DNA of 64,000 bases from Cytophagales bacterium CG12_big_fil_rev_8_21_14_0_65_40_12 (GTDB taxonomy: Bacteria > Bacteroidota > Bacteroidia > Cytophagales > Cyclobacteriaceae): assembly GCA_002786855.1 (NCBI GenBank), contig PCUU01000024.1:1-64000 (forward strand), written 5' to 3'. The position numbers and the translations under genes are program-made. This document shows positions 1 through 64,000 of this stretch, piece by piece. How positions within the stretch are numbered: position 1 is the stretch's first letter; every line of letters begins with the position of its first letter. The notes under the pieces are model-generated. The model made no database searches. It saw only the letters and a program-made list of their open reading frames with translations, and was not told the DNA's origin.

Positions 1-66
1 TCTTCAGATTCAACAGAAGAAATCACAGAGAATCAATACTCGATAGACTTATCGAAAGATGTGTAA
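1..66 (+). CDS. C-terminal tail of an upstream protein (partial)
   Basis: Reading frame 1 is open from the window edge to a TAA at 64-66 and encodes about 21 polar, acidic residues ending in SKDV. The 5' part lies outside the window. Because 6-bladed propeller lipoproteins often occur in tandem, this could be the end of another one, but 21 residues are too few to assign a family. Confidence 0.4.
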   Translation, partial: SSDSTEEITENQYSIDLSKDV

Positions 67-122
67 GTACAAGCCCAATCACTAGAAGAGACATAATTCT
101 TGCGACTTAAATGAGTAACCCT

Positions 123-320
123 ATGAAAAAAATAATTTCTTTAACACTTGTAATGCTATGTTTTCTCACAATTTCTCTCTCCTTAAGTAGTCAGACAATT
201 TTTATTGATGTAGATGACAGGCAAGATCGTTTTATACCAACAGAAGGGGGCAGCGGTCAACTTGCCCAATGTATTGACCCATCAAATGATGTTTGTACTC
301 TTTCATTTAATCAACACTAA
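123..320 (+). CDS. Small secreted two-cysteine peptide
   Basis: A 65-residue protein from the ATG at 123; an in-frame ATG at 111 adds four residues. It starts MKK followed by a hydrophobic stretch to about residue 22, which is a Sec signal peptide. The mature part of about 41 residues holds two cysteines (C50 and C58, spaced C-x7-C) and is rich in Asp, Gln and Gly. Its stop codon abuts the ATG of the propeller lipoprotein at 321, so the two are translationally linked. Small exported peptides just upstream of 6-bladed propeller lipoproteins are common in Bacteroidota (NVEALA-type and relatives). Placing this peptide in that group rests on position and shape, not on a recognised motif. Its function is unknown. 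Confidence 0.65.
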   Translation: MKKIISLTLVMLCFLTISLSLSSQTIFIDVDDRQDRFIPTEGGSGQLAQCIDPSNDVCTLSFNQH

Positions 321-1478
321 ATGAATAACTATTTTAGAAAATTGAAAAGCCTGAGCTTTTCAATTTTCTTGACTTTGAGTGTTTTTCAATCTTGTCAACT
401 CAAAAAAAGTCAGTCTTCCGATGTCATCTCAATCCGAGATGCAGATTTTAATGAAAATCTCACCTTGAAAGAAGGAGATGATATCAAATTAACCGCTTTA
501 ACTACTGGCCAAGAAAGTCTATTGGTAGGAGCCATATCAAATATTCAAATAACTGAAAACAGAATTTTTTTACAGGATAATAAGTTACACCAGCTATTAA
601 TTTTTGACAGAAACGGCACTTTAATCAATTCGTTACATGCTTTGGGTGAAGGCCCCAAGGAATTTAAATTTATTGAGACCTTCGGTGTAGATAATAAAAA
701 CAAAAAGATTGTCCTATTCGACTCGCGTACCTTCAAAATCATCCACTTTGATTTCAATGGTAACTTTCTCTGGGAGCATAAAACTTCATTCTTTATACGT
801 TCAATGTCTAAAATCGATCAGGGTTGGTTGACTACAAATTCATGGAGTAATTCCAACGAATTTCCAGAATATGCATATATTTTTGACGACAATTTCGAGC
901 TTAATGTTGCCATCAAAGAACAAAGCGTTAAGTTCTCCAATCTAATTGCCGACACAAATCCCTTCTCAATTAACGATTACAAAATATTTTTTAATGAGCC
1001 CCTGTCCAATGACATTTTTCATTTTGACATTAAGGAGCAAAAATTCAAGAAAGTAATTACCGTGGACTTTTCACCAAATCCTCTACCTGATCCTAACAGC
1101 TTCGGGTCTATTAGAAATTTCATTTCTACAATAAATGAGAGTAATCTTCAAGGCTGGATCAGGGATTTGAAAGTGCTAGAAAATGGAAATGTTCTTTTTA
1201 AGTTTATACAATATTCTGAAGACAGCCCAAGCGTCAGCAAGATTCTTATCAAAAAGTCGAGCCAAACCTTGGGCTATAGGTACTTTGAGTACAAAGGATT
1301 AAAAATTCCATTCCCTAAAATTGCCTTGGGCAACAAGCTCATTAGTGTTATTCCTTCCGAATTGCTTGAAAACCATATCAGCCAATTGACAGGTTCTTCA
1401 GATCAAAATGATTTTTGGAAAAATATCTTTGAGCAAAAGCCAACGGCAGCAATTCTACTGGAGTTTGAAATTCAATAA
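321..1478 (+). CDS. 6-bladed beta-propeller lipoprotein
   Basis: A 385-residue protein with a lipoprotein signal peptide: a hydrophobic stretch at residues 10-22 followed by a lipobox-like F-Q-S-C with C25 as the lipidation site. The rest consists of repeated beta-strand blades with the pattern 'hydrophobic-FD-x-N/R-G' (for example LIFDRNGTLI and IHFDFNGNFLW), typical of the Bacteroidota 6-bladed beta-propeller family (DUF4934/DUF5128-like). It is expected on the outer side of a membrane. The family's role is not well established; binding of a ligand or partner is a guess. It is followed 11 bp later by a thioredoxin-like gene and preceded directly by a small secreted peptide, so the three look like one transcript. 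Confidence 0.8.
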   Translation: MNNYFRKLKSLSFSIFLTLSVFQSCQLKKSQSSDVISIRDADFNENLTLKEGDDIKLTALTTGQESLLVGAISNIQITENRIFLQDNKLHQLLIFDRNGTLINSLHALGEGPKEFKFIETFGVDNKNKKIVLFDSRTFKIIHFDFNGNFLWEHKTSFFIRSMSKIDQGWLTTNSWSNSNEFPEYAYIFDDNFELNVAIKEQSVKFSNLIADTNPFSINDYKIFFNEPLSNDIFHFDIKEQKFKKVITVDFSPNPLPDPNSFGSIRNFISTINESNLQGWIRDLKVLENGNVLFKFIQYSEDSPSVSKILIKKSSQTLGYRYFEYKGLKIPFPKIALGNKLISVIPSELLENHISQLTGSSDQNDFWKNIFEQKPTAAILLEFEIQ

Positions 1479-1489
1479 GCTCCTAACAA

Positions 1490-2062
1490 ATGAAACAAGT
1501 ATTAGTTTGGATAGTTATAATTATAAACCTTTTTCTTGGCACCTTGAGTTACCATTTGCTGAAAAAGGAAAAAACGGTCAGATTATTAAATCAAGAGCTA
1601 TCAAATGACATTAATATCATTATTAATAGTCAGACAACAGCACTGAAACTCACAGAAGACCATCCGATTATTAAAAACCTAGAGGTTACAAACAGCAAAG
1701 GAGAGAAAAGGTGGTTATCAGATATTATTAATCATGACAATTCAATAATTATCCTTCTTAAATTAACAGATTGTCGATTGTGCTTTGATTCGCTTATTCG
1801 TTCTTTTTCAAACGAACAAATTCAGACACAAAATAATCTTAAAATTCTTTTCCTATCTGATCACTTCAGTGATTTTCTATATTTTAAAAGTTCCTATAAA
1901 ATGGGCAGTGTTGATTTTCTATGGTCTTCTGAACAGGTTTTTAATAACTATTACCAGCTTGGACAGCCAATGATTTTAAGATTGGATACTTTTCTTAATA
2001 TAAAAGATGTTAGTTACCTCCATTATAAGTTCCCTCAAATTGGGTTATCTTACTTCAATTAA
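1490..2062 (+). CDS. Membrane-anchored thioredoxin-like protein
   Basis: A 190-residue protein with an N-terminal transmembrane anchor (residues 4-22, with no cleavage motif) and a C-terminal thioredoxin-like domain. The redox motif is C95-R-L-C98 after a beta-strand (IIILLKL), which is where the active site of a thioredoxin fold lies. The topology implies a periplasmic domain. The protein is shorter than classical TlpA/ResA and lacks the WCxxC tryptophan. Such proteins are often found beside 6-bladed propeller lipoproteins in Bacteroidota. It may act on the disulfide of the small upstream peptide, which has exactly two cysteines; that is inference from co-location only. Confidence 0.65.
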   Translation: MKQVLVWIVIIINLFLGTLSYHLLKKEKTVRLLNQELSNDINIIINSQTTALKLTEDHPIIKNLEVTNSKGEKRWLSDIINHDNSIIILLKLTDCRLCFDSLIRSFSNEQIQTQNNLKILFLSDHFSDFLYFKSSYKMGSVDFLWSSEQVFNNYYQLGQPMILRLDTFLNIKDVSYLHYKFPQIGLSYFN

Positions 2063-2180
2063 TTGATAATCTGCTACTTACCTCCATCTTGCTAGACTCG
2101 AAATCTTACTAAGGATTCTACTAAGTTGACTTTTTGACTTGGCATTTCGGGCAAGCAGAAGCTATGGAGCGATAATCAAT

Positions 2181-3596
2181 TTAAATCGCTTTCATTCTCA
2201 TTTTTTTCTTCAATTCCTCGATGCTGTGGCAGAATTTAGCATCCAAGTCCATCATATCGCTTACGGACTGAACGGCATGGATCACAGTAGAGTGATCGCG
2301 GCCGCCAAAATGATAGCCAATTGATTTTAAAGAGTGATTGGTGTATTCCTTGCAAAGGTACATGGCTACTTGACGGGCAATTACAATCTCCTTTTTACGG
2401 GTTTTGTCTTTTAGATCTTCAACACTGATCTGAAAATACTCTCCAACAGATTTTTGTATATAATCTACGCCTACTTCAGACTCAATATCATGAACGATAT
2501 TTTTTAAAGTCTGCTTGGCCAGTTCAAGGTTAATATCTGTCTTATTCAGTGTAGCATGCGCAATCAGCGAAATCAAAACGCCTTCGAGTTCACGCACATT
2601 GGTGTCCACGCTATATGCCAAATATTCAACTACATCTTCTGGAATATAAATCCCATCCGACTGCATTTTACGGCCAATAATGGCAATTCTAGTTTCAAAA
2701 TCAGGCATTTGCAAATCAGCAGTCAAACCCCATTTAAACCTAGAAAGCAATCTGTCTTGAAGGCCTTTTAAATCTCTTGGCGGACGATCGCTCGACATGA
2801 CAATCTGTTTGCCCGTTTGGTGCAAATGATTGAAAATGTGGAAGAACATTTCCTGAGTTTTCTCCTTTCCTGCAAAAAACTGCACGTCATCAATGATCAA
2901 CGTGTCAACTTGAAGGTAGAAGTTGGTAAAACTCTGAATGCTGTTGTTCTTAATGGCATCTGTAAACTGAGTTGTAAATTTTTCTGAAGAAACATAAAGC
3001 ACAAAATTGTTCTTATTGTCTCTGCGTATTTTATTGCCAATCGATTGAATCAAGTGCGTTTTACCTAATCCAACGCCTCCATAAACCATTAATGGATTGA
3101 AAGAGGTTATTCCTGGCTTTTCAGCCACCGCAATACCAGCCGAACGGGCTAAACGATTACAATCTCCTTCGATGTAATTTTCAAAATCGTAATTGGAATT
3201 GAGGTTAGAATGTCTCCATTCTTCTTCAACAGAAGGCATTTCAAATGGGCTTCTTACAGACGGCTGTCTATCTTGTTCCCACTTATTCTTTGGTGCCTGA
3301 TTGGGTAATGTGACAGAATATGGTTGATTTTGAGCACTACCACTGTCTACAATCACCGAATATTCCAGTCTACCCATGGGGCCAAGTTCACTATGAATGA
3401 CTTGCCTCAACAGTTGCACATAATGCTCTTCCAGGTATTCGTAAAAAAACTGACTTGGTACTTGAATGGTGATTACGTTTTCTTTGATAGAAAGGGGGAC
3501 GATCGGCTCAAACCAGGTGCGGAAACTCTGTTCCCCTACTTGGCTTTTAATAAATCGGAGGCAGTCCTCCCAAACCGATACGCTGTCTTTCACCAT
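2181..3596 (-). CDS. dnaA: Chromosomal replication initiator DnaA
   Basis: A 471-residue initiator that binds DnaA boxes and ATP to open oriC. The sequence shows an N-terminal domain I (VWEDCLRFIKSQ...FRTWFEPI), a linker, an AAA+ domain with Walker A GGVGLGKTHL and Walker B TLIIDDVQFF, and the C-terminal helix-turn-helix signature GRDHSTVIHAVQ. The ATG at 3596 (MVKDSVSVWED) was chosen over the longer TTG frame at 3653, because the extra 19 residues do not resemble DnaA and would run through a hairpin. No gyrase or dnaN gene follows, and no TTATCCACA-type box was seen in either flank, so this is not obviously next to oriC. It converges with the thioredoxin-like gene. Confidence 0.96.
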   Translation of the reverse strand: MVKDSVSVWEDCLRFIKSQVGEQSFRTWFEPIVPLSIKENVITIQVPSQFFYEYLEEHYVQLLRQVIHSELGPMGRLEYSVIVDSGSAQNQPYSVTLPNQAPKNKWEQDRQPSVRSPFEMPSVEEEWRHSNLNSNYDFENYIEGDCNRLARSAGIAVAEKPGITSFNPLMVYGGVGLGKTHLIQSIGNKIRRDNKNNFVLYVSSEKFTTQFTDAIKNNSIQSFTNFYLQVDTLIIDDVQFFAGKEKTQEMFFHIFNHLHQTGKQIVMSSDRPPRDLKGLQDRLLSRFKWGLTADLQMPDFETRIAIIGRKMQSDGIYIPEDVVEYLAYSVDTNVRELEGVLISLIAHATLNKTDINLELAKQTLKNIVHDIESEVGVDYIQKSVGEYFQISVEDLKDKTRKKEIVIARQVAMYLCKEYTNHSLKSIGYHFGGRDHSTVIHAVQSVSDMMDLDAKFCHSIEELKKKMRMKAI

Positions 3597-3616
3597 TAAA
3601 TGATTAAGCAAACTGG

Positions 3617-3648
3617 AAAAAAAATCCCTCGAGTGATTTTTGAGGGAT
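3617..3648 (-). terminator. Terminator-like hairpin in the dnaA leader
   Basis: Read on the minus strand, a 7-bp inverted repeat (ATCCCTC at 3648-3642, GAGGGAT at 3630-3624) with an 11-nt loop is followed by an uninterrupted run of eight T (complement of 3624-3617, the first shared with the stem). The run ends about 20 nt before the dnaA ATG at 3596. The next gene upstream points the other way, so there is no minus-strand gene for it to terminate. It could be an attenuator within the dnaA 5' leader. Confidence 0.55.
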
Positions 3649-3870
3649 GACAAAAATGATAAAAATTAGGTGAAGTTGAAAGATGTATTCGAACTCTCTT
3701 CAAAATAATTTAATCCTAGATTTTTAAAAAAGAAGCATCTATCAAAGATGGCCTATTCTATCAAATCAGTACGGTATTTCATTCAAACTCACCTTAATTA
3801 TTTCCTTTAGTGTAGAATTGAAGCAAAGCCAATCGAAATCCATTAATTTCGTGTAATCAATCAAAAGGAT

Positions 3871-5013
3871 ATGGAGGAAAGACTTTTAGATGATTTTCAA
3901 CCTACAAGTGCTAAGGCTTGGAGCGAATTAATTACCAAAGAGCTGAAAGGAGCGTCAATTGACAGCTTGAACTGGCAAACAAATGGACTGACTGGTAAAC
4001 CTTTTTATACTCAGGAGGACTTACCAGCGGAATTACCCAACCTGCAATTCGAGAATCAAGCACCAGAGAAATTAGGTGCGAGACATTGGGTTAACTATCA
4101 AGTTGTTAAGGTAGAAAATGAAAAAGAGGCCAATCAAAAGGCGATACTCGCTTTAAACAGCGGTGCTACTGGAATTCTATTTCAGTTGGAGTTCACACCT
4201 AATTTTCAACAGCTTTTAAAAGACATTCTACTTCCCTATTGCCATATCGGATTCCAATTGACTCAAAGTGGTGAACCATTCATTAAGGACTTCGAAGGGT
4301 ATATTGAAAAATCCGAATTCTCAGCAGATCAAATTCACGGTTTTATTCAGACCGAAGAAAAAATTGTTTGGAGCCAGTTGCCAAACTTCAAATCAGTAAT
4401 AGTTGGTCAGAAAAACTCTAACATCTGCGCTGAACTCGCCTTGACTTTAGCAGAAACAATTGATGTTTTAGATCAAGCTGATCCCTCAGACTTAAAAAAG
4501 CATTTTTATCAATTACAGTTCAATGTTGAAGTGGGCACTTCTTACTTCGTGGAAATTGCTAAACATCGAGCTTTAAGATTACTCCTAGTACAACTAGGGC
4601 AGGCTTATGGCTTTGAAGTCAATCCGGCACAATTACAAATTGCATCCTGCTCTGGTCATTGGAATGAGCCCACAAAGGATGAATACAATTACTTATTGAG
4701 GGCTTGTACCCAAGCCATGGCGGCCATTATTGGCGGTACAAATGCAGTAGTGATCAATCCATTTTATCCCTTATTTCCTAAAAACACAGCGCAAGCTGAA
4801 AGGATGGCGAGGAACATCTCTACTTTGCTCAAAGACGAATCGTATTTCGACAAAACCATTGATGCTGCTGCAGGAACTTACTTTTTAGAATCACTGACAG
4901 CACAAATAGTGGAAAAGTCTTGGCAACTGCTTCAAGATATTGAAGCCAAAGGAGGTCTTTCGAAAATCACTGAAACCGAGTTAGACACCTTGACTAAAAG
5001 TGTAGCGGTATGA
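3871..5013 (+). CDS. mutA: Methylmalonyl-CoA mutase small subunit, short form
   Basis: A 380-residue small (non-catalytic) subunit of the adenosylcobalamin-dependent mutase that interconverts succinyl-CoA and methylmalonyl-CoA. The N-terminus ([22 protein letters not shown]) and the TIM-barrel region ([39 protein letters not shown]) match the family. It stops after the barrel and lacks the C-terminal degenerate cobalamin-binding domain of the roughly 600-residue subunits. The ATG at 3871 follows an AAAAGGA ribosome-binding-like stretch. Its stop overlaps the mutB start by 4 nt (ATGA), so it appears intact and co-translated rather than decayed. Confidence 0.9.
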
Positions 5014-7127
5014 GACCAGTATTAAAAAATATAAAATCCGAAGTAAAGTCTCAATCAAAAATTGAGGGGATTGATTGGCTGACTGCCGAAGGGATTGAGG
5101 TGAACCCAATAGTTAAGGCCGAAAACCTCAAAGAAGCCGAACATCTCGGTTTTGGTGCTGGAAAAGCACCTTATTTGCGAGGACCTTATGCCTCAATGTA
5201 TACCCAAAGGCCATGGACCATTCGCCAATATGCAGGATTTTCTACTGCCGAAGAGTCTAACGCTTTCTACAGAAGAAATTTAGCCGCAGGTCAAAAAGGA
5301 CTTTCAGTTGCTTTTGACTTAGCAACGCACAGAGGTTATGATTCCAATCACCCAAGGGTTGTTGGTGATGTGGGCAAAGCAGGCGTAGCCATTGATTCCA
5401 TCTTGGATATGAAACTGCTTTTCGATCAAATTCCATTGGATGAAATGTCGGTTTCGATGACTATGAATGGGGCGGTAATTCCGATTATGGCCTTCTATAT
5501 TGTGGCAGCCGAAGAGCAAGGTGTCTCGAAAGAAAAGCTGACTGGCACCATCCAAAACGACATTTTGAAGGAGTTCATGGTGAGGAATACCTACATCTAT
5601 CCTCCTCTTCCTTCTATGAGAATTATTGGTGATATTTTCGAATATACCTCCAAACAAATGCCTCGTTTTAACTCGATTAGTATTTCGGGTTATCACATGC
5701 ACGAAGCTGGAGCGCCAGCACATATCGAATTGGCCTATACCTTGGCAGATGGGCTAGAATACATCAGAACTGGGATCAATGCTGGTTTAAATATTGACGA
5801 TTTTGCCCCAAGGCTTTCCTTTTTCTGGGGAATTGGCATGAACCATTTCATGGAAATCGCCAAACTACGCGCTGGACGATTACTCTGGTCTAAAATTGTG
5901 AAACAGTTCAATCCCAAGAGTGAGAAGTCAATGGCATTGCGAACCCATTGCCAGACTTCGGGCTGGAGTTTGACGGAGCAAGATCCATTCAACAATGTCA
6001 CTCGAACTTGTGTAGAGGCCATGGCTGCAGTTTTAGGTCATACCCAATCGCTCCACACCAACGCGCTGGACGAAGCCATTGCCTTGCCCACCGATTTTTC
6101 GGCCAAAATTGCTCGAAATACACAGATCTATCTTCAACAAGAAACAGATATTACCAAAGTAGTTGACCCATGGGGAGGTTCGTATTATGTAGAATACCTC
6201 ACTGACCAATTGGTGAAAAAGGCTTGGGCTTTAATTGAAGAAGTTGAGGAAATGGGCGGTATGGCCAAAGCCATAGAACAAGGTCTTCCGAAAATGAAGA
6301 TTGAAGAAGCTGCCGCTAGAAAACAAGCTCGAATTGATTCTGGCAAAGATATCATCGTTGGAATAAACGCCTACCAAGTAAATGAGGCTTTCGATCTTGA
6401 GTTATTGGAAGTAGACAATACTGCGGTGAGGAAGTCGCAATTAGAGCGTCTAGCTGTTTTGAAAAACGAACGAAATACGGAAAAAACCGAGGCCAGTCTT
6501 AAGGCAATAGAAGAATGTGCCAGAACAGGCAAAGGCAATTTACTCGAATTAGCGGTTGAAGCTGCTCGCAACAGGGCGTCTTTAGGCGAGATTTCTACAG
6601 CAATGGAAAACGTGTTTGGGCGTCATAAAGCTGTGATCAGATCAATTTCTGGTGTATATTCAAACGAAGTGAAAGACAACGAAGACTTTAAAAAGGCAAG
6701 AGCGCTTTCGGACAAGTTTGCCGAAATGGACGGCCGCAGACCAAGGATCATGGTGGCCAAAATGGGACAGGACGGTCACGATCGTGGAGCAAAAGTAATT
6801 GCCACCAGTTTCGCTGATTTGGGCTTTGACGTGGATATCGGACCACTTTTTCAAACCCCTGAAGAAACCGCACTTCAAGCCGCAGAAAACGATGTGCACA
6901 TTATTGGTGCATCGAGCTTAGCGGCAGGACATAAAACCTTGATTCCTCAACTCATTGCAGAATTAAAGCGCTTGGGACGAGAAGACATCATGGTCATTGC
7001 TGGAGGAGTAATTCCCCCTGCTGATTATGAGTTTTTGAGAAATGCTGGCGCGGCAGCTATTTTTGGGCCAGGTACAGTCATAGCAAAAGCCGCACAAGAA
7101 ATTCTTGTAAAGTTGATGGAGGAATGA
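5010..7127 (+). CDS. mutB: Methylmalonyl-CoA mutase large (catalytic) subunit
   Basis: A 705-residue catalytic subunit with an N-terminal substrate TIM barrel ([38 protein letters not shown]) and a C-terminal cobalamin-binding Rossmann domain. The latter carries the DxHxxG base-off signature in [13 protein letters not shown], followed by [14 protein letters not shown] and [12 protein letters not shown]. Length is normal for the family. It couples propionyl-CoA/odd-chain or branched-chain catabolism to the TCA cycle through succinyl-CoA. It overlaps mutA by 4 nt and the following Nudix gene by 4 nt, giving a tightly coupled mutA-mutB-nudix operon. No cobalamin riboswitch is visible upstream of mutA. 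Confidence 0.97.
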
Positions 7128-7522
7128 AAATCATTGATAAACTCGCTTGGCTCGAAATTCAAAACGGAAAAATTCTTGTAGCCAAAACGAGGGGAAGAGA
7201 GGTTTTTTACATTCCAGGCGGCAAAAGAGAAATTGGAGAAACCGATGAGCAGGCCTTGCTCAGAGAAATTGAAGAAGAGCTATCAGTGCACTTAATCAGA
7301 GAGGATTTAAAGCACTATGGCGTTTTTCAAGCCCAAGCACATGGCCATGCCGAAGGGATCATAGTAAAAATGACTTGTTATCAAGGCGCATATTTTGGCT
7401 CCGTTCAAGCCAGCTCAGAAATTGAAGCCATCGCTTGGGTAAATCACAAAGACAAAGAGATGGTTTCATTTGTAGACCGAATCATTTTTGACGACCTGAA
7501 CGCCAAAGGGCTTTTGGCGTAA
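7124..7522 (+). CDS. Nudix hydrolase
   Basis: A 132-residue single-domain Nudix protein. The Nudix box G-x5-E-x7-REIxEEL is complete ([20 protein letters not shown]), so the Mg-binding glutamates are present. These enzymes cleave nucleoside diphosphates linked to another group; the substrate cannot be read from the sequence. The ATG overlaps the mutB stop by 4 nt, so it is probably translated by re-initiation. That links it to the mutase, perhaps in cleaning up a CoA or nucleotide by-product, but this is a guess. A 7-bp GC-rich hairpin (7501-7519) sits over the end of the gene but has no T-run. Confidence 0.85.
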
Positions 7523-7595
7523 AAAAACACATAAAGATTTCAAACAGAACTAATAATAGAATTTCTTTGTATCAATCAACGATAAGCTCAGGTCA

Positions 7596-8723
7596 ATGCA
7601 AATCATCGAGGTCAATAATAAGGTTACAGCCAAAGAATTTTTAGATGCAGCTCGCGTCATTTATAAGAATGACGACATCTGGGTATGCCCACTCGATCAA
7701 GAAATCAACGATATTTTTGACCCTACGGGAAATGTGTTTTTCCAAAATGGCGAAGCCATTCGATGGATTGCCAAAAATGAAAAAGGGGAGCTGATTGGCC
7801 GTATTGCCGCTTTTATTAATGAAAACAAAGCAAATTTCGACAATAGAAGGATTGGGGGCATGGGATTTTTTGAATCCATCAATGATCAAAAAGTAGCTTT
7901 TGCCCTTTTCGATACTGCAAAATCTTGGCTGACTGAACGTGGCGTTGACATGATTCAGGCTCCGATCAATTTTGGAGAAAATGATTCATTCTGGGGCTTA
8001 TTGGTAGAAGGTTTTACGCATCCTTCTAACGGAATGGCCTATAACCACAAGTATTACAAAGCTTTTTTCGAGGCATACGGCTACACCACCAAAATGGAAC
8101 AGCTGACCAACCACCTGAATATTAAGGATGGTTTGCCAGAAAGATTTGTGAAAATCGCAGAATACGCAATTTCAAAAAGGCCAAACCTCACTTTGAAACC
8201 CTTCGACATGAATCACTTCGATCAATTTGCCGAAGACTTCATGACGATCTATAATGCAGCTTGGACAGGCCATGAAAATTTTACGCCTATTAAAAAGGAG
8301 TATGTAAAAGAGACCTTCAAAAAGGTAAAGCCCTTCCATGATCCAAAATACATTTGGTTTGCCTACATCGATGGCCAGCCTGCTAGCTTTGTTTTGGTAT
8401 TACCCGATGTAAATCAAATCCTGAAAAAGCTCAATGGTAAACTCAATCTCTGGAATAAGATTCGGTTCGTCTATTACAAAAAAATGAAGGTGATGAACAG
8501 GCTTCGTGTTTGGGTGATGGGAACACACCCAAAATACCAAAATATGGGGCTAGAGTCGGTGCTTGTTTACAAGTGTTTCGAAGGAGCTGTACCGAGCCAT
8601 TACGAAGAAGGAGAACTCTCTTGGGTAGGGGATTTTAATGATAAAATGATCGCTATTCATAAAGCGCTTGGTGCAGTACCCGCCAAAAAGCACATTACTT
8701 ATGAGTTGGATTTAAAGCTATAA
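7596..8723 (+). CDS. GNAT-fold N-acetyltransferase-like protein
   Basis: A 375-residue cytosolic protein of a conserved Bacteroidota family annotated as a GNAT-like acetyltransferase. An acetyltransferase-like strand/helix segment appears at residues 50-110 (IRWIAKNEKGELIGRIAAFI and GMGFFE) and again near the C-terminus (LRVWVMGTHPKYQNMGLESVL), which resembles the acetyl-CoA-binding GNAT motif A. The substrate is unknown. It lies 73 bp after the Nudix gene on the same strand and ends at a bidirectional terminator. The ATG at 7596 is the only reasonable start. Confidence 0.7.
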   Translation: MQIIEVNNKVTAKEFLDAARVIYKNDDIWVCPLDQEINDIFDPTGNVFFQNGEAIRWIAKNEKGELIGRIAAFINENKANFDNRRIGGMGFFESINDQKVAFALFDTAKSWLTERGVDMIQAPINFGENDSFWGLLVEGFTHPSNGMAYNHKYYKAFFEAYGYTTKMEQLTNHLNIKDGLPERFVKIAEYAISKRPNLTLKPFDMNHFDQFAEDFMTIYNAAWTGHENFTPIKKEYVKETFKKVKPFHDPKYIWFAYIDGQPASFVLVLPDVNQILKKLNGKLNLWNKIRFVYYKKMKVMNRLRVWVMGTHPKYQNMGLESVLVYKCFEGAVPSHYEEGELSWVGDFNDKMIAIHKALGAVPAKKHITYELDLKL

Positions 8724-8766
8724 AAAAGGCCCAATTTTCATTGAGCCTCTTTAAAAATTTTTCGTT
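8722..8766. terminator. Bidirectional intrinsic terminator
   Basis: A stem of GGC-C-CAAT (8728-8735) pairs with ATTG-A-GCC (8740-8747) with one C-A mismatch and a TTTC loop. It is flanked by an A-run on the left (8722-8727) and a TCTTTAAAAATTTTT tract on the right. It sits between convergent genes (GNAT-like on plus, ABC ATPase on minus) and can serve both. Confidence 0.7.
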
Positions 8767-8768
8767 GA

Positions 8769-9443
8769 TCAATGCCTGCTATCACTATCAATTGTGCCAT
8801 CCACAATATTGATGGTTCGTTTGCCGTAAGCTGCATTTTCCTTTGAATGTGTTACTTGCACAATGGTCATTCCCTCGCTATTCAATTTTTGAAAGAGCTT
8901 CATTATTTCTTCTGCCTGATCGGAGTGCAAATTGCCAGTAGGTTCATCGGCTAGCAAGAGTTTCGGTTGTCCTATCAATGCCCTGGCAACGCCCACAAGT
9001 TGCTGTTGCCCGCCAGAAAGCTGTTCTGGAAATAGATCTTTTTTGGCTACCATCTGAAATCTGTCTAGCATCTCGGCAACAAGTGCTTTTCTTTCTCCAG
9101 ATTTTACTCCTTTGTAGAGCAAAGGCGTCTCAATGTTCTCATAAACTGTCAACTCATCAATCAAGTGATAAGCCTGAAAAACAAAGCCTATGTGATGCTT
9201 GTGCAATTCCGAACGCTTGCGCTCCTTCATTTTATGAATAGGCTCATCTAAAAAGTAATATTCTCCTTGCGAAGGTTCGTCTAGCATGCCAATGATATTC
9301 ATCACGGTTGATTTTCCAGCACCACTGGGGCCCATTATTGTGACAAATTCTCCTTGTTCAATAGTTAAGTCAATGCTTTTTAAAATAAAGGTTCTTTGAT
9401 ATTTCGAATCGACAAACTTATCGACATCACGCAGTTTAATCAT
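8769..9443 (-). CDS. ABC transporter ATP-binding protein (MacB/LolD type)
   Basis: A 224-residue ATPase with Walker A GPSGAGKST (residues 38-46), Q-loop FVFQAYHLI, signature LSGGQQQ, Walker B LLLADEPTGNL and a switch histidine (VTHSKENA). The sequence class is that of the LolD/MacB/FtsE ATPases that energise lipoprotein release or export of peptides and drugs. The FtsX-type permease gene ends 141 bp upstream on the same strand, so the two likely form one exporter. The ATG at 9443 gives a standard N-terminus. Substrate unknown. Confidence 0.92.
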   Translation of the reverse strand: MIKLRDVDKFVDSKYQRTFILKSIDLTIEQGEFVTIMGPSGAGKSTVMNIIGMLDEPSQGEYYFLDEPIHKMKERKRSELHKHHIGFVFQAYHLIDELTVYENIETPLLYKGVKSGERKALVAEMLDRFQMVAKKDLFPEQLSGGQQQLVGVARALIGQPKLLLADEPTGNLHSDQAEEIMKLFQKLNSEGMTIVQVTHSKENAAYGKRTINIVDGTIDSDSRH

Positions 9444-9584
9444 TGTTGTGGGTTTAGATTTGACCGTTCAGCATTTACCAATTAACATGCCAAGGGCTAA
9501 TTTATTCATACTAAGCAGTTAAGCAAAACTTCTGCCTAAAATAGCGTACGTTTTCGTTCAGCAGAGTTCGATTATGAGACGCTA

Positions 9585-11990
9585 TTAATCAATTCTCAAA
9601 GCCTTTACAGGATTGGATCTGGCTGCATTTAAAGTTTTATAACTAATTGTGGCCAATGCTATTCCTAATGCGCCAACTCCAGCTATGACAAAAGTCAAGA
9701 GACCTAAATCTACTTTAAAAGCAAAATTTTGCAACCACCATTTAGATAAGTAAAAGGAGCTCGGAGCAGCAATGATAAAAGCGAGCAAAATCAGCAGGGC
9801 AAAATCCCTAGAAAGTAAAAATAACACTTGAGAAACTGAGGCCCCAAGTACCTTTCTAATCCCGATTTCTTTAATTCGTTGCTCAGTGGAGAAGGAGGCA
9901 AGGCCAAACAATCCTAAGCAAGCAATCACCATCGTGAGTAAAGCAAAAAGGATTACCACCTGACTCAATTGAGCTTCTGAACTATACAATTGATTCAAAT
10001 CATCCTCTAAAAAAGAGTATTCGAAAGGTTGATCTAAGGCAAACTGACTCCAAACTTGCTTTGCTTGATCAATTACTTGGGCGCTGCTTCCAGGTCGCAT
10101 TCGAACGTATAAATAAAGGTATGATCCGAAAAAGGGCGCATAAAAAGTAGACTCTGTTTTTCTTTGCAACGGTTCGAAATTAACGTTCTCTACCAATCCG
10201 ATGATTCTTTTATTCACCCAATTATTCCCTTGTTTGATCTGAATAAGTTTACCAACGGCATCATCAACCATATTGAGTTCTAATGCGGCCTGTTCATTGA
10301 TTATTATGGATTCAATGGAGTCTACCGGGTTTTTAGCATCGAAATCTCTTCCTTGTAGAATTGAAATGCCCATGGTTTTCATGTAATCAAAATCTATATT
10401 GATGCCTGCCAAATTGAGATTATCTTCATTGTCAATTACGGTTTCTGACTTGATAAAAATAATTGGCCGAAGGCCTCCAGGCTTACTAAATGAAGCTGCC
10501 ACAGATTCAACTCCAGTATTTTTTAAAAGCTCGTTTTTGAAGGCATTGATACTCGGAGTCACGGCATTTCTGGTATTTGAAATCACCAGCATATTGTCCT
10601 TTTGAAAGCCCAAAGACTTATTCTTCATGAAATTCAGCTGATCGTAAACGGTGTAAGTACCAATCATTAACACAATTGATATAGCAAATTGAAATACCAC
10701 CAAACCCCTTCTTAAACTACCAGAGCTATTCATTCCTGGTGCCAGTTTGCCTTTAAGCACAACCGCAGGTTTGAAAGAAGACAGAAAAAGAGCGGGGTAA
10801 ATTCCAGCGAGGATTCCAATCACCAAAATGATGGCCAATAGTAAGCCAATCACTTGAGTAGTAAACAGCATGTCAATCGTCAGGGCTTTGCCAGTGAATT
10901 GAGCCATTGAAGTCATGGTTGCTCCTACCACTCCGAATGAGAGTATGGCAGAAAAGGCTGTTATAATAATCGATTCGCCCATAAATTGACTAATCAATTG
11001 GTTTTTATAAGCCCCTAGCACTTTTCTTACACCCACTTCTTTAGCCCTTTTTGCCGAACGAGCAGTGGCCAAATTCATATAATTGATGGCAGCAATCACC
11101 AAAATAAATATGGCAATAGCAGAGAAAACATAAACGGAATCCATACTGCCATTAGGTGCCATTTCATCTCTAAGATTAGACTTAAGGTGAATGTCGGTCA
11201 GCGGAATAAGGCTAGGGTTGACATTGGTTCTAGCACTTTCCTCAACATTTTTATCCCTTAATTCTATTAGTCGCTGGGCAACCAAAGGCTCAACATTAGG
11301 AGACTTCAATTTTACGTAGCTATAAAATCCTCCAAAACCCCAGCTTTCCAAAATGTTATTGTCGTTTTGACTTCTCAGTGTTTCATTAGAAAGCAAAACA
11401 TCGAATTTCATATGCGTATTGCTAGGTAGGTTCTCAAAAACACCTGTGACAATGAAGCGACTTTCTCTATTGCCCTGTAGTGTCATCACCTCTCCAACGG
11501 CATCAACCTTTCCAAAAAATTTAATGGCCGCGCGCTCACTTATCGCTGCCTTCAATGGCTCATCTAGCACATTTTCTGCTTTGCCATAAATCAGCTTAAA
11601 GTTGAAGAATTGAAAAAAATTGGCATCGGCATAGAAGAGATTGTCTTCCTTAAAAAATTCTTCTTCAATCTTAAAAATTGCTTGTTGACCACCTCCATTC
11701 AGTCGGGAAAAGGCCTCGACTTCTGGGACTTCTCTCAGCAATACAGGGCCGTAAGCAGATGGCCCGTTAGGATATTTATAGATTCCATTGCTAAGGTTGA
11801 GTGCATTATCTACTCTATAGATTCTTTCCGAATCCGCATGAAATCGATCAAAACTCAATTCGAAATTGACCACCAAAAAGATGAGCAAAAAGCAGGTAAT
11901 CCCTAAAGTGAGGCCAAAGATATTAATTGAGGCATAGCCGGGATGCTTTATAATGCCCCTAATGGCTATTCTGAAATAGTTTTTAATCAT
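9585..11990 (-). CDS. MacB-like ABC transporter permease with duplicated FtsX domain
   Basis: An 801-residue Bacteroidota-type giant permease. One transmembrane helix (about 21-43) precedes a large MacB periplasmic core domain. An FtsX module follows with four membrane spans (near residues 285-305, 335-360, 375-400 and 425-445), then a second periplasmic segment, and a final FtsX module (about 675-795) with the conserved IKEIGIRKVLGAS sequence. The equivalent RAKEVGVRKVLGAY occurs in the first half, showing the internal duplication. It couples to the ATPase encoded downstream. Such proteins often export antimicrobial peptides or respond to envelope stress; no adjacent regulator is visible, so the substrate is unknown. 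Confidence 0.9.
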   Translation of the reverse strand: MIKNYFRIAIRGIIKHPGYASINIFGLTLGITCFLLIFLVVNFELSFDRFHADSERIYRVDNALNLSNGIYKYPNGPSAYGPVLLREVPEVEAFSRLNGGGQQAIFKIEEEFFKEDNLFYADANFFQFFNFKLIYGKAENVLDEPLKAAISERAAIKFFGKVDAVGEVMTLQGNRESRFIVTGVFENLPSNTHMKFDVLLSNETLRSQNDNNILESWGFGGFYSYVKLKSPNVEPLVAQRLIELRDKNVEESARTNVNPSLIPLTDIHLKSNLRDEMAPNGSMDSVYVFSAIAIFILVIAAINYMNLATARSAKRAKEVGVRKVLGAYKNQLISQFMGESIIITAFSAILSFGVVGATMTSMAQFTGKALTIDMLFTTQVIGLLLAIILVIGILAGIYPALFLSSFKPAVVLKGKLAPGMNSSGSLRRGLVVFQFAISIVLMIGTYTVYDQLNFMKNKSLGFQKDNMLVISNTRNAVTPSINAFKNELLKNTGVESVAASFSKPGGLRPIIFIKSETVIDNEDNLNLAGINIDFDYMKTMGISILQGRDFDAKNPVDSIESIIINEQAALELNMVDDAVGKLIQIKQGNNWVNKRIIGLVENVNFEPLQRKTESTFYAPFFGSYLYLYVRMRPGSSAQVIDQAKQVWSQFALDQPFEYSFLEDDLNQLYSSEAQLSQVVILFALLTMVIACLGLFGLASFSTEQRIKEIGIRKVLGASVSQVLFLLSRDFALLILLAFIIAAPSSFYLSKWWLQNFAFKVDLGLLTFVIAGVGALGIALATISYKTLNAARSNPVKALRID

Positions 11991-12113
11991 TTCTCGATGT
12001 ATAATTGTTCAACCTCAACAAAAGTCTGATTAAGATCAACTAAGATTTAATGTTAAAGAAACATTCTCTTGACCTTTTTTGAATATAAATTAACATAATT
12101 GCCTTCACTAATT

Positions 12114-14177
12114 ATGCCGCTCAAAAAAGAATTACTCATCGATCGAGACCTTAGTTGGCTTTCTTTCAATAAAAGGTTGTTAGAAGAAGCACAAGATGAC
12201 AGTCTTCCAATTTATGACCGCATAAAATTCTTAGCCATTTACTCTTCGAACCTTGATGAATTTTTTAGGGTAAGGGTTGCTTCATTAAGAAGCTTGGCGG
12301 GTTTAGGTAAAAAGAACATTAAGAGACAACTAGCCTTTAGCCCAAAAAAGCTGCTTCAGTCAGTTCTAAATGAAGTAAATGATCAGCTCAAGGATTATGG
12401 AGGCATTTTTCAGAAGAGCATTTTACCCGAACTAAAAAACAAGGGTATCAAGCTCTATTACAATGAGAAAATACTCAAAACACACCTCAGGGAATGTACT
12501 GTTTTTTTCAAGAGTCATATTCTAGCGCACATACAGCCGTACTTCTTTCAACCAAGTGATAAGCTCTTTATCGAGAATAATGGGATCTACTTTATTGTGG
12601 AGCTGGAAAAATTAGATGGGTCTGAAGTGACCTGTTTCGCCCATTTAAGAATTCCTACAGAAGTCCCGCGTTTTTTACAGTTATCGGCAATCGGAAATAA
12701 ACACTACATCGCTTTTATCGATGACATTATTAGACAAAATCTAAATTTTCTATTCAAGGATTACAAGGTACTTAACTGCTTTAGCGTGAAGCTAAATCGT
12801 GATCAAGATGTAGACCTAGAAAATTCGATTGACATTGACATTGTTTCAAATATCAAAAAGCAGTTAGAGAAGCGGAAAGTTGGTGTTCCAACCCGATTCC
12901 TTTATGACAAGTCTATGCCAGACTATATTCTCAAAACACTGGTCGATACGCTAGAATTAGAAATAAAGGATTTGGTGCCAGGCGGTAGATACCATAATTT
13001 GAATGATTTGATGGCCTTACCGAACCCGATTGGCTCAGCACTAAAAAGTAAAAAGCTTACACCAGTTTCGATAAAAGTTTTGGATGACTACCAGAGTATT
13101 TTCAAGGCAATTGAAGAAAAGGATAGAATCCTTCATTTCCCCTATCAGTCGTATGATTATATCCTAAGGTTCTTTAATGAAGCGGCTACTGACCCATCTG
13201 TGACTTCAATCAAAGCCACTCTGTACCGAATAGCCGCTAACTCTGTTGTTGCTCAATCCTTTATATCAGCAGCAAAAAATGGCAAAAAAGTAGAAGTCTT
13301 TGTTGAATTGAAGGCTCGCTTTGATGAGGCTAATAATATTCGATGGGCTGAACGAATGATTGAGGCAGGCGTCATCGTAACTTATAGTTTACCTGATTTA
13401 AAAGTTCATGCCAAGGTGGTTCTTATTAGAAGAAAGACGGATAACGGAGTCAAAAAATTCGCCTTTTTCGGCACGGGTAATTTTAATGAAAATACAGCAG
13501 GTATTTATGCCGATCATGGCTTGCTTACCACCCACAATGGGATGACCCAAGAACTAGAAAGTGTGTTTCATCTTTTGCAAAAGGGAACTGAAATAACCTT
13601 GCAACTGAAATACCTTTTGGTGGCGAGACACAATATGCAAACCAAGTTGATTGCTCTGATTGATAGAGAGATTGAGCATGTAAAAAATGGAAAGATTGGC
13701 CATTTCATTATAAAACTGAACAATCTGGAAGAAGAAACCATGATCGAAAAGCTCTACGAGGCTTCTCGAGCTGGAGTGCAAATCGACTTAATCATTAGAG
13801 GCATTTGCAGACTCAGACCTGGTATACCAGAAATAAGTGATAATATAAAGGCTATTCGAGTAGTAGATGGCTTTTTGGAACATGCCCGGATTTTCAAATT
13901 CTATAACAATGGCAACCCGGAATTATTTATGTCGTCTGCCGACTGGATGAGTCGAAACCTCCATAGAAGAATTGAAGTAGGTTTTCCAATTTATGATGAA
14001 GATGCCTTTAATGAAATCAGTCAGCTATTAGAGTTACAACTCAAGGACAATACAAAAGCCCGATCTCTAGATTCCAACTTGAATCACCACTTGATACATT
14101 CAAAAACTAAGGCCGTGCGAAGCCAGACCGACTTTTATAAATACCTCGTTGATAAAGAAAAATCTCAGAAGATGTAA
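12114..14177 (+). CDS. ppk1: Polyphosphate kinase 1
   Basis: A 687-residue PPK1, which polymerises the ATP gamma-phosphate into inorganic polyphosphate. The N-terminal domain begins with RDLSWLSFNKRLLEEA and SNLDEFFRVRVASLR. The phospholipase-D-like catalytic half has the autophosphorylated histidine H432 in LKVHAKVVLI, followed by GTGNFNENTAGIYADHGLLT, and the second conserved histidine H590 in FLEHARIF. The ATG at 12114 (MPLKKELL) is preferred over a TTG at 12099. The gene ends 13 bp inside the opposite-strand HD-PycTM gene, so their 3' ends overlap. Confidence 0.96.
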   Translation: MPLKKELLIDRDLSWLSFNKRLLEEAQDDSLPIYDRIKFLAIYSSNLDEFFRVRVASLRSLAGLGKKNIKRQLAFSPKKLLQSVLNEVNDQLKDYGGIFQKSILPELKNKGIKLYYNEKILKTHLRECTVFFKSHILAHIQPYFFQPSDKLFIENNGIYFIVELEKLDGSEVTCFAHLRIPTEVPRFLQLSAIGNKHYIAFIDDIIRQNLNFLFKDYKVLNCFSVKLNRDQDVDLENSIDIDIVSNIKKQLEKRKVGVPTRFLYDKSMPDYILKTLVDTLELEIKDLVPGGRYHNLNDLMALPNPIGSALKSKKLTPVSIKVLDDYQSIFKAIEEKDRILHFPYQSYDYILRFFNEAATDPSVTSIKATLYRIAANSVVAQSFISAAKNGKKVEVFVELKARFDEANNIRWAERMIEAGVIVTYSLPDLKVHAKVVLIRRKTDNGVKKFAFFGTGNFNENTAGIYADHGLLTTHNGMTQELESVFHLLQKGTEITLQLKYLLVARHNMQTKLIALIDREIEHVKNGKIGHFIIKLNNLEEETMIEKLYEASRAGVQIDLIIRGICRLRPGIPEISDNIKAIRVVDGFLEHARIFKFYNNGNPELFMSSADWMSRNLHRRIEVGFPIYDEDAFNEISQLLELQLKDNTKARSLDSNLNHHLIHSKTKAVRSQTDFYKYLVDKEKSQKM

Positions 14178-15400
14178 AAGTTTTGCTGGTCTTCAGGAGG
14201 GAAAAGCAGCATAGCGCAAACAAAAGCCAAAATAGAAAGCACAAAGCCGATCATAAAAATGGTATAAGCCAAGCGCAAAAGCTTGTATTTTTTTCCAAGC
14301 ACTACACCAAGAAAATAAATGTCTTTGATCATACTGCCATAGAGATAGTCGCCATCTTTCATCATTTCCTTCATTCCCCATTCATAGCGATCAAGCTTCA
14401 TTTTATGAAAATTGCCAAAAAACAGTAGGTTGGTTTTCTTCCCCAATACCTCTTCATCGGTAAACATACCTGACGAAACATTTGGCCTGGTTGCAAGAAT
14501 AGACATAACAATTGTTGACAAACAAACCACAATCAGCATCACTGTGGGGATGATGAGGTTTGGATATTCATAGAGTTTCCTAATGAGCACAGAAACAACC
14601 ACAGACAGAATGATTGTGTTTACAGAAATCATTATGTTGGCCTTATTATCGGCCATTCCGCTCAATTCAAGATGATTTTTTGAGGTTGTCCGAAACATGG
14701 TTTCTATACCTCTGTCAGGTTTTAGCAGGAGTTTATCTTCTAGTTTTCTTACCTTTTCTTCCAGCTTAAGCGTGTATTCGCCATTTCCGGATTTCTCCTT
14801 CTTTTCCTTTTTTTTCTTTTTGATCTCTTTCAAGTTCTGCTTTTTAATTGGTTCGAGATACTCCTTACCGTAAGCTGTGAAATATTCATGGTCTTTGAAG
14901 AACCTGAAATTCATCTGATTCCAGTCCTCAGAATTTATTTTGTGGCCTTTGATGTGTTCAATCTCCAAACGCATTTTTTCCGACATCATTCCGTAATCTG
15001 AACATGCCAGATGGTGCAAATCGGCATCGCAAAGTACTTCTTCCATTAAATTTTTAGGGCTCTGAGGCATTTGAGTGGCCATGATACAACCCACAACCTG
15101 CGCTATTTTGTCAGCCGGATAGTCTTGGCGAGTCAAAAACTCCTCGGCAATTCGGGCGCTGTCTTTTTCGTGATTATTGCAGCCAGAACGATAACCAGTA
15201 TCATGAAACCAGGCAGCAATAGCAACAATCTCCAGCTCTTCTTCCGACAAGCCACAGGCTTTGCCTATTGATTGAGAAGATTCCACCACTCGCTCGGTAT
15301 GGTAATGATCGTGGTAAACAAACTTTGATGGAATTTCTGTCGTAAGAATCTCCTCGGTATATTTGGCTACCTTCTTTAGAATTTCACTAGTTTCAGTCAT
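14165..15400 (-). CDS. HD phosphohydrolase fused to a Pycsar-effector-like (PycTM) membrane module
   Basis: A 411-residue two-part protein. Residues 25-185 form an HD domain with intact metal ligands H34, H66-D67 and D127 (HYHTERV, WFHDTGY, CDADLHH), the fold of nucleotide phosphohydrolases and cyclic-nucleotide phosphodiesterases. A Lys-rich charged linker and coiled coil (190-228) leads to a C-terminal module (229-400). That module contains R-x3-MFRTTSKNH and GMADNKANIMISVNTIILSV, with membrane helices near 257-274, 281-302 and 379-400. This resembles the Pycsar effector transmembrane domain (DUF5706/PycTM). In Pycsar defence such modules respond to cCMP/cUMP and disrupt the membrane, but no cyclase gene is present in the window. 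The ATG at 15400 is preferred over a GTG one codon earlier. It converges on ppk1. Confidence 0.82.
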   Translation of the reverse strand: MTETSEILKKVAKYTEEILTTEIPSKFVYHDHYHTERVVESSQSIGKACGLSEEELEIVAIAAWFHDTGYRSGCNNHEKDSARIAEEFLTRQDYPADKIAQVVGCIMATQMPQSPKNLMEEVLCDADLHHLACSDYGMMSEKMRLEIEHIKGHKINSEDWNQMNFRFFKDHEYFTAYGKEYLEPIKKQNLKEIKKKKKEKKEKSGNGEYTLKLEEKVRKLEDKLLLKPDRGIETMFRTTSKNHLELSGMADNKANIMISVNTIILSVVVSVLIRKLYEYPNLIIPTVMLIVVCLSTIVMSILATRPNVSSGMFTDEEVLGKKTNLLFFGNFHKMKLDRYEWGMKEMMKDGDYLYGSMIKDIYFLGVVLGKKYKLLRLAYTIFMIGFVLSILAFVCAMLLFPPEDQQNFYIF

Positions 15401-15489
15401 CACCCTAATATAATTTGCTGATTTTAAATAACATACTTTGTGTTCAACCCAAAACTAATTCTCGGCAGATTAAGTTTAGTTCCAGAACT

Positions 15490-16332
15490 ATGAAGCTAAC
15501 GACAATTTTCATTCATTTAATATTTTGCAGCGTTTTTCCTTTGAAGGCGAATGCCCAAGGGAAAAATGCATTTCCTTACAACTTAGAGAAACCCGATGGC
15601 CTGTTTGTCATGCCCTCATTTTTGGAGGAAATCTCAGGACTGACCTACTTAGCACCCAATCAACTGGCCGCATTAAATGATGAACATGGCCGAATTTACG
15701 TCTATGACATAAAACAGAAAAAAATCGTTCAAAGGATTCGCTTTGAAGGGAATGGGGATTTTGAAGGGCTAGAGTTGGTCGGAAAAGACATGTACGCAAT
15801 TAAGAGCAATGGCCAAATGTTTCGGTTTAATATTGAAGTGGACGGGGTTGTAGAAACCATTGATGGTCCTTTCAATCATAATAATAATCTCGAAGGTCTC
15901 GGCTATGACAAAAAGAGCGACAATTTATTGTTGGCACTGAAAGAAAGTGGGGATGTGGCAAGTGTCAAAGTAAAAGGAAAGGCGGTTTATGGATACAATT
16001 TATCGAGCAAAACATTTTCGAAAACTCCCTTATTCGTGTTGAATGATGCCGATCTGGAAAGAGTGCTTGGCGCCAACCATACCAAATTGAGGCCTTCTGG
16101 GATAGCCGTTCACCCCATCACTGGAGAGATCTATATGGTAGCATCGGTGGGTAGTGCTTTGGTAGTATTTGATAATTCGGGCAAGCCTAAAAATCTTACG
16201 CTACTCAAAAAAAGCCTATTCCCACAGCCAGAAGGCATTACTTTTAGCCCCAATGGAGATTTGTTCATTTCCAATGAAGGTGATGGTGATGGTGATGGAG
16301 GAACCATTCTAAGGTTTAAAATGAAGAAATAA
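15490..16332 (+). CDS. SdiA-regulated / phytase-like beta-propeller protein, exported
   Basis: A 280-residue protein with a signal peptide (residues 1-22, ending KANAQG). The body is a beta-propeller: EISGLTYLAPNQLAALNDEHGRIYVYD, then DFEGLELVG, NNLEGLGYDKKSDNLLLALKE and the late PEGITFSPNGDLFISNEGDGDGDGG. This is the pattern of the SdiA-regulated (YjiK-like) family, related in fold to beta-propeller phytases; the final Asp/Gly-rich loop could bind calcium. The ATG at 15490 gives a clean signal peptide, unlike the TTG at 15415. It is followed after 57 bp by the phosphoesterase-barrel gene, so they may be co-transcribed. Enzymatic activity is unproven. Confidence 0.75.
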   Translation: MKLTTIFIHLIFCSVFPLKANAQGKNAFPYNLEKPDGLFVMPSFLEEISGLTYLAPNQLAALNDEHGRIYVYDIKQKKIVQRIRFEGNGDFEGLELVGKDMYAIKSNGQMFRFNIEVDGVVETIDGPFNHNNNLEGLGYDKKSDNLLLALKESGDVASVKVKGKAVYGYNLSSKTFSKTPLFVLNDADLERVLGANHTKLRPSGIAVHPITGEIYMVASVGSALVVFDNSGKPKNLTLLKKSLFPQPEGITFSPNGDLFISNEGDGDGDGGTILRFKMKK

Positions 16333-16389
16333 AAGCCTTGAATTTTTTCTTGGCAATTGGCGTTTACCCGACATCAAATAGTCATATCT

Positions 16390-19300
16390 ATGATCAGAAC
16401 ATTCTCCTTCGCCCTCATTCTCCTCTGCCTGAATACCTTTTACTCATTGGCATTCCAAGAAAAAGAAAAACCTATCTATTCTGTTTTTTTGATCGGTGAT
16501 GCTGGCGAGCCTTTCGAAAACCCTGTTCTAACACTGCTCAAAAAGGAACTGGACAGAGTTGGCAGTAATGGCACTGTAATTTATTTAGGCGACAATATTT
16601 ACCCAAAAGGCATGCCTCCCAAAGGAGATAAATTAAGGGCTGATGCCGAAAAAGCAATCAATGGACAAATCGATGCTATCAAAGATTTTGAGGGAAAAAA
16701 ATTCTTTATTCCGGGAAACCACGATTGGGCACAAGGGCGCAAACTAGGCGTTGAATGGCTGGCAAGGCAAGAAAGTTATGTAGAAAACCGATTGGACAGC
16801 CAGGATGTTTGGATTCCGTCAAGAGGATGCCCTGGACCTATGGAAATTAACCTCACCGATCAAATTACCTTAGTGGTAGTCGATACGCAGTGGTTTTTGC
16901 ACAAAGGCGCCAAACCTGCCGAAGGTTCGGATTGTGATGCAATTTCGAAAGAAGAATTGGTCGCCAGTTTTCAAGATGTTTTACTAAGGAATGCCACAAA
17001 AAAAGTAATTGTGGCTTCGCATCATCCGATGTATACCTATGGTATTCATGGCGGTGTTTTTAGTGCAAAAGATCATCTTTTCCCGCTCACCGCCTCTAAA
17101 AAAACAAAATGGTTATACCTGCCATTACCTGGATTAGGATCGATTTATCCCTTATATAGAAAGTGGTTCGGGAATATTCAAGACACCTCGCATCCCATTT
17201 ACCAGCAATTCAGAGATGCCATGGTTTCATTAATGAAACAACATCCAGACATTGTGCATGTAGCAGGCCATGAGCATGCCCTCGAACACATTCAAAAAGA
17301 GGGAATGAGTTTTATAGTGAGTGGCGCTGGTGCAAAAAACAACGCTCATGTCAAACAAAAAGGAGATGCCCTGTTTGCTACCAACACGCTTGGTTTTGCG
17401 AGGTTGGATTATTTTGCTGATGGCAGAACAGAACTTCAATTCATTAGTCCCGAAAATGAAGATAATAAGGCACTTTACACCGCTACAATTTCTACCAAGA
17501 CCTTCTTGCCTAAGCCAGAAAGTTTAATCGCAAAGTATTCCAGAATCAGTTTTGAAGGCCAAGACACTATTTTTGCAGCAAGCCAACTTTACCATATCCG
17601 AAGTAAATTTCACATCAACATGTTTGGTGAAAACTACCGTAAAGAATGGGTCACTCCCTTGAAAGTCCCTGTATTTGATATTGGAACAGAAAAAGGTGGA
17701 TTGGAAATACTACAGCGCGGTGGTGGACATCAGACCATTTCTTTGAGGCTTGAGAACAAAAAAGGCCAGCAATATGTATTGCGGTCGATGGATAAAAACC
17801 CGGCACTTACGCTCCCACAAGAGCTTCGCGAAACCTTTATCAAATCCATTGTGCAAGATGGCATTTCGTCTTCTCATCCTTACGCTCCCATGGTGATTCC
17901 TACCTTAGCCGATGCCGCTGGTATTTACCATACCAACCCAAAAGTGGTGTTTATTCCTGACGATCCTCGTTTTGGAATCCACAGAAAAGCCTTGGCCAAT
18001 TCTTTGGCTTTGTTCGAAGAACGTGCCAACAAGAAAAACATTAAAGAAGACTTTTTTGGAAATGGCGATGACGTAGAATCGAGCATAGACCTTTACGAGA
18101 CTTTAAGAAAAGACAATGACAACCACGTTGACCAAGTCTTTGTGACCAGAAATAGGCTTTTCGATTTTTGGCTAGGCGACTGGGACCGACATGACGATCA
18201 GTGGCGTTGGGTAGAATACAATAAAAAAGATGATGAAAAGCTTTACAGGCCAATTCCAAGAGATAGAGATGTGGCCTTCTTTTCTGGTGAAGGTTTGTTT
18301 AAAAAAGTTGCAGCTTCCAAATGGGCACAGCCAGCACTCAAGGGTTTTCACGATGATATCGAGTATGTGCCCAGCTTAGGGGCTTACAGAATCCGCTACT
18401 TCGACAGGATTTTTATGACCGAGGTATCTTTGGAGCAATGGATTGCACAGGCCGAAGAACTGAAAGCATCTTTGACCGATGAAGTGATCGAAAAAGCCAT
18501 CCATTTATGGCCAAAAGAAATTTATGATTTGCACGGAGATGAAATCATAAGAAAACTAAAAAACAGGCGCGATAATCTTGAAAAATATGCCCGCGAATAT
18601 TACTTGTTCATTTCAAAACAAGTCGATGTTTTAGGGAGTGACAAAAAAGAGCTTTTCAAAATCGAAAGACTTGATGACGAAACCACAAAAGTGACAGTTT
18701 ACAAGATTTCTAAAAAGGGAGAGCTCGACAAAGTGATCTATGAGCGCACCTTTAAGACAGAAGAAACGGATGAAATTCGATTATTTGGTTTTGATGGCGA
18801 AGACCGTTTCGAAGTATCAGGAAAAGTCAAAAAAGGAATTAAGGTCAGGATTATCGCTGGAGACGATGATGACATCATCGTGGACGATAGTTTTGTTGGT
18901 GGCTTAAGCAAGAAAACCGTGGTTTACGATAATGCCAAAGGCACATCATTAACTACAAGCAAAGAGACCAAAAATCTGACCACCGATAAGGATTCAGAAA
19001 TTAATAGGTATAACCGAGAAGAATTCGATTTCGATTTACGGTCTCCTGTCATATCAATCAACGCAAACCCCGATGATGGTATATTTTTGGGAGGAGGCAT
19101 TTCAATTAAAAAAGATGGTTTTAGAAATGAGCCCTATCGTTCTAAGCACACTATTGTAGGTAACTATGCGATTGGAACTTCCTCGTACAATCTCAATTAC
19201 GATCTTCATGTCATAGATGCATTTGGCAAAGCAGATTTTTCACTCAATGCCGATGCCCGTGTTCCCAACTTTGTGAATAATTTCTTTGGTTTAGGCAACG

Positions 19301-20079
19301 AAACATCATTTGATGACGAACTCGAAAAAACATTTTACAGAACGCGATTCGAAGAGTTTTCTATTAGGCCAACGGTGGACTTAAATGTTGGGAGCAAAGC
19401 CACAGTCAATTTTGGTCCGATTTTCAGGACTGTAGAGGTGGAAGAAAATACCGATCGTTTTATTGCAGATTTTGCTCAAGTTTCGCCCTTTGGCGCCACC
19501 CTTTTTGAACAAAAAATTTATGGTGGAGCCACGGTAGGCTTTCATTTCGATGGGCGAGATCAGGGCTTAATCCCCTCAAAAGGAATGGCCTTCAACGCCA
19601 CTTATGATTACAGCAATGGGCTCAACGATGAATCAGCCAACAGTGGCCAATTCAAAACAGACCTTACTTTTATCTGGAGTTTTAGCGAACCATCTCGTAC
19701 TACATTTGCCACTCGCGTGGGTTATCAAAAGAGTTTTGGCGATTTCGAGTTTTTCCAAGCCGCTCAACTAGACGGTTTCAATACCTTAAGAGGATTCAAA
19801 AGATATCGTTTTTCTGGAGAAAGCAGTTTCTATCATCAGTTCGATATTAGAATAAAGCTCTTTGATTGGCAATCTTACTTTTTACCCTCTCAAGTTGGTC
19901 TAGTCCTATTCAATGATCTTGGTCGGGTTTGGGTAGAAGGAGAAAATTCTGAGAAACTGCACCATGGCTATGGAGGAGGCATATTTCTTACCCCATTCAA
20001 TTTTGCTGCAATTACGGTATTGGCCGCTGCTTCAGAAGAGGGGGTATATCCCTTGTTGAAATTTGGCTTTTTCTTTTAA
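16390..20079 (+). CDS. Outer-membrane fusion: metallophosphoesterase, kinase-like domain and BamA-like barrel
   Basis: A 1229-residue exported protein. After a signal peptide (1-22) comes a calcineurin-like phosphoesterase with all metal motifs: D37 in GDAGEP, G-D68-N69-x-Y, G-N110-H111-D112, H211/H212, and G-H294-E-H296. Residues about 435-640 look like a protein-kinase-like fold of the CotH/FAM20/HipA sort. They show a Gly-rich loop (GGGH 444-447), a strand with basic residues (YVLRSMDK 462-469), a catalytic-loop-like W598-D599-R600-H601-D602-D603-Q604 and a PIPRDRDVAF element (D625, D627). Beta-strand-rich sequence (about 890-1229) ending in FGFFF forms a BamA/TamA-like outer-membrane barrel. 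The phosphoesterase-barrel pairing is known in Bacteroidota; the kinase assignment is mine. The ATG at 16390 starts the signal peptide. Its stop overlaps the opposite gene by 4 bp. Confidence 0.85.
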   Translation: MIRTFSFALILLCLNTFYSLAFQEKEKPIYSVFLIGDAGEPFENPVLTLLKKELDRVGSNGTVIYLGDNIYPKGMPPKGDKLRADAEKAINGQIDAIKDFEGKKFFIPGNHDWAQGRKLGVEWLARQESYVENRLDSQDVWIPSRGCPGPMEINLTDQITLVVVDTQWFLHKGAKPAEGSDCDAISKEELVASFQDVLLRNATKKVIVASHHPMYTYGIHGGVFSAKDHLFPLTASKKTKWLYLPLPGLGSIYPLYRKWFGNIQDTSHPIYQQFRDAMVSLMKQHPDIVHVAGHEHALEHIQKEGMSFIVSGAGAKNNAHVKQKGDALFATNTLGFARLDYFADGRTELQFISPENEDNKALYTATISTKTFLPKPESLIAKYSRISFEGQDTIFAASQLYHIRSKFHINMFGENYRKEWVTPLKVPVFDIGTEKGGLEILQRGGGHQTISLRLENKKGQQYVLRSMDKNPALTLPQELRETFIKSIVQDGISSSHPYAPMVIPTLADAAGIYHTNPKVVFIPDDPRFGIHRKALANSLALFEERANKKNIKEDFFGNGDDVESSIDLYETLRKDNDNHVDQVFVTRNRLFDFWLGDWDRHDDQWRWVEYNKKDDEKLYRPIPRDRDVAFFSGEGLFKKVAASKWAQPALKGFHDDIEYVPSLGAYRIRYFDRIFMTEVSLEQWIAQAEELKASLTDEVIEKAIHLWPKEIYDLHGDEIIRKLKNRRDNLEKYAREYYLFISKQVDVLGSDKKELFKIERLDDETTKVTVYKISKKGELDKVIYERTFKTEETDEIRLFGFDGEDRFEVSGKVKKGIKVRIIAGDDDDIIVDDSFVGGLSKKTVVYDNAKGTSLTTSKETKNLTTDKDSEINRYNREEFDFDLRSPVISINANPDDGIFLGGGISIKKDGFRNEPYRSKHTIVGNYAIGTSSYNLNYDLHVIDAFGKADFSLNADARVPNFVNNFFGLGNETSFDDELEKTFYRTRFEEFSIRPTVDLNVGSKATVNFGPIFRTVEVEENTDRFIADFAQVSPFGATLFEQKIYGGATVGFHFDGRDQGLIPSKGMAFNATYDYSNGLNDESANSGQFKTDLTFIWSFSEPSRTTFATRVGYQKSFGDFEFFQAAQLDGFNTLRGFKRYRFSGESSFYHQFDIRIKLFDWQSYFLPSQVGLVLFNDLGRVWVEGENSEKLHHGYGGGIFLTPFNFAAITVLAAASEEGVYPLLKFGFFF

Positions 20080-23000
20080 ACTTCAGGCAAATCAATGGTA
20101 AACACGGTGCCCTTGCCTAATTCCGAAGCATAGGACACCGTACCATTATGGATTTCAACAAACTGTTTGACGATAATGAGCCCCAATCCGGTGCCTTCAA
20201 TATCGCCTACATTACTGGCCCTGGAGAAAGACTCGAAAAGGCCTTTTTGGTCTTTCTCGGGAATTCCAATACCAAAATCCCTAACATCTATGGTCAATCC
20301 TTTGGACTTAAAGGTGATGGTTACCTCAGGATCTGGGCAATTTTGTGAGTACTTAAATGCGTTGTTGATGATGTTGGAAAGGGCATGGCTCATCAACTGG
20401 CTATCCAGGTCCACTTGACGCTCAACACCTACAACATTGATCTTGACATTTCTGGTTTTGTGTTCAACCAAATTCTCCTGAATCACTTGTTTTAAAATGC
20501 CTGTAAGCGAGGTGATGTCTTTCTTTAATCTTGTTTTTCCAACGTCTAGCCTGCCCAAAGTGAATACATCCTTAAGCAATGAATTCATTCTTTCAAGTTC
20601 TGTTCTTATTCGGCCAACATGCTTTTTAAGCTTTAAATTTGGTTCAGGGTCGCTTTCCAAATACATATTGATGAGTTCATTGCTGGATTGGATGGTGGTT
20701 AATGGGGTGCGAAACTCATGAGAAGCCATAGAAATAAAGCTCGACTTGAGCTTATTCAATTGACGTTCCTTTTCCAATGCTTTGATCCTTTCGGAAATAT
20801 CGCGGGTAGAAGATTGAATATAAAGAAACTTGCCATCACCGTCTTCAATCGAGCTATAAGAGGATTCAACCCAAACCCAATCGTTGACAGAAATCTGCAT
20901 ACGATAAGTGGCTTTTACATCCTTGCTCTTGTTCGCTATAGTTTGATTCACGATTGAAAGCACAAATTCTCTTTCATTGGGATGAATTAGATCTGAAAAT
21001 TTCTTCCCTAATAAATGAGCTGGCTCGCAGTTCAACAGTATTTTTGACGAAGGGGAAATAAATGAGATTTTCCCTTCAAAGTCTTGTAGGGCAATTACAT
21101 CGCCCGAGTTTTCAGAAACTAATTTGTATTGCTCCTCTTTCTCTTTCAGTTTTTGCTCGGTGATGATTTTATCGGTGATGTCCCTTTTATTGCTCCTTAA
21201 GTAAAGAATTGCACCATTATCGTCAAGAATTGCACCCCCTTGGGCTTCGAGCCAACGCCATTCGCCTTTTTTATTCCTAAATCTAAAAATAGCCACCCCT
21301 TCTTTTGATTTTGTTTTGACGGACTCGCTCATCTGTATTTCAATGCGGGGCAAATCGTCTGGATGTATAAAATCGGTAGTCTTCTGGCCCAGAATTTCAT
21401 CTACCTCGTAACCCAAAATTTCTTTGATAGAAGGAGACACAAAATCATAAATGCCATCAGGGCGCATGAGGGTAACAATGTCGTGAGAGTTTTCAGTAAT
21501 CAACTTATAGCGTTCTTGGCTTTCCTTTAATTTTCGGGCAGCCACCACTCTCTCTGTCACATCGCGTGTTGATGTGAGTAAATAAAGTGGCTCACCATCG
21601 GCATCATTGATCAGCCCACCCCGCGTTTCGAGCCAAATTTCATCTCCATTTTTGTGGCGAGCCTTAAAAGTAACATTGGCCATTTTCCTTTTCTGCTGGA
21701 TAACTTTTACCATGGCATCGGAGACTTGAATAAGCGATTCCTTATCCATAATCTCCTTAAGTCTTAAACTTTCCAACTCCGAAGAATCGTATCCAATAAT
21801 ATCTTTACTCGAGGGGCTCACAAAAATAAAAGTGCCATCTGGCGATTGAAGACAAATACAGTCACTGGAGTTCTCTGAAATTAATTTATACTTGGCCTCA
21901 CTTTCTCGAAGTTTGGATTGTGCCTGTTTTAATGAGGTAATATTTGACAAAGAGCCCACAACGCGCCTTGGTTCACCATCGGCCCTGTAGATAATCTTAG
22001 CTTTGATGAACACCCAAATCAATTTGCCTGCTGCCCCTACAAACCGGGATTCCATTTCCAACTCTTCTCCTTTGGTTTCGAATTTTCCCTGAAGAACTTG
22101 CAGAAACTCTGTTCTGTCTTCTTCATGAATAAACCTGGCCAAAAGATTACCATCCAAAGGGTTTTCCTCTGGCTTATGTCCTATGGCCTGCCAAAATTGA
22201 GGAGAAAAATAAGAAGTGCCCTTTTTGAAATCATATTCCCAAATAACATCATTGGTGCCCTCAACCGCCAAGTGATATCTATCATTGCTTTGCTTCAGCT
22301 CTCGCTCAAGCGATTTCCGCACGGTAATGTCTTGTAAAATAGTGATATAGCATTCTTCATTCTGAAAATCCAAAGGCATGGTAGAAGCGCTTACCCAATA
22401 AGATTCCCCCTTCTTATTTTTAAGCATCAGCTCGTGATTTTGCACATTACCTTTCTTGATCAGCTTTTCCATATAGGATTTTCGCCCTTCAAAGTTCTGG
22501 TAAAACTGGAGTACCCTATTGCCCAAAAACTCACTGGGTTTCATACCATACACTTTGAAAAGCATTTCGTTGGCAAAAATGACTTTACCCGTTTCTTTTA
22601 CAGATATGAAAACTGGATCAGGGAGAGAATCTACTATGCTCTTGAGCCTCTGTTGACTTAGTTCGAGGTTTCTACGGGATTTTCTTATATCATCAATGTC
22701 GAAGGTAATGCCATCGAGTCGCATTGGCTTTTCGTCCTGATAAAGTACTTTGACCCTATCGCGGACAAATCTGTAATTATTTTCACCTCTGAGTGCCCGG
22801 TAGGAATAGCTGCCAAAGCCATTGTTCAGCACATTTACCACTTCATCCAAAATTCGTTCTTGATCCTCGGGATGGATCATTGTTTGCCACTCCTCAATCG
22901 TCCTAGGTGCATTTTTATAAGTGCCATCAGGAGTTCTTGTCAGCGGGTTGTTCAAATATATAATTTCGTAGGGTTCAACTGATAAATCTATACTCCAGAT

Positions 23001-23096
23001 CACCTCGGTAAGGTTCTTTACAACGGACTCATAGCTCAAGCCCTTTGCTTTTAAATCTGAAATTTCGCCTGTGGAACCCTCAAAAACGTTTTGCAT
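20076..23096 (-). CDS. Soluble multi-PAS sensor histidine kinase
   Basis: A 1006-residue cytoplasmic kinase with no signal peptide or membrane helix. About six PAS/PAC units follow one another from residue 20 to 775; repeated 'G-x-I-x-F-V-S-P-S' and 'DIT/RDIS/RDVT' PAC ends mark their borders. A HisKA domain comes next with phospho-acceptor H793 in MASHEFRTPLTTIQ, then a HATPase with N-box LSNIINNAFKYS, G1 DFGIGIPEKD and G2 GTGLGLIIVKQ. It probably senses cytoplasmic small molecules or redox state. It is transcribed divergently from a LytTR response regulator 105 bp away, its likely partner. It converges on the phosphoesterase-barrel gene with shared TTAA stop codons. Confidence 0.93.
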   Translation of the reverse strand: MQNVFEGSTGEISDLKAKGLSYESVVKNLTEVIWSIDLSVEPYEIIYLNNPLTRTPDGTYKNAPRTIEEWQTMIHPEDQERILDEVVNVLNNGFGSYSYRALRGENNYRFVRDRVKVLYQDEKPMRLDGITFDIDDIRKSRRNLELSQQRLKSIVDSLPDPVFISVKETGKVIFANEMLFKVYGMKPSEFLGNRVLQFYQNFEGRKSYMEKLIKKGNVQNHELMLKNKKGESYWVSASTMPLDFQNEECYITILQDITVRKSLERELKQSNDRYHLAVEGTNDVIWEYDFKKGTSYFSPQFWQAIGHKPEENPLDGNLLARFIHEEDRTEFLQVLQGKFETKGEELEMESRFVGAAGKLIWVFIKAKIIYRADGEPRRVVGSLSNITSLKQAQSKLRESEAKYKLISENSSDCICLQSPDGTFIFVSPSSKDIIGYDSSELESLRLKEIMDKESLIQVSDAMVKVIQQKRKMANVTFKARHKNGDEIWLETRGGLINDADGEPLYLLTSTRDVTERVVAARKLKESQERYKLITENSHDIVTLMRPDGIYDFVSPSIKEILGYEVDEILGQKTTDFIHPDDLPRIEIQMSESVKTKSKEGVAIFRFRNKKGEWRWLEAQGGAILDDNGAILYLRSNKRDITDKIITEQKLKEKEEQYKLVSENSGDVIALQDFEGKISFISPSSKILLNCEPAHLLGKKFSDLIHPNEREFVLSIVNQTIANKSKDVKATYRMQISVNDWVWVESSYSSIEDGDGKFLYIQSSTRDISERIKALEKERQLNKLKSSFISMASHEFRTPLTTIQSSNELINMYLESDPEPNLKLKKHVGRIRTELERMNSLLKDVFTLGRLDVGKTRLKKDITSLTGILKQVIQENLVEHKTRNVKINVVGVERQVDLDSQLMSHALSNIINNAFKYSQNCPDPEVTITFKSKGLTIDVRDFGIGIPEKDQKGLFESFSRASNVGDIEGTGLGLIIVKQFVEIHNGTVSYASELGKGTVFTIDLPEV

Positions 23097-23123
23097 AACA
23101 AGTATGGACTCGGTGAATTTTAT

Positions 23124-23140
23124 TATCTAAATTTAAGATA
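23124..23140. repeat. Inverted repeat in the divergent kinase/regulator promoter
   Basis: TATCT (23124-23128) and AGATA (23136-23140) flank the A/T core AAATTTA. The site lies 28-44 bp upstream of the kinase ATG and about 60-80 bp upstream of the regulator ATG. A direct repeat of TGAC about 11 bp apart (in 23146-23161) lies next to it. It could be an operator; it is short and AT-rich, so chance is possible. Confidence 0.3.
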
Positions 23141-23201
23141 GCATATTGACGAATTACTGACAAAAAAACTATTCTCAACCATTCACCTCAACTAAAAAAT
23201 A

Positions 23202-23978
23202 ATGGCTGTTATCGACAATGATTATGATCAGTCGCCACGAATTCTGATCGTAGAAGACGAACCCTTCATCGCTGAAAACCTGCAGGAAATGCTGGGTATT
23301 TTTGGCTATGAAAACACCGAAATTGCTAATTCAGCAAATCAAGCAATCAAAGCAATTAAGACTTCAAGGCCTGAATTGGTCCTTTTGGATGTTAAAATAA
23401 AAGGAGACCAAGATGGCATCGAGCTTGGTGGAATTATCCACGACCAATACAAAGTTCCTTTTGTGTATATCACTTCCTATTCGGACAAAGAGACGGTAAA
23501 TAGAGCGAAACATACGCAGCCCCTTGGTTTTATAGTGAAGCCCTTTACAAAAGATGATGTGTACGCGGCAATTGAGGTAGCGCTTTTTAATAAAAATAGA
23601 ATTGCGGTCAATTCTGGTTTCAATCTTTTCGAAACCAATCCAACCACCTACAATAATGACTCTATCTTCATCAAGAGAAAGACCCTTTTAGAAAAAGTTA
23701 AGTACTCTGATTTGATTTGGATCGAAGCTGACGGAAACCACATTACGCTCCATGCCTCCGAAAACAGGGATTTTACCGTACGCAAGTCTTTAAAGGAAAT
23801 CACCGACAAGCTGCCAAAAGACAGGTTTTTGCGCGTACACAAATCTTTTGTAGTCCAGGTAGACGCTGTAACCGCCATTGACACGAACCATGTGCATTTG
23901 GGAGAAATGAAAATTCCAATCGGCAGGTCCTATTACAATGCCTTTACTGCAACCCTGAATACGATCAGCGCTAGTTAA
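23202..23978 (+). CDS. LytTR-family response regulator
   Basis: A 258-residue regulator with an N-terminal receiver domain (E18-D19, phospho-acceptor D63 in LVLLDVKIKG, and the conserved Lys in GFIVKPF) and a C-terminal LytTR DNA-binding domain (residues about 150-255). Typical LytTR signatures are YSDLIWIEADGNHITLHA, FLRVHKSFVVQVDAVTAID and IPIGRSYYNAF. It faces the multi-PAS kinase across a 105-bp divergent promoter and is the probable recipient of its phosphate. LytTR proteins usually bind pairs of direct repeats. The stop codon overlaps that of the opposite lipoprotein by 4 bp. Confidence 0.92.
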   Translation: MAVIDNDYDQSPRILIVEDEPFIAENLQEMLGIFGYENTEIANSANQAIKAIKTSRPELVLLDVKIKGDQDGIELGGIIHDQYKVPFVYITSYSDKETVNRAKHTQPLGFIVKPFTKDDVYAAIEVALFNKNRIAVNSGFNLFETNPTTYNNDSIFIKRKTLLEKVKYSDLIWIEADGNHITLHASENRDFTVRKSLKEITDKLPKDRFLRVHKSFVVQVDAVTAIDTNHVHLGEMKIPIGRSYYNAFTATLNTISAS

Positions 23979-24898
23979 TTTCTGCGATAAAAAAGTACTG
24001 GAACTGGATCACTTGAGTCCATTTCGCTCAGGGTATAAAAGCCATTTGCATTCAAAGAAAAGCAAATGGCTTCTCCTTGTGGCTCGGTGGTGTAAGCGAG
24101 GCGCTGAGGTGTGGCGGCTAACGCTTGCTGCACTGTTTGACCCGTTGACCTTGGCCAATAGTAGATATTAAAATAGTTCTTGATCAGAATCTCTGCACCA
24201 TCGGCTGAAATATCGCCAGCCGTAAAATTTGTAAACGGTAAGTTGGCCAAAAATCTAGCAGTATCCATTTCAGTTGTAGACTGAGGAAAAGGCAGCACAT
24301 ATAAACCTACTTGAGCTTCTCTTTTTGACACTACGTAAATGTCATTGGTCAATGGATCCACCATTAATGTTTCGGCATCTCGTGCGCCATTCGAATAGAC
24401 AAAGTTGATGGCCTCCACATTGGCTAAATTTTGAGTGGTAGGAATATCCAAAACATTCAAATCAGGCTCAGGTACTCTGTAAATTGTCAAACTTGATCTT
24501 ACCGCGCGGTTGTCTCCAATATCGCCTACATAAATATATTGCAAAGCAGCATCCGGCCCTGGCCCTACAGCTATATCCTCCCAATCTATATTTTGCGCAC
24601 CAGATAAAACAAATCGGCCAGAATCCGCACCAATTGTTGTGGTTAAAAAGAGCGTTGGGTCACCTCCGCTATCATTGTGGGTCCATAAGTAGATATTATT
24701 AGACCTGCTCGCTGCCGCACCAGAAGCTTCGTTCAAATCGGGTGATTGTAAATCTCCCATCGATTGAGCAGCGGCAAAAAGGTTAGACTGTTGAATTGTA
24801 GAATCTATAGGATCAACTTCTGCGGGAGCATCTTTGCAACCAGCGGACACAAAACTCATTATGGTAAAAAGTATGAACAGGCTTTTTAAGGTTCTCAT
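23975..24898 (-). CDS. Exported lipoprotein, beta-propeller-like
   Basis: A protein of about 307 residues from the ATG at 24898; an alternative ATG at 24916 adds six residues. The signal sequence MRTLKSLFILFTIMSF leads to the lipobox VSAGC, so it is a lipoprotein. Beta-rich repeats contain 'LWTHNDSGG', 'DWEDIAVGPG', 'YIYVGDIGDN' and 'DAETLMVDP'. These Asp/Gly-rich loops are like those of propeller proteins annotated only as hypothetical in Bacteroidota. The pattern NDSGG...DWEDIA recalls the SdiA-regulated/phytase-like propellers, so it may be a distant relative of the protein encoded at 15490. Function unknown. Confidence 0.65.
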   Translation of the reverse strand: MRTLKSLFILFTIMSFVSAGCKDAPAEVDPIDSTIQQSNLFAAAQSMGDLQSPDLNEASGAAASRSNNIYLWTHNDSGGDPTLFLTTTIGADSGRFVLSGAQNIDWEDIAVGPGPDAALQYIYVGDIGDNRAVRSSLTIYRVPEPDLNVLDIPTTQNLANVEAINFVYSNGARDAETLMVDPLTNDIYVVSKREAQVGLYVLPFPQSTTEMDTARFLANLPFTNFTAGDISADGAEILIKNYFNIYYWPRSTGQTVQQALAATPQRLAYTTEPQGEAICFSLNANGFYTLSEMDSSDPVPVLFYRRN

Positions 24899-24956
24899 GA
24901 TGGTTCTAACGCGCATGGCACAAAAAGTATTTTAGAGGAAGTGTAAAGGAAAGCCC

Positions 24957-24983
24957 TAAAATAAAAATAGCCTCCGAAGAGGC
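24957..24983 (-). terminator. Intrinsic terminator with UUCG tetraloop
   Basis: On the minus strand GCCTC-TTCG-GAGGC (24983-24970) forms a 5-bp stem closed by the very stable C(UUCG)G tetraloop, followed by TATTTTTATTTTA. It lies 14 bp after the cytochrome c stop codon. Confidence 0.75.
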
Positions 24984-24996
24984 CATTATCACTATG

Positions 24997-25422
24997 TTAT
25001 TTTTTTGCAGCAGCCCTTACTTTGGCTACCTGGGCTTCGGTGACTATTTTATCTCCTTTGTTTCCCCAGGAATTACGGATGTAGTTCAATACATCGGCAA
25101 TATCTTTATCGTCTAAACCTGGAGCAGGCATGGCACCATTGTATTTCTTACCATTTACCGTTATTTCCCCTTGCTGGCCATTGATCAATATTTTGATAGA
25201 ACGATCTAAATCTTCCATCAAGTAATCAGACTTGGCCAAAGGAGGAAAAACATTAGCGATACCCTGACCTTCATTAAGGTGACAGGCCATGCAAATTCCA
25301 TTATAAACTCCCTTTCCTGCCTCCATGCTCTTCTTTAAAGCTGCGTCCTGATCCGAAGAAGCAAAACTTAATGATACCGTTGCGGCAGCCAATGCTGCAA
25401 ATAGGATATATACTTTTTTCAT
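24997..25422 (-). CDS. Class I c-type cytochrome
   Basis: A 141-residue exported mono-haem cytochrome. The signal peptide (1-21) ends LSFAS; the haem motif is C44-M-A-C47-H48; and a C-terminal Met in NGAMPAPGLDDKDIADVLNYI is the likely sixth ligand, followed by the usual terminal helix. It transfers electrons in the periplasm, for example to a terminal oxidase or a dehydrogenase partner, but no partner gene is adjacent. It stands alone, with a UUCG terminator behind it. Confidence 0.9.
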   Translation of the reverse strand: MKKVYILFAALAAATVSLSFASSDQDAALKKSMEAGKGVYNGICMACHLNEGQGIANVFPPLAKSDYLMEDLDRSIKILINGQQGEITVNGKKYNGAMPAPGLDDKDIADVLNYIRNSWGNKGDKIVTEAQVAKVRAAAKK

Positions 25423-25539
25423 CTTGTCAATATTCTTTAGTGTGAAAATATAAGTTTAATTTTTAAAACTAAGCCACAATTCCATTAAAACCATTATTGG
25501 ACTTGCATACGGTTTGCCTATCACAAATTGAACCAAAGC

Positions 25540-26778
25540 TTAATCTTCAAAATTAAGCTCGATTTGATTGCGCATAATGTCATCAAAGGTTTCGCGCTGC
25601 CTGATTAACTGGGCTTGCCCCTTATGAATTAAAACTTCTGCTGGTCTTAATCTTGAATTGTAATTGGACGACATACTAAAGGAATAAGCTCCAGCATTTT
25701 TAAATGCAATAACATCACCTTCTTTCACTTCAGTCAATTTTCGGTCTAAACCAAACGTATCTGTTTCGCAAATGTATCCAACGACAGTATAAATGCGCTT
25801 AGTTCCGCTTGGGTTGGACAGGTTGACAATCTCATGATAAGCATCGTACATCATTGGGCGAATCAAATGATTCATGCCCGAATCGACCCCAACAAAGACT
25901 GTAGCGGGTGTTGTTTTTACCACGTTAGTTTTCGTCAATAAATAGCCTGATTCACTCACTAAATATTTACCTGGTTCAAACCACATTTCCAGTTCTTTGC
26001 CATATTCTGTACAAAAAGCTTTAAATGCAGCACTTAGTTTTACACCCAATTCAGCGATATCTGTAACAATGTCTGCTTCCTTGTATCCCACTTTGAAGCC
26101 ACTTCCAAAATCAATAAACTCCAAGGTTTTAAATTGCTTTGCTGCATCAAACAAGATATCGGCTGCGCGCAAGAAAACCTCTGCATCCAGAATATCAGAT
26201 CCTGTATGCATATGAAGACCCGTAACGTTTAGGCCATAGGTATTCACTACTCTAACTATATGCTGAAGCTGGTAAATGGAAATCCCAAATTTTGAATCGG
26301 CATGCCCAGTGCTAATTTTTTTATTCCCTCCCGCCATAATATGCGGGTTGAGTCGAATACAAACAGGCACTGTTCCGTGATATTCATTTCCAAACTGCTC
26401 TAAAATGGAGATGTTATCTAAATTGATCATTACCCCAGCTGCTACGGCTTCCTTGATTTCTGAAAACGATACACAATTGGGCGTATATAAAATTTGATTA
26501 GGCATAAATCCCGCCTTCAAACCTAATTCAACTTCTTGGATAGAAACGCAGTCCAGCTCCGCTCCCATTTTTCGAAGTAATTTTAGGATGGAAATATTGC
26601 TCAGCGACTTGGTAGCGTATTTCACGCGCATCTTCACTCCCTGAAAAGCCGAGGTAAGTTTTAAAAATTGTGATTCAATTTTTTCCGCATCATAAACATA
26701 CAGCGGTGAGCCAAACTCTCCAGTTAGCTTTTCCAAATCCACCCCTTGAATCGAATATCGATTGTCAATCAAGTCCAT
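25540..26778 (-). CDS. lysA: Diaminopimelate decarboxylase
   Basis: A 412-residue PLP-dependent fold-III decarboxylase that converts meso-diaminopimelate to lysine. The PLP lysine is K57 in VKYATKSLSN. Further family landmarks are GLHMHTGSD, the glycine-rich phosphate site FIDFGSGFKVG, EPGKYLV, and the active-site Cys/Glu segment YICETDTFG. The ATG at 26778 is preferred to a TTG one codon upstream. It is a single gene here, with no aspartate-pathway neighbours. Confidence 0.93.
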   Translation of the reverse strand: MDLIDNRYSIQGVDLEKLTGEFGSPLYVYDAEKIESQFLKLTSAFQGVKMRVKYATKSLSNISILKLLRKMGAELDCVSIQEVELGLKAGFMPNQILYTPNCVSFSEIKEAVAAGVMINLDNISILEQFGNEYHGTVPVCIRLNPHIMAGGNKKISTGHADSKFGISIYQLQHIVRVVNTYGLNVTGLHMHTGSDILDAEVFLRAADILFDAAKQFKTLEFIDFGSGFKVGYKEADIVTDIAELGVKLSAAFKAFCTEYGKELEMWFEPGKYLVSESGYLLTKTNVVKTTPATVFVGVDSGMNHLIRPMMYDAYHEIVNLSNPSGTKRIYTVVGYICETDTFGLDRKLTEVKEGDVIAFKNAGAYSFSMSSNYNSRLRPAEVLIHKGQAQLIRQRETFDDIMRNQIELNFED

Positions 26779-26811
26779 CAAAAATTAATTAAGGCGTAAA
26801 TATACTGCCTA

Positions 26812-26848
26812 GAAAAATAAAAAAAGGAAGGTCAACCAAACCTTCCTC
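26812..26848 (-). terminator. Intrinsic terminator
   Basis: On the minus strand AGGAAGG (26847-26841) pairs with CCTTCCT (26831-26825) across a 9-nt loop, followed by TTTTTTATTTTT. It ends the transcript of the sorting-domain protein, whose stop is at 26877, and insulates lysA. Confidence 0.75.
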
Positions 26849-26876
26849 AATTAAAAACCAAAATCAACGCTCAAAT

Positions 26877-27878
26877 CTATTCTATCACAATTCTTTTCGT
26901 CAGCGCTTTGTTGTTTTGAATGACTTTCAAAATGTAAATCCCTTCATCAAGGTCAGAGATGTCAATGTTAAAATTGTAATTAGTCAAGCCAGAGTCGTCC
27001 GATTTATCATATACAACTTTGCCAGTAGGGCTTACAATTTTTACTTGTAACGGTCCTTTATTGCTGGTTTCAATTTCAAGCTGAAATCTACCATCGCTTG
27101 GATTAGGATAAAAACTGACATCCTTTATGGCTAGTTCTTCCATTTTATCCGTTCCGGCAATCTCTTTGTCCTTGTCTTTGGCCGAGCGAATTATGACTCT
27201 TACACGAGAAATCACCTTAACTCCATCATCTTCTCCAAAAGCATGAAAACTGAAGTCTTCATCATCAAAGTTGAAATCAAAATCGAAAGGCATCCCTCCA
27301 AATTTATCTTTCAAGGCACTTCTCAGTGAATCCATATCGGTAATCTCTTCCCCATTGAAAAACATTCCTCCATTGCCAAAATTAAAATTGAACCGGTTGG
27401 CCAAAGAGTCCATGTCCATCATGAAAGGTTCATCATCACCAAAATTGAAGAAGAAGTTATTGCCTCCAAATCCATTCCTCATCATGCCTCTCATTTGAGC
27501 CCTTAGCGAATCCAAGCCAAATCCGCGCATAAAAGAATCATCATCCCACATCGGACTCATTCCACCTTGTCCAAATCGAAAGCTGCCATTCGAAGAACCA
27601 AAGCCTCCAAATCCGTCCAATTCGATTCCATACTTTTCTAAATCTGGATCACCTTTAATGTCATCGTAGCTGTCATAAGTTTTTTCAAAAGTTTTGGAAT
27701 CATCACCGTCCTTCGTTATCACCTTCAATTTTACTTTTCCATCCTCGGTAGTGGATATGGAAACCGACTTGCTTTGATTTATACTTGTTTGCGCCCGACC
27801 ATTGAGCCCAATGGCCAAGAGCATTGCCATTAATATGGACAATTTTATTGCTCTTAAATTCATTGACCTTTTCATCAT
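26877..27878 (-). CDS. T9SS-sorted protein with Phe/Gly/Asp/Met-rich middle
   Basis: A 333-residue exported protein; the ATG at 27878 (MMKRSMNL...) gives a good signal peptide ending GLNGRAQ. The C-terminal 75 residues (FYPNPSDGRFQLEIET ... LDEGIYILKVIQNNKALTKRIVIE) are a type A T9SS sorting domain, so it should cross the outer membrane and be attached or released. The middle, about residues 90-235, is low complexity: runs of Phe, Gly, Asp and Met with three 'DSL' repeats (LDSLRAQ, MDSLANR, MDSLRSA). No enzymatic domain is visible. It is divergent from a histidine kinase across an intergenic region with phased GTTAA repeats. Confidence 0.75.
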   Translation of the reverse strand: MMKRSMNLRAIKLSILMAMLLAIGLNGRAQTSINQSKSVSISTTEDGKVKLKVITKDGDDSKTFEKTYDSYDDIKGDPDLEKYGIELDGFGGFGSSNGSFRFGQGGMSPMWDDDSFMRGFGLDSLRAQMRGMMRNGFGGNNFFFNFGDDEPFMMDMDSLANRFNFNFGNGGMFFNGEEITDMDSLRSALKDKFGGMPFDFDFNFDDEDFSFHAFGEDDGVKVISRVRVIIRSAKDKDKEIAGTDKMEELAIKDVSFYPNPSDGRFQLEIETSNKGPLQVKIVSPTGKVVYDKSDDSGLTNYNFNIDISDLDEGIYILKVIQNNKALTKRIVIE

Positions 27879-27930
27879 TTTAACCTTTAAGTTGTTGATA
27901 CGAAAGTATTTATTAAACCGAATCACGAAT

Positions 27931-27966
27931 GTTAAAGGCTGGTTAAATCATGTTAATTTTTGTTAA
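27931..27966 (+). repeat. Four helically phased GTTAA direct repeats
   Basis: GTTAA begins at 27931, 27942, 27952 and 27962, that is at 11-, 10- and 10-bp steps, all on the same face of the helix. The array lies 41-76 bp upstream of the histidine kinase ATG at 28007 and in the promoter region of the divergent sorting-domain protein. Tandem half-sites at one-turn spacing are how OmpR/PhoB-family dimers bind DNA. The regulator encoded at 29583 is of that family and is the obvious candidate; this is inference. Confidence 0.55.
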
Positions 27967-28006
27967 GCTCATCAGCATCACCGTATTAATAAAGTACTTT
28001 TGATCA

Positions 28007-29590
28007 ATGAGCAGGACGAAAATTAGATGGTTGATAGGCTTGCTGAGCTTGGGTATGCTCGGCCTGATCAGCTTTCAGTTCTATTGGATCCAAGAAGTTA
28101 CGAATGTCAATGAAGAACGCTTTTCTCAGAGCGTACAAACCGCACTGAACGAAGTGGCCAGTAAACTCGCTCGCGAAAACGACACCTACTTTTTACAATC
28201 CGATATCAATCGCAACTTGCCCACTCCGCCAATGCGCAGAGAGGGTTTATCCGATAGCCTTTTCCGTACAAATGCCAATAACAGGCCCTTGCAGTCCAAT
28301 TCCTACATTGATCCAAATCAGTTTTTTGCTCAATCGCGTTTTCGTATTGAGTATGATGAAAAAAACCAGCAGCTAAATTTTGTTTTTGATTTTGAGGCCT
28401 TTCCTCAAATGCAGGCCCCAGCATTCCGACAAGACCCTAATGAGATGCAGCAGCGCCTTCAGTTCGAACAGCAAATCGGGCAAAGATTCAAGTCTATTCA
28501 ACGCGACTGGGCCACCCACTTAGAGGGAAGCAACAATTTATTCGAACGTGTAAACCCCATTCGCCTAGATACTTTGCTCAAAAGAGAGTTGCAGAATAGA
28601 GGAATTGAATTGGAGTACGACTATGGCATAATTCAACGCAGAACCGGCAACACAAATTTGATCAATACTTCCACTACCGAAGACATTGAATTGATAAAAA
28701 ACTCTCCTTTACAGGCCAATCTGTTTCCAACGGATTTAGTCCCAAAAGACTATTACCTGAGTATATATTTTCCTAGCCAAAAAAGATTTTTGCTTAAACA
28801 AGGTTTGCTGCCTCTTACTGCATCAGGTTTACTTATGCTCATTGTTATAGGTTGTTTTGCCTATGCCATTATGATTATTCTTCGCCAGAAAAAGATTTCG
28901 GAGATCAAAAACGACTTCATCAATAACATGACGCATGAGTTCAAAACTCCAATTGCAACGGTGTCGCTTGCGACAGAAGCATTGCAGGATCCAGATATTA
29001 GGCAAAACCCAAACATCGTAGATCGGTACGTTCAAGTAATACGTGACGAAAACAAGCGATTAGGAATGCAAGTAGAAAAGGTGCTTCAAATCGCCAGCTT
29101 GGACAAAAAAGACTTTAGGATAAAATTCGAAACTGCAGATGTTCACGACATCATCGAAAAAGCATTGGTCAACATCAACATCAGCGTAGAAAAAAGACAT
29201 GGTGTAATCACTAGTCAGCTGTTGGCCTCCAATGCGATTATTGAGGCGGATAAAGTCCATTTGACCAACATCATTTATAACCTTTTGGACAACGCCAATA
29301 AATATTCGCCTGAGGCACCCGTTATCCATATTCGGACCGAGAATATTTCGACTGGGGTCATCATAAAAATTTCAGACCAAGGGATTGGAATGAGTAAAGA
29401 AGCCATTGAAAAGATATTCGAAAAGTTTTACCGTGTTTCCACTGGGAATGTACACGATGTAAAAGGATTTGGGCTTGGTTTGGCTTATGTAAAAGACATT
29501 GTCGACATGCACAAGGGTACGGTTTCTGTGAAAAGTGAACTTGGCAAAGGCAGCACATTTAAAGTATATTTACCTTTCAATCATGGCTAG
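28007..29590 (+). CDS. Membrane sensor histidine kinase
   Basis: A 527-residue kinase. The N-terminal membrane helix is at about 8-27; a periplasmic sensor region of about 240 residues is rich in Gln, Asn and Arg; the second helix is at about 265-291. HisKA follows with H310 in NNMTHEFKTPIATVSLATEAL, then HATPase motifs IIYNLLDNANKYSPE, SDQGIGMSKE and GFGLGLAYVKD. It overlaps the following OmpR-type regulator gene by 8 nt, so the two form a two-component pair. Four phased GTTAA repeats precede it, which suggests autoregulation. Confidence 0.94.
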   Translation: MSRTKIRWLIGLLSLGMLGLISFQFYWIQEVTNVNEERFSQSVQTALNEVASKLARENDTYFLQSDINRNLPTPPMRREGLSDSLFRTNANNRPLQSNSYIDPNQFFAQSRFRIEYDEKNQQLNFVFDFEAFPQMQAPAFRQDPNEMQQRLQFEQQIGQRFKSIQRDWATHLEGSNNLFERVNPIRLDTLLKRELQNRGIELEYDYGIIQRRTGNTNLINTSTTEDIELIKNSPLQANLFPTDLVPKDYYLSIYFPSQKRFLLKQGLLPLTASGLLMLIVIGCFAYAIMIILRQKKISEIKNDFINNMTHEFKTPIATVSLATEALQDPDIRQNPNIVDRYVQVIRDENKRLGMQVEKVLQIASLDKKDFRIKFETADVHDIIEKALVNINISVEKRHGVITSQLLASNAIIEADKVHLTNIIYNLLDNANKYSPEAPVIHIRTENISTGVIIKISDQGIGMSKEAIEKIFEKFYRVSTGNVHDVKGFGLGLAYVKDIVDMHKGTVSVKSELGKGSTFKVYLPFNHG

Positions 29591-30290
29591 TTTTAAAATT
29601 TTACTTGTAGAAGACGACCTTAATTTAGGTCAGATTTTGAACGAATACCTTACAGTAAAGGGGTATGAAACAAAACTTTGTCGTGATGGAGATGAAGGCG
29701 TAAAAGCATTCAAGCGCGAAGCCTTTGACTTGTGTCTATTTGACGTTATGCTTCCAAAAAAGGACGGCTTTTCAATGGCCAAAGAAATTCGAAGAGAAGA
29801 CAAGGTTACTCCCATCATTTTTCTGACCGCCAAATCGATGAAAGAAGATACCATCGAAGGCTTTAAAATTGGCGGTGATGATTACATCACAAAGCCCTTT
29901 AGCATGGAAGAACTGCTTTTGAGGATTCAGGCCATATTAAGAAGAACTGCAGAGAAAAACCCTCAAATTTCTGATCAAAAAATATTCGAATTTGGCTCAT
30001 TTAAATTCGATTACGATAAGCAAATTCTATCTCGACCTGGCAGCGAAGAAGTCAGGCTGACATCTAAGGAATCCGAACTGTTAAGGTTGCTGTGCTTGCA
30101 TGTCAACCAACCACTTGACCGTTCCACTGCGCTAAAAATTATATGGCGAGACGACAGTTATTTCAATGCCAGGAGCATGGACGTGTATATCGCCAAACTC
30201 CGAAAAATGCTGAAAGACGATGAAAGCGTTCAGATCATTACCATTCATGGTTCTGGCTTCAAACTGATCACCGAAGGTCAAATAGCTTAA
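29583..30290 (+). CDS. OmpR-family response regulator
   Basis: A 235-residue regulator from the ATG at 29583 (MASFKILLVEDD). The receiver domain has E10-D11-D12, phospho-acceptor D54 in CLFDVMLPKKDG and the switch Lys in DYITKPFSMEEL. The C-terminal winged helix contains LTSKESELLRLLCLHVNQPLDR and the recognition helix region FNARSMDVYIAKLRKML. It is coupled by an 8-nt overlap to the kinase gene. It probably controls the divergent sorting-domain protein and, if the shared GTTAA arrays mean the same thing, the gene at 50672. Confidence 0.93.
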   Translation: MASFKILLVEDDLNLGQILNEYLTVKGYETKLCRDGDEGVKAFKREAFDLCLFDVMLPKKDGFSMAKEIRREDKVTPIIFLTAKSMKEDTIEGFKIGGDDYITKPFSMEELLLRIQAILRRTAEKNPQISDQKIFEFGSFKFDYDKQILSRPGSEEVRLTSKESELLRLLCLHVNQPLDRSTALKIIWRDDSYFNARSMDVYIAKLRKMLKDDESVQIITIHGSGFKLITEGQIA

Positions 30291-30449
30291 ATTCCACCCT
30301 AATCTCTTTCATTCAGTAAGAATTTATGGAAATCTGGTTTAAATTTGCTCCACAATACGATTTGATTACAAATTAAAAATTGAGCTTTATGGCTATTTTG
30401 ACCATTTAATTGCTATTTTTAATTCCTTTCAGTTTATTAAGCAGGCTTT

Positions 30450-31181
30450 ATGATTCAGATTTTACCCTCCATATCGATTATCGATGGAAAACTTACACGT
30501 TTGAAGCAAGGCGATTATGCCAGCGAAACTGTCTACAAAGACAGTCCCGTTGATATTGCGCGAAGGTTCGCAGATTGCGGGGTGAAAAAAATCCATATCG
30601 TTGATTTGGATGGTGCCCGCAAAGGAACCGCCATCAATTTCCACGTACTCGAGGATATTGTAGGACATACAAAAATGGAAGTTGATTTCAGTGGCGGCAT
30701 TGCAACTGATGGAGATATTAGCAAAGCTTATGAATATGGAGCCGCCTCTATTACCGCATCCTCCCTGGCGGTTTCTAATCAAAAGCAATTTGCTTCATGG
30801 CTTGTGTCGTATGGAAGAGAAAAAATCACATTAGGTGCCGATGCTTTCCAAGGCAAAATCGCAATCAAAGGATGGCAGAAAAAAACAGAAATCGATCTTT
30901 TTGAACATATTGATTACTACCATATGCGCGGTCTGAAATATGTAAAAAGCACAGACGTAGCGAAAGATGGAATTCAAGAAGGCCCAAATTTCGAAATGTA
31001 TAAAGAAATGGTCACAAGATTTAAAGGCATTCATGTGCTCGCAAGTGGTGGAATTCGAAATATCGATGACATTAAACGCTTAGAGGATATTGGAGTGAAA
31101 GGGGTAATCTTTGGCCGCGCTTATTACGAAGGTAACCTTACTTTAAAAGACCTAGAGACTTTTATCGCTCAATATTCCTAA
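30450..31181 (+). CDS. HisA-like TIM-barrel protein with altered active site
   Basis: A 243-residue protein clearly related to HisA (ProFAR isomerase). It has the half-barrel phosphate motifs (DFSGGIATDGDI; LASGGIRNIDDI...GVIFGRAYYEG), a VDLDGARKG segment, GADAFQGKIAIKGW with acid D131, and STDVAKDGIQEGPN. In authentic HisA the first strand reads P-A-I-D, with Asp as catalytic base; here it reads L-P-S-I-S9-I-I-D-G-K, so that Asp is Ser. No other his genes are nearby. It could be a slow or altered isomerase, or a paralog with another role. The neighbours are a response regulator upstream and a convergent TonB receptor whose stop is 5 bp from its own. Confidence 0.8.
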   Translation: MIQILPSISIIDGKLTRLKQGDYASETVYKDSPVDIARRFADCGVKKIHIVDLDGARKGTAINFHVLEDIVGHTKMEVDFSGGIATDGDISKAYEYGAASITASSLAVSNQKQFASWLVSYGREKITLGADAFQGKIAIKGWQKKTEIDLFEHIDYYHMRGLKYVKSTDVAKDGIQEGPNFEMYKEMVTRFKGIHVLASGGIRNIDDIKRLEDIGVKGVIFGRAYYEGNLTLKDLETFIAQYS

Positions 31182-31186
31182 GATTT

Positions 31187-33556
31187 CTAAAAAGAATAAT
31201 TCAGCTTTATGCTGAAATTTCTACCCATGTCGTGGGCAAAGTAGCGCAGTCTATTCAAGTAATCGCGGTAGCTATTATTCATCAAATTCTCTACAGAAAA
31301 ATAAACTGAAAGCATTTTCTGATGCACTGGTACCTTGAAACCTGTGCTCAATCCTAAGTTAATATAGCCAACAGGCGGGGCAAGAAAATCGAAGACTGTT
31401 TGGTCCTGCGCGAACAAATCTATATCCGAATCATTAGCAGAAATTACCTCAGCCACGCTCACCACTCTTGGTGCATTCCGTTGTTGGTCAACGAAATCAG
31501 CCGAAATCGATATGTAAGGTTCCTTCAAATTACCTTCTCTGAATTTGAAAGTTGTGCCTAAATTCAGTCGATTAGAAGGAATATTGATCAGTGGCCCTTG
31601 GTTGTCCAAGTCTTCGGCACGGATCAGAGAAAGCTTACCACTAAAGTCAACCTGTTCCGAAAAATGATAAATCAAATCTGTATCAAGCCCAATAAATGAT
31701 GCATCGGTTTGGGTATACCTGAATAGAGGAAAAGCACCTTGAATGGTAAGGACCACGTCTTCGGGCCTTAAATAAATGTAATCAGCAATATAATTGTAGT
31801 ACGCAGCCACCGTAAGATCAAATTCTTTGGAAACGTGCTCCAAACTGTTGATCCATTTTAGCGCCCTCTCAGGCTTAAGGTTCGCATTTCCCTCTTCTAT
31901 TCCTGCCGCTCCATTATGCAATCCCCCACTGAATAACTCATTGATATGTGGCGCACGCCAAGCTGTTCCAAAATTCGACCTTAGGCTCCAGCCTTGTTTA
32001 AAAAATAATATCACCCCTGCTGATCCGGTGACGTTATTGAAATCAAACTCAGGCGTTTCCAGATTATTTTGTGCATCGAGTCGCTTGACGAGATAATGTT
32101 TAAAATCATATCTTACCCCAAGTTCCAACTCGTAGTCGTCTTGAATATAGCGACCAATGGCATGAGCTCCTACTGTCCAATTATCAAAATTTGGTATCAA
32201 CGGTCGGATACCTGTTTCCGGATTGTTGGAATTTCCTTGAAAAAGAAAACTCGCACCAATATCTCCTTTAAAAGGCCCCCTTGGCGCCATGTCTAAATCC
32301 AGTTCAACGGTATGGGTAATCAACTTCAAAGCCAACGCGGGGATTTCGGATCGTCCACCTCTGCGGACATCATACTCTTCTCTATTGTTAATTTGAAGGC
32401 CATACTGGGCGGAAAAATCGCCAAGTGCCATTTTGGTGTGGCCGTTCAGCTTAAAAAGTTGATGGTTTACTACCTGCCTAGGATTGTTGATCTCATAACT
32501 AAAATCATCGATGACTAAGGGCCGATCGCTGCCAATGGCCCTTTGCAAATCTGTAAGATTCCCCGTATGAGCACTTCTCAAAATACCAATTTCAGCATCA
32601 AAACTGCTAAAGAATAACTCCACACCAGACTTCGGGACATGGTATCCCAAACCGACAGAAAAATTATTTTCCCTTGTACCTGTATTGGTAAGCCTATAAT
32701 CCGCTGCCCGTGCGTCACCCGCCTTTTTATAGCTACCCTGCAATCTCCAACCAAAACCCTTTAAGGATTTTATCCCACCTTCCAGAAGGGCACTTGTAGT
32801 AATCAAGCCATTATTAGAATTGCCCACTGCATTAAATGCCCCAGCTATGCCAGCTTCACTCGGCAAATCTGGTGGATTCACAAGGATCACGCCTCCTATA
32901 GCGTCTGAGCCATATTTAACAGCTGCCGCACCTTTGATTAACTGAAGATTAGTGGCAACGAAAGGATCAATCTCTGGCGCATGCTCTTGCCCCCATTGCT
33001 GACCTTCCTGCCTTATTCCATTGTTAAGAATAAGTATTCTATTGCTATGCAATCCATGAATAATAGGTTTTGCAATGTTAGGACCTGTTTGTAGTAAGTT
33101 GATACCAGAAATACCTTGAAGCGATTTACCTAAGGATTCGCCCCCGCGCTTAAAAAGTTCTGCTTGATTCAGTTCCGACCTAGATAATGTAGCCACCTGC
33201 TCAACTTTTTGGCCTTCCACAACAACACCTTCTAGCGCAATAACTTCTGGCGCTAACCTGAACTCAATGCGCTCTGAATTCATCAAAATGACCTTTTGTT
33301 CAAATGACTGATAACCAACAAACCTTACGCGGACTTCATAAGTACCAGTGCAAAGGTTTTTAATTTCGAACCGCCCTTCAACATCTGATATTGCAGTTTT
33401 ATTTTCTCCTAGCAGCTCAATCGTGGCCAAAGGTATGGATAGGCCATTTTCAGCTGAAATTATTTTGCCACGTAAAATCAAATCACAGCTTTGGCCAGCC
33501 GCTGCGTTTATTGTGAGTACAAAAAAGAAAAATAAAATTGGAAGCCTTTTCAACAT
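31187..33556 (-). CDS. TonB-dependent outer-membrane receptor
   Basis: A 789-residue receptor. The signal peptide (1-21) precedes a CarboxypepD_reg-like beta-sandwich (about 25-110: LRGKIISAENGLSIPLATIELLGENK...VGYQSFEQ). The plug domain (about 115-225) contains IHGLHSNRILILNNGIRQEGQQW and QLIKGAAAVKYGSDAIGGVI, and a 22-strand-type barrel follows to the terminal Phe (FSIKLNYSF). The QEHAPEIDPF segment in the plug resembles receptors for metal or metal chelates, but the ligand cannot be settled from this. A TGCAAC direct repeat (33576-33592) lies just upstream of the start. Confidence 0.92.
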   Translation of the reverse strand: MLKRLPILFFFFVLTINAAAGQSCDLILRGKIISAENGLSIPLATIELLGENKTAISDVEGRFEIKNLCTGTYEVRVRFVGYQSFEQKVILMNSERIEFRLAPEVIALEGVVVEGQKVEQVATLSRSELNQAELFKRGGESLGKSLQGISGINLLQTGPNIAKPIIHGLHSNRILILNNGIRQEGQQWGQEHAPEIDPFVATNLQLIKGAAAVKYGSDAIGGVILVNPPDLPSEAGIAGAFNAVGNSNNGLITTSALLEGGIKSLKGFGWRLQGSYKKAGDARAADYRLTNTGTRENNFSVGLGYHVPKSGVELFFSSFDAEIGILRSAHTGNLTDLQRAIGSDRPLVIDDFSYEINNPRQVVNHQLFKLNGHTKMALGDFSAQYGLQINNREEYDVRRGGRSEIPALALKLITHTVELDLDMAPRGPFKGDIGASFLFQGNSNNPETGIRPLIPNFDNWTVGAHAIGRYIQDDYELELGVRYDFKHYLVKRLDAQNNLETPEFDFNNVTGSAGVILFFKQGWSLRSNFGTAWRAPHINELFSGGLHNGAAGIEEGNANLKPERALKWINSLEHVSKEFDLTVAAYYNYIADYIYLRPEDVVLTIQGAFPLFRYTQTDASFIGLDTDLIYHFSEQVDFSGKLSLIRAEDLDNQGPLINIPSNRLNLGTTFKFREGNLKEPYISISADFVDQQRNAPRVVSVAEVISANDSDIDLFAQDQTVFDFLAPPVGYINLGLSTGFKVPVHQKMLSVYFSVENLMNNSYRDYLNRLRYFAHDMGRNFSIKLNYSF

Positions 33557-33575
33557 GGCCGCAATTAACCATTAA

Positions 33576-33592
33576 TGCAACGACATTGCAAC
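33576..33592. repeat. TGCAAC direct repeat upstream of the TonB receptor
   Basis: TGCAAC occurs at 33576-33581 and again at 33587-33592, exactly 11 bp apart. The pair lies 20-36 bp upstream of the receptor ATG on the minus strand. One-turn spacing suggests a dimeric regulator site or a core promoter operator. It is only two copies, so confidence is low. Confidence 0.3.
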
Positions 33593-33631
33593 AACGAATT
33601 CTTAAAAGGTAGATGAAGATTAGAGAAGGTC

Positions 33632-34000
33632 TTATTTTTTCTCGAGAACGTCCGAGGGCTTGAATTTGTAAAAAATGTAGTAGAGAAAGTTAAACGAAAG
33701 ATTTGACTGACTGTCATCCTTCTTGGCAATTTTGGATTGACTGGCTTTATTCTCTGGTAATTTATTTGTTTGACTGATACCGACTTCTGGCAAAAGTGAC
33801 TTTGAATTTATTCCTAGTTGTATGGTTTGGGGCTTATTTTCTTGAGCGAAATCACCTGTCAGACTATCCTGAGCTATGTTTATTGGTTTCGGAAGGGGTA
33901 AAAGGACTTCTTCACCTTGCTCTTGGGCAACAGTTCCAAAGGAATGAAGGGTCATTCCAAGTATTCCAAAAGTAAAAATGCGTAGAACCTTTTTAAACAT
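33632..34000 (-). CDS. Small exported protein of unknown function
   Basis: A 122-residue protein with a signal peptide (MFKKVLRIFTFGILGMTLHSFGTVAQ, cleavage near residue 25). The mature part is polar, Ser/Gln/Lys/Pro-rich and low in predicted structure, ending with an aromatic patch (FNFLYYIFYKFKPSD). I recognise no family. It lies 75 bp upstream of the TonB receptor on the same strand, so it could be transcribed first in a two-gene unit. An accessory to that receptor is possible but not shown. Confidence 0.55.
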   Translation of the reverse strand: MFKKVLRIFTFGILGMTLHSFGTVAQEQGEEVLLPLPKPINIAQDSLTGDFAQENKPQTIQLGINSKSLLPEVGISQTNKLPENKASQSKIAKKDDSQSNLSFNFLYYIFYKFKPSDVLEKK

Positions 34001-34129
34001 ATTGAAAACTCACGGGGCGATAAAATTAACAAAAAAACGCAATTATCTAAACGGTCGATATTTTATTTTGTTTAGTTTTCTTCAGCGAGTGTTAAAAGGA
34101 TGTTATGTTCAAGTTTGAAATACAAAATT

Positions 34130-34468
34130 ATGGAAACAATTACATGGTCAGATTTCGAAAAGGTTGAATTGAGGGTGGGAACCGTCATAGCCGTTGAGGA
34201 TTTTGAAAAAGCACGCAAACCAGCCTGGATATTGCATATAGATTTGGGAGAAGAATTGGGAATAAAGAAGTCGAGCGCTCAGATCAAACATCATTACGAA
34301 AAATCAGATTTGATCAACAGGCAAGTAGTATGCGTGGTCAATTTCCCCCCAAAACAAATTGCAAATATTGTTTCGGAAGTTTTGGTAACTGGTTTTCCTG
34401 ATGAAGATAATAATGTAGTATTGTGTAGACCTGATAAGCCTGTTCTTAACGGTTCTAAACTCTTTTAA
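34130..34468 (+). CDS. csaA: CsaA-like tRNA-binding protein
   Basis: A 112-residue single OB-fold protein of the Trbp111/CsaA family. The hallmark EMAP-II-like sequence is ELRVGTVIAVEDFEKARKPAWILHIDLGEELG, followed by SSAQIKHHY and QVVCVVNFPPKQIANIVSEVLVTGF. It binds the outside corner of tRNA as a dimer, and in Bacillus a chaperone role in export has been proposed. The ATG at 34130 gives the normal length; an upstream ATG at 34100 would add ten residues. It ends 9 bp before murF-alr. Confidence 0.92.
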   Translation: METITWSDFEKVELRVGTVIAVEDFEKARKPAWILHIDLGEELGIKKSSAQIKHHYEKSDLINRQVVCVVNFPPKQIANIVSEVLVTGFPDEDNNVVLCRPDKPVLNGSKLF

Positions 34469-34477
34469 TCCAAATAA

Positions 34478-36913
34478 TTGAAACTCTCAAAGATCCTCAG
34501 CTTAACCAATGGCAAATATCTTTCGCGCAGCGAGGATCATGAAATTCTTTATTTGAATACCGACAGCCGCACTGCCTTCGACACGCATTCTGGCTTGTTT
34601 TTCGCAATTGATGGGGAACATCATGATGGACATACCTTTGTCAATGATCTCATAAAAACAGGATTTAAAAACTTCATTGTAGAAAAGCAGATTGCTGTAG
34701 AAAATCCTGATGTCAACATCATTCAAGTTGAGTCATCGCTAAAAGCGCTTCAGTGCGTTGCTGCTTTTCACCGTAGTAATTTTAAGAACGATGTACTGGC
34801 CATTACGGGAAGCAACGGAAAGACCATCGTAAAAGAGTGGCTTGCGCAATTGGTTTCAGAAAAACTAAACGTGTGTAAAAGCCCTAAAAGCTATAATTCT
34901 CAGATTGGAGTACCCCTCTCGGTTTGGAATCTCAAGGAAGAAAATGACCTTGGCATATTTGAAGCTGGCATTTCAATGCCAAACGAGATGCATAAGTTGC
35001 AGTTGATTATTAAGCCTACTCATGGAATTTTAACCAATATAGGCTCGGCCCACGAAGAGTATTTTGAAAGTATCGAACAAAAACTAGAAGAGAAGCTCAG
35101 GCTTTTCGAAGCATCCGAAGTCCTCTTTCATTGCAACGACAAAGCGCTGATCAATGAGGGCATTGCGAAAATGAGAAAACAACCCAAAAAAGTCATTTGT
35201 TGGGGTTTTAACATTAATGCTGATTTAAAAGTAAGCCACCTTAATAATACCCTCTATAGGTTTGAAACCAATAAAGAAACTTTCGATATCAAATTGCTTT
35301 CGAACAACGAAACGTATTTAGAGAATATTCTTCACTGCATTTGCTTTGCTTATTTCACAGGATTTAAGCCCTTCGAAATCCAAAAAGGAATTGAAGGCCT
35401 AAAACCAATTACAATGCGGTTGGAATTAAAAAAGGGAATCAATAACACTTACTTGGTTGACGATACCTACAATAACGATTTAGCTGGTTTTGAAACCGCT
35501 TTGGATTTTTTGGGTCAGCAAAAACATTACAATAAAAAGACGATCATTATTTCAGATATACTCCAAACAGGATCAAAAAAAGAAACCTATCAAAGAGTTG
35601 CCGAATTAATCGTTGAAAGGGCCGTTGATCAAGTGTATGCCATTGGCAGTGAGCTTAAGGCCCATGCTAACTTCTTCCCAAAGTCAACACAGTTCTTTGA
35701 AACGACAGCATCATTTCTAGAAGACCCTTCGATCCATTTTGAAAAGGAAGTTATCCTTATTAAAGGAGCGAGACGTTTTGGTTTCGAAAAAATCGTCAAG
35801 CAATTGATGGAGCGCGTTCACAATACCGTTCTAGAAATCAACCTGGACGCCATTACTCATAACCTCAACATTTACCGCAAATTACTACGGCCAAAAACTA
35901 AGCTGCTCATCATGGTCAAGGCCCTTGCTTATGGCAGTGGTGGAGCAGAGATTGCCAATCTTTTGCAGTTTCATAAGGTAGATTATTTGGGTGTGGCTTA
36001 TGTAGACGAGGGTGTTCAGCTGCGGAATGCTGGGATTAAAATTCCGATTATGGTGATCAATCCTTCCGAAGATGACCTCGAAAATCTGATTCACTTTAAT
36101 ATCGAACCTGAAATCTATAGCTTGAATCAGCTCAAAATCTTTTCCGATTTCTATAAAAAGAAAGGAATGGAGCTTTGCGGTCATTTTACGATCAATACAG
36201 GCATGAATCGGCTCGGCTTTAATCCTGAATCTGTGGATGCGCTGATTGAACAGGTAAAACTCACACCAAATCTTAAGGTACAAAGTGTATACACCCATTT
36301 AGCCGCGGCCGATGAAGACGAACATCTGGAGTTTTCATTGCAGCAAATAAAATTGTTCACAGCAACAGCCGAAAAAATTGAAAGCAGTCTGGGCATAAAA
36401 ACGATCAAACATGCCTTGAACTCTGCGGGCATCACCCGATTTCCAAATTACCAATTTGATATGGTGAGACTAGGTATCGGGCTTTATGGAATTGAACCGA
36501 ATGGCAACCAACAAAACGAGCTAAAGCCCATCAGCACGCTTAAAACCAAAATTTCACAAATCAGGAGTGTAAAAAAAGGGGAATCTGTGGGTTATGGACG
36601 AAAAGGAAAAGTAGATCATGACATGCGAATCGCCACAATCGCCATAGGCTATGCAGATGGTTTTTCAAGAATTTTCAGCAATGGAAATGGTGAGGTGATG
36701 GTCAATGGGAAACTTGCCAAAGTAGTGGGAAATGTTTGCATGGATATGACCATGATTGATATTTCAAATATTGAGGCAGAAGAAGGTGATGCAGTGATCA
36801 TTTTTGGTGAACAGCCTTCGATCATAGACTTGGCCAAAAAAGCGAATACTATTCCTTATGAAATATTAACCAACGTTAGCGATAGAGTCAAGCGGGTATA
36901 TTACACAGGATGA
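34478..36913 (+). CDS. murF-alr: MurF-alanine racemase fusion enzyme
   Basis: An 811-residue bifunctional enzyme for peptidoglycan precursor synthesis. The N-terminal half is MurF, which adds D-Ala-D-Ala to the UDP-MurNAc tripeptide, with the ATP loop GSNGKT at 111-116 and the NTDSR N-terminal motif. From about residue 450 it is alanine racemase, with PLP lysine K481 in MVKALAYGSGG (the usual VKADAYGHG is changed at two positions) and catalytic tyrosine Y706 in SVGYGRKGKV. Coupling racemase to ligase on one chain is typical of Bacteroidota. No ATG fits the N-terminus; the start is the TTG at 34478, 9 bp after csaA. Rare-codon initiation may limit expression. Confidence 0.94.
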   Translation: MKLSKILSLTNGKYLSRSEDHEILYLNTDSRTAFDTHSGLFFAIDGEHHDGHTFVNDLIKTGFKNFIVEKQIAVENPDVNIIQVESSLKALQCVAAFHRSNFKNDVLAITGSNGKTIVKEWLAQLVSEKLNVCKSPKSYNSQIGVPLSVWNLKEENDLGIFEAGISMPNEMHKLQLIIKPTHGILTNIGSAHEEYFESIEQKLEEKLRLFEASEVLFHCNDKALINEGIAKMRKQPKKVICWGFNINADLKVSHLNNTLYRFETNKETFDIKLLSNNETYLENILHCICFAYFTGFKPFEIQKGIEGLKPITMRLELKKGINNTYLVDDTYNNDLAGFETALDFLGQQKHYNKKTIIISDILQTGSKKETYQRVAELIVERAVDQVYAIGSELKAHANFFPKSTQFFETTASFLEDPSIHFEKEVILIKGARRFGFEKIVKQLMERVHNTVLEINLDAITHNLNIYRKLLRPKTKLLIMVKALAYGSGGAEIANLLQFHKVDYLGVAYVDEGVQLRNAGIKIPIMVINPSEDDLENLIHFNIEPEIYSLNQLKIFSDFYKKKGMELCGHFTINTGMNRLGFNPESVDALIEQVKLTPNLKVQSVYTHLAAADEDEHLEFSLQQIKLFTATAEKIESSLGIKTIKHALNSAGITRFPNYQFDMVRLGIGLYGIEPNGNQQNELKPISTLKTKISQIRSVKKGESVGYGRKGKVDHDMRIATIAIGYADGFSRIFSNGNGEVMVNGKLAKVVGNVCMDMTMIDISNIEAEEGDAVIIFGEQPSIIDLAKKANTIPYEILTNVSDRVKRVYYTG

Positions 36914-36914
36914 A

Positions 36915-37085
36915 CTAGCCCCCACATCCAATATTTCTCTTCAACGGAATGTTCTTTGGCAGGCCACCAAAATCAAATTCATCTTCTAGCAGCTCTTCAT
37001 CGTTCACTTTTATCACTTCTTGAGTATCTGGCGCTTTCTCCTTCTTAACTTTTCGTATTGGTTTCGCCTCCTCTTTATTTTTCAT
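36915..37085 (-). CDS. 56-residue charged protein ending Gly-Cys-Gly-Gly
   Basis: A short ORF from the ATG at 37085 to the TAG at 36917-36915. The first half is very basic and acidic (KNKEEAKPIRKVKKEKAP), the middle is acidic (VNDEELLEDEFDFGG), and the tail is LPKNIPLKRNIGCGG. Codon use looks like coding sequence and there is no signal peptide or membrane helix. The C-terminal C-G-G recalls small proteins whose tail is processed or conjugated, but no ubiquitin-like fold can be claimed at this length. It converges on murF-alr with only 1 bp between stop codons and is divergent from feoA across about 200 bp. Confidence 0.6.
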   Translation of the reverse strand: MKNKEEAKPIRKVKKEKAPDTQEVIKVNDEELLEDEFDFGGLPKNIPLKRNIGCGG

Positions 37086-37220
37086 CTTGGTTTAACTTTT
37101 AATGATTTACTTAAACCCAATTCTCTACTAGCTAGTTGCATAATTGAATCCTCATCGCACAAGGTGATTCACCAGGTTGATCAATCAATTTAAAAAACAT
37201 TCAGTTATTAGAACGACAAT

Positions 37221-37251
37221 TTTGTTATCCGCGTTTGCTCTGCTAAATTGC
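37221..37251 (+). promoter_or_regulatory. Candidate Bacteroidota-type promoter of feoAB
   Basis: TTTG at 37221-37224, a 19-nt spacer, then TAAATTGC at 37244-37251. This fits the Bacteroidota -33 TTTG / -7 TAnnTTTG pattern with one mismatch. The predicted transcription start would be about 30 nt before the feoA GTG. A 10-bp palindrome ACTAGCTAGT (37127-37136) lies further upstream. No clear Fur box was found. Confidence 0.4.
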
Positions 37252-37285
37252 GGCTGTTTATAATTAATCTAAATAAGGATTACCT

Positions 37286-37507
37286 GTGAGAACCCTGGCC
37301 CAGCTCAAGAAACATGAGAAAGGAATCATCAAAGGATTTAATGATGACACCCTTTCGGTAAAACTAATGGAAATGGGCTGTTTACCCGGTACTGAAGTTT
37401 CTGTTGATTTGATCGCTCCATTTGGCGACCCTATCGCTATTGGCGTAGCAGGTTACTGCTTATCACTTCGAAAAAATGAGGCCGCTTGCATTATGATTGA
37501 GGAATAA
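37286..37507 (+). CDS. feoA: Ferrous iron transport protein A
   Basis: A 73-residue SH3-like cytoplasmic protein that accompanies FeoB. The family pattern is present: LKKHEKGIIKGF, LMEMGCLPGTEVSV, PFGDPIAIGVAGYCLSLRKNEA. The start is a GTG at 37286; no ATG fits. FeoB follows after 5 bp, so the two are co-translated. No feoC is present, as is usual outside gamma-proteobacteria. Confidence 0.94.
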   Translation: MRTLAQLKKHEKGIIKGFNDDTLSVKLMEMGCLPGTEVSVDLIAPFGDPIAIGVAGYCLSLRKNEAACIMIEE

Positions 37508-37512
37508 ATTCT

Positions 37513-39627
37513 ATGTCGAAGGCCGAAAAGATTAAGATCGCTCTTATTGGGAATCCAAATTCAGGTAAAACAACCTTGTTTAACCTATTGACTGGTTTAA
37601 ATCAGAAAACTGGTAATTTCCCCGGTGTTACAGTGGATAAAAAATCAGGTTTCTGTAAACTCCCAGATGGAACAGTAGCAGAAATAATTGACCTTCCTGG
37701 TACCTACAGTATTTACCCCAAAACGCTTGATGAACAGGTAGTACAGGACGTCCTACTTGACCTCGACCACCCTCAGCACCCAGATAAGGTGATCATTGTG
37801 GCGGACGCCTCGAACCTTAAAAGGAATTTACTTCTATTCACTCAAATTCGAGATTTAGGGATTCCGCTCATCTTGGTTTTGAACATGATGGATGTTGCGC
37901 AACTCAAAAAATTGAACATTGATTTACGAGGCCTTTCCATTGACCTTGGAGTAAAGATTGTTCCCACCAATTCCCATTCTGGCGATGGTATCAACGTTCT
38001 GAAAGAAGCCTTGACCCAATCGCTGATCAAGAGTAAGCGGCCTTTTTACGATACTTATTCTCTGGCGCCAAAAACCATTGATAAGATCAAGGAAGATTTT
38101 AGTTTGACGGAAGATTACCGGGCCTACCAATTCGCACAACAATCTGTCAGGTTAAATTTTTTAAGCCAATACCAAAAAGATGAGATCAATACTATAAAGA
38201 CCAATAATGGCTTTTATGACGTACCAACACAGTCGCAAGAAACACTAGGCAGGTATCAGCTGATTTCTGATATTGTCGATCGCAATATCATTAACTCAAA
38301 GGATCCGCTAAAAAAGTCCATCACTGAAAAAATTGATGCGGTGGTCACCCACGCTGTTTTTGGATACCTCATTTTCTTTTTGATGTTGATGCTCATTTTT
38401 CAGGCCATTTTTGCCTGGGCAGAAACCCCAATGAACTTGATTGAAGGAGGTATTGCTGAATTCAGCAATCTTGTAAAAGATGTGTTGCCAACAGACGTAA
38501 TTACCGACTTATTAACGGATGGAATCTTGGCTGGCTTGGCTGGAGTCCTCGTTTTCATTCCTCAAATTGCCATTCTGTTCGCCTTTATTGCGCTTTTAGA
38601 AGAAAGTGGGTACATGTCGAGGGCTGTTTTTCTGATGGACAAATTCATGAGAAAATTCGGCTTGAATGGAAAATCAGTTGTTCCGCTCATTAGCGGTATG
38701 GCCTGTGCGATTCCAGCCATCATGGCTACTCGAAATATTGAAAGTTGGAAGGACAGGCTCATCACAATTTTTGTGACTCCTTTTATGAGTTGTTCTGCAC
38801 GTTTACCCGTTTATGCCATACTGATCGGGCTCGTAGTGCCGAACGATACAGTACTGGGTTTTTTCAATCTTCAGGGTTTGGTTTTGCAAGGTCTTTACCT
38901 CTTGGGATTTATTGCAGCAATAGGTTCGGCTTTTGTCATGAAGTATATTCTTAAAACAAAAGAACGCGCCTACTTTATCATGGAGCTTCCTGGCTATAAA
39001 ATTCCGAGTTGGAAAAATATAGGCCTCACCATTTATGACAAATCAAGGACCTTTGTTTTCGAAGCAGGAAAAGTAATCATTGCCATTTCCATTATTTTGT
39101 GGGTGCTGGCTTCCTACGGATTCAACGAAAATTTCCAAAATGCCGAAACTAATGTTCGAGTAGAAATTGGTACGCAAGCCACTGACGAGGCATATGAAAT
39201 TGCTTTAAACGCCTATAAACTCGAACATTCAATCGCGGGATCATTCGGTAAATTCATCGAACCTGTGATCAGACCATTGGGCTATGACTGGAAAATCGGA
39301 ATAGCCTTGATTACCTCTTTTGCTGCTCGTGAAGTCTTTGTGGGTACCATGTCTACAATCTATAGCATTGGTGCGAGTGATGACGATGAAACCACTATAA
39401 GAGAAAAGCTTAGTGAAGAAAAAAATGCCCAAACAGGAGAGCCCATGTATTCGCCAGCGGTTGCTTTTTCATTGATGGTTTTCTATGCTTTTGCTATGCA
39501 GTGCATGAGCACTTTGGCGGTTGTTTACCGCGAAACCAAAGGATGGAAATGGCCAATGATTCAAATGGTCTACATGACGGCTGTAGCCTATCTGTCTGCG
39601 CTGTTGGTATATAACCTATTTTCCTAA
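37513..39627 (+). CDS. feoB: Ferrous iron transporter FeoB
   Basis: A 704-residue Fe(II) permease of the inner membrane. The N-terminal G-protein domain carries G1 GNPNSGKT (13-20), the switch TGNFPGVTVDKKSG, G3 DLPGTYSIYP and G4 LNMMD. A helical GDI-like spacer follows, then the membrane core with two Gate motifs around AGVLVFIPQIAILFAFIALLEESGYMSRAVF and FMSCSARLPVYA, and the late FAAREVFVGTMSTIYSIG. Length is normal. It sits directly behind feoA and probably works under low-oxygen or iron-limited conditions. The 3' end overlaps the convergent STN-domain gene by 12 bp. Confidence 0.96.
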   Translation: MSKAEKIKIALIGNPNSGKTTLFNLLTGLNQKTGNFPGVTVDKKSGFCKLPDGTVAEIIDLPGTYSIYPKTLDEQVVQDVLLDLDHPQHPDKVIIVADASNLKRNLLLFTQIRDLGIPLILVLNMMDVAQLKKLNIDLRGLSIDLGVKIVPTNSHSGDGINVLKEALTQSLIKSKRPFYDTYSLAPKTIDKIKEDFSLTEDYRAYQFAQQSVRLNFLSQYQKDEINTIKTNNGFYDVPTQSQETLGRYQLISDIVDRNIINSKDPLKKSITEKIDAVVTHAVFGYLIFFLMLMLIFQAIFAWAETPMNLIEGGIAEFSNLVKDVLPTDVITDLLTDGILAGLAGVLVFIPQIAILFAFIALLEESGYMSRAVFLMDKFMRKFGLNGKSVVPLISGMACAIPAIMATRNIESWKDRLITIFVTPFMSCSARLPVYAILIGLVVPNDTVLGFFNLQGLVLQGLYLLGFIAAIGSAFVMKYILKTKERAYFIMELPGYKIPSWKNIGLTIYDKSRTFVFEAGKVIIAISIILWVLASYGFNENFQNAETNVRVEIGTQATDEAYEIALNAYKLEHSIAGSFGKFIEPVIRPLGYDWKIGIALITSFAAREVFVGTMSTIYSIGASDDDETTIREKLSEEKNAQTGEPMYSPAVAFSLMVFYAFAMQCMSTLAVVYRETKGWKWPMIQMVYMTAVAYLSALLVYNLFS

Positions 39628-41112
39628 ATCTTCCTTTTCAGCTGGTTTGTAGTTCAGCGGTAATTTCACTGAAAAACCTCCCCAAGTCCACCAACCTAAG
39701 TATAAGGCTGATCGCTTGCTGGTAAAGTAGCCTGGAAAAGAAACAATCGGGTCTTCTTCGCCTTGGAAAAGGATCACCGACTTTTGAAAGAGAGGCACAT
39801 CACTAATATCTAAGCCCACCACTTGATAACTGGTTAGGCTTTGGTCGTTAGATAATGAAATGGTGGAACGAGATTTTTGATCGGTGTACTTATAATTACC
39901 CGTCTTGGATTTACTTCTATAAAGCTTTTTGTATTCTTCATCTTCGAAGCCGTCTTTGTAAGTCACTTCAATATCTGATTTCACTGAGAGCTTATATTCA
40001 AATTCCTTATCCGTTTTGGTCAATACCAAAATTTCTGAAACAGGAGCAGGGTTCAATGGGGTACTATATTCTGAGGTGACTGAATCAAACTGCACCGTGT
40101 TTACCATAAAACCCTCTTCCAAAGTTCTATTTTGTATCAATGCATTCAAAAAATGATTTACCGAACCATAGTAGGCCTTCTCTCTGGCTTCGTCCCACTT
40201 TTTGTTCTGTTTTTTAGATTTGGCTTCTAACTCTTTAAACTGTGCCTTTCCAATCGTAGTTTTAATGCCATTGCTAAAAGTAAATTGCTCCAGCAAATAG
40301 CCAATTCTGTAGCCCATTGCATTATTTTCGACAAAGAGCAGATCATTTGCGATTACTTCGTAAGTGTCCAAAGAATCGACCACATAAAATTCCAAGACCT
40401 CTGGATTCACAATTCGACAGTCCTTAGCATTGCTATCTCGCCCTAAAAAATCTTGTTCAAAGCGCTTCAGTAACCTTCTGTCTTTGCGCCTTTGTGCCCT
40501 AGTTTTTGTGCCAACCACTTGAAAAGCGTCAAGGGCCTTTTCTTCAATATTCAATTCAATAATATACCGCCCGTTATCCAAACCTTGACCATTATTAAAC
40601 CTAATCGTCTTGGAAGTATAGCCCACATAAGAAATTACAAGGTTGAACGCGATGTAGGGAATGTCTTTAATTTCAAATTCACCATTAAGGTCAGTGGCTA
40701 CACCTAGCGTACTGTTGTCGATAAAAACATTGGCATAAGGAAGAGGTGCTTGTGTAACCTCGTCTACTACCCTACCAGAAATGACCCTATCTGTCAATTC
40801 CCTCTTCAGGATAACAATTGTTCCATTGACCTCTCTGAAATACAAGTTGGCGTCATCTAGTAAATCGGTTAAAATCTTTCTTAGTGGAACACGATCATAA
40901 TCCCCAGTTATTCTTTCGATCCTGGGAATGATGGTAGTGTTATAGGAAAAGTTGATCTGTGCCTGACGATTCAATTGACGTAAGGCAGCACTCAAGGATA
41001 CACTATTAAAGGAGATTGTAACATCACGGCTCAGAACTTGATTTACAACTTCCTGGGCCTGACTGCTAATACACCAAAATATGTAGATGGAAACCAAAAA
41101 TTTCCTGCGCAT
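39616..41112 (-). CDS. STN and CarboxypepD_reg-domain exported protein without a barrel
   Basis: A 498-residue exported protein (signal peptide 1-19, ending SSQAQ). Residues about 30-108 are an STN domain (VTISFNSVSLSAALRQLNRQAQINFSYN ... GTIVILKREL), the signalling domain of FecA-type receptors. Residues about 112-195 are a CarboxypepD_reg sandwich (SGRVVDEVTQAPLPYANVFIDN...LVISYVGYTSKTI). The remaining 300 residues are soluble-looking and include a charged segment around 300-320. No plug or TonB-receptor barrel follows. It is the third gene of a sigma/anti-sigma operon (8 bp after fecR), where a TonB receptor would be expected. Signalling without transport is the natural inference. Confidence 0.8.
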   Translation of the reverse strand: MRRKFLVSIYIFWCISSQAQEVVNQVLSRDVTISFNSVSLSAALRQLNRQAQINFSYNTTIIPRIERITGDYDRVPLRKILTDLLDDANLYFREVNGTIVILKRELTDRVISGRVVDEVTQAPLPYANVFIDNSTLGVATDLNGEFEIKDIPYIAFNLVISYVGYTSKTIRFNNGQGLDNGRYIIELNIEEKALDAFQVVGTKTRAQRRKDRRLLKRFEQDFLGRDSNAKDCRIVNPEVLEFYVVDSLDTYEVIANDLLFVENNAMGYRIGYLLEQFTFSNGIKTTIGKAQFKELEAKSKKQNKKWDEAREKAYYGSVNHFLNALIQNRTLEEGFMVNTVQFDSVTSEYSTPLNPAPVSEILVLTKTDKEFEYKLSVKSDIEVTYKDGFEDEEYKKLYRSKSKTGNYKYTDQKSRSTISLSNDQSLTSYQVVGLDISDVPLFQKSVILFQGEEDPIVSFPGYFTSKRSALYLGWWTWGGFSVKLPLNYKPAEKEDLGK

Positions 41113-41120
41113 GCACCAAT

Positions 41121-42113
41121 TTAATTAGTACATTTCTTTCCATCTAATATTATTCGATTTTCTTTGAAGGACTTTACTTCTATGTTTGGGAAGGTGATAT
41201 CGATCAAATCGACAATTTCTTTGATAGATTTATTCTCATAAGTACCTGTAATCGGGCAGTTACCAATTTCTTTGTTATACTCAATTTCAACCCAATAAGC
41301 ATCTTCAAGATTTTTGATCACCTCGGCTAAGGTTGTATTTTCAAACTCAAACTTTCTTGTCCACCAACCACTGAAATTGACATTTTTGATTAAATCCTTT
41401 GTTATTGATTGGCCTTCTTTATCCATTTTGGCCATTTCGCCCTTAGCCACTTGTTCTATAATCCCATTGTTTTTTACTGAGGAGAATTCAACGTTCCCTT
41501 CGGTTACGTTCAGTTCAATGTCGCTGTCTGAATAAGAAGTAAGATTAAAGCTTGTGCCTAAAACTTTTACTTTCGAATTGCCCGCCAGAATTATGAAGGG
41601 GAGATTTTCGTTCTTCACCACATCAAAATTGGCCTCGCCTACCAGCGTAACCGTTCTATTGCTATCTCCAAAATCTGAAGAAATTTTTAGACTTGATTTG
41701 GCATTCAACTTAACAACTGAGCCATCTGGTAAATTATATTCCTTAAAACTGTTGGCAGACGAAGTGAACTCTAACGATGAGCTTTCTTCAGAAGAATCAA
41801 TTTCTACTTTGTTGTTCATCACTAAAAAACCAGCAACAGCAATTACTAGCAGGGCAGCGGCAATTTTGAGAAAACTATATCGAGGTCTTTCCATCGGAAC
41901 TACCCTTGTTTTGGTAGTTCTGCGATTTACTTTATTCCAAGCCGCTTCAGTATTGAACATAACGGAGCCGTTCTCACTTGTCAAATCATAGATCAGTGAT
42001 TGCGCCTCGAGTTCGAGTTTAAGCTGCTCATCATCAACGAGTTGATTTTCGAAATCAGCCCTCTCTTTAGCATTTAGTTCATCGGCTAGATATTTAGCCA
42101 CTAACTCTTCCAT
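41121..42113 (-). CDS. FecR-type anti-sigma factor
   Basis: A 330-residue membrane regulator. The cytoplasmic N-terminal helical part (1-75: EELVAKYLADELNAKERADFENQLV) sequesters the sigma factor. A single transmembrane helix lies at about 84-102 (IAAALLVIAVAGFLVM). The periplasmic FecR domain (about 115-225: YNLPDGSVVKLNAKSSLKIS; VTLVGEANFDVVKNENLPF) and a C-terminal STN-like domain (DUF4974, about 255-328) follow. It lies 50 bp after the sigma gene and 8 bp before the STN-protein gene, as expected for a cell-surface signalling operon. Confidence 0.93.
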   Translation of the reverse strand: MEELVAKYLADELNAKERADFENQLVDDEQLKLELEAQSLIYDLTSENGSVMFNTEAAWNKVNRRTTKTRVVPMERPRYSFLKIAAALLVIAVAGFLVMNNKVEIDSSEESSSLEFTSSANSFKEYNLPDGSVVKLNAKSSLKISSDFGDSNRTVTLVGEANFDVVKNENLPFIILAGNSKVKVLGTSFNLTSYSDSDIELNVTEGNVEFSSVKNNGIIEQVAKGEMAKMDKEGQSITKDLIKNVNFSGWWTRKFEFENTTLAEVIKNLEDAYWVEIEYNKEIGNCPITGTYENKSIKEIVDLIDITFPNIEVKSFKENRIILDGKKCTN

Positions 42114-42163
42114 TATTCTGTTCTTACTGTCAGATTATGTAACAACCCTGACTATTTATTCCC

Positions 42164-42736
42164 CTATAAAAAAACCACAAGTGGCAGAAAAAAAATCAAA
42201 TAATCTTTAAGCCCCTCTCTAAGAATCCTCAATGCTTTACCCATGTGCACCTCCACTGTCTTTTTGGAGATCCCTAATTCATCCGCAATTTCGTGATATT
42301 TTAAGCCTTCCTCCCTACTCATTCTGAAAACTTTTTGACACTGAGGAGGCAAACTTTCCAAGGACTCCTCAATCCGCTTCTGAAGCTCAAAATCAGGTTG
42401 ATGACTTACGTAATTGGCCTTAAGACTCTCTATAGAGTCTTGTTGCCTGCTGGCATAATTCGATACAACTTTTTGATGCTTAATGTAATTGAGTGCTGTG
42501 TTGTGGGCCGACCTGAAGAGATATGACTTAAAACTGATGTCTTCTCTCATCATTTCCCGCTTCTCCCAAAGGTTTACGAACGTGCTTTGAACAATCTCTT
42601 CGGCAGTATCCGGATCGCGGATAATCCTGTGCACGTAACGACAGGTTGCCTGATAGTGCTCGTTGAACAAATGTTCAAAGGCCTTTCTATCTCCTTTTGA
42701 AAATGCAGCAAGTAGTTGACTCTCGTTAATCGACAC
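42164..42736 (-). CDS. FecI-like ECF sigma factor
   Basis: A 190-residue ECF sigma-70 factor of the Bacteroidota family. Region 2 spans about 10-80 (FEHLFNEHYQATCRYVHRII; PDTAEEIVQSTFVNLWEKR). Region 4 spans about 120-175 with a helix-turn-helix (LPPQCQKVFRMSREEGLKYHEIADELGISKKTVEVHMGKAL). The hydrophobic C-terminal tail (IFFLPLVVFL) is common in this family. It heads the sigma-fecR-STN operon and presumably drives its own genes and perhaps an unlinked transporter. The operon is divergent from the MutS-related gene. Confidence 0.93.
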   Translation of the reverse strand: MSINESQLLAAFSKGDRKAFEHLFNEHYQATCRYVHRIIRDPDTAEEIVQSTFVNLWEKREMMREDISFKSYLFRSAHNTALNYIKHQKVVSNYASRQQDSIESLKANYVSHQPDFELQKRIEESLESLPPQCQKVFRMSREEGLKYHEIADELGISKKTVEVHMGKALRILREGLKDYLIFFLPLVVFL

Positions 42737-42905
42737 GCAATGATGCTTTAAAGGCGTTGAAGTTAAAAAGAAAAAACAAATTCCAATGGACTGAAATGCT
42801 CACAACAATTAATTAAGTTTTTGAGTAAAACTCTGAATCGCTAATGATAAGTTTGATGATTCTTTTGAGGATTCATTTCAAAACTAAGATCAAGCAACGC
42901 TGCAA

Positions 42906-44693
42906 ATGAAAAACACCTATACCCAAAGAGTTTCCTTATTCCAAACTGAAAAGGATGCTTTAAAAAAGCAATACACTACGCTAGCTTGGCTTCGGGTAAT
43001 CTTATTTTTTGTGGCAATTATTTTGATCACGATTAGCGCCAACGCCAAGGTAACCGAGGGAATCACAATAACTATTATCGCTTTTATAGTGACCTTTTTC
43101 TATTTGTTTAGGAAACACCTCTCGGTTAAAACAGCCCTATCCTTAAAAGAAGCATTATTAAAAATCAATGAAGAAGAGCTTTTAAGACTTGACATGAAGT
43201 TTTCGTCTCTGGATGCGGGTACTGAATTTATCCAGCCAACGCATGAATACCATATCGACCTAGATATTTTCGGAAAGCATTCCATATTCCAGTTGCTGAA
43301 TAGAACCTCTACAGAATTTGGAAAGCGCACATTGGCAAAGTGGTTGAGTGTGCCCGCGAATAAGACCGAGATTCTGGAGAGACAAGCGGCAATCAAGGAA
43401 GTATCGGGATTAATTGATTGGAGACAAAATATTCAGGCTGCTGGAATTGCCTTTAAGAAGGAGACGGCCAGCGTATTTCCGCTACTGACATGGGTCAAAA
43501 CCAAAAACACAATTTTGGGCCAAAAATTTTATCATCTGGCTTTAGCTATTGTTCCCATTTTGTCACTGTTATCTATTCTGGCAACTGCTTTGGGCTTTGT
43601 CCCTATCGGAGCCCCCTTTCTAATGATTGTTGTGAACATGGCTATTTTGGCTACTACATTTCAGCGTGCCAATGAAATATACAAGCAAACCATCGAAAGC
43701 AATAAAGTGCTCCTTTCCTATCAAGTGCAGATTAAACTGATCGAAAATCAAGATTTCAATTCTGATTTGATGAGGAAATTGAAGGCCCGCTTGAATAGCA
43801 AAAGCGACAAGGCCTCTAAAGTGATCCAAGAACTTCAATTCATTTTGGACAACCTTCATAACAGAGCCAATCTCATGTATCACCTTTTCAATTTCTTGTT
43901 TATTCTCGATGTCTATTGGTTGATTCGGGCAGAACGTTGGAAGAAAAAAACCCAAGATGACATCGGGGCTTGGTTCGAAGCCATTGGAGAAATTGAAGCA
44001 ATTAGCAGCATAGGCGCTTTCCATTTTTCAAATCCTGAATTCTCATTTCCAACCATCAGCGAAACTCCGTTCGATATTAAGGCTACGGACATGGGCCACC
44101 CCATGATCAATCCATTAAAACGAGTGAGCAATGATTTCGACTTTAGTGGAAAGGGAGGTATTTGTTTGATAACTGGTTCTAATATGAGCGGAAAGAGTAC
44201 ATTTTTAAGGACAGTTGGGGTCAATTCTGTATTGGCCTTAATGGGTGCTCCAGTTTGCGCTCAAAGCATGCAGATTTCAAAACTCCAAGTTTTTACGAGC
44301 ATGCGTACTCAAGATGACTTAGAAGAAAGTGTGTCATCATTTTACGCTGAACTTAAAAGACTAAAGCAGCTTTTAGGCTCTATCAATAATGAATTACCAA
44401 CGCTCTTCATGGTTGATGAGGTGCTCAAAGGTACAAACTCAGAAGACCGACATACAGGAGCTACCGCCTTGATAAAGCAATTGAACAAAGCCTATGCTTT
44501 TGGCTTTGTATCAACACATGATTTAACACTTGGCACAATTACGACTGAACTTCAAGGCATCAAAAACTATAGTTTCAATAGTGTGATCGAAAACGATGAC
44601 ATCATCTTTGATTATACCCTCACCCCAGGCATTTGCAAAAGCTTTAATGCAACTAAATTGATGCAGAAAATGGGTATAGAAATTATTGATTAA
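42906..44693 (+). CDS. Membrane-anchored MutS-related ATPase
   Basis: A 595-residue MutS-family protein that keeps the clamp/core and ATPase domains but lacks the mismatch-reading domain. Predicted membrane helices lie at about 28-45 and 50-66, and a hydrophobic hairpin at about 205-250. The ATPase has Walker A GSNMSGKST, Walker B and D-loop MVDEVLKGTNSEDRHTGA and the switch STHDLTLG. These membrane MutS homologs occur widely in Bacteroidota, and no repair function has been shown for them to my knowledge. It precedes purK by 28 bp on the same strand; whether they share a transcript is unclear. Confidence 0.82.
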   Translation: MKNTYTQRVSLFQTEKDALKKQYTTLAWLRVILFFVAIILITISANAKVTEGITITIIAFIVTFFYLFRKHLSVKTALSLKEALLKINEEELLRLDMKFSSLDAGTEFIQPTHEYHIDLDIFGKHSIFQLLNRTSTEFGKRTLAKWLSVPANKTEILERQAAIKEVSGLIDWRQNIQAAGIAFKKETASVFPLLTWVKTKNTILGQKFYHLALAIVPILSLLSILATALGFVPIGAPFLMIVVNMAILATTFQRANEIYKQTIESNKVLLSYQVQIKLIENQDFNSDLMRKLKARLNSKSDKASKVIQELQFILDNLHNRANLMYHLFNFLFILDVYWLIRAERWKKKTQDDIGAWFEAIGEIEAISSIGAFHFSNPEFSFPTISETPFDIKATDMGHPMINPLKRVSNDFDFSGKGGICLITGSNMSGKSTFLRTVGVNSVLALMGAPVCAQSMQISKLQVFTSMRTQDDLEESVSSFYAELKRLKQLLGSINNELPTLFMVDEVLKGTNSEDRHTGATALIKQLNKAYAFGFVSTHDLTLGTITTELQGIKNYSFNSVIENDDIIFDYTLTPGICKSFNATKLMQKMGIEIID

Positions 44694-44721
44694 ATTTGCG
44701 CGCATTCCACAAATTTGAGCT

Positions 44722-45861
44722 ATGTCGCCATTTGATTCTGATTATAAAATAGGTGTTTTAGGAGGAGGCCAATTGGGCCGAATGATGATTCAATCCGCGA
44801 TTGATTTCAACTTCAATGTGCATGTGCTCGACCCTGATGCCAATGCTCCTTGCAAAACCATTGCAACTTCGTTTACGCATGGTTCGCTCACTGACTTTGA
44901 TACTGTCTATGCCTTCGGGAAAGACAAAGATGTGGTTACGATTGAAATTGAAAACGTGAATACAGATGCCTTAAAGGCTCTTGAACGCGAAGGGGTCAGT
45001 GTTTTTCCTCAGCCAGAATTGATCGAGTTGATTCAAAATAAGACACTTCAGAAAAAATTCTACCTCGAAAACGCTATTCCAACTGCCTCCTTTATTGAAA
45101 CGGCCAATAAATCAGAAGTGGCTCAACATAAGGACTTCTTACCTTTTGTGAACAAATTAGCCACAGGAGGCTATGATGGTCGCGGAGTACAGGTGATCAG
45201 GACAGAGCAAGATTTTGCCAAAGCCTTTGATGCACCTGGTTTTGTTGAAAAACTAATCCCTTTTGAAAAGGAAATCGCAGTGATCGCTGCCCGAAATCAA
45301 AACGGTGAAGTAAAATGCTACCCAACTGTGGAAATGGTTTTCCATCCCGAGCATAATTTGGTCGAATATCTATTTTCTCCTGCGGTAATTTCCATCGAAA
45401 TAGAAGAAAAGGCACAGGCAATTGCTCAAAATTTAATTGAAAAATTAGGTTTAGTTGGGCTATTGGCCATTGAAATGTTTTTGACAAAAGAGGGTGAAAT
45501 ATTGGTCAATGAAATTGCGCCACGAACCCACAATAGTGGACACCAAACGATAGAAGGAAATGAAACTTCTCAGTTCGAACAGCATTTAAGGGCCATTTTA
45601 AACCTTCCATTGGGCAGTACTAAAATCAAAACGCCAGCCGCCATGATCAATCTTTTAGGTGAAGACGGCTTTGAGGGCTTCGCGAAATATGAAGGTATGA
45701 ATCAAGTGCTTGGCCATAATGGTGTTCATGTTCATTTGTACGGAAAAAAAATCACAAAGCCATTCCGAAAAATGGGACATGCTACCGTCACGGCTACAGA
45801 AGCAGAAGGTTTGCGAGAAAAAGTTAACTTCGTAAAACAGCATTTAAAAATTAAAGCATGA
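44722..45861 (+). CDS. purK: 5-(carboxyamino)imidazole ribonucleotide synthase
   Basis: A 379-residue ATP-grasp enzyme that carboxylates aminoimidazole ribonucleotide with bicarbonate and ATP in purine synthesis. The N-terminal fold begins with KIGVLGGGQLGRMMIQSA. The ATP-grasp region contains NKLATGGYDGRGVQVI, FEKEIAVIAARNQNGE and the metal/ATP-binding NEIAPRTHNSGHQTIEG. Its TGA overlaps the purE ATG (4 nt), so the two sequential enzymes are made together. Confidence 0.96.
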   Translation: MSPFDSDYKIGVLGGGQLGRMMIQSAIDFNFNVHVLDPDANAPCKTIATSFTHGSLTDFDTVYAFGKDKDVVTIEIENVNTDALKALEREGVSVFPQPELIELIQNKTLQKKFYLENAIPTASFIETANKSEVAQHKDFLPFVNKLATGGYDGRGVQVIRTEQDFAKAFDAPGFVEKLIPFEKEIAVIAARNQNGEVKCYPTVEMVFHPEHNLVEYLFSPAVISIEIEEKAQAIAQNLIEKLGLVGLLAIEMFLTKEGEILVNEIAPRTHNSGHQTIEGNETSQFEQHLRAILNLPLGSTKIKTPAAMINLLGEDGFEGFAKYEGMNQVLGHNGVHVHLYGKKITKPFRKMGHATVTATEAEGLREKVNFVKQHLKIKA

Positions 45862-46361
45862 CAACTCCGCTAGTAGGTATTATAATGGGCAGCCAGTCCG
45901 ATTTAAAAATTATGTCGGAGGCGGCAAAAGTGCTAGAAGAATTAGGAGTGCCTTTTGAGTTAACCATTGTTTCTGCACATAGAACTCCTCATAGAATGGT
46001 GGAATATGCTGAAAGCGCAACTAAAAAAGGCTTAAAAGTAATTATTGCTGGAGCAGGTGGCGCTGCACATTTGCCTGGGATGGTTGCCTCGCTTACAACT
46101 TTGCCTGTGATTGGCGTCCCCGTAAAATCTAGTAACTCCATTGACGGTTGGGATTCTGTGCTTTCAATTTTGCAAATGCCAGGAGGGGTTCCTGTAGCCA
46201 CCGTGGCTTTAGATGGTGCTAAAAATGCCGGGATCCTTGCCGCTCAAATCGTTGGAACCTTTGATGAGCAAGTCGCTAAAAATTTAGTCGATTTTAAAAA
46301 TGGCCTAAGGGAAAAAGTGGAGGAGAGCATTGAGTACATCCAGAAAAATGGATGGAAATAA
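45858..46361 (+). CDS. purE: N5-carboxyaminoimidazole ribonucleotide mutase
   Basis: A 167-residue class I PurE that moves the carboxylate from N5 to C4 of the ribonucleotide made by PurK. Signatures are GIIMGSQSDLKIMSEA (phosphate loop), VSAHRTPHRMVEYA (catalytic His) and IAGAGGAAHLPGMVASLTTLPVIGVPV. It overlaps purK by 4 nt. The class I assignment agrees with the adjacent purK. Confidence 0.97.
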   Translation: MTTPLVGIIMGSQSDLKIMSEAAKVLEELGVPFELTIVSAHRTPHRMVEYAESATKKGLKVIIAGAGGAAHLPGMVASLTTLPVIGVPVKSSNSIDGWDSVLSILQMPGGVPVATVALDGAKNAGILAAQIVGTFDEQVAKNLVDFKNGLREKVEESIEYIQKNGWK

Positions 46362-46379
46362 GCTTTAATCTGCTAGCGC

Positions 46380-46601
46380 TTAGATTTCGAAGTCGAATTC
46401 CTTTTCAGCAGAAAATTGAAAATCGAACCAATACTCATATTCAGAATATTGAATGCAATCCACCAGTTCTTCATTTTGCGCTCTCAACTTGATAAAACTA
46501 GTGTGAGGCAACCAATCTCTAAGTTTTAATACTTGATCGAAGGGTAACTTCGAAATTTCAACGTATCCAGTGCCTAAATCGTAATGCGGTGCAGCTTTCA
46601 T
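46380..46601 (-). CDS. Small orphan protein, possibly conserved
   Basis: A 73-residue cytosolic protein with a mixed alpha/beta look (KLPFDQVLKLRDWLPHTSF) and an aromatic, acidic C-terminus (YEYWFDFQFSAEKEFDFEI). There is no signal peptide and I recognise no domain. The frame is complete with an ATG at 46601, converges on purE with an 18-bp gap, and is not overlapped by another gene, which supports it being real. Function unknown. Confidence 0.55.
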   Translation of the reverse strand: MKAAPHYDLGTGYVEISKLPFDQVLKLRDWLPHTSFIKLRAQNEELVDCIQYSEYEYWFDFQFSAEKEFDFEI

Positions 46602-46691
46602 ATAAATACAATCTTACGAACCCAATGTTTCTTTAGCGTAATTCACTATTTATGAGATTGTTAAGTTTAACGCTCCAATAAGCAGTAATTG

Positions 46692-46726
46692 TTAAAAAAG
46701 GACTGCCCTTTTTAAAAAGCAGTCCC
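46692..46726 (-). terminator. Intrinsic terminator of the AsmA-like gene
   Basis: On the minus strand GGACTGC (46725-46719) pairs with GCAGTCC (46706-46700) around a loop of Ts and As, followed by six T (46699-46694). It lies about 50 bp after the AsmA-like stop codon. Confidence 0.75.
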
Positions 46727-46777
46727 TTGTTAGATGTATTATATGTCGGTAATGTTACCGATGGGTTGAAAACTCCC

Positions 46778-49700
46778 TTAATTATCTTTTTTCTTCTTTT
46801 TCAAAAGCCCCTTAATCGTGCTCTCAGCCTTCTTTTTAGCGTCTTCCAATTTTTTGTCCACACTGTCCTTGTTCACGCCAGCTTTAGTAGCGAGCGTTGC
46901 AGCGAGACTGTCCTTTTGCGACTTGATTAGTGAGTCAGCTTGGGTTTTTAATTCAGTCTTCTTAGCGTCCAAAACAACATTTGCGGAATCTTTGGCCTGA
47001 TCTACTTTTGCTGTCACCTGCTGTTTGGCTTCTTCTTTCTTCTCATCCACTTGGGCCTTAACCGAAGCTGTAACTGCACTTTTAATATTTGTACCATCGC
47101 TAGCACCAACACTACGAAGACCAAATTCTGGTTTGCTATAAGTTCCGCCCAAACCAATGTTTAGGCGAATATTGTCTCCACCAGCAGAAACCTTTCCGCC
47201 CGTAACCTGAGAAACGAGACTATTTAGCTGAGTACCCATCTGACCTGCTGGAACATCCATTCCTAAAGTATAATTAATAGACCCATCAATGCCTGTGCTA
47301 CCTTCTATTGTAGTTTTATAGCTCCCTAAGTTGACATCAAAAGGCTTGACAAATAATCGCCCATCTTTAATTTCTGCCGACATTTTTATTTTATCCAAAG
47401 TTGTTGTTGAAATCTTAGATAGCTTAGTGAGGGAAGTTAACCCTGACATGATCTGAGAATCACCATCTAAACTGGCTTGGATAATTTGGATCAAGCCACC
47501 TCCAGTTAGCGTTGCATAATCTGGCATCATATCAGAGCCCAAAGCACCTGCCATAGAAAAATCGGTGGACAATAAGCCATTCATTTCTTCAGCAATTGGT
47601 GCAAGTTTTTGGATCATATCAATACTTTGAAAAGAAGCAGGAATTGAGATGTCTTTTACATTAAAGCCAAAATCGAAAAGTGGTTTTTCTGGTTTACTGT
47701 CATATGAACCTTTTAAGCCAACCGTCCCATTGAGGGTTTTCATATTGGCATTATCAAGGGTTACTTTTCCATCTTTAACGATCAGTCCGCTATTAACATC
47801 TTTCATTTCGAGCTTGTTGTACATCACCTTACCAATCGAAGCATTCATATTAAATAGGACGTTCTCTGGAATTCTAACTACTTCCAATGGCTCGCCAGTT
47901 TCATCTACAACTTCCTCTTCAGAAGTTGTCATCCATTCACTCACGTTCAACACGTCAGCAGAGGCATTCAGGTTGCCTTTCAATTGTTCGTTATTCAGGG
48001 CAAATCCCATATAATTTTCAATCTGACCTGTAGCGGTGAAATTTGTCTCCCCAGCTGAGCCCCTCATCTCGTTCAAATTGATATTCTTCTTATCGAATGA
48101 AGAATTGACTGAAGTAATTTTGAAGGTCTTGCCCATGGCTTCATCAGTATATACTAAGTTCTGAACCTGAAGCACTCCTTTAGTATCGAGGTTTTGATAT
48201 CGACCAGCCTCCACATCACTCATTTTACCTTTTGATGCTAAATCCGCCATGATTATTCCTGAGGCATCAACCCCTTCCATTGGGTAGAGTTTTAGCAACT
48301 TCGCTAAATCAAGTGTTCCCTTCGCAGTGGCATCCCACTCAAAATTGTCAGGGTTTTCTAACATAAGCTTCGCTTGAAATGGTTGACCATCCAGCATAAA
48401 GTCCATATTCGACACGTTGATTTTGGTATCATTTATATTGCCCGTTGTATTGAGTACCGCGGCAGTTACATTGATTTTTTCTAGTGGTGTAGGTAATTCA
48501 GCTGATTGAATTTTTCCATTGACCAAACCCATCTTGATATCCAGTTTCGGGATAATGGATTTACTACTATCGTATTTTCCATTGGCAGTAACATCAACAG
48601 ACAAAAGCCCATCGAGACTTAAGCCTTCCATTGGAATCATGGCATTAATGTCTGCTAAGTTCAGCGTTCCGTGCATGTCTGCATCAATCGGATAATCCTT
48701 AAGATTAGCCACTCTTAACTTGGCATAGAAGGGGTTTTTCCCGAAATCAACATGCAGGTTTTTTAGGTCGATTAAAGTGTTTTCAATAACTCCTGTTGTA
48801 TTGTCAATCGTCAAAGCCATTTCTATATTCTGAATGGACTGTGGAAGATCTGGGTATTGAACAGAAGCCCCATCGACATTCAGATTGAAATTAAAGGCTG
48901 GCATTTCAGTTTCTGAGTAACGGCCATTTACTCTTCCATTAAACGCCACATTTCCATCCGCCTTCACATCTGCAAAACTTTCGGTATAAGCACCTGGAAT
49001 AAGGGAGAAAATCTTTTTGAATTCAGAAGAAGGCGAACTGAAGCTCAAATCCATTCCGTAAGCATCATCGAACATAGTGAAGGAACCGTCCGCAGAAAGA
49101 GGAAATTCATTGATCAGAAATTCATTCTCCTTGAAGGTAAACTTCATATTCGGCAAGTCCATACTCATGACCATATCTATGGACAAGGCTTTATTGGATA
49201 CGTATTCTGCCCCTTCATAACTAAAGCTTCCGCTTTTCACATTGCCCTTAGCGATCAAGTCAAAGATATCCTCGGCAAAATCTCCTTTGCCAGTCAAATC
49301 AATGCCGTTCAATTGCGTAAATACCTTAGTCGATTGATCATAATAAATAAAATCACCCTTGGTTACCGAAAAGCTATTTAAACCGAAGCTCACAGCCGCA
49401 GCTTCTTCTGTAGCGACCTCTGATGTTTCGGTTGATGCTTTGGCTATATCATAGTTGGCCGTTCCATCCTCTAAAACAATAATGGTGATATCTGGCGATT
49501 CCAAATCCACGCCTTTGATGCTGATTGTTTCCCCAAATAGCACTTCGCTGAGATTAATTCTTGCCTTCAAATTCTCAATGTTGGCTAGGGTATCTCCTTC
49601 GAAAACACCCTTGCCAATAATTCCAAAATCACCTAGGCTGACCGTAAAATCTGGGAAATTCTTGATCAAAGAAAGACCAAATTGATCTACATCAAAGTAG

Positions 49701-49837
49701 AGTGTAGCTTCGGTATTCTTATCAAATTCTGAAATAATCAGTGCTTGAATTTTGTCTTTAAAAAAAACGGGAATTAACAGTAGAAGAATAAATAGGCCTA
49801 CAAGTACGCCAAGGAGTATTTTGAAAAAACGTTTCAT
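46778..49837 (-). CDS. AsmA-family inner-membrane-anchored protein
   Basis: A 1019-residue protein with one N-terminal membrane helix (about 5-26) and a long periplasmic beta-rich body with the AsmA pattern: KRFFKILLGVLVGLFILLLL, IISEFDKNTEATLYF, GDFGIIGKGVFEGDTLA, and repeated TANGKYDSSKS and AKGTLDLAKLL units. Near the end (about 790-900) comes the AsmA C-terminal region (GLLSTDFSMAGALGSDMMPDY). The last 110 residues are a Lys/Glu/Ala/Asp-rich coiled coil (VDEKKEEAKQQVTAKVDQAKD; KLEDAKKKAESTIKGLLKKKKKDN), an unusual tail. AsmA relatives are thought to move phospholipids between membranes or affect outer-membrane assembly. Confidence 0.85.
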   Translation of the reverse strand: MKRFFKILLGVLVGLFILLLLIPVFFKDKIQALIISEFDKNTEATLYFDVDQFGLSLIKNFPDFTVSLGDFGIIGKGVFEGDTLANIENLKARINLSEVLFGETISIKGVDLESPDITIIVLEDGTANYDIAKASTETSEVATEEAAAVSFGLNSFSVTKGDFIYYDQSTKVFTQLNGIDLTGKGDFAEDIFDLIAKGNVKSGSFSYEGAEYVSNKALSIDMVMSMDLPNMKFTFKENEFLINEFPLSADGSFTMFDDAYGMDLSFSSPSSEFKKIFSLIPGAYTESFADVKADGNVAFNGRVNGRYSETEMPAFNFNLNVDGASVQYPDLPQSIQNIEMALTIDNTTGVIENTLIDLKNLHVDFGKNPFYAKLRVANLKDYPIDADMHGTLNLADINAMIPMEGLSLDGLLSVDVTANGKYDSSKSIIPKLDIKMGLVNGKIQSAELPTPLEKINVTAAVLNTTGNINDTKINVSNMDFMLDGQPFQAKLMLENPDNFEWDATAKGTLDLAKLLKLYPMEGVDASGIIMADLASKGKMSDVEAGRYQNLDTKGVLQVQNLVYTDEAMGKTFKITSVNSSFDKKNINLNEMRGSAGETNFTATGQIENYMGFALNNEQLKGNLNASADVLNVSEWMTTSEEEVVDETGEPLEVVRIPENVLFNMNASIGKVMYNKLEMKDVNSGLIVKDGKVTLDNANMKTLNGTVGLKGSYDSKPEKPLFDFGFNVKDISIPASFQSIDMIQKLAPIAEEMNGLLSTDFSMAGALGSDMMPDYATLTGGGLIQIIQASLDGDSQIMSGLTSLTKLSKISTTTLDKIKMSAEIKDGRLFVKPFDVNLGSYKTTIEGSTGIDGSINYTLGMDVPAGQMGTQLNSLVSQVTGGKVSAGGDNIRLNIGLGGTYSKPEFGLRSVGASDGTNIKSAVTASVKAQVDEKKEEAKQQVTAKVDQAKDSANVVLDAKKTELKTQADSLIKSQKDSLAATLATKAGVNKDSVDKKLEDAKKKAESTIKGLLKKKKKDN

Positions 49838-49926
49838 AACATTTGTAATTTTATACGAAGTACCTAAATAATTAACTAACCAAGCAAGTGGATGTTGTTA
49901 ATTTGAAGATTAATTAATCTGGGGAT

Positions 49927-50463
49927 TCAAGACTTCATCTTTCGGATTTTCCTTGGGCCATACCAAAGCCATAAACCAGAAAAGGATAATAAAAGGAGGC
50001 CAATGCCTAAAAAATTCATTGAAATCACCTTGAATAGATCGGAAATAATACTGCCGTCATGAATTTTCTCTATCCAATCGGAGTGGCGCTTAGCGACAGA
50101 AAATACCTCCAGGGTCTTTGCATCAATTTGTACTTCCCAACTACCTGTATCGAAAATCACCTTAGCAATACCCTTGCTAGGCCTGTATTCTATTCTGTCT
50201 ATGTTTTCAGTTTTTAAGCCGAGACTATCTACAGCCAAAAGGGCCTTGGCCGATAGTTGCACCACAGGTTGCCAATCATTCATTTCCAAAGTTTCACCCG
50301 TTTGAGTGACAGGCTGAAGCACATCAAAGTTCTTTTTCCAAGCCAAAAATATACCCGTCACCGCACTCAGTATCAGGAATAGCGCTAAGACCAAACCTGA
50401 CACCTTATGAATTTGGCGATAAGACCTTAATGACTTGGCAATTGAAGTTGGTGTTTTGGCCAT
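49927..50463 (-). CDS. PepSY-domain membrane protein
   Basis: A 178-residue protein from the ATG at 50463 (MAKTPTSIAKSLRSYRQIHKVSG). It has a membrane helix at about 20-40 (LVLALFLILSAVTGIFLAWKK), a periplasmic PepSY-type beta-hairpin domain (about 95-125: RIEYRPSKGIAKVIFDTGSWEVQIDAKTLEVFSV) and a second helix at about 150-170 ending WLWYGPRKIRKMK. This is a minimal form of the PepSY_TM (PiuB-like) family associated with iron uptake and reduction. A longer frame to 50565 adds 34 residues that do not fit the family. It is divergent from the transglutaminase-like gene. Confidence 0.75.
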   Translation of the reverse strand: MAKTPTSIAKSLRSYRQIHKVSGLVLALFLILSAVTGIFLAWKKNFDVLQPVTQTGETLEMNDWQPVVQLSAKALLAVDSLGLKTENIDRIEYRPSKGIAKVIFDTGSWEVQIDAKTLEVFSVAKRHSDWIEKIHDGSIISDLFKVISMNFLGIGLLLLSFSGLWLWYGPRKIRKMKS

Positions 50464-50583
50464 ACAAAGCTGAATTGCTTTTAAAAGATGCGAATAAGTG
50501 GAATTTAAGTCGAAAGCACAACACATATTATAGCAAGTAGGGTCGCCCTTTTGCCATCTATACATGACCTCAAAATAAATTAT

Positions 50584-50634
50584 ATGTTAAGCTATTTGTT
50601 TTTATGTTACCTTAATGTTACCTTAATGTTAACA
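50584..50634 (+). repeat. Phased GTTAA/GTTAC direct repeats plus a 12-bp palindrome
   Basis: GTTAA or GTTAC starts at 50584, 50604, 50615 and 50626 (steps of 20, 11 and 11 bp). The last three are inside a near-perfect 11-bp tandem repeat of ATGTTACCTTA. The end forms the perfect palindrome AATGTTAACATT (50623-50634). The array lies 42-88 bp upstream of the ATG at 50672. The same half-site and spacing occur upstream of the histidine kinase at 28007. Confidence 0.55.
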
Positions 50635-50671
50635 TTGACAAAATTAAGCCCTTTTATGCTGCTCCATAGAG

Positions 50672-51529
50672 ATGATAAAAAGAAGATACATATGGCTAAT
50701 ACTCACCCTAGGGCTAATTCCAATCGCCTTATATCCTCAATCTGAAGGGGACAAGGGCTTATCTTTAAATAACAGTTTGGCCAATGTTGAATTCTTTTTG
50801 ATCAAGCAAGACTCTCAACAGAGAAATAATGTTCTTCAAGAATTTACATCCCTTATATCAACCTTCGAAGCCTTAAGAATAAAAGAAAAGGATGACCGCG
50901 CTTTTCTTCATAAACTATTTCAGAAAACACATCGAAAAAGTTTGAATCGCTACAACCTTTACTCCGACTTTGGAGATACCATGTTAAATGGAAATTACGG
51001 ATGCCTCTCAGGCACAATTACTTATGCCTTGTTGCTTTCACACTTCAACTTTAAATATGAAGCGATTGAATTGGCCAATCATGTTTATTTACAGGTTCAT
51101 GTTGGTGCATCCATTGTTCTTTTTGAATCTACTTTGGCTGCCCGAGGATTCGTGGATAAACCTGAAGATGTTCAAAATGCCTTAGAACGATATTCTCAAA
51201 GAAATACAAGTGCAGATGTGATGGCTATTGCCGCTTCATATGATTTACCAAATTCCGAAATTGAGAACCGTATTGGCTTAACCGAACTCGCTGGTTTGCA
51301 GCTTTATAATCGTGCCATTCAAACTTATAAAAACTCTGATCTGATCTCTTCGTTAGACTTCACTCTGGAGGCGCATGACCTGTACCCTTCGATTAGAATA
51401 AAATATCTTATGCAATTATTAATTAACGAAATCTTATACAGCAAAGGGCTTAGCGAAAAGGTAAAGCAAACCGCATTGAACAATTATGTAGCTCACATTC
51501 GTGAGAACAGAATCAGTCAAACCAAATAA
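50672..51529 (+). CDS. Exported transglutaminase-like protein
   Basis: A 285-residue protein with an N-terminal signal sequence (RRYIWLILTLGLIPIALYPQ). The centre has the order expected of a papain/transglutaminase-like fold: C111 in GNYGCLSGTITYALLL, H137 in ELANHVYLQV and E152 in IVLFESTLAARGF. In the bacterial transglutaminase-like and SirB1-like proteins the Cys starts a helix and the His sits on the next strand, as here. The remaining 130 residues are helical and TPR-like (ALERYSQ; AGLQLYNRAIQTYKNSDLISSL). Substrate unknown. The upstream region carries the phased GTTAA/GTTAC repeats. It converges on the OmpA-family gene. Confidence 0.6.
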   Translation: MIKRRYIWLILTLGLIPIALYPQSEGDKGLSLNNSLANVEFFLIKQDSQQRNNVLQEFTSLISTFEALRIKEKDDRAFLHKLFQKTHRKSLNRYNLYSDFGDTMLNGNYGCLSGTITYALLLSHFNFKYEAIELANHVYLQVHVGASIVLFESTLAARGFVDKPEDVQNALERYSQRNTSADVMAIAASYDLPNSEIENRIGLTELAGLQLYNRAIQTYKNSDLISSLDFTLEAHDLYPSIRIKYLMQLLINEILYSKGLSEKVKQTALNNYVAHIRENRISQTK

Positions 51530-51535
51530 TTGGGG

Positions 51536-53758
51536 TTACATACTTAGGATTTTAAACTCAACTCTTCTGTTGATGGCCCTGCCCATAATGGTCCTGTTGG
51601 TAGCAATAGGCTCTGACTCGCCATACCAAACAAACTTGAGTCGGTCTTCTTTAATTCCTAGGGTCAAAAGTGCCTTTCTAACCGCTTCAACGCGTCTCCT
51701 AGATAAATCAATATTGTATTGTACTGTGCCGTAACTGTCGGTATGACCCGCCAATTCCACTACCGCTGTCGGATAGTCGTTCATGAATTTAGCCAGTACA
51801 CGAATCTCTGTCCAAGATCGAGGTTTCAACAAATCTAAATCGAAATCAAAGAATACATTCCTGATGATGAATGAAGCTCCGGGAGCGGCCTTTACGATTT
51901 GCGCATTGAGGTTCATAATAGGCGCTTGAACACCACTTACAACGGCATTTGCGGCAATTTCTGGCTGGCCTAATTCTCTTCGCTGTGCATTGAGAATTTC
52001 GAAGGTATCGCGCTTAATTGCTGGCAAGCTCAGGTCTATGGCCACTGCCCTCAATATATCCGTAGGTACACTAATTGGTTCGCCTGTCGCCAAGTCAGCA
52101 CTGTCTAAGTCTAGTTTGTCTAAAGTGACGGCATAGACGTTAATTTCTGAAATATCCAACAAGTCAATGGTTGAGCCTACGGGTATGAAGCCAGGAATCT
52201 CTGCTCTATAGCTGTATATTTCATCAGCCGGAAGTTCAATACAATAATTCCCAGCCGCGTCAGTCCTTACCCTGCCCACTTCTACTCCGTCTCTCAACCG
52301 AGAAAATACCACTTCGCCATCTAAAGGTTCTTGACTTTCAGGATCTAAAATTTTCCCACATAAAGTAACTAACCTAAGCTGCTGAGTTACCAAAGGCAGT
52401 GTGAGCGAGTGGATATCCAAATCGTTGCCCTCTACTTCTCTACAAAAATATGCATAGGAGCCATCATGAGGTATAAACAAAAACATGTCATCCACTTCTG
52501 AATTGATGACAGGTCCTAGGTTTTCAGGTTCGGTCCAGCTAGTCCAGGAGTTATCGAGCCTTCGGGTTACAAAAATGTCCTTCTTGCCATAACCACTGTG
52601 TCCTTCGGAAGTGAAGAAAAGTGTTTTTTTATCTGGCATCAAAAATGGGCCTTCTTCTTCGCCAGCGGAATTAATGACTGGCCCCATGTGCAAGGGTTGG
52701 GTCCATAAACCATCCTTTTGTAAGAATGAAACATATAAATCCCTGGCACCTTCTGTACCTCTTCCCTCTTCAGAGATCAAAAGCACCTCACTGTCGGGTG
52801 TAAGCCAAAAATTTACATTTCTATGAACGTTGACATCATTAAAAATTTTCAGGTTTTCGGGTTTTGTCCAGGTAGTATCTGATGTCCTTAGGCTCTTAGA
52901 AATCCCATATTTCATTCCTCCTGGTAAGTACTCGTTACCGAGAATGATCAGCTCCTCATCTTCTTGAAGAAATGAACTGATAAAATTTGGATCGGTATTG
53001 TTGAGTACATCGCCAATATTTTTGGCCAATCCCCAATCCATGGTTTTGGTGTCAAAATCAGAATACCAAATATCTTCTAGGTCATCTTCCCCGCCTACAT
53101 TTTCTGGGTGTCCTCTGCGGCTGTAATAAAGTGTCCCTTTGTCGCGGGTCATCAAAGGCTTTATTTCTCGGTTGGTGCTGTTTACCAAGTCATTGAGCCT
53201 ATACACAATCAATTTGGTGTTGATGTTGGGCATCAGGTTGATTGTGGCGTCAATCGGTTCTCTTGAATTAGAGATACCAATACAATCGATTGCCACGAAA
53301 CCATCAACTGAGCGTCCATCAATCACTATTTTAACAGCCTTTACATTGTAGCTTGTTCTTTCGAAAAAGACCCGAAACATTCGGAATGGCTCTTCGACAG
53401 GTCCAGGGTTTTGTTTAAAAACAGAGTATTCAACGTCATCTTCATCGTACAAAAAGATTTCTCTTATGGCTCCTGGATTGAAGGTCTCACCTATTGCCAC
53501 CTGCGATATTGGAAGCGCAATGTCGAATTGTACCTTGATGAATTCTATTGTATTTGGGTTAAAAGGAGACCAAGCGTTAGGATTGTCTCCTCCCGCTGGC
53601 AATATGTTAGGATGGCCAAGCGTCTGCCTTGCAGAGCCTTGGAGTTCTGACAATTCCGAAGAATAATCAACAACTCTTGAGGCCCACTGAACAGTAGTTT
53701 GGGCGGATATAACAATAGTAAAAGACACCCAAAAAAGGATGCTAATCGCAAATCTCAT
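51536..53758 (-). CDS. OmpA-family protein with PD40-like propeller
   Basis: A 740-residue exported protein; the ATG at 53758 (MRFAISILFWVSFTIVISAQ) is the signal peptide start. A beta-sandwich-like N-terminal part (25-180) is followed by WD40/PD40-type propeller blades (about 190-445: GPFLMPDKKTLFFTSEGHSG; SYAYFCREVEGNDLDIHSL) and a carboxypeptidase-regulatory-like sandwich (about 460-545). The C-terminal OmpA domain (about 620-738) contains the peptidoglycan-binding motif ELAGHTDSYGTVQYNIDLSRRR. It resembles the OmpA/PD40 proteins linked to type IX secretion and gliding (PorE-like), but lacks the N-terminal TPR and lipobox of PorE. Confidence 0.85.
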   Translation of the reverse strand: MRFAISILFWVSFTIVISAQTTVQWASRVVDYSSELSELQGSARQTLGHPNILPAGGDNPNAWSPFNPNTIEFIKVQFDIALPISQVAIGETFNPGAIREIFLYDEDDVEYSVFKQNPGPVEEPFRMFRVFFERTSYNVKAVKIVIDGRSVDGFVAIDCIGISNSREPIDATINLMPNINTKLIVYRLNDLVNSTNREIKPLMTRDKGTLYYSRRGHPENVGGEDDLEDIWYSDFDTKTMDWGLAKNIGDVLNNTDPNFISSFLQEDEELIILGNEYLPGGMKYGISKSLRTSDTTWTKPENLKIFNDVNVHRNVNFWLTPDSEVLLISEEGRGTEGARDLYVSFLQKDGLWTQPLHMGPVINSAGEEEGPFLMPDKKTLFFTSEGHSGYGKKDIFVTRRLDNSWTSWTEPENLGPVINSEVDDMFLFIPHDGSYAYFCREVEGNDLDIHSLTLPLVTQQLRLVTLCGKILDPESQEPLDGEVVFSRLRDGVEVGRVRTDAAGNYCIELPADEIYSYRAEIPGFIPVGSTIDLLDISEINVYAVTLDKLDLDSADLATGEPISVPTDILRAVAIDLSLPAIKRDTFEILNAQRRELGQPEIAANAVVSGVQAPIMNLNAQIVKAAPGASFIIRNVFFDFDLDLLKPRSWTEIRVLAKFMNDYPTAVVELAGHTDSYGTVQYNIDLSRRRVEAVRKALLTLGIKEDRLKFVWYGESEPIATNRTIMGRAINRRVEFKILSM

Positions 53759-53829
53759 AGTGAAGAGATCAGTAACAAAAATGATGATTCTCAATAATAA
53801 CCAAATATAATCAGGAAATAAATAAGATT

Positions 53830-53842
53830 GCCTTCCAAAGGC
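53830..53842 (-). terminator. Weak terminator-like hairpin after the patatin gene
   Basis: GCCTT-TGG-AAGGC on the minus strand (53842-53830), followed by an imperfect T-rich stretch (AATCTTATTTATTT). It lies 11 bp after the patatin stop. The stem is short and the loop is only 3 nt. Confidence 0.35.
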
Positions 53843-53853
53843 CTATACGTTTA

Positions 53854-56184
53854 TTAATCTAGAGATTTTTGACCAAAGATCATATACCCGAACGAGACCG
53901 ATAGCCCTACCCGAGCTTGGGGGTTTTCTAAGTAATTGAACCTCACTGTTAACGGCCCTAGCACAGAATTATAAATAACACCTGCCATGCCCATAAAAGA
54001 AATTGGTTCAAAACCCATATCGTCTGTCACTGTTTGGTTTTCCCCCTCCTCTGGCTTATTAAAGGCCGAAAAGGCATACACCTCTGTTCTCAGAAATAAG
54101 CTATTTGCAAGTTTCAAAGAATGGACCATACCCGTGCCTATATAGCTATAAGCCCTATAATTAGTAAGAAAATAAGTTTCTGAATCAAACATGGGCTCAT
54201 ATTGATTCGCAAAAATTTGACTGGATTGGAAATTTCTCAAGTTAGGCTGGGTACTGAAGGCAGACTCGAATTTCCAGCCAAAAGTATATTTTGAGGAGAT
54301 GGTTCTATACTCTTCAAAATGCACTTGCAATGAAAGCCAATTCCTGTTGTCCCTATAATTTGTTTCTTCATCGGGTACATAGATAAATGAAGTAGTTCCA
54401 GGTATGTATTTCGTTTGTCCTAAAAAATAATTGGCCGTGCTATAAAACCTCACCCCCTGAGTAGGAAACTGCTTCGCATTCAGTGTATTCCTTTCATAAC
54501 TCAACTTCGTTTTAAAAGCATCAAACTTTAGGTCATCCAAGATCTCGTTGATGGCCACGCTACTTAGGTTGCTAAATTTATATGAGTTCTTTACCAAGGC
54601 TGCCTCGGCCGTAACCAAGCTGCGTTGCCCTGAACCAATGCCCAATGTCACCCCGAGCTTTCTGTCGATACTGGTGAGAATAGTGGCATCAAAACTCTCG
54701 TCAAAGAAGTCGTCTGTATTGAGGTAATTCCATTCATTCAAATTGAAAGAAGGCTCTAAAAACAGTCGTACCCTTTGGTTTAGATTGAACCTTGAGGCCA
54801 AAAAAACGGACTCATAAAATCGCCCAGTTGAAACTTTCATTTTATAAGTGTTCAAATAGCGGTTGAATGAATTATACCTAAATCCAAAATACAAAGTGCT
54901 CACACTCCTGGTGGATAAGTTTCCACCAACATCGACAGATAGGGTATTGTTGGCCGTGGGCTTTAAATAAAGCTCCAATACATAATGCTCCTTCTCAAAA
55001 TCGTATGAAAAATTCAAATACACATTTTTAAAATACGACTCTGATACCAATCTAAAATAGGCTTGCCTGATTTTAACCAAATTTAAATTACCTTCTTTGA
55101 ACGACACCAAAGAATTGATCAATTGCTCTTGTTTTGGTTGAAAACCATACAGCTTAAGGGCGCCAAATTGATAAGCACTAAAACCCGCTCTAAATTCGCT
55201 TCGATTGTGTTCAAGTTCCGATTTAGAAACCCGTCTTTTAACTTTTGTTTTGATACTATCCATTTTGGCCATGGTTACCTCATAGCCCGCCTTGATCAAG
55301 GCATCCACCTTGTCAAAATCGAAGGCTGTATAGGATTTCATATCTGGCTCCAAATAAATGTCGTTTGGCCCCAAAACTGTAGGGTCTGTCTTGTCAAGAA
55401 AAAGAAAAAGAAGGGCGTCTGTTAGTATTTCCTCATCTTGATCGAAGGGGTAGTCATTCGACTTCTTGGTTGCTACATTAACCCCTATAGTCACCTCTGG
55501 TTTAAAGTCCTCTTTCATTACGTCCACGGGAAAATTGTTGTACAAGCCTCCATCGAATAGGTACTTATTATCAAATTTGATAGGCCGATAAAAGAAAGGT
55601 ACAGCCATCGAAGAACGCGTGGCCTGCATGAGTGAGCCAGAATCTAAGCGCACTACCTTTTCTGAAAATATTTCTGCTGCAACGGCCTTGAAAGGAACGA
55701 ATAATTGGTCAAAATCATAACGTGCCGCCTGTGCCGCCTGACCTAAATATTCGCTTAAAATAAAGTTGATGATCAAATCATTGGCAATTGGGGTATTGAA
55801 ACTGGCTTGAAATTTCTCGTTAAAAAGTAAATCCACCGAGGCCAAGGAGGCATCGTCTTGCGATTTGGTGTAATTGTATTGATATCTATCAGAAGAAGTT
55901 CCGTTTACCCAGTCCTTAAAGGATGGATTAAGCGCGATCTCCGCGATCTCTTCGGGACTATAGCCAGCGGCATAGAGCGAACCAACCACAGCCCCCATTG
56001 ATGTACCCACTACATAATCTATGGGTATTCCGCTCTCTTCTAAAGCTTTTAAAACCCCAATATGGGCAATTCCCTTGGCCGCTCCTCCACTCATGACCAC
56101 GCCAACCTTCTGCGCCTGCAACGCGAAAGAGGAAGTTGCCAAACAGCAAACTATACAAACACGGGCGTAAATTTTGCTAGACAT
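53854..56184 (-). CDS. Patatin-like phospholipase with outer-membrane barrel (PlpD-like)
   Basis: A 776-residue exported protein. The signal peptide covers 1-24. The patatin domain (26-330) has the oxyanion loop SGGAAKGIAH (32-41), nucleophile S62 in GTSMGA and the catalytic Asp near 210 in FDGGLYNNFPVDV. A POTRA-like region (about 330-420) leads to a 16-strand BamA-like barrel (about 425-776) ending in FGYMIFGQKSLD. This is the type V secretion-like architecture of PlpD, with lipase and transporter on one chain. The ATG at 56184 immediately follows the T-tract of a terminator-like hairpin, so its own leader is odd. It is downstream of the M23 peptidase gene. Confidence 0.92.
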   Translation of the reverse strand: MSSKIYARVCIVCCLATSSFALQAQKVGVVMSGGAAKGIAHIGVLKALEESGIPIDYVVGTSMGAVVGSLYAAGYSPEEIAEIALNPSFKDWVNGTSSDRYQYNYTKSQDDASLASVDLLFNEKFQASFNTPIANDLIINFILSEYLGQAAQAARYDFDQLFVPFKAVAAEIFSEKVVRLDSGSLMQATRSSMAVPFFYRPIKFDNKYLFDGGLYNNFPVDVMKEDFKPEVTIGVNVATKKSNDYPFDQDEEILTDALLFLFLDKTDPTVLGPNDIYLEPDMKSYTAFDFDKVDALIKAGYEVTMAKMDSIKTKVKRRVSKSELEHNRSEFRAGFSAYQFGALKLYGFQPKQEQLINSLVSFKEGNLNLVKIRQAYFRLVSESYFKNVYLNFSYDFEKEHYVLELYLKPTANNTLSVDVGGNLSTRSVSTLYFGFRYNSFNRYLNTYKMKVSTGRFYESVFLASRFNLNQRVRLFLEPSFNLNEWNYLNTDDFFDESFDATILTSIDRKLGVTLGIGSGQRSLVTAEAALVKNSYKFSNLSSVAINEILDDLKFDAFKTKLSYERNTLNAKQFPTQGVRFYSTANYFLGQTKYIPGTTSFIYVPDEETNYRDNRNWLSLQVHFEEYRTISSKYTFGWKFESAFSTQPNLRNFQSSQIFANQYEPMFDSETYFLTNYRAYSYIGTGMVHSLKLANSLFLRTEVYAFSAFNKPEEGENQTVTDDMGFEPISFMGMAGVIYNSVLGPLTVRFNYLENPQARVGLSVSFGYMIFGQKSLD

Positions 56185-56209
56185 AAAAAAAGCAGGAGTA
56201 AGCCTGCTT
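56185..56209 (-). terminator. Terminator-like hairpin abutting the patatin start codon
   Basis: On the minus strand AAGCAGG (56209-56203) pairs with CCTGCTT (56196-56190) around a 6-nt loop and continues with T to 56185. The next base is the A of the patatin ATG (56184). It lies 21 bp after the M23 peptidase stop codon, so it would terminate that transcript, yet it also occupies the ribosome-binding position of the patatin gene. Confidence 0.7.
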
Positions 56210-56230
56210 ATGGTTTTTGATTCTCATCTG

Positions 56231-57514
56231 TTATTTACTACTGGCAGAAACTACGCCTTCTGCCCATTCGAGCTGAATATCATTCAAGCGCTTATCAATC
56301 AAGCTTTTGGTTGCATCAAACTTCACCATTTGCTCTTTAGAAAGTGGTTTTTCTGCCGGTAAGCGCTCTCTTAAAAAGTCGACTTGTTTGTCATTTTTCC
56401 AAAACCTAAAACAAAGGTGATAGCCTGTGGCCAAACCTGTTTTACCCACATAGCCTATTACATCTCCCTTTCTCACTTTTTGGCCATTTTTGTAATTGCC
56501 AAATTTAGACATGTGCAAGTATCCTGTAGTATAGGTACCATTATGGCGAATTTTGACATAATTGCCATTGCCATTGGTCCAGCCCCTCGCAATGATAATT
56601 CCATCAGCAGCAGCCTTAATAGGCGTGCCTTTATCTGCCGCGAAGTCTGTTCCTAAATGGGCCGTTGTCCGTTTTAAAACTGGGTGAAATCTGGTTGGAT
56701 TGTAGCGAGAAGAAATCCTTGAATATTCTACGGGATAACGCAAAAAGGCCCTTTGAAGACTTTCTCCCTTTTCATCGTAAAAGTCAAACCCATCTCCTTG
56801 ATCATAAGCATAGGCCTTATACTCGTTTTTCACATGGTTAAACTCCGCACCAATCACAGCACCAATACCAATGGATTGCCCATTCACTAATTTTTCCTCA
56901 TAAATGAATTTGAACCAATCGCCTACTTGCAGTGCCCTAAAATCGATTTGCCATCCAAAAACATCAGCTACCGCACTCACCAAAGCGGCTGAGCCCCCAT
57001 TTTCACGAATGGCGTGGTCTAAAGAAACTGTGATTTTCCCAGACATGGTCCTTTCCACCACTTCGACTTCACGCTCTTCTTTATAAATGGCGATTGAATC
57101 TTTTAATTGATAAATCACATACTCCAGAGGGCTTGGCTCATACACAAAATAAGCTGCTCTTTTTAAAGAATCCTCTGTATAAAACAGCGTGTAATCGCGG
57201 TTAGGAATAAAATTACGAACACTAAAGACGGCCTTGGACAGTCTGTCAATACTAAAAATATCTTGGTTGCTGATGTTAAAAGGGAGCAGAATATCTGCAA
57301 TGGTTTGGTTCCGCTGAATCTTTCCTTCCAGGATTTTATACTCATCTAATGAAATTCCAAATTTATACTCGGGTTCAGCGATGACAACTTCTGGCTCTTC
57401 AGTGAATTCTGTGCTTAGTGGAATTGATGATTTTGGAAGGTTATTATTGAAGTAGAAAAACATGGCTACCACGCCAATTATTGCCACTACAATTCCTAAA
57501 TTTTTTTTGTTCAT
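56231..57514 (-). CDS. M23 peptidoglycan endopeptidase, HxC variant
   Basis: A 427-residue membrane-anchored peptidase. The N-terminal helix is at about 7-24; the middle contains OapA/CsdP-like opacity segments (EYKILEGKIQRNQTIADILLPFN). The C-terminal lysostaphin-type domain is at about 265-395. Zinc ligands H286 and D290 are in AHLGTDFAADKGTP, and YLHMSKF follows. The second pair, normally H-x-H, is here H366-L-C368, so one ligand is Cys, as occurs in related Bacteroidota proteins. It should cut peptidoglycan cross-bridges or act as a cell-wall regulator. It lies 70 bp after copA on the same strand. Confidence 0.9.
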   Translation of the reverse strand: MNKKNLGIVVAIIGVVAMFFYFNNNLPKSSIPLSTEFTEEPEVVIAEPEYKFGISLDEYKILEGKIQRNQTIADILLPFNISNQDIFSIDRLSKAVFSVRNFIPNRDYTLFYTEDSLKRAAYFVYEPSPLEYVIYQLKDSIAIYKEEREVEVVERTMSGKITVSLDHAIRENGGSAALVSAVADVFGWQIDFRALQVGDWFKFIYEEKLVNGQSIGIGAVIGAEFNHVKNEYKAYAYDQGDGFDFYDEKGESLQRAFLRYPVEYSRISSRYNPTRFHPVLKRTTAHLGTDFAADKGTPIKAAADGIIIARGWTNGNGNYVKIRHNGTYTTGYLHMSKFGNYKNGQKVRKGDVIGYVGKTGLATGYHLCFRFWKNDKQVDFLRERLPAEKPLSKEQMVKFDATKSLIDKRLNDIQLEWAEGVVSASSK

Positions 57515-57584
57515 GCCTTAGATTTAACCTCTCAACGGCAAATTAATAAAAATGTGGCTGAGATAAGAAACTATTTTCACTACT

Positions 57585-59792
57585 TTATCTCAAGCGCAAG
57601 CTGTTGAACACAACTGATACTGACGAGAAGGCCATGGCCGCCCCGGCAATCATTGGGTTTAGCAAGAATCCAGAAAAAGGAAATAATACACCTGCAGCTA
57701 CAGGAATGGCAATTACATTGTAGAAAAAGGCCCAAAACAGATTCTGCTTCATGTTTTTGATGGTTTTTTCTGAAAGCACCATCAATTCAAAAAGCTTGGA
57801 AATATCTCCATTTAACAGGGTGACCGATGCGCTTTCTAAGGCCACATCCGCTCCAGTACTCATGGCAATGCCCAAATCCGCTTCGGCCATCGAAGGGGCA
57901 TCGTTAATGCCATCGCCAGCAAAAGCCACAACATGCCCAGCAGCCTTGGCCTGCTTTACGATTTCAAATTTATCTTGTGGTAAAAGGTTTGCCCGATAGA
58001 ACTTAATTCCTGTTTCTCGGGCTACATTCGCGCAAATTTGCTCATTATCACCTGAAAGCATTTCTACTTCGACTCCTTTCGCTTGCAGCTGAGCAATCAG
58101 TTTTGCAGAAGACTTCTTAACGGTATCGTTCAGGGCAATCAAAGCCAATAGTTGATCATCTTTTAAGAAAAATACTTGCGTTCTGCCTTTTTTATCTTGT
58201 TCATCTATAATTTGCTTAGCTTCGGCTGAAAGCACTAAGTCTTTAATTACGGCTTTACCCACTACTTTGAATCGATTTTCTCTTAAAGAGGCCTCGAGGC
58301 CAAGGCCAGGTATGTTTTTCAGGTCCTTGACTTGGATTGGGAAAAGGTGGTAGTTGGCTTCTAAATAATCGGTAACAGCAGAGGCTATTGGATGGCTTGA
58401 TGTGGCTTCCATTCCATTTAGAATACTCAAAAGTTCAAGATTATTTTCTTCGGAAAAGAAGGTGTGAAAATCGGTAACGGTTAATTTTCCTTCCGAAATA
58501 GTCCCCGTTTTGTCCACAAAAAGCTTAGTGACTTTTGACGCGTTTTCAAGGGCAACGGCATCTTTGATGAGAATCCCCTGTTTAGCGCCTTTACCAATGC
58601 CTACCATAATGGCCATGGGAGTGGCTAAACCCAAAGCACATGGGCAGGCAATAATTAATACTGAAAAAGTATTGACAAAGGCATATGTAAGTGATGGATC
58701 AGGGCCTAAAATAAACCAGATAATGAAAGTTACCGCAGCTAAGCCAAGGACAATCGGCACAAAAATACTGGCAATTTTATCTGCCAATTGCTGGGCAGGT
58801 GCCTTAGAACCTTGCGCCTCAGTGACCATTTGAATGATTTTCCCTAAGACGGTATTCTCACCTAATTGCTCGGTTCTAATCTCTAAACTGCCATCACTAT
58901 TGATGGTGCCCGCCCTTACCTTATCGCCTTCCGCCTTTTCAACCAAAAGTGATTCACCAGAAATCATGGCTTCATTGATCTCCGCACGGCCAGTGGTAAT
59001 CGTGCCATCCACTGGGATTTTCTCCCCAGCCTTTACCAATATAGTATCATTGATTTGCAACGACTCAAGTAAGACTTCTTCTTGCTTGCCATCCACCAAT
59101 TTAATTACCTTTTTAACCTGTAACTCATAGAGCTTCTCTATTGCTCTTGAGGTGGAGAACTTAGCCTTCTCTTCCAAGTACTTTCCCAAAAGAATGAATA
59201 CAATAATGACTGCTACGGATTCATAGTAAACATGAACTGCCAATCCTTGCTGCTGAATAATAGAGGGAAAAATGGTGTTGAAGGCACTGAATAGAAAAGC
59301 TGAGCCCGTGCCGAAAGCAATGAGGGTATCCATATTGACCGCCCCGTGTTTGATTTGCTTAAAAGCACTTGTGAAGAATCGAGCCCCTGCACCAAAGATT
59401 ACTGGCACAGACAAAACCAAAAGCAATACATTTTTATACTGAAATTCGCCCACAAACATGGAGAGCACCATGACTACTAAGGCAAGTGCAATCGCGAAAA
59501 ACAGGCTCCGTTTGGTCTTGGCTAAATCCGTGCTCCGCGCTTCATTTACTTTCGATTTTTCCTCTTTGGCCTGCAGTTGATAACCCGCTTTGTCCACCAA
59601 CTGCTGTAGCTTCTTGAATGAAGTCTCCGCTTCGTCATAAACCAAGCTGACCGTATTGGTAGCAAAATTGACCGAAACTTCAGTGACCCCCGAAGCACCT
59701 TTTAATGTTTTTTCAATGGAGGAAGCGCAGCCAGCGCAGTGCATTCCTTGAACAGGATATGTGTCTTTGATCGTATTTTCTTGCATCGCCAT
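57585..59792 (-). CDS. copA: Copper-exporting P1B-type ATPase
   Basis: A 735-residue heavy-metal P-type ATPase. The N-terminal HMA domain has C19-A-G-C22 (GMHCAGCASS). Eight membrane helices include the CPC metal site in IIACPCALGLATPMA. The actuator loop is ISGESLLVEK, the phosphorylation site DKTGTISEGK, and the hinge AGDGINDAPSMAEADLGIAM. The HP dipeptide (SSHPIASAV) supports a P1B-1 Cu(I) pump. It removes copper from the cytoplasm or supplies it to cuproenzymes. It starts 41 bp after the dsbD gene on the same strand. Confidence 0.95.
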   Translation of the reverse strand: MAMQENTIKDTYPVQGMHCAGCASSIEKTLKGASGVTEVSVNFATNTVSLVYDEAETSFKKLQQLVDKAGYQLQAKEEKSKVNEARSTDLAKTKRSLFFAIALALVVMVLSMFVGEFQYKNVLLLVLSVPVIFGAGARFFTSAFKQIKHGAVNMDTLIAFGTGSAFLFSAFNTIFPSIIQQQGLAVHVYYESVAVIIVFILLGKYLEEKAKFSTSRAIEKLYELQVKKVIKLVDGKQEEVLLESLQINDTILVKAGEKIPVDGTITTGRAEINEAMISGESLLVEKAEGDKVRAGTINSDGSLEIRTEQLGENTVLGKIIQMVTEAQGSKAPAQQLADKIASIFVPIVLGLAAVTFIIWFILGPDPSLTYAFVNTFSVLIIACPCALGLATPMAIMVGIGKGAKQGILIKDAVALENASKVTKLFVDKTGTISEGKLTVTDFHTFFSEENNLELLSILNGMEATSSHPIASAVTDYLEANYHLFPIQVKDLKNIPGLGLEASLRENRFKVVGKAVIKDLVLSAEAKQIIDEQDKKGRTQVFFLKDDQLLALIALNDTVKKSSAKLIAQLQAKGVEVEMLSGDNEQICANVARETGIKFYRANLLPQDKFEIVKQAKAAGHVVAFAGDGINDAPSMAEADLGIAMSTGADVALESASVTLLNGDISKLFELMVLSEKTIKNMKQNLFWAFFYNVIAIPVAAGVLFPFSGFLLNPMIAGAAMAFSSVSVVFNSLRLR

Positions 59793-59833
59793 TGTCTAAC
59801 AAAAGTGGAAACAAAATCGTGCAATCCAAACGA

Positions 59834-61900
59834 CTATCGAGCGGCAAACTCTTTTAGCCCTTTATCTAAAAACTGAATAAAGTTGCTCACCTCGGCATCA
59901 TAGGATTTTGGCCTAAGGAGTGGTTCTTCATTATTGTCTAAAAGCACATAGTAAGGCTGTGCATTGCCATTAAATCTCGTGATCTGGAAGTCGAAATTCT
60001 GCTTTCCAAGGGTTTTCTTGACCTTACCATCATATTCGGAAGTGTACCATTCTGACTCAGGTAAAGTGGTTTTATCGTCTACATAAAGTGCTACTACTAC
60101 ATAATCTTCTTTCAACCTTTTTAATACCTGAGGATCTGACCAAACGTATTCTTCCATTTTTCGACAATTCACGCAGCCATGACCTGTGAAGTCTATAAAC
60201 AAAGGCTTCTTTACCTTTTTAGCATAGCTTACCGCTTGTTCATAGTCGAAGAATCCTTGAATACCATGTGGTAAATGAAGGATATCGTCATATTTTACTT
60301 TGGTTGGAAACTGGTTTTTAGTGGCTGATGGCGAAGAAATTTGAGCCTTTGCAATCTCTTCTTGTATAATTGCTTTAATCGCGAAATCATGAGTACTCAA
60401 TGGCGGTAAATATCCCGATAGTGCTTTCAACGGTGCACCAAATAATCCTGGCAACAAATAGATTGCAAAAACGAAACTGATAATGGCCAAAATCAATCGA
60501 GGTACTGAAGTTTTTTCGGTCGGGCTATCATGTGGCAAACGAATTTTTCCCAACAAATAGAACCCTAATAAAATGGCAATCACAAGCCAAATAGCAATGT
60601 ATATGTCGCGGTCGAGCAATCCCCAGTGATAGGCTTGATCGGCAACGCTTAAAAATTTAAAACCTAAGGCCAATTCAATAAAGCCCAAAACTACTTTTAC
60701 CGAGTTCAGCCAGCCCCCTGATTTGGGTAGCTCTTTTAACATGCCAGGAAAAATAGCGAACAGCGTAAATGGAATGGCAAAAGCACTTGAGAAACCTAAC
60801 ATTCCTACTACGGGCTTAATTACCTGACCTTGAAAAGACTCAATTAAAATAGTCCCTACGATTGGTCCAGTGCACGAAAATGAGACTAAAACCAAGGTGA
60901 ATGCCATAAAGAAGGTGCCAAAAAAACCGCCCTTATTTGCTTTCTGATCCATGCTATTGACAAAACCGCTGGGCAAAACAATTTCGAACAGACCAAAAAA
61001 TGACAGTGCAAAAATAAAGAATACCGAAAAGAAGATAATGTTCGGAATCGCCCCTGTGGCCAATTCATTGGCGATACCCACTCCGAATAAACTCGTGAAT
61101 AGCAGGCCAATCAGAATGTAGATTACGATAATAGAAATCCCATAAACTACCGCTTTCGTAACCGCCTGCCTTCTTGATTGACTGCTATTTGTAAAAAAAG
61201 CGACCGTCATCGGAATCATCGGGAAAACGCAGGGCGTTAAAAGGGCGGCCAATCCAAAAAGAAATGCGGCAATAAAAAAGCCCCATAAGGAGCCATCATC
61301 TTCTGGTACTAGTAAATGATCAAAGCTTTCATCGGTTGGAGCTTTGTCTTTAGTTGGCTTGTCTTGAATCTGGGAATTTACTTTGCTGGGTACTGCCTTT
61401 TCTTCAACCTGTTTTACTTCCTCCTCGGCAGAGGAAACCGTTACAAAATCGATTACAAATTCCTGTTCTCCCGGAATACACTGGCCTGTTACATCGCTAC
61501 AGGTTTGAAAATCTAAAAGTCCGGCCAGCTTAAAATCCTTGCTCAGCACTTTCACCTTCTGCCTAAATTCGCCTTTTTCTGAGAAATAGGTGATGTCGGC
61601 ACCCCAAATGTCATCGTACTTTTTCTTTGGCTCAATAGGGATTAAATCGCCAATCAATTCAAAAGAACCATTTTCTTCGAATTCAACAGTGGTTGGCGTT
61701 GGGCCAATCTCTGGATCGATATCGCTAGAATAGATATACCAGTTTTCAATTAAGGCAACTCGAAAGATGATTTCAATTTCATCGCCCACTTTCACCTCCT
61801 TTTGAGAGGCATCGTAAGACCAAGTTTGGGTTTGACGAAACTGTCCTAAAAGGGCAACTGAAAAGAAAAGCGAAATAAAAACAACAATACTCCTGAACAT
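59834..61900 (-). CDS. dsbD: Thiol:disulfide interchange protein DsbD
   Basis: A 688-residue protein that carries reducing power from cytoplasmic thioredoxin across the inner membrane. It has a signal peptide (1-19), an N-terminal alpha-like domain with two Cys (CSDVTGQC) and a membrane domain of about eight helices. Redox cysteines in that domain are in LTPCVFPMIPMTVAFF and VSFSCTGPIVGTILIESF. The C-terminal thioredoxin domain has CVNC in FTGHGCVNCRKMEEYVW. The gene lies just upstream of copA, so periplasmic thiol reduction and copper export are co-expressed, consistent with cytochrome maturation or copper stress. Confidence 0.94.
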   Translation of the reverse strand: MFRSIVVFISLFFSVALLGQFRQTQTWSYDASQKEVKVGDEIEIIFRVALIENWYIYSSDIDPEIGPTPTTVEFEENGSFELIGDLIPIEPKKKYDDIWGADITYFSEKGEFRQKVKVLSKDFKLAGLLDFQTCSDVTGQCIPGEQEFVIDFVTVSSAEEEVKQVEEKAVPSKVNSQIQDKPTKDKAPTDESFDHLLVPEDDGSLWGFFIAAFLFGLAALLTPCVFPMIPMTVAFFTNSSQSRRQAVTKAVVYGISIIVIYILIGLLFTSLFGVGIANELATGAIPNIIFFSVFFIFALSFFGLFEIVLPSGFVNSMDQKANKGGFFGTFFMAFTLVLVSFSCTGPIVGTILIESFQGQVIKPVVGMLGFSSAFAIPFTLFAIFPGMLKELPKSGGWLNSVKVVLGFIELALGFKFLSVADQAYHWGLLDRDIYIAIWLVIAILLGFYLLGKIRLPHDSPTEKTSVPRLILAIISFVFAIYLLPGLFGAPLKALSGYLPPLSTHDFAIKAIIQEEIAKAQISSPSATKNQFPTKVKYDDILHLPHGIQGFFDYEQAVSYAKKVKKPLFIDFTGHGCVNCRKMEEYVWSDPQVLKRLKEDYVVVALYVDDKTTLPESEWYTSEYDGKVKKTLGKQNFDFQITRFNGNAQPYYVLLDNNEEPLLRPKSYDAEVSNFIQFLDKGLKEFAAR

Positions 61901-62032
61901 AATCGAAAATTTATCACTGACCGAACACTTATGGGTTCACAATCATTCAATACGTTTAAAAAGCAATGACCCTACCTCTCATTCAAAGAAAGCCAACCGA
62001 CCTTTTATAAAAACATCGATTGACCGGTATAA

Positions 62033-63412
62033 TTACTTGCTTAATGCTGCGAAGTTCTTGAAAAAGAGAGGAATAGTTTCTATTCCTTTAAAATAATTAA
62101 ATACACCATAGTGCTCATTTGGTGAATGGATTGCATCAGAATCCAAGCCGAATCCCATCAATACGGTTTTGATCCCAAGTGTCTGCTCAAACAAGGCAAC
62201 AATCGGAATACTGCCTCCACCTCTGAAGGGTATTGGCGCTTTACCGAAGGTAGTTTCCATGGCCTTAGCAGCAGCCAAATAAGCTGGAGAGTCTGTTGGC
62301 GTAACGGCAGGCTGACCTCCATGATGAGGCATGACTTTCACCTTAACGGATGCCGGAGCAATGGCCTTAAAGTGATCTTCGAAAAGTTTGGTGATTTTAT
62401 CTGGGTTTTGGTTCGGTACCAATCGCATAGAGATCTTCGCGTAGGCTTTTGATGCAATTACCGTTTTGGCTCCTTCGCCAATATAGCCCCCCCAAATTCC
62501 ATTTACATCTAATGTCGGTCTGATGGATGAGCGTTCCATTGAGGAATATCCCGCTTCTCCTTCAGTTCCACTCAATCCAATTGATTTCTTGTATTCCTCT
62601 TCATTAAAGGGCGCTTTGGCCATTTCAGCCCTTTCTTCTGTTGAAAGCTCTACCACATCAGCATAAAAGCCTGGAATGTTAACTTTCTTGTTTTCGTCTT
62701 TAAGCGAAGCAATCATTTCTGACAACACATTGATTGGGTTTGGCACCGCCCCACCATAAAGGCCTGAGTGCAGATCGCGATTAGGCCCTGTCACTTCAAC
62801 TTGTACATAGCTAAGTCCTCTCAAACCGACTGTGATGGAAGGCACATCATTGGCAATGATGCCAGTGTCAGAAACCAATACTACGTCTGCAGCTAATTTT
62901 TCTTTATTCTCTTCTAAGAAAATACCCAAGTGGTCTGAACCAACTTCTTCTTCTCCTTCGATTAAAAACTTGATGTTACAATCTAGATTGCCCGTTTGCA
63001 TCATCGTTTCGAAGGCTTTAATGTGCATGTACATTTGGCCCTTATCATCACACGCTCCACGAGCAAAGATTGCTCCTTCAGGATGAATCTCCGTTGTTTT
63101 GATTACTGGTTCGAATGGTGGTGAATCCCAAAGTTCATAGGGATCAGCTGGCTGAACGTCATAGTGACCGTACACCAAAACGGTAGGAAGTTTGGGGTCT
63201 ACCATTTTTTCACCATACACTATTGGATGACCGCCCGTTGGACAAATTTCGGCTACATCGGCTCCGGCCTCCAACAATTTGGCATGAACAAATTCAGCTG
63301 CTTTTAGTACGTCTCCTTTGAACTTACTGTCGGCACTAACCGAGGGAATGCGCAGTAAGTCTAATAATTCATTCAAAAAACGGTCTTTATTGGACTGGAT
63401 ATAATTGTTCAT
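62033..63412 (-). CDS. M20 family metallopeptidase (dipeptidase)
   Basis: A 459-residue cytosolic di-zinc peptidase. Metal ligands are in YGHYDVQPADPYELW (His), ARGACDDKGQM (Asp), EGEEEVGSDH (catalytic Glu and Glu ligand) and the late SPNEHYGVFNYFKG (His). The dimerisation lid (about 180-290) contains DLHSGLYGGAVPNPI. It matches the dipeptidase/carnosinase-type M20 subgroup. The ATG at 63412 (MNNYIQSNKDRF) is preferred to a TTG at 63421. It is transcribed downstream of the TlpA-like gene with an 86-bp gap. Confidence 0.92.
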   Translation of the reverse strand: MNNYIQSNKDRFLNELLDLLRIPSVSADSKFKGDVLKAAEFVHAKLLEAGADVAEICPTGGHPIVYGEKMVDPKLPTVLVYGHYDVQPADPYELWDSPPFEPVIKTTEIHPEGAIFARGACDDKGQMYMHIKAFETMMQTGNLDCNIKFLIEGEEEVGSDHLGIFLEENKEKLAADVVLVSDTGIIANDVPSITVGLRGLSYVQVEVTGPNRDLHSGLYGGAVPNPINVLSEMIASLKDENKKVNIPGFYADVVELSTEERAEMAKAPFNEEEYKKSIGLSGTEGEAGYSSMERSSIRPTLDVNGIWGGYIGEGAKTVIASKAYAKISMRLVPNQNPDKITKLFEDHFKAIAPASVKVKVMPHHGGQPAVTPTDSPAYLAAAKAMETTFGKAPIPFRGGGSIPIVALFEQTLGIKTVLMGFGLDSDAIHSPNEHYGVFNYFKGIETIPLFFKNFAALSK

Positions 63413-63498
63413 GACAAGCAAAATTTAAGTTTTAACGCTTGCAATTTAATTGAATTTGAAGAGAGAAGTGAAGGATTGAGCAAAAGATAAGTGCCGCT

Positions 63499-64000
63499 CT
63501 ATTTCAATAGATCTTCTATTTTTTTGTCGATGATTTTAGTCAAAACGCCATTATACCCTGCCTGAAAAAATTGAATATTGCCTTCCTTGTCCAAAACATA
63601 ATGCGAGGGGTAACTGCTCACCTGATAGATTTGAGCTACATTTCTGGCACTTGGCACGATATCGTAATGAAAGGCCTTTCGATTCAAGAACTTTTCTATT
63701 GCAGCTTGATCGTCTAAAGCAAAAGCAACAAATTTTACATTCTGATTTTTGTATTTCTCCACGAGTTCATTCAGTTCTGGAATTTCTACTTGGCACGGTT
63801 TGCAGCCAATAAACCAAAAATTGAGCACCACAATTGACCCCTTCAATTCGTTCAAGTCCAATCTATCGGAATTCATGTTTTTGGCGATAAAACTAGGTGC
63901 TGCTGTTCCCTTTTTGTCTCCGGTGGTATCAGCCCGCTTCATCATTTGCGCTAAACGAGCGTCTCTTTGTGCTGCTGGTAACTCTACTAATACAATTGCA
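63499..64000 (-). CDS. TlpA-like thioredoxin-fold protein (5' end outside window)
   Basis: The frame stays open through the window edge at 64000, so the protein is longer than the 148 residues after the ATG at 63945; another 18 residues (ending ARLAQ) are visible upstream. The domain is a TlpA/ResA-type reductase: APSFIAKN, LKGSIVVLNFWFIGCKPCQVEIPELN with the CKPC redox site, the segment FALDDQAAIEKF, and the cis-Pro loop VSSYPSHYVLDKEGNI. It probably acts in the periplasm on disulfides, as in cytochrome c maturation. The N-terminal domain is cut off, so the subgroup cannot be named. Confidence 0.85.
   Translation of the reverse strand, partial: AIVLVELPAAQRDARLAQMMKRADTTGDKKGTAAPSFIAKNMNSDRLDLNELKGSIVVLNFWFIGCKPCQVEIPELNELVEKYKNQNVKFVAFALDDQAAIEKFLNRKAFHYDIVPSARNVAQIYQVSSYPSHYVLDKEGNIQFFQAGYNGVLTKIIDKKIEDLLK

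Follow-up and report, generated by a model that had tools for sequence, protein, structure and literature searches.

A kinase-like domain between a phosphatase-like domain and an Omp85-type barrel in Bacteroidota

Introduction

The window, a stretch of 64,000 nucleotides of contig PCUU01000024.1 from the Cytophagales bacterium CG12_big_fil_rev_8_21_14_0_65_40_12, encodes a large protein in which a phosphatase-like domain and an outer-membrane barrel enclose a domain of its own kind. A sequence-only reading of the window had described this middle domain as kinase-like. This raises the question of whether it has a kinase fold, whether it is active, and on which side of the outer membrane it would work. 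To our knowledge exported kinases are few, and the question of what supplies their phosphate beyond the cytosol has yet to be settled. Within the Bacteroidota, passages of a review on secretion (PMC10202324) describe the kinases that phosphorylate exported gingipains as not identified.

The domain has no name in three family libraries, since scans of Pfam, NCBIfam and PADLOC left its representative in the window unmatched, and it occurs patchily in 111 of the 296 Bacteroidota genomes of an evenly drawn sample (E ≤ 0.001), either alone, with a barrel, or with a barrel and a phosphatase. No description of it was found in the open-licence literature, and it may already be listed in Table S1 of the KINtaro paper. 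If active, the domain would phosphorylate something outside the cytoplasm. Here its features, distribution and genomic setting are described, together with a proposed mechanism and the alternatives to it.

Gene and protein features

Read from the ATG at 16390 the protein comprises 1,229 residues, and from the TTG at 16357 it comprises 1,240. We think that the ATG is the better start, because the signal-peptide-like segment begins there. Residue numbers given here count from the TTG; those of the sequence-only reading fit the ATG and are hence 11 lower. With this offset allowed for, the kinase-type motifs quoted there were all recovered at the right residues and DNA coordinates (GGGH 455-458, YVLRSMDK 473-480, DRHDDQ 610-615 and PIPRDRD 632-638 in the 1,240-residue reading). 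The domain was correctly placed between a phosphoesterase and a barrel, both of which exceed their Pfam cut-offs, but it is longer than had been proposed. The features are summarized in Table 1.

Table 1. Features of the gene, its product and the neighbouring genes, with positions in the window
Feature	Position	Strand	Basis
Entire gene, encoding in this order a signal-peptide-like segment, a phosphatase, a kinase-like domain and an Omp85-type barrel	16390..20079	+	Open reading frame; hydrophobic N-terminus by eye
Calcineurin-like / purple-acid-phosphatase-like metallophosphatase domain, residues ~40-390	16474..17526	+	PF00149, 27.5 bits (cut-off 21.5); motifs
Kinase-like domain, residues ~415-760	17599..18636	+	Conservation, library scans; borders approximate
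Gly-rich stretch G447-G456 (GG...GG), possible loop for nucleotide binding	17695..17724	+	Conservation; role inferred
YVLRSMDK strand, candidate ATP-binding lysine strand (R476 or K480)	17773..17796	+	Conservation
D501, preceding the HPYAP...LADAAGI helix and a candidate for the role of the alpha-C acidic residue	17857..17859	+	Conservation; role inferred
Catalytic-loop-like D608-W-D610-R-H-D-D-Q615-W	18178..18204	+	Conservation, hhalign, PDB match
P-I-P-R-D636-R-D638, putative metal-binding (DFG-like) element, of the same form as P-x-D-x-D of CotH	18250..18270	+	Conservation, hhalign
R737-R738 close to the domain end, R737 invariant (92/92)	18565..18570	+	Conservation
Omp85-type outer-membrane barrel, residues ~972-1240	19270..20076	+	PF01103, 35.5 bits (cut-off 24) over 972-1201
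SdiA-regulated / phytase-like propeller gene, directly upstream, possible operon partner	15490..16332	+	PF06977, 48.3 bits; PF13449, 22.7 bits (under cut-off)
HD domain and PycTM membrane protein, divergent neighbour	14165..15403	-	PF18967, 127.3 bits; PF01966, 24.3 bits
Polyphosphate kinase PPK1, recurrent neighbour	12123..14177	+	Four PP_kinase Pfam models

The phosphatase domain carries the motifs GDAG (at residue 47), GDNIYP (78), GNHD (120), SHHP (221) and GHEH (304). Simple patterns for these five motifs were found in 83, 83, 86, 74 and 70 of 104 long frames, respectively. On the barrel the NCBIfam subfamily model NF047779 scores 77.9 bits, under its cut-off of 200.

Distribution and architectures

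The nearest named relative is that of Roseivirga thermotolerans (74% identical). Three architectures occur: phosphatase, domain and barrel; domain and barrel; and the domain alone (about 420-590 residues). The 80 named loci include 63 of the first and 17 of the second kind, with 5 solo frames. Frame lengths at 137 listed places, where some of the short frames are cut by contig ends, are at least 1,150 residues in 81, 800-1,050 in 41 and less than 800 in 15. Because the architecture changes at least eight times on a quick tree of 92 domain sequences, the parts appear to have been shuffled. None of the seven other sampled genomes of the window's own family has the domain, which is why it is regarded as dispensable and as subject to frequent gain or loss.

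Phage records gave no match to the domain. Plasmid matches came from five records (three from Hymenobacter, one each from Persicobacter and Parabacteroides), four of them annotated as hypothetical protein and one lying where no gene is listed. The copy on the Parabacteroides distasonis plasmid (L239:5884-8343, 819 residues, hypothetical protein) has Gly at the position of K480 and Asn at 610, 615 and 638, and is possibly a pseudokinase.

Conservation of the kinase-like domain

The window's domain was aligned with 91 relatives that are 21-46% identical to it; these 92 rows were collected with the window's own domain as query and are thus biased towards its sequence. In the Gly-rich stretch, G447 is kept in 81, G448 in 88, G455 in 82 and G456 in 84 of the 92 rows. 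Among the strand and alpha-C candidates the counts are 82 for R476, 87 for K480, 87 for D501 (Glu in three further rows) and 89 for E554. The catalytic-loop-like segment retains D608 in 89, D610 in 84, R611 in 89, H612 in 78 and Q615 in 85 rows, and the metal-type element retains D636 in 84 and D638 in 82. The invariant R737 lies towards the end, and the tryptophans of D608-W-D610-R-H-x-x-Q615-W, the prolines of P-x-P-x-D636-x-D638 and G646 also stand out. D610 and D636 lie 25-27 residues apart in 86 of the 92 rows.

By sequence, the catalytic Asp and the metal-type Gln/Asp set of the protein-kinase-like (PKL) superfamily are thus present as D610, Q615, D636 and D638. E554 was considered as the alpha-C Glu and rejected as a certain assignment: its position falls after the HipA-like segment, and D501 fits better, itself as a candidate only.

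In a second alignment of the window's domain with 47 named relatives (48 rows), K480, D608, D610, R611, H612, Q615, D636 and D638 are invariant. An alignment of the catalytic segment (A3) holds 47 of the 60 rows of alignment A1; its invariant columns are biased, since the 13 rows left out are mostly members that have lost site residues, plus the intact L067.

Similarity to known kinase folds

Profiles of the domain family were compared by hhalign with those of 30 CotH domains from the same phylum and of 30 HipA proteins. The score against CotH is 33.2 (P 0.002, probability 14%) and against HipA 30.8 (P 0.0037, probability 9%). The 24 null profiles, made from neighbour families, from other parts of the same proteins (phosphatase and barrel) and from reversed profiles, reach 20.5 at most, and ten column shuffles reach 22.7 (CotH) and 22.0 (HipA). 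CotH and HipA are related kinase folds, and score 41.8 against each other in the same comparison. When the 92-row alignment was used, CotH scored 33.0 and HipA 27.9 against a null maximum of 22.9, with probabilities of 9% and 3%.

In the register of these alignments W609-D610 coincides with W-D in CotH, and D610-R-H coincides with D-x-H in HipA. Of the 30 CotH rows, W-D ... P-x-D-x-D is formed by W in 19, D in 29, P in 27, D in 29, and D or N in 28; in N-x-D-x-H-x-x-N of the 30 HipA rows, the first N is found in 28 and D, H and the last N in 29 each. The Asp-to-Asp spacing, counted from aligned stretches, is 26 in one CotH row (L172) and 23 in one HipA row (L202). Q615 takes the place of the Asn that HipA (29 of 30 rows) and CtkA have after the catalytic Asp; in CotH this column is not conserved (N in 10 and a gap in 10 of 30). 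The alignment to HipA also includes the segment from LADAAGI onward.

When the catalytic segment was searched against the PDB, the kinase CtkA was the best match (E 0.021), its LGNFDRHNGNW matching LGDWDRHDDQW of the window's domain; next came HDAC6, which is not a kinase, with the same short motif (E 0.044). Searches of the PDB with the whole domain gave nothing significant: the best matches were not kinases, and CtkA ranked third (E 0.36) and second (E 0.68). Only the C-lobe aligns: global hhalign for the N-lobe gave no alignment with HipA and a weak one with CotH. G448 and K480 are kept in almost all rows, yet the N-lobe is without an established alignment to known kinases.

In the own genome, with E up to 10, the family profile found this gene only and did not reach the CotH and HipA genes present there. 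Conversely, the CotH model (PF08757) matched neither the window protein nor its domain at E up to 10, and the HipA model (PF07804) did not match the domain. Single members of the family gave weak Pfam matches to Fam20C (E 8e-4, 1 of 60 members), CotH (best E 0.013, 2 of 60) and HipA_C (E 0.19, 1 of 60). These three kinase families are among the 25 listed of 28 weakly matching Pfam families for the 60 members. A Poisson estimate for three PKL families among these 28 gives P 8e-5, if the 72 PKL families of the KINtaro paper are taken as the total, and is weaker once the scan of 48 closer members is added, in which none of the 21 weak families was recognised as PKL. In a six-frame scan of the 296 genomes with the Fam20C model (PF06702), five places were matched, the best two of them inside members of the present family; all five were under the Pfam cut-off, which was exceeded in none of the genomes.

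Because several such profile, PDB and Pfam items, each of them weak individually, add up, a kinase fold is likely. The conservation among homologues and the profile register with CotH, HipA and CtkA thus support the kinase-like character that the sequence-only reading had assigned.

Loss of catalytic residues

Loss of the D-R-H and D-R-D residues across homologues, which had been named at the outset as a reason to doubt a kinase, is mostly not seen, but it does occur in some members. In the 92-row alignment K480, D610, D636 and D638 are retained together in all 42 phosphatase-fused rows, in 26 of 37 rows with domain and barrel, and in 11 of 13 solo rows; at least one of the four is gone in the other 11 and 2. 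The association of residue loss with architecture gives a Fisher P of 9e-5 with kinship ignored. On the quick tree of the 92 rows, built with the trait columns still included, intact and lost sites require at least five changes. One phosphatase-fused row (L084) lacks H612 and E554.

In four members with domain and barrel that group on the tree (L047, L048, L052 and L056), residues 636-638 read R-H/Q-Y instead of D-R-D. Solo kinase-like genes are found side by side, three at L038:4629-9648 and two at L039:4936-8275. In each cluster one copy has Ser for the catalytic D610 and Arg for H612, which looks like a pairing of intact with altered copies.

Since the site is intact in every phosphatase-fused row examined, it is suggested that the kinase-like domain and the fused phosphatase work together, this being a correlation within related sequences.

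Neighbouring genes

Neighbours within 5 kb were counted for 78 long members, that of the window included, and for 75 shorter ones; L003-L031 and L172-L231 were left out owing to short flanks or membership in other families, and a few duplicate or contig-cut rows may be contained. The HD-PycTM gene is the most frequent companion of the long members (57 of 78, in 42 upstream on the opposite strand as in the window) and is found with 12 of the 75 shorter ones. A propeller gene accompanies 19 long and 13 shorter members, and lies upstream on the same strand in 18 and 13 of them. The counts are 19 and 10 for PPK1, and 12 and 9 for a SixA-type phosphatase, a name read from the sequence.

Loci with PPK1 belong to at least five family codes of the sampled genomes besides that of the window, and also to Hymenobacter, Pontibacter, Rufibacter, Mucilaginibacter and Ekhidna. 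It may be that HD-PycTM and PPK1 are associated with one another and not with the kinase-like gene. The recurrence of HD-PycTM, which matches a Pycsar effector model, beside PPK1 and the kinase-like gene looks like a housekeeping rather than a defence setting. In five loci (L068, L069, L079, L109 and L111), genes of the CotH family whose products begin like lipoproteins are found at most about 2.1 kb away from the kinase-like gene.

Proposed function and alternatives

By a simple hydropathy rule, a hydrophobic N-terminal segment is present in 98 of 104 phosphatase-fused members, in 51 of 54 members with domain and barrel, and in 19 of 20 solo members, a set in which two genes were counted twice. 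A lipoprotein pattern is found in 7 of the 20 solo members; others have one N-terminal membrane helix, and a few a signal-peptide-like start alone. The N-terminal (POTRA) parts of Omp85 proteins are normally in the periplasm. The export-type N-termini and the lipoprotein-like or single-helix solo forms favour the periplasm as the location of the domain.

The sequence-only reading had spoken of a surface device. A passage of the survey of Omp85 proteins by Heinz and Lithgow (2014, PMC4104836) offers a parallel, in that PlpD brings its enzyme domain to the surface, in a way that has been suggested to resemble FhaC. That the phosphatase and kinase-like domains would likewise reach the outside of the cell through the barrel and work there is nevertheless unlikely: the N-terminal hydrophobic segments of all three architectures, the periplasmic N-termini of Omp85 proteins and the apparent anchoring of several solo members fit the periplasm, though they would also be compatible with the surface, and the surface location was not supported.

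The domain is probably a new, active kinase-fold family of the cell envelope. We consider it reasonably likely that it represents an unnamed PKL core, nearest to CotH, HipA and CtkA in the logic of its catalytic loop, which is exported to the periplasm and phosphorylates an envelope substrate, paired with a phosphatase; activity as a phosphotransferase, taken by itself, is rated slightly better than even. In this mechanism the protein would be exported and its barrel embedded in the outer membrane; like the POTRA part of other Omp85 proteins, the two domains ahead of the barrel, phosphatase and kinase-like, would hang in the periplasm, and several of the solo members would be held by a lipid anchor or a single membrane helix. 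D610 would serve as catalytic base. Metal binding would fall to Q615 together with the D636-x-D638 pair, and nucleotide binding to the Gly-rich stretch with K480 (or R476). The phosphoryl group would be transferred to a protein, glycan or lipid of the envelope, and the fused purple-acid-phosphatase-like domain would work on this same pool, so as to undo the transfer or to release phosphate. It is plausible that the two domains form one phosphorylation device.

ATP is scarce in the periplasm, which counts against the mechanism, as do the Gln at the position of the metal Asn, the dispensability of the domain and the loss of site residues in divergent members. The neighbourhood of PPK1 allows a role for polyphosphate or for phosphate supply. 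A version in which a single outer-membrane protein cycles phosphorylation and dephosphorylation in the periplasm, perhaps with polyphosphate or another non-ATP compound as donor, as this recurrent neighbour hints, is improbable as it stands. For CotH, passages of PMC7821199 report that the D228Q variant is catalytically inactive and leave the source of ATP open, a question that applies to the window's domain as well.

Two further explanations concern the fold and the reaction. The domain might have a kinase fold and not be a kinase, being either a pseudokinase or a PKL protein with a different activity, such as AMPylation, glutamylation or a nucleotide-gated control over the phosphatase or barrel. 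Non-kinase reactions are known among PKL folds according to passages of the KINtaro paper, Gln stands in place of the metal Asn in 85 of the 92 rows, and some members have lost the catalytic site; the complete retention of K480, D610, D636 and D638 in the phosphatase-fused rows would be needless in a dead domain, and we regard this explanation as rather doubtful. The absence of library matches for the window's domain, the unestablished similarity of the N-lobe in global hhalign and the match of HDAC6 to the same short motif would also fit an unrelated domain, for example one that binds a phospho-ligand or a metal, in which D-R-H and D-R-D are convergent. The loop and P-x-D-x-D are found at the same spacing in CotH, the loop also fits those of CtkA and HipA, and the hhalign scores are well above those of the 24 null profiles, all of which makes an unrelated domain unlikely. 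An active envelope kinase thus remains the reading that we prefer.

Comparison with known systems

The window protein is of the same general type as the 'Metallo' class of Omp85 proteins, which is defined by a PF00149 domain ahead of an Omp85 barrel and is called metalloprotease in the survey (PMC4104836). PF00149 is a phosphoesterase domain, and the printed label in those passages is therefore to be corrected from metalloprotease to phosphoesterase. The same passages leave the intervening domain undescribed, and the main text, as far as it was available, makes no mention of a kinase. They also report that 'noNterm' barrels resemble 'Metallo' barrels, and members with domain and barrel might be part of this 'noNterm' class.

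The phosphatase resembles purple acid phosphatases and TRAP in the order GDxG, GDNxY, GNHD, H and GHxH, which we take to be the mark of that family, and in a weak phmmer match to TRAP (E 0.18), and it differs from them in being fused to a kinase-like domain and a barrel. Fam20C kinases (PF06702) belong to the secretory pathway and act outside the cytosol; to these the kinase-like domain is linked by the weak matches of single family members.

With HipA and CtkA (PF07804; PDB 3akj) the domain shares the catalytic loop, and with HipA also the segment from LADAAGI onward, but the metal Asn is replaced by Gln and the E-values are weak. HipA and CtkA proteins are cytosolic or injected, and CtkA is reportedly linked to a type IV system. 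The CotH kinases (PF08757) differ from the window's domain in that the latter is fused to a phosphatase and a barrel and has an N-lobe whose alignment to theirs is not established; with them, however, it shares the W-D and P-x-D-x-D elements in register, and against them it reaches its best hhalign score.
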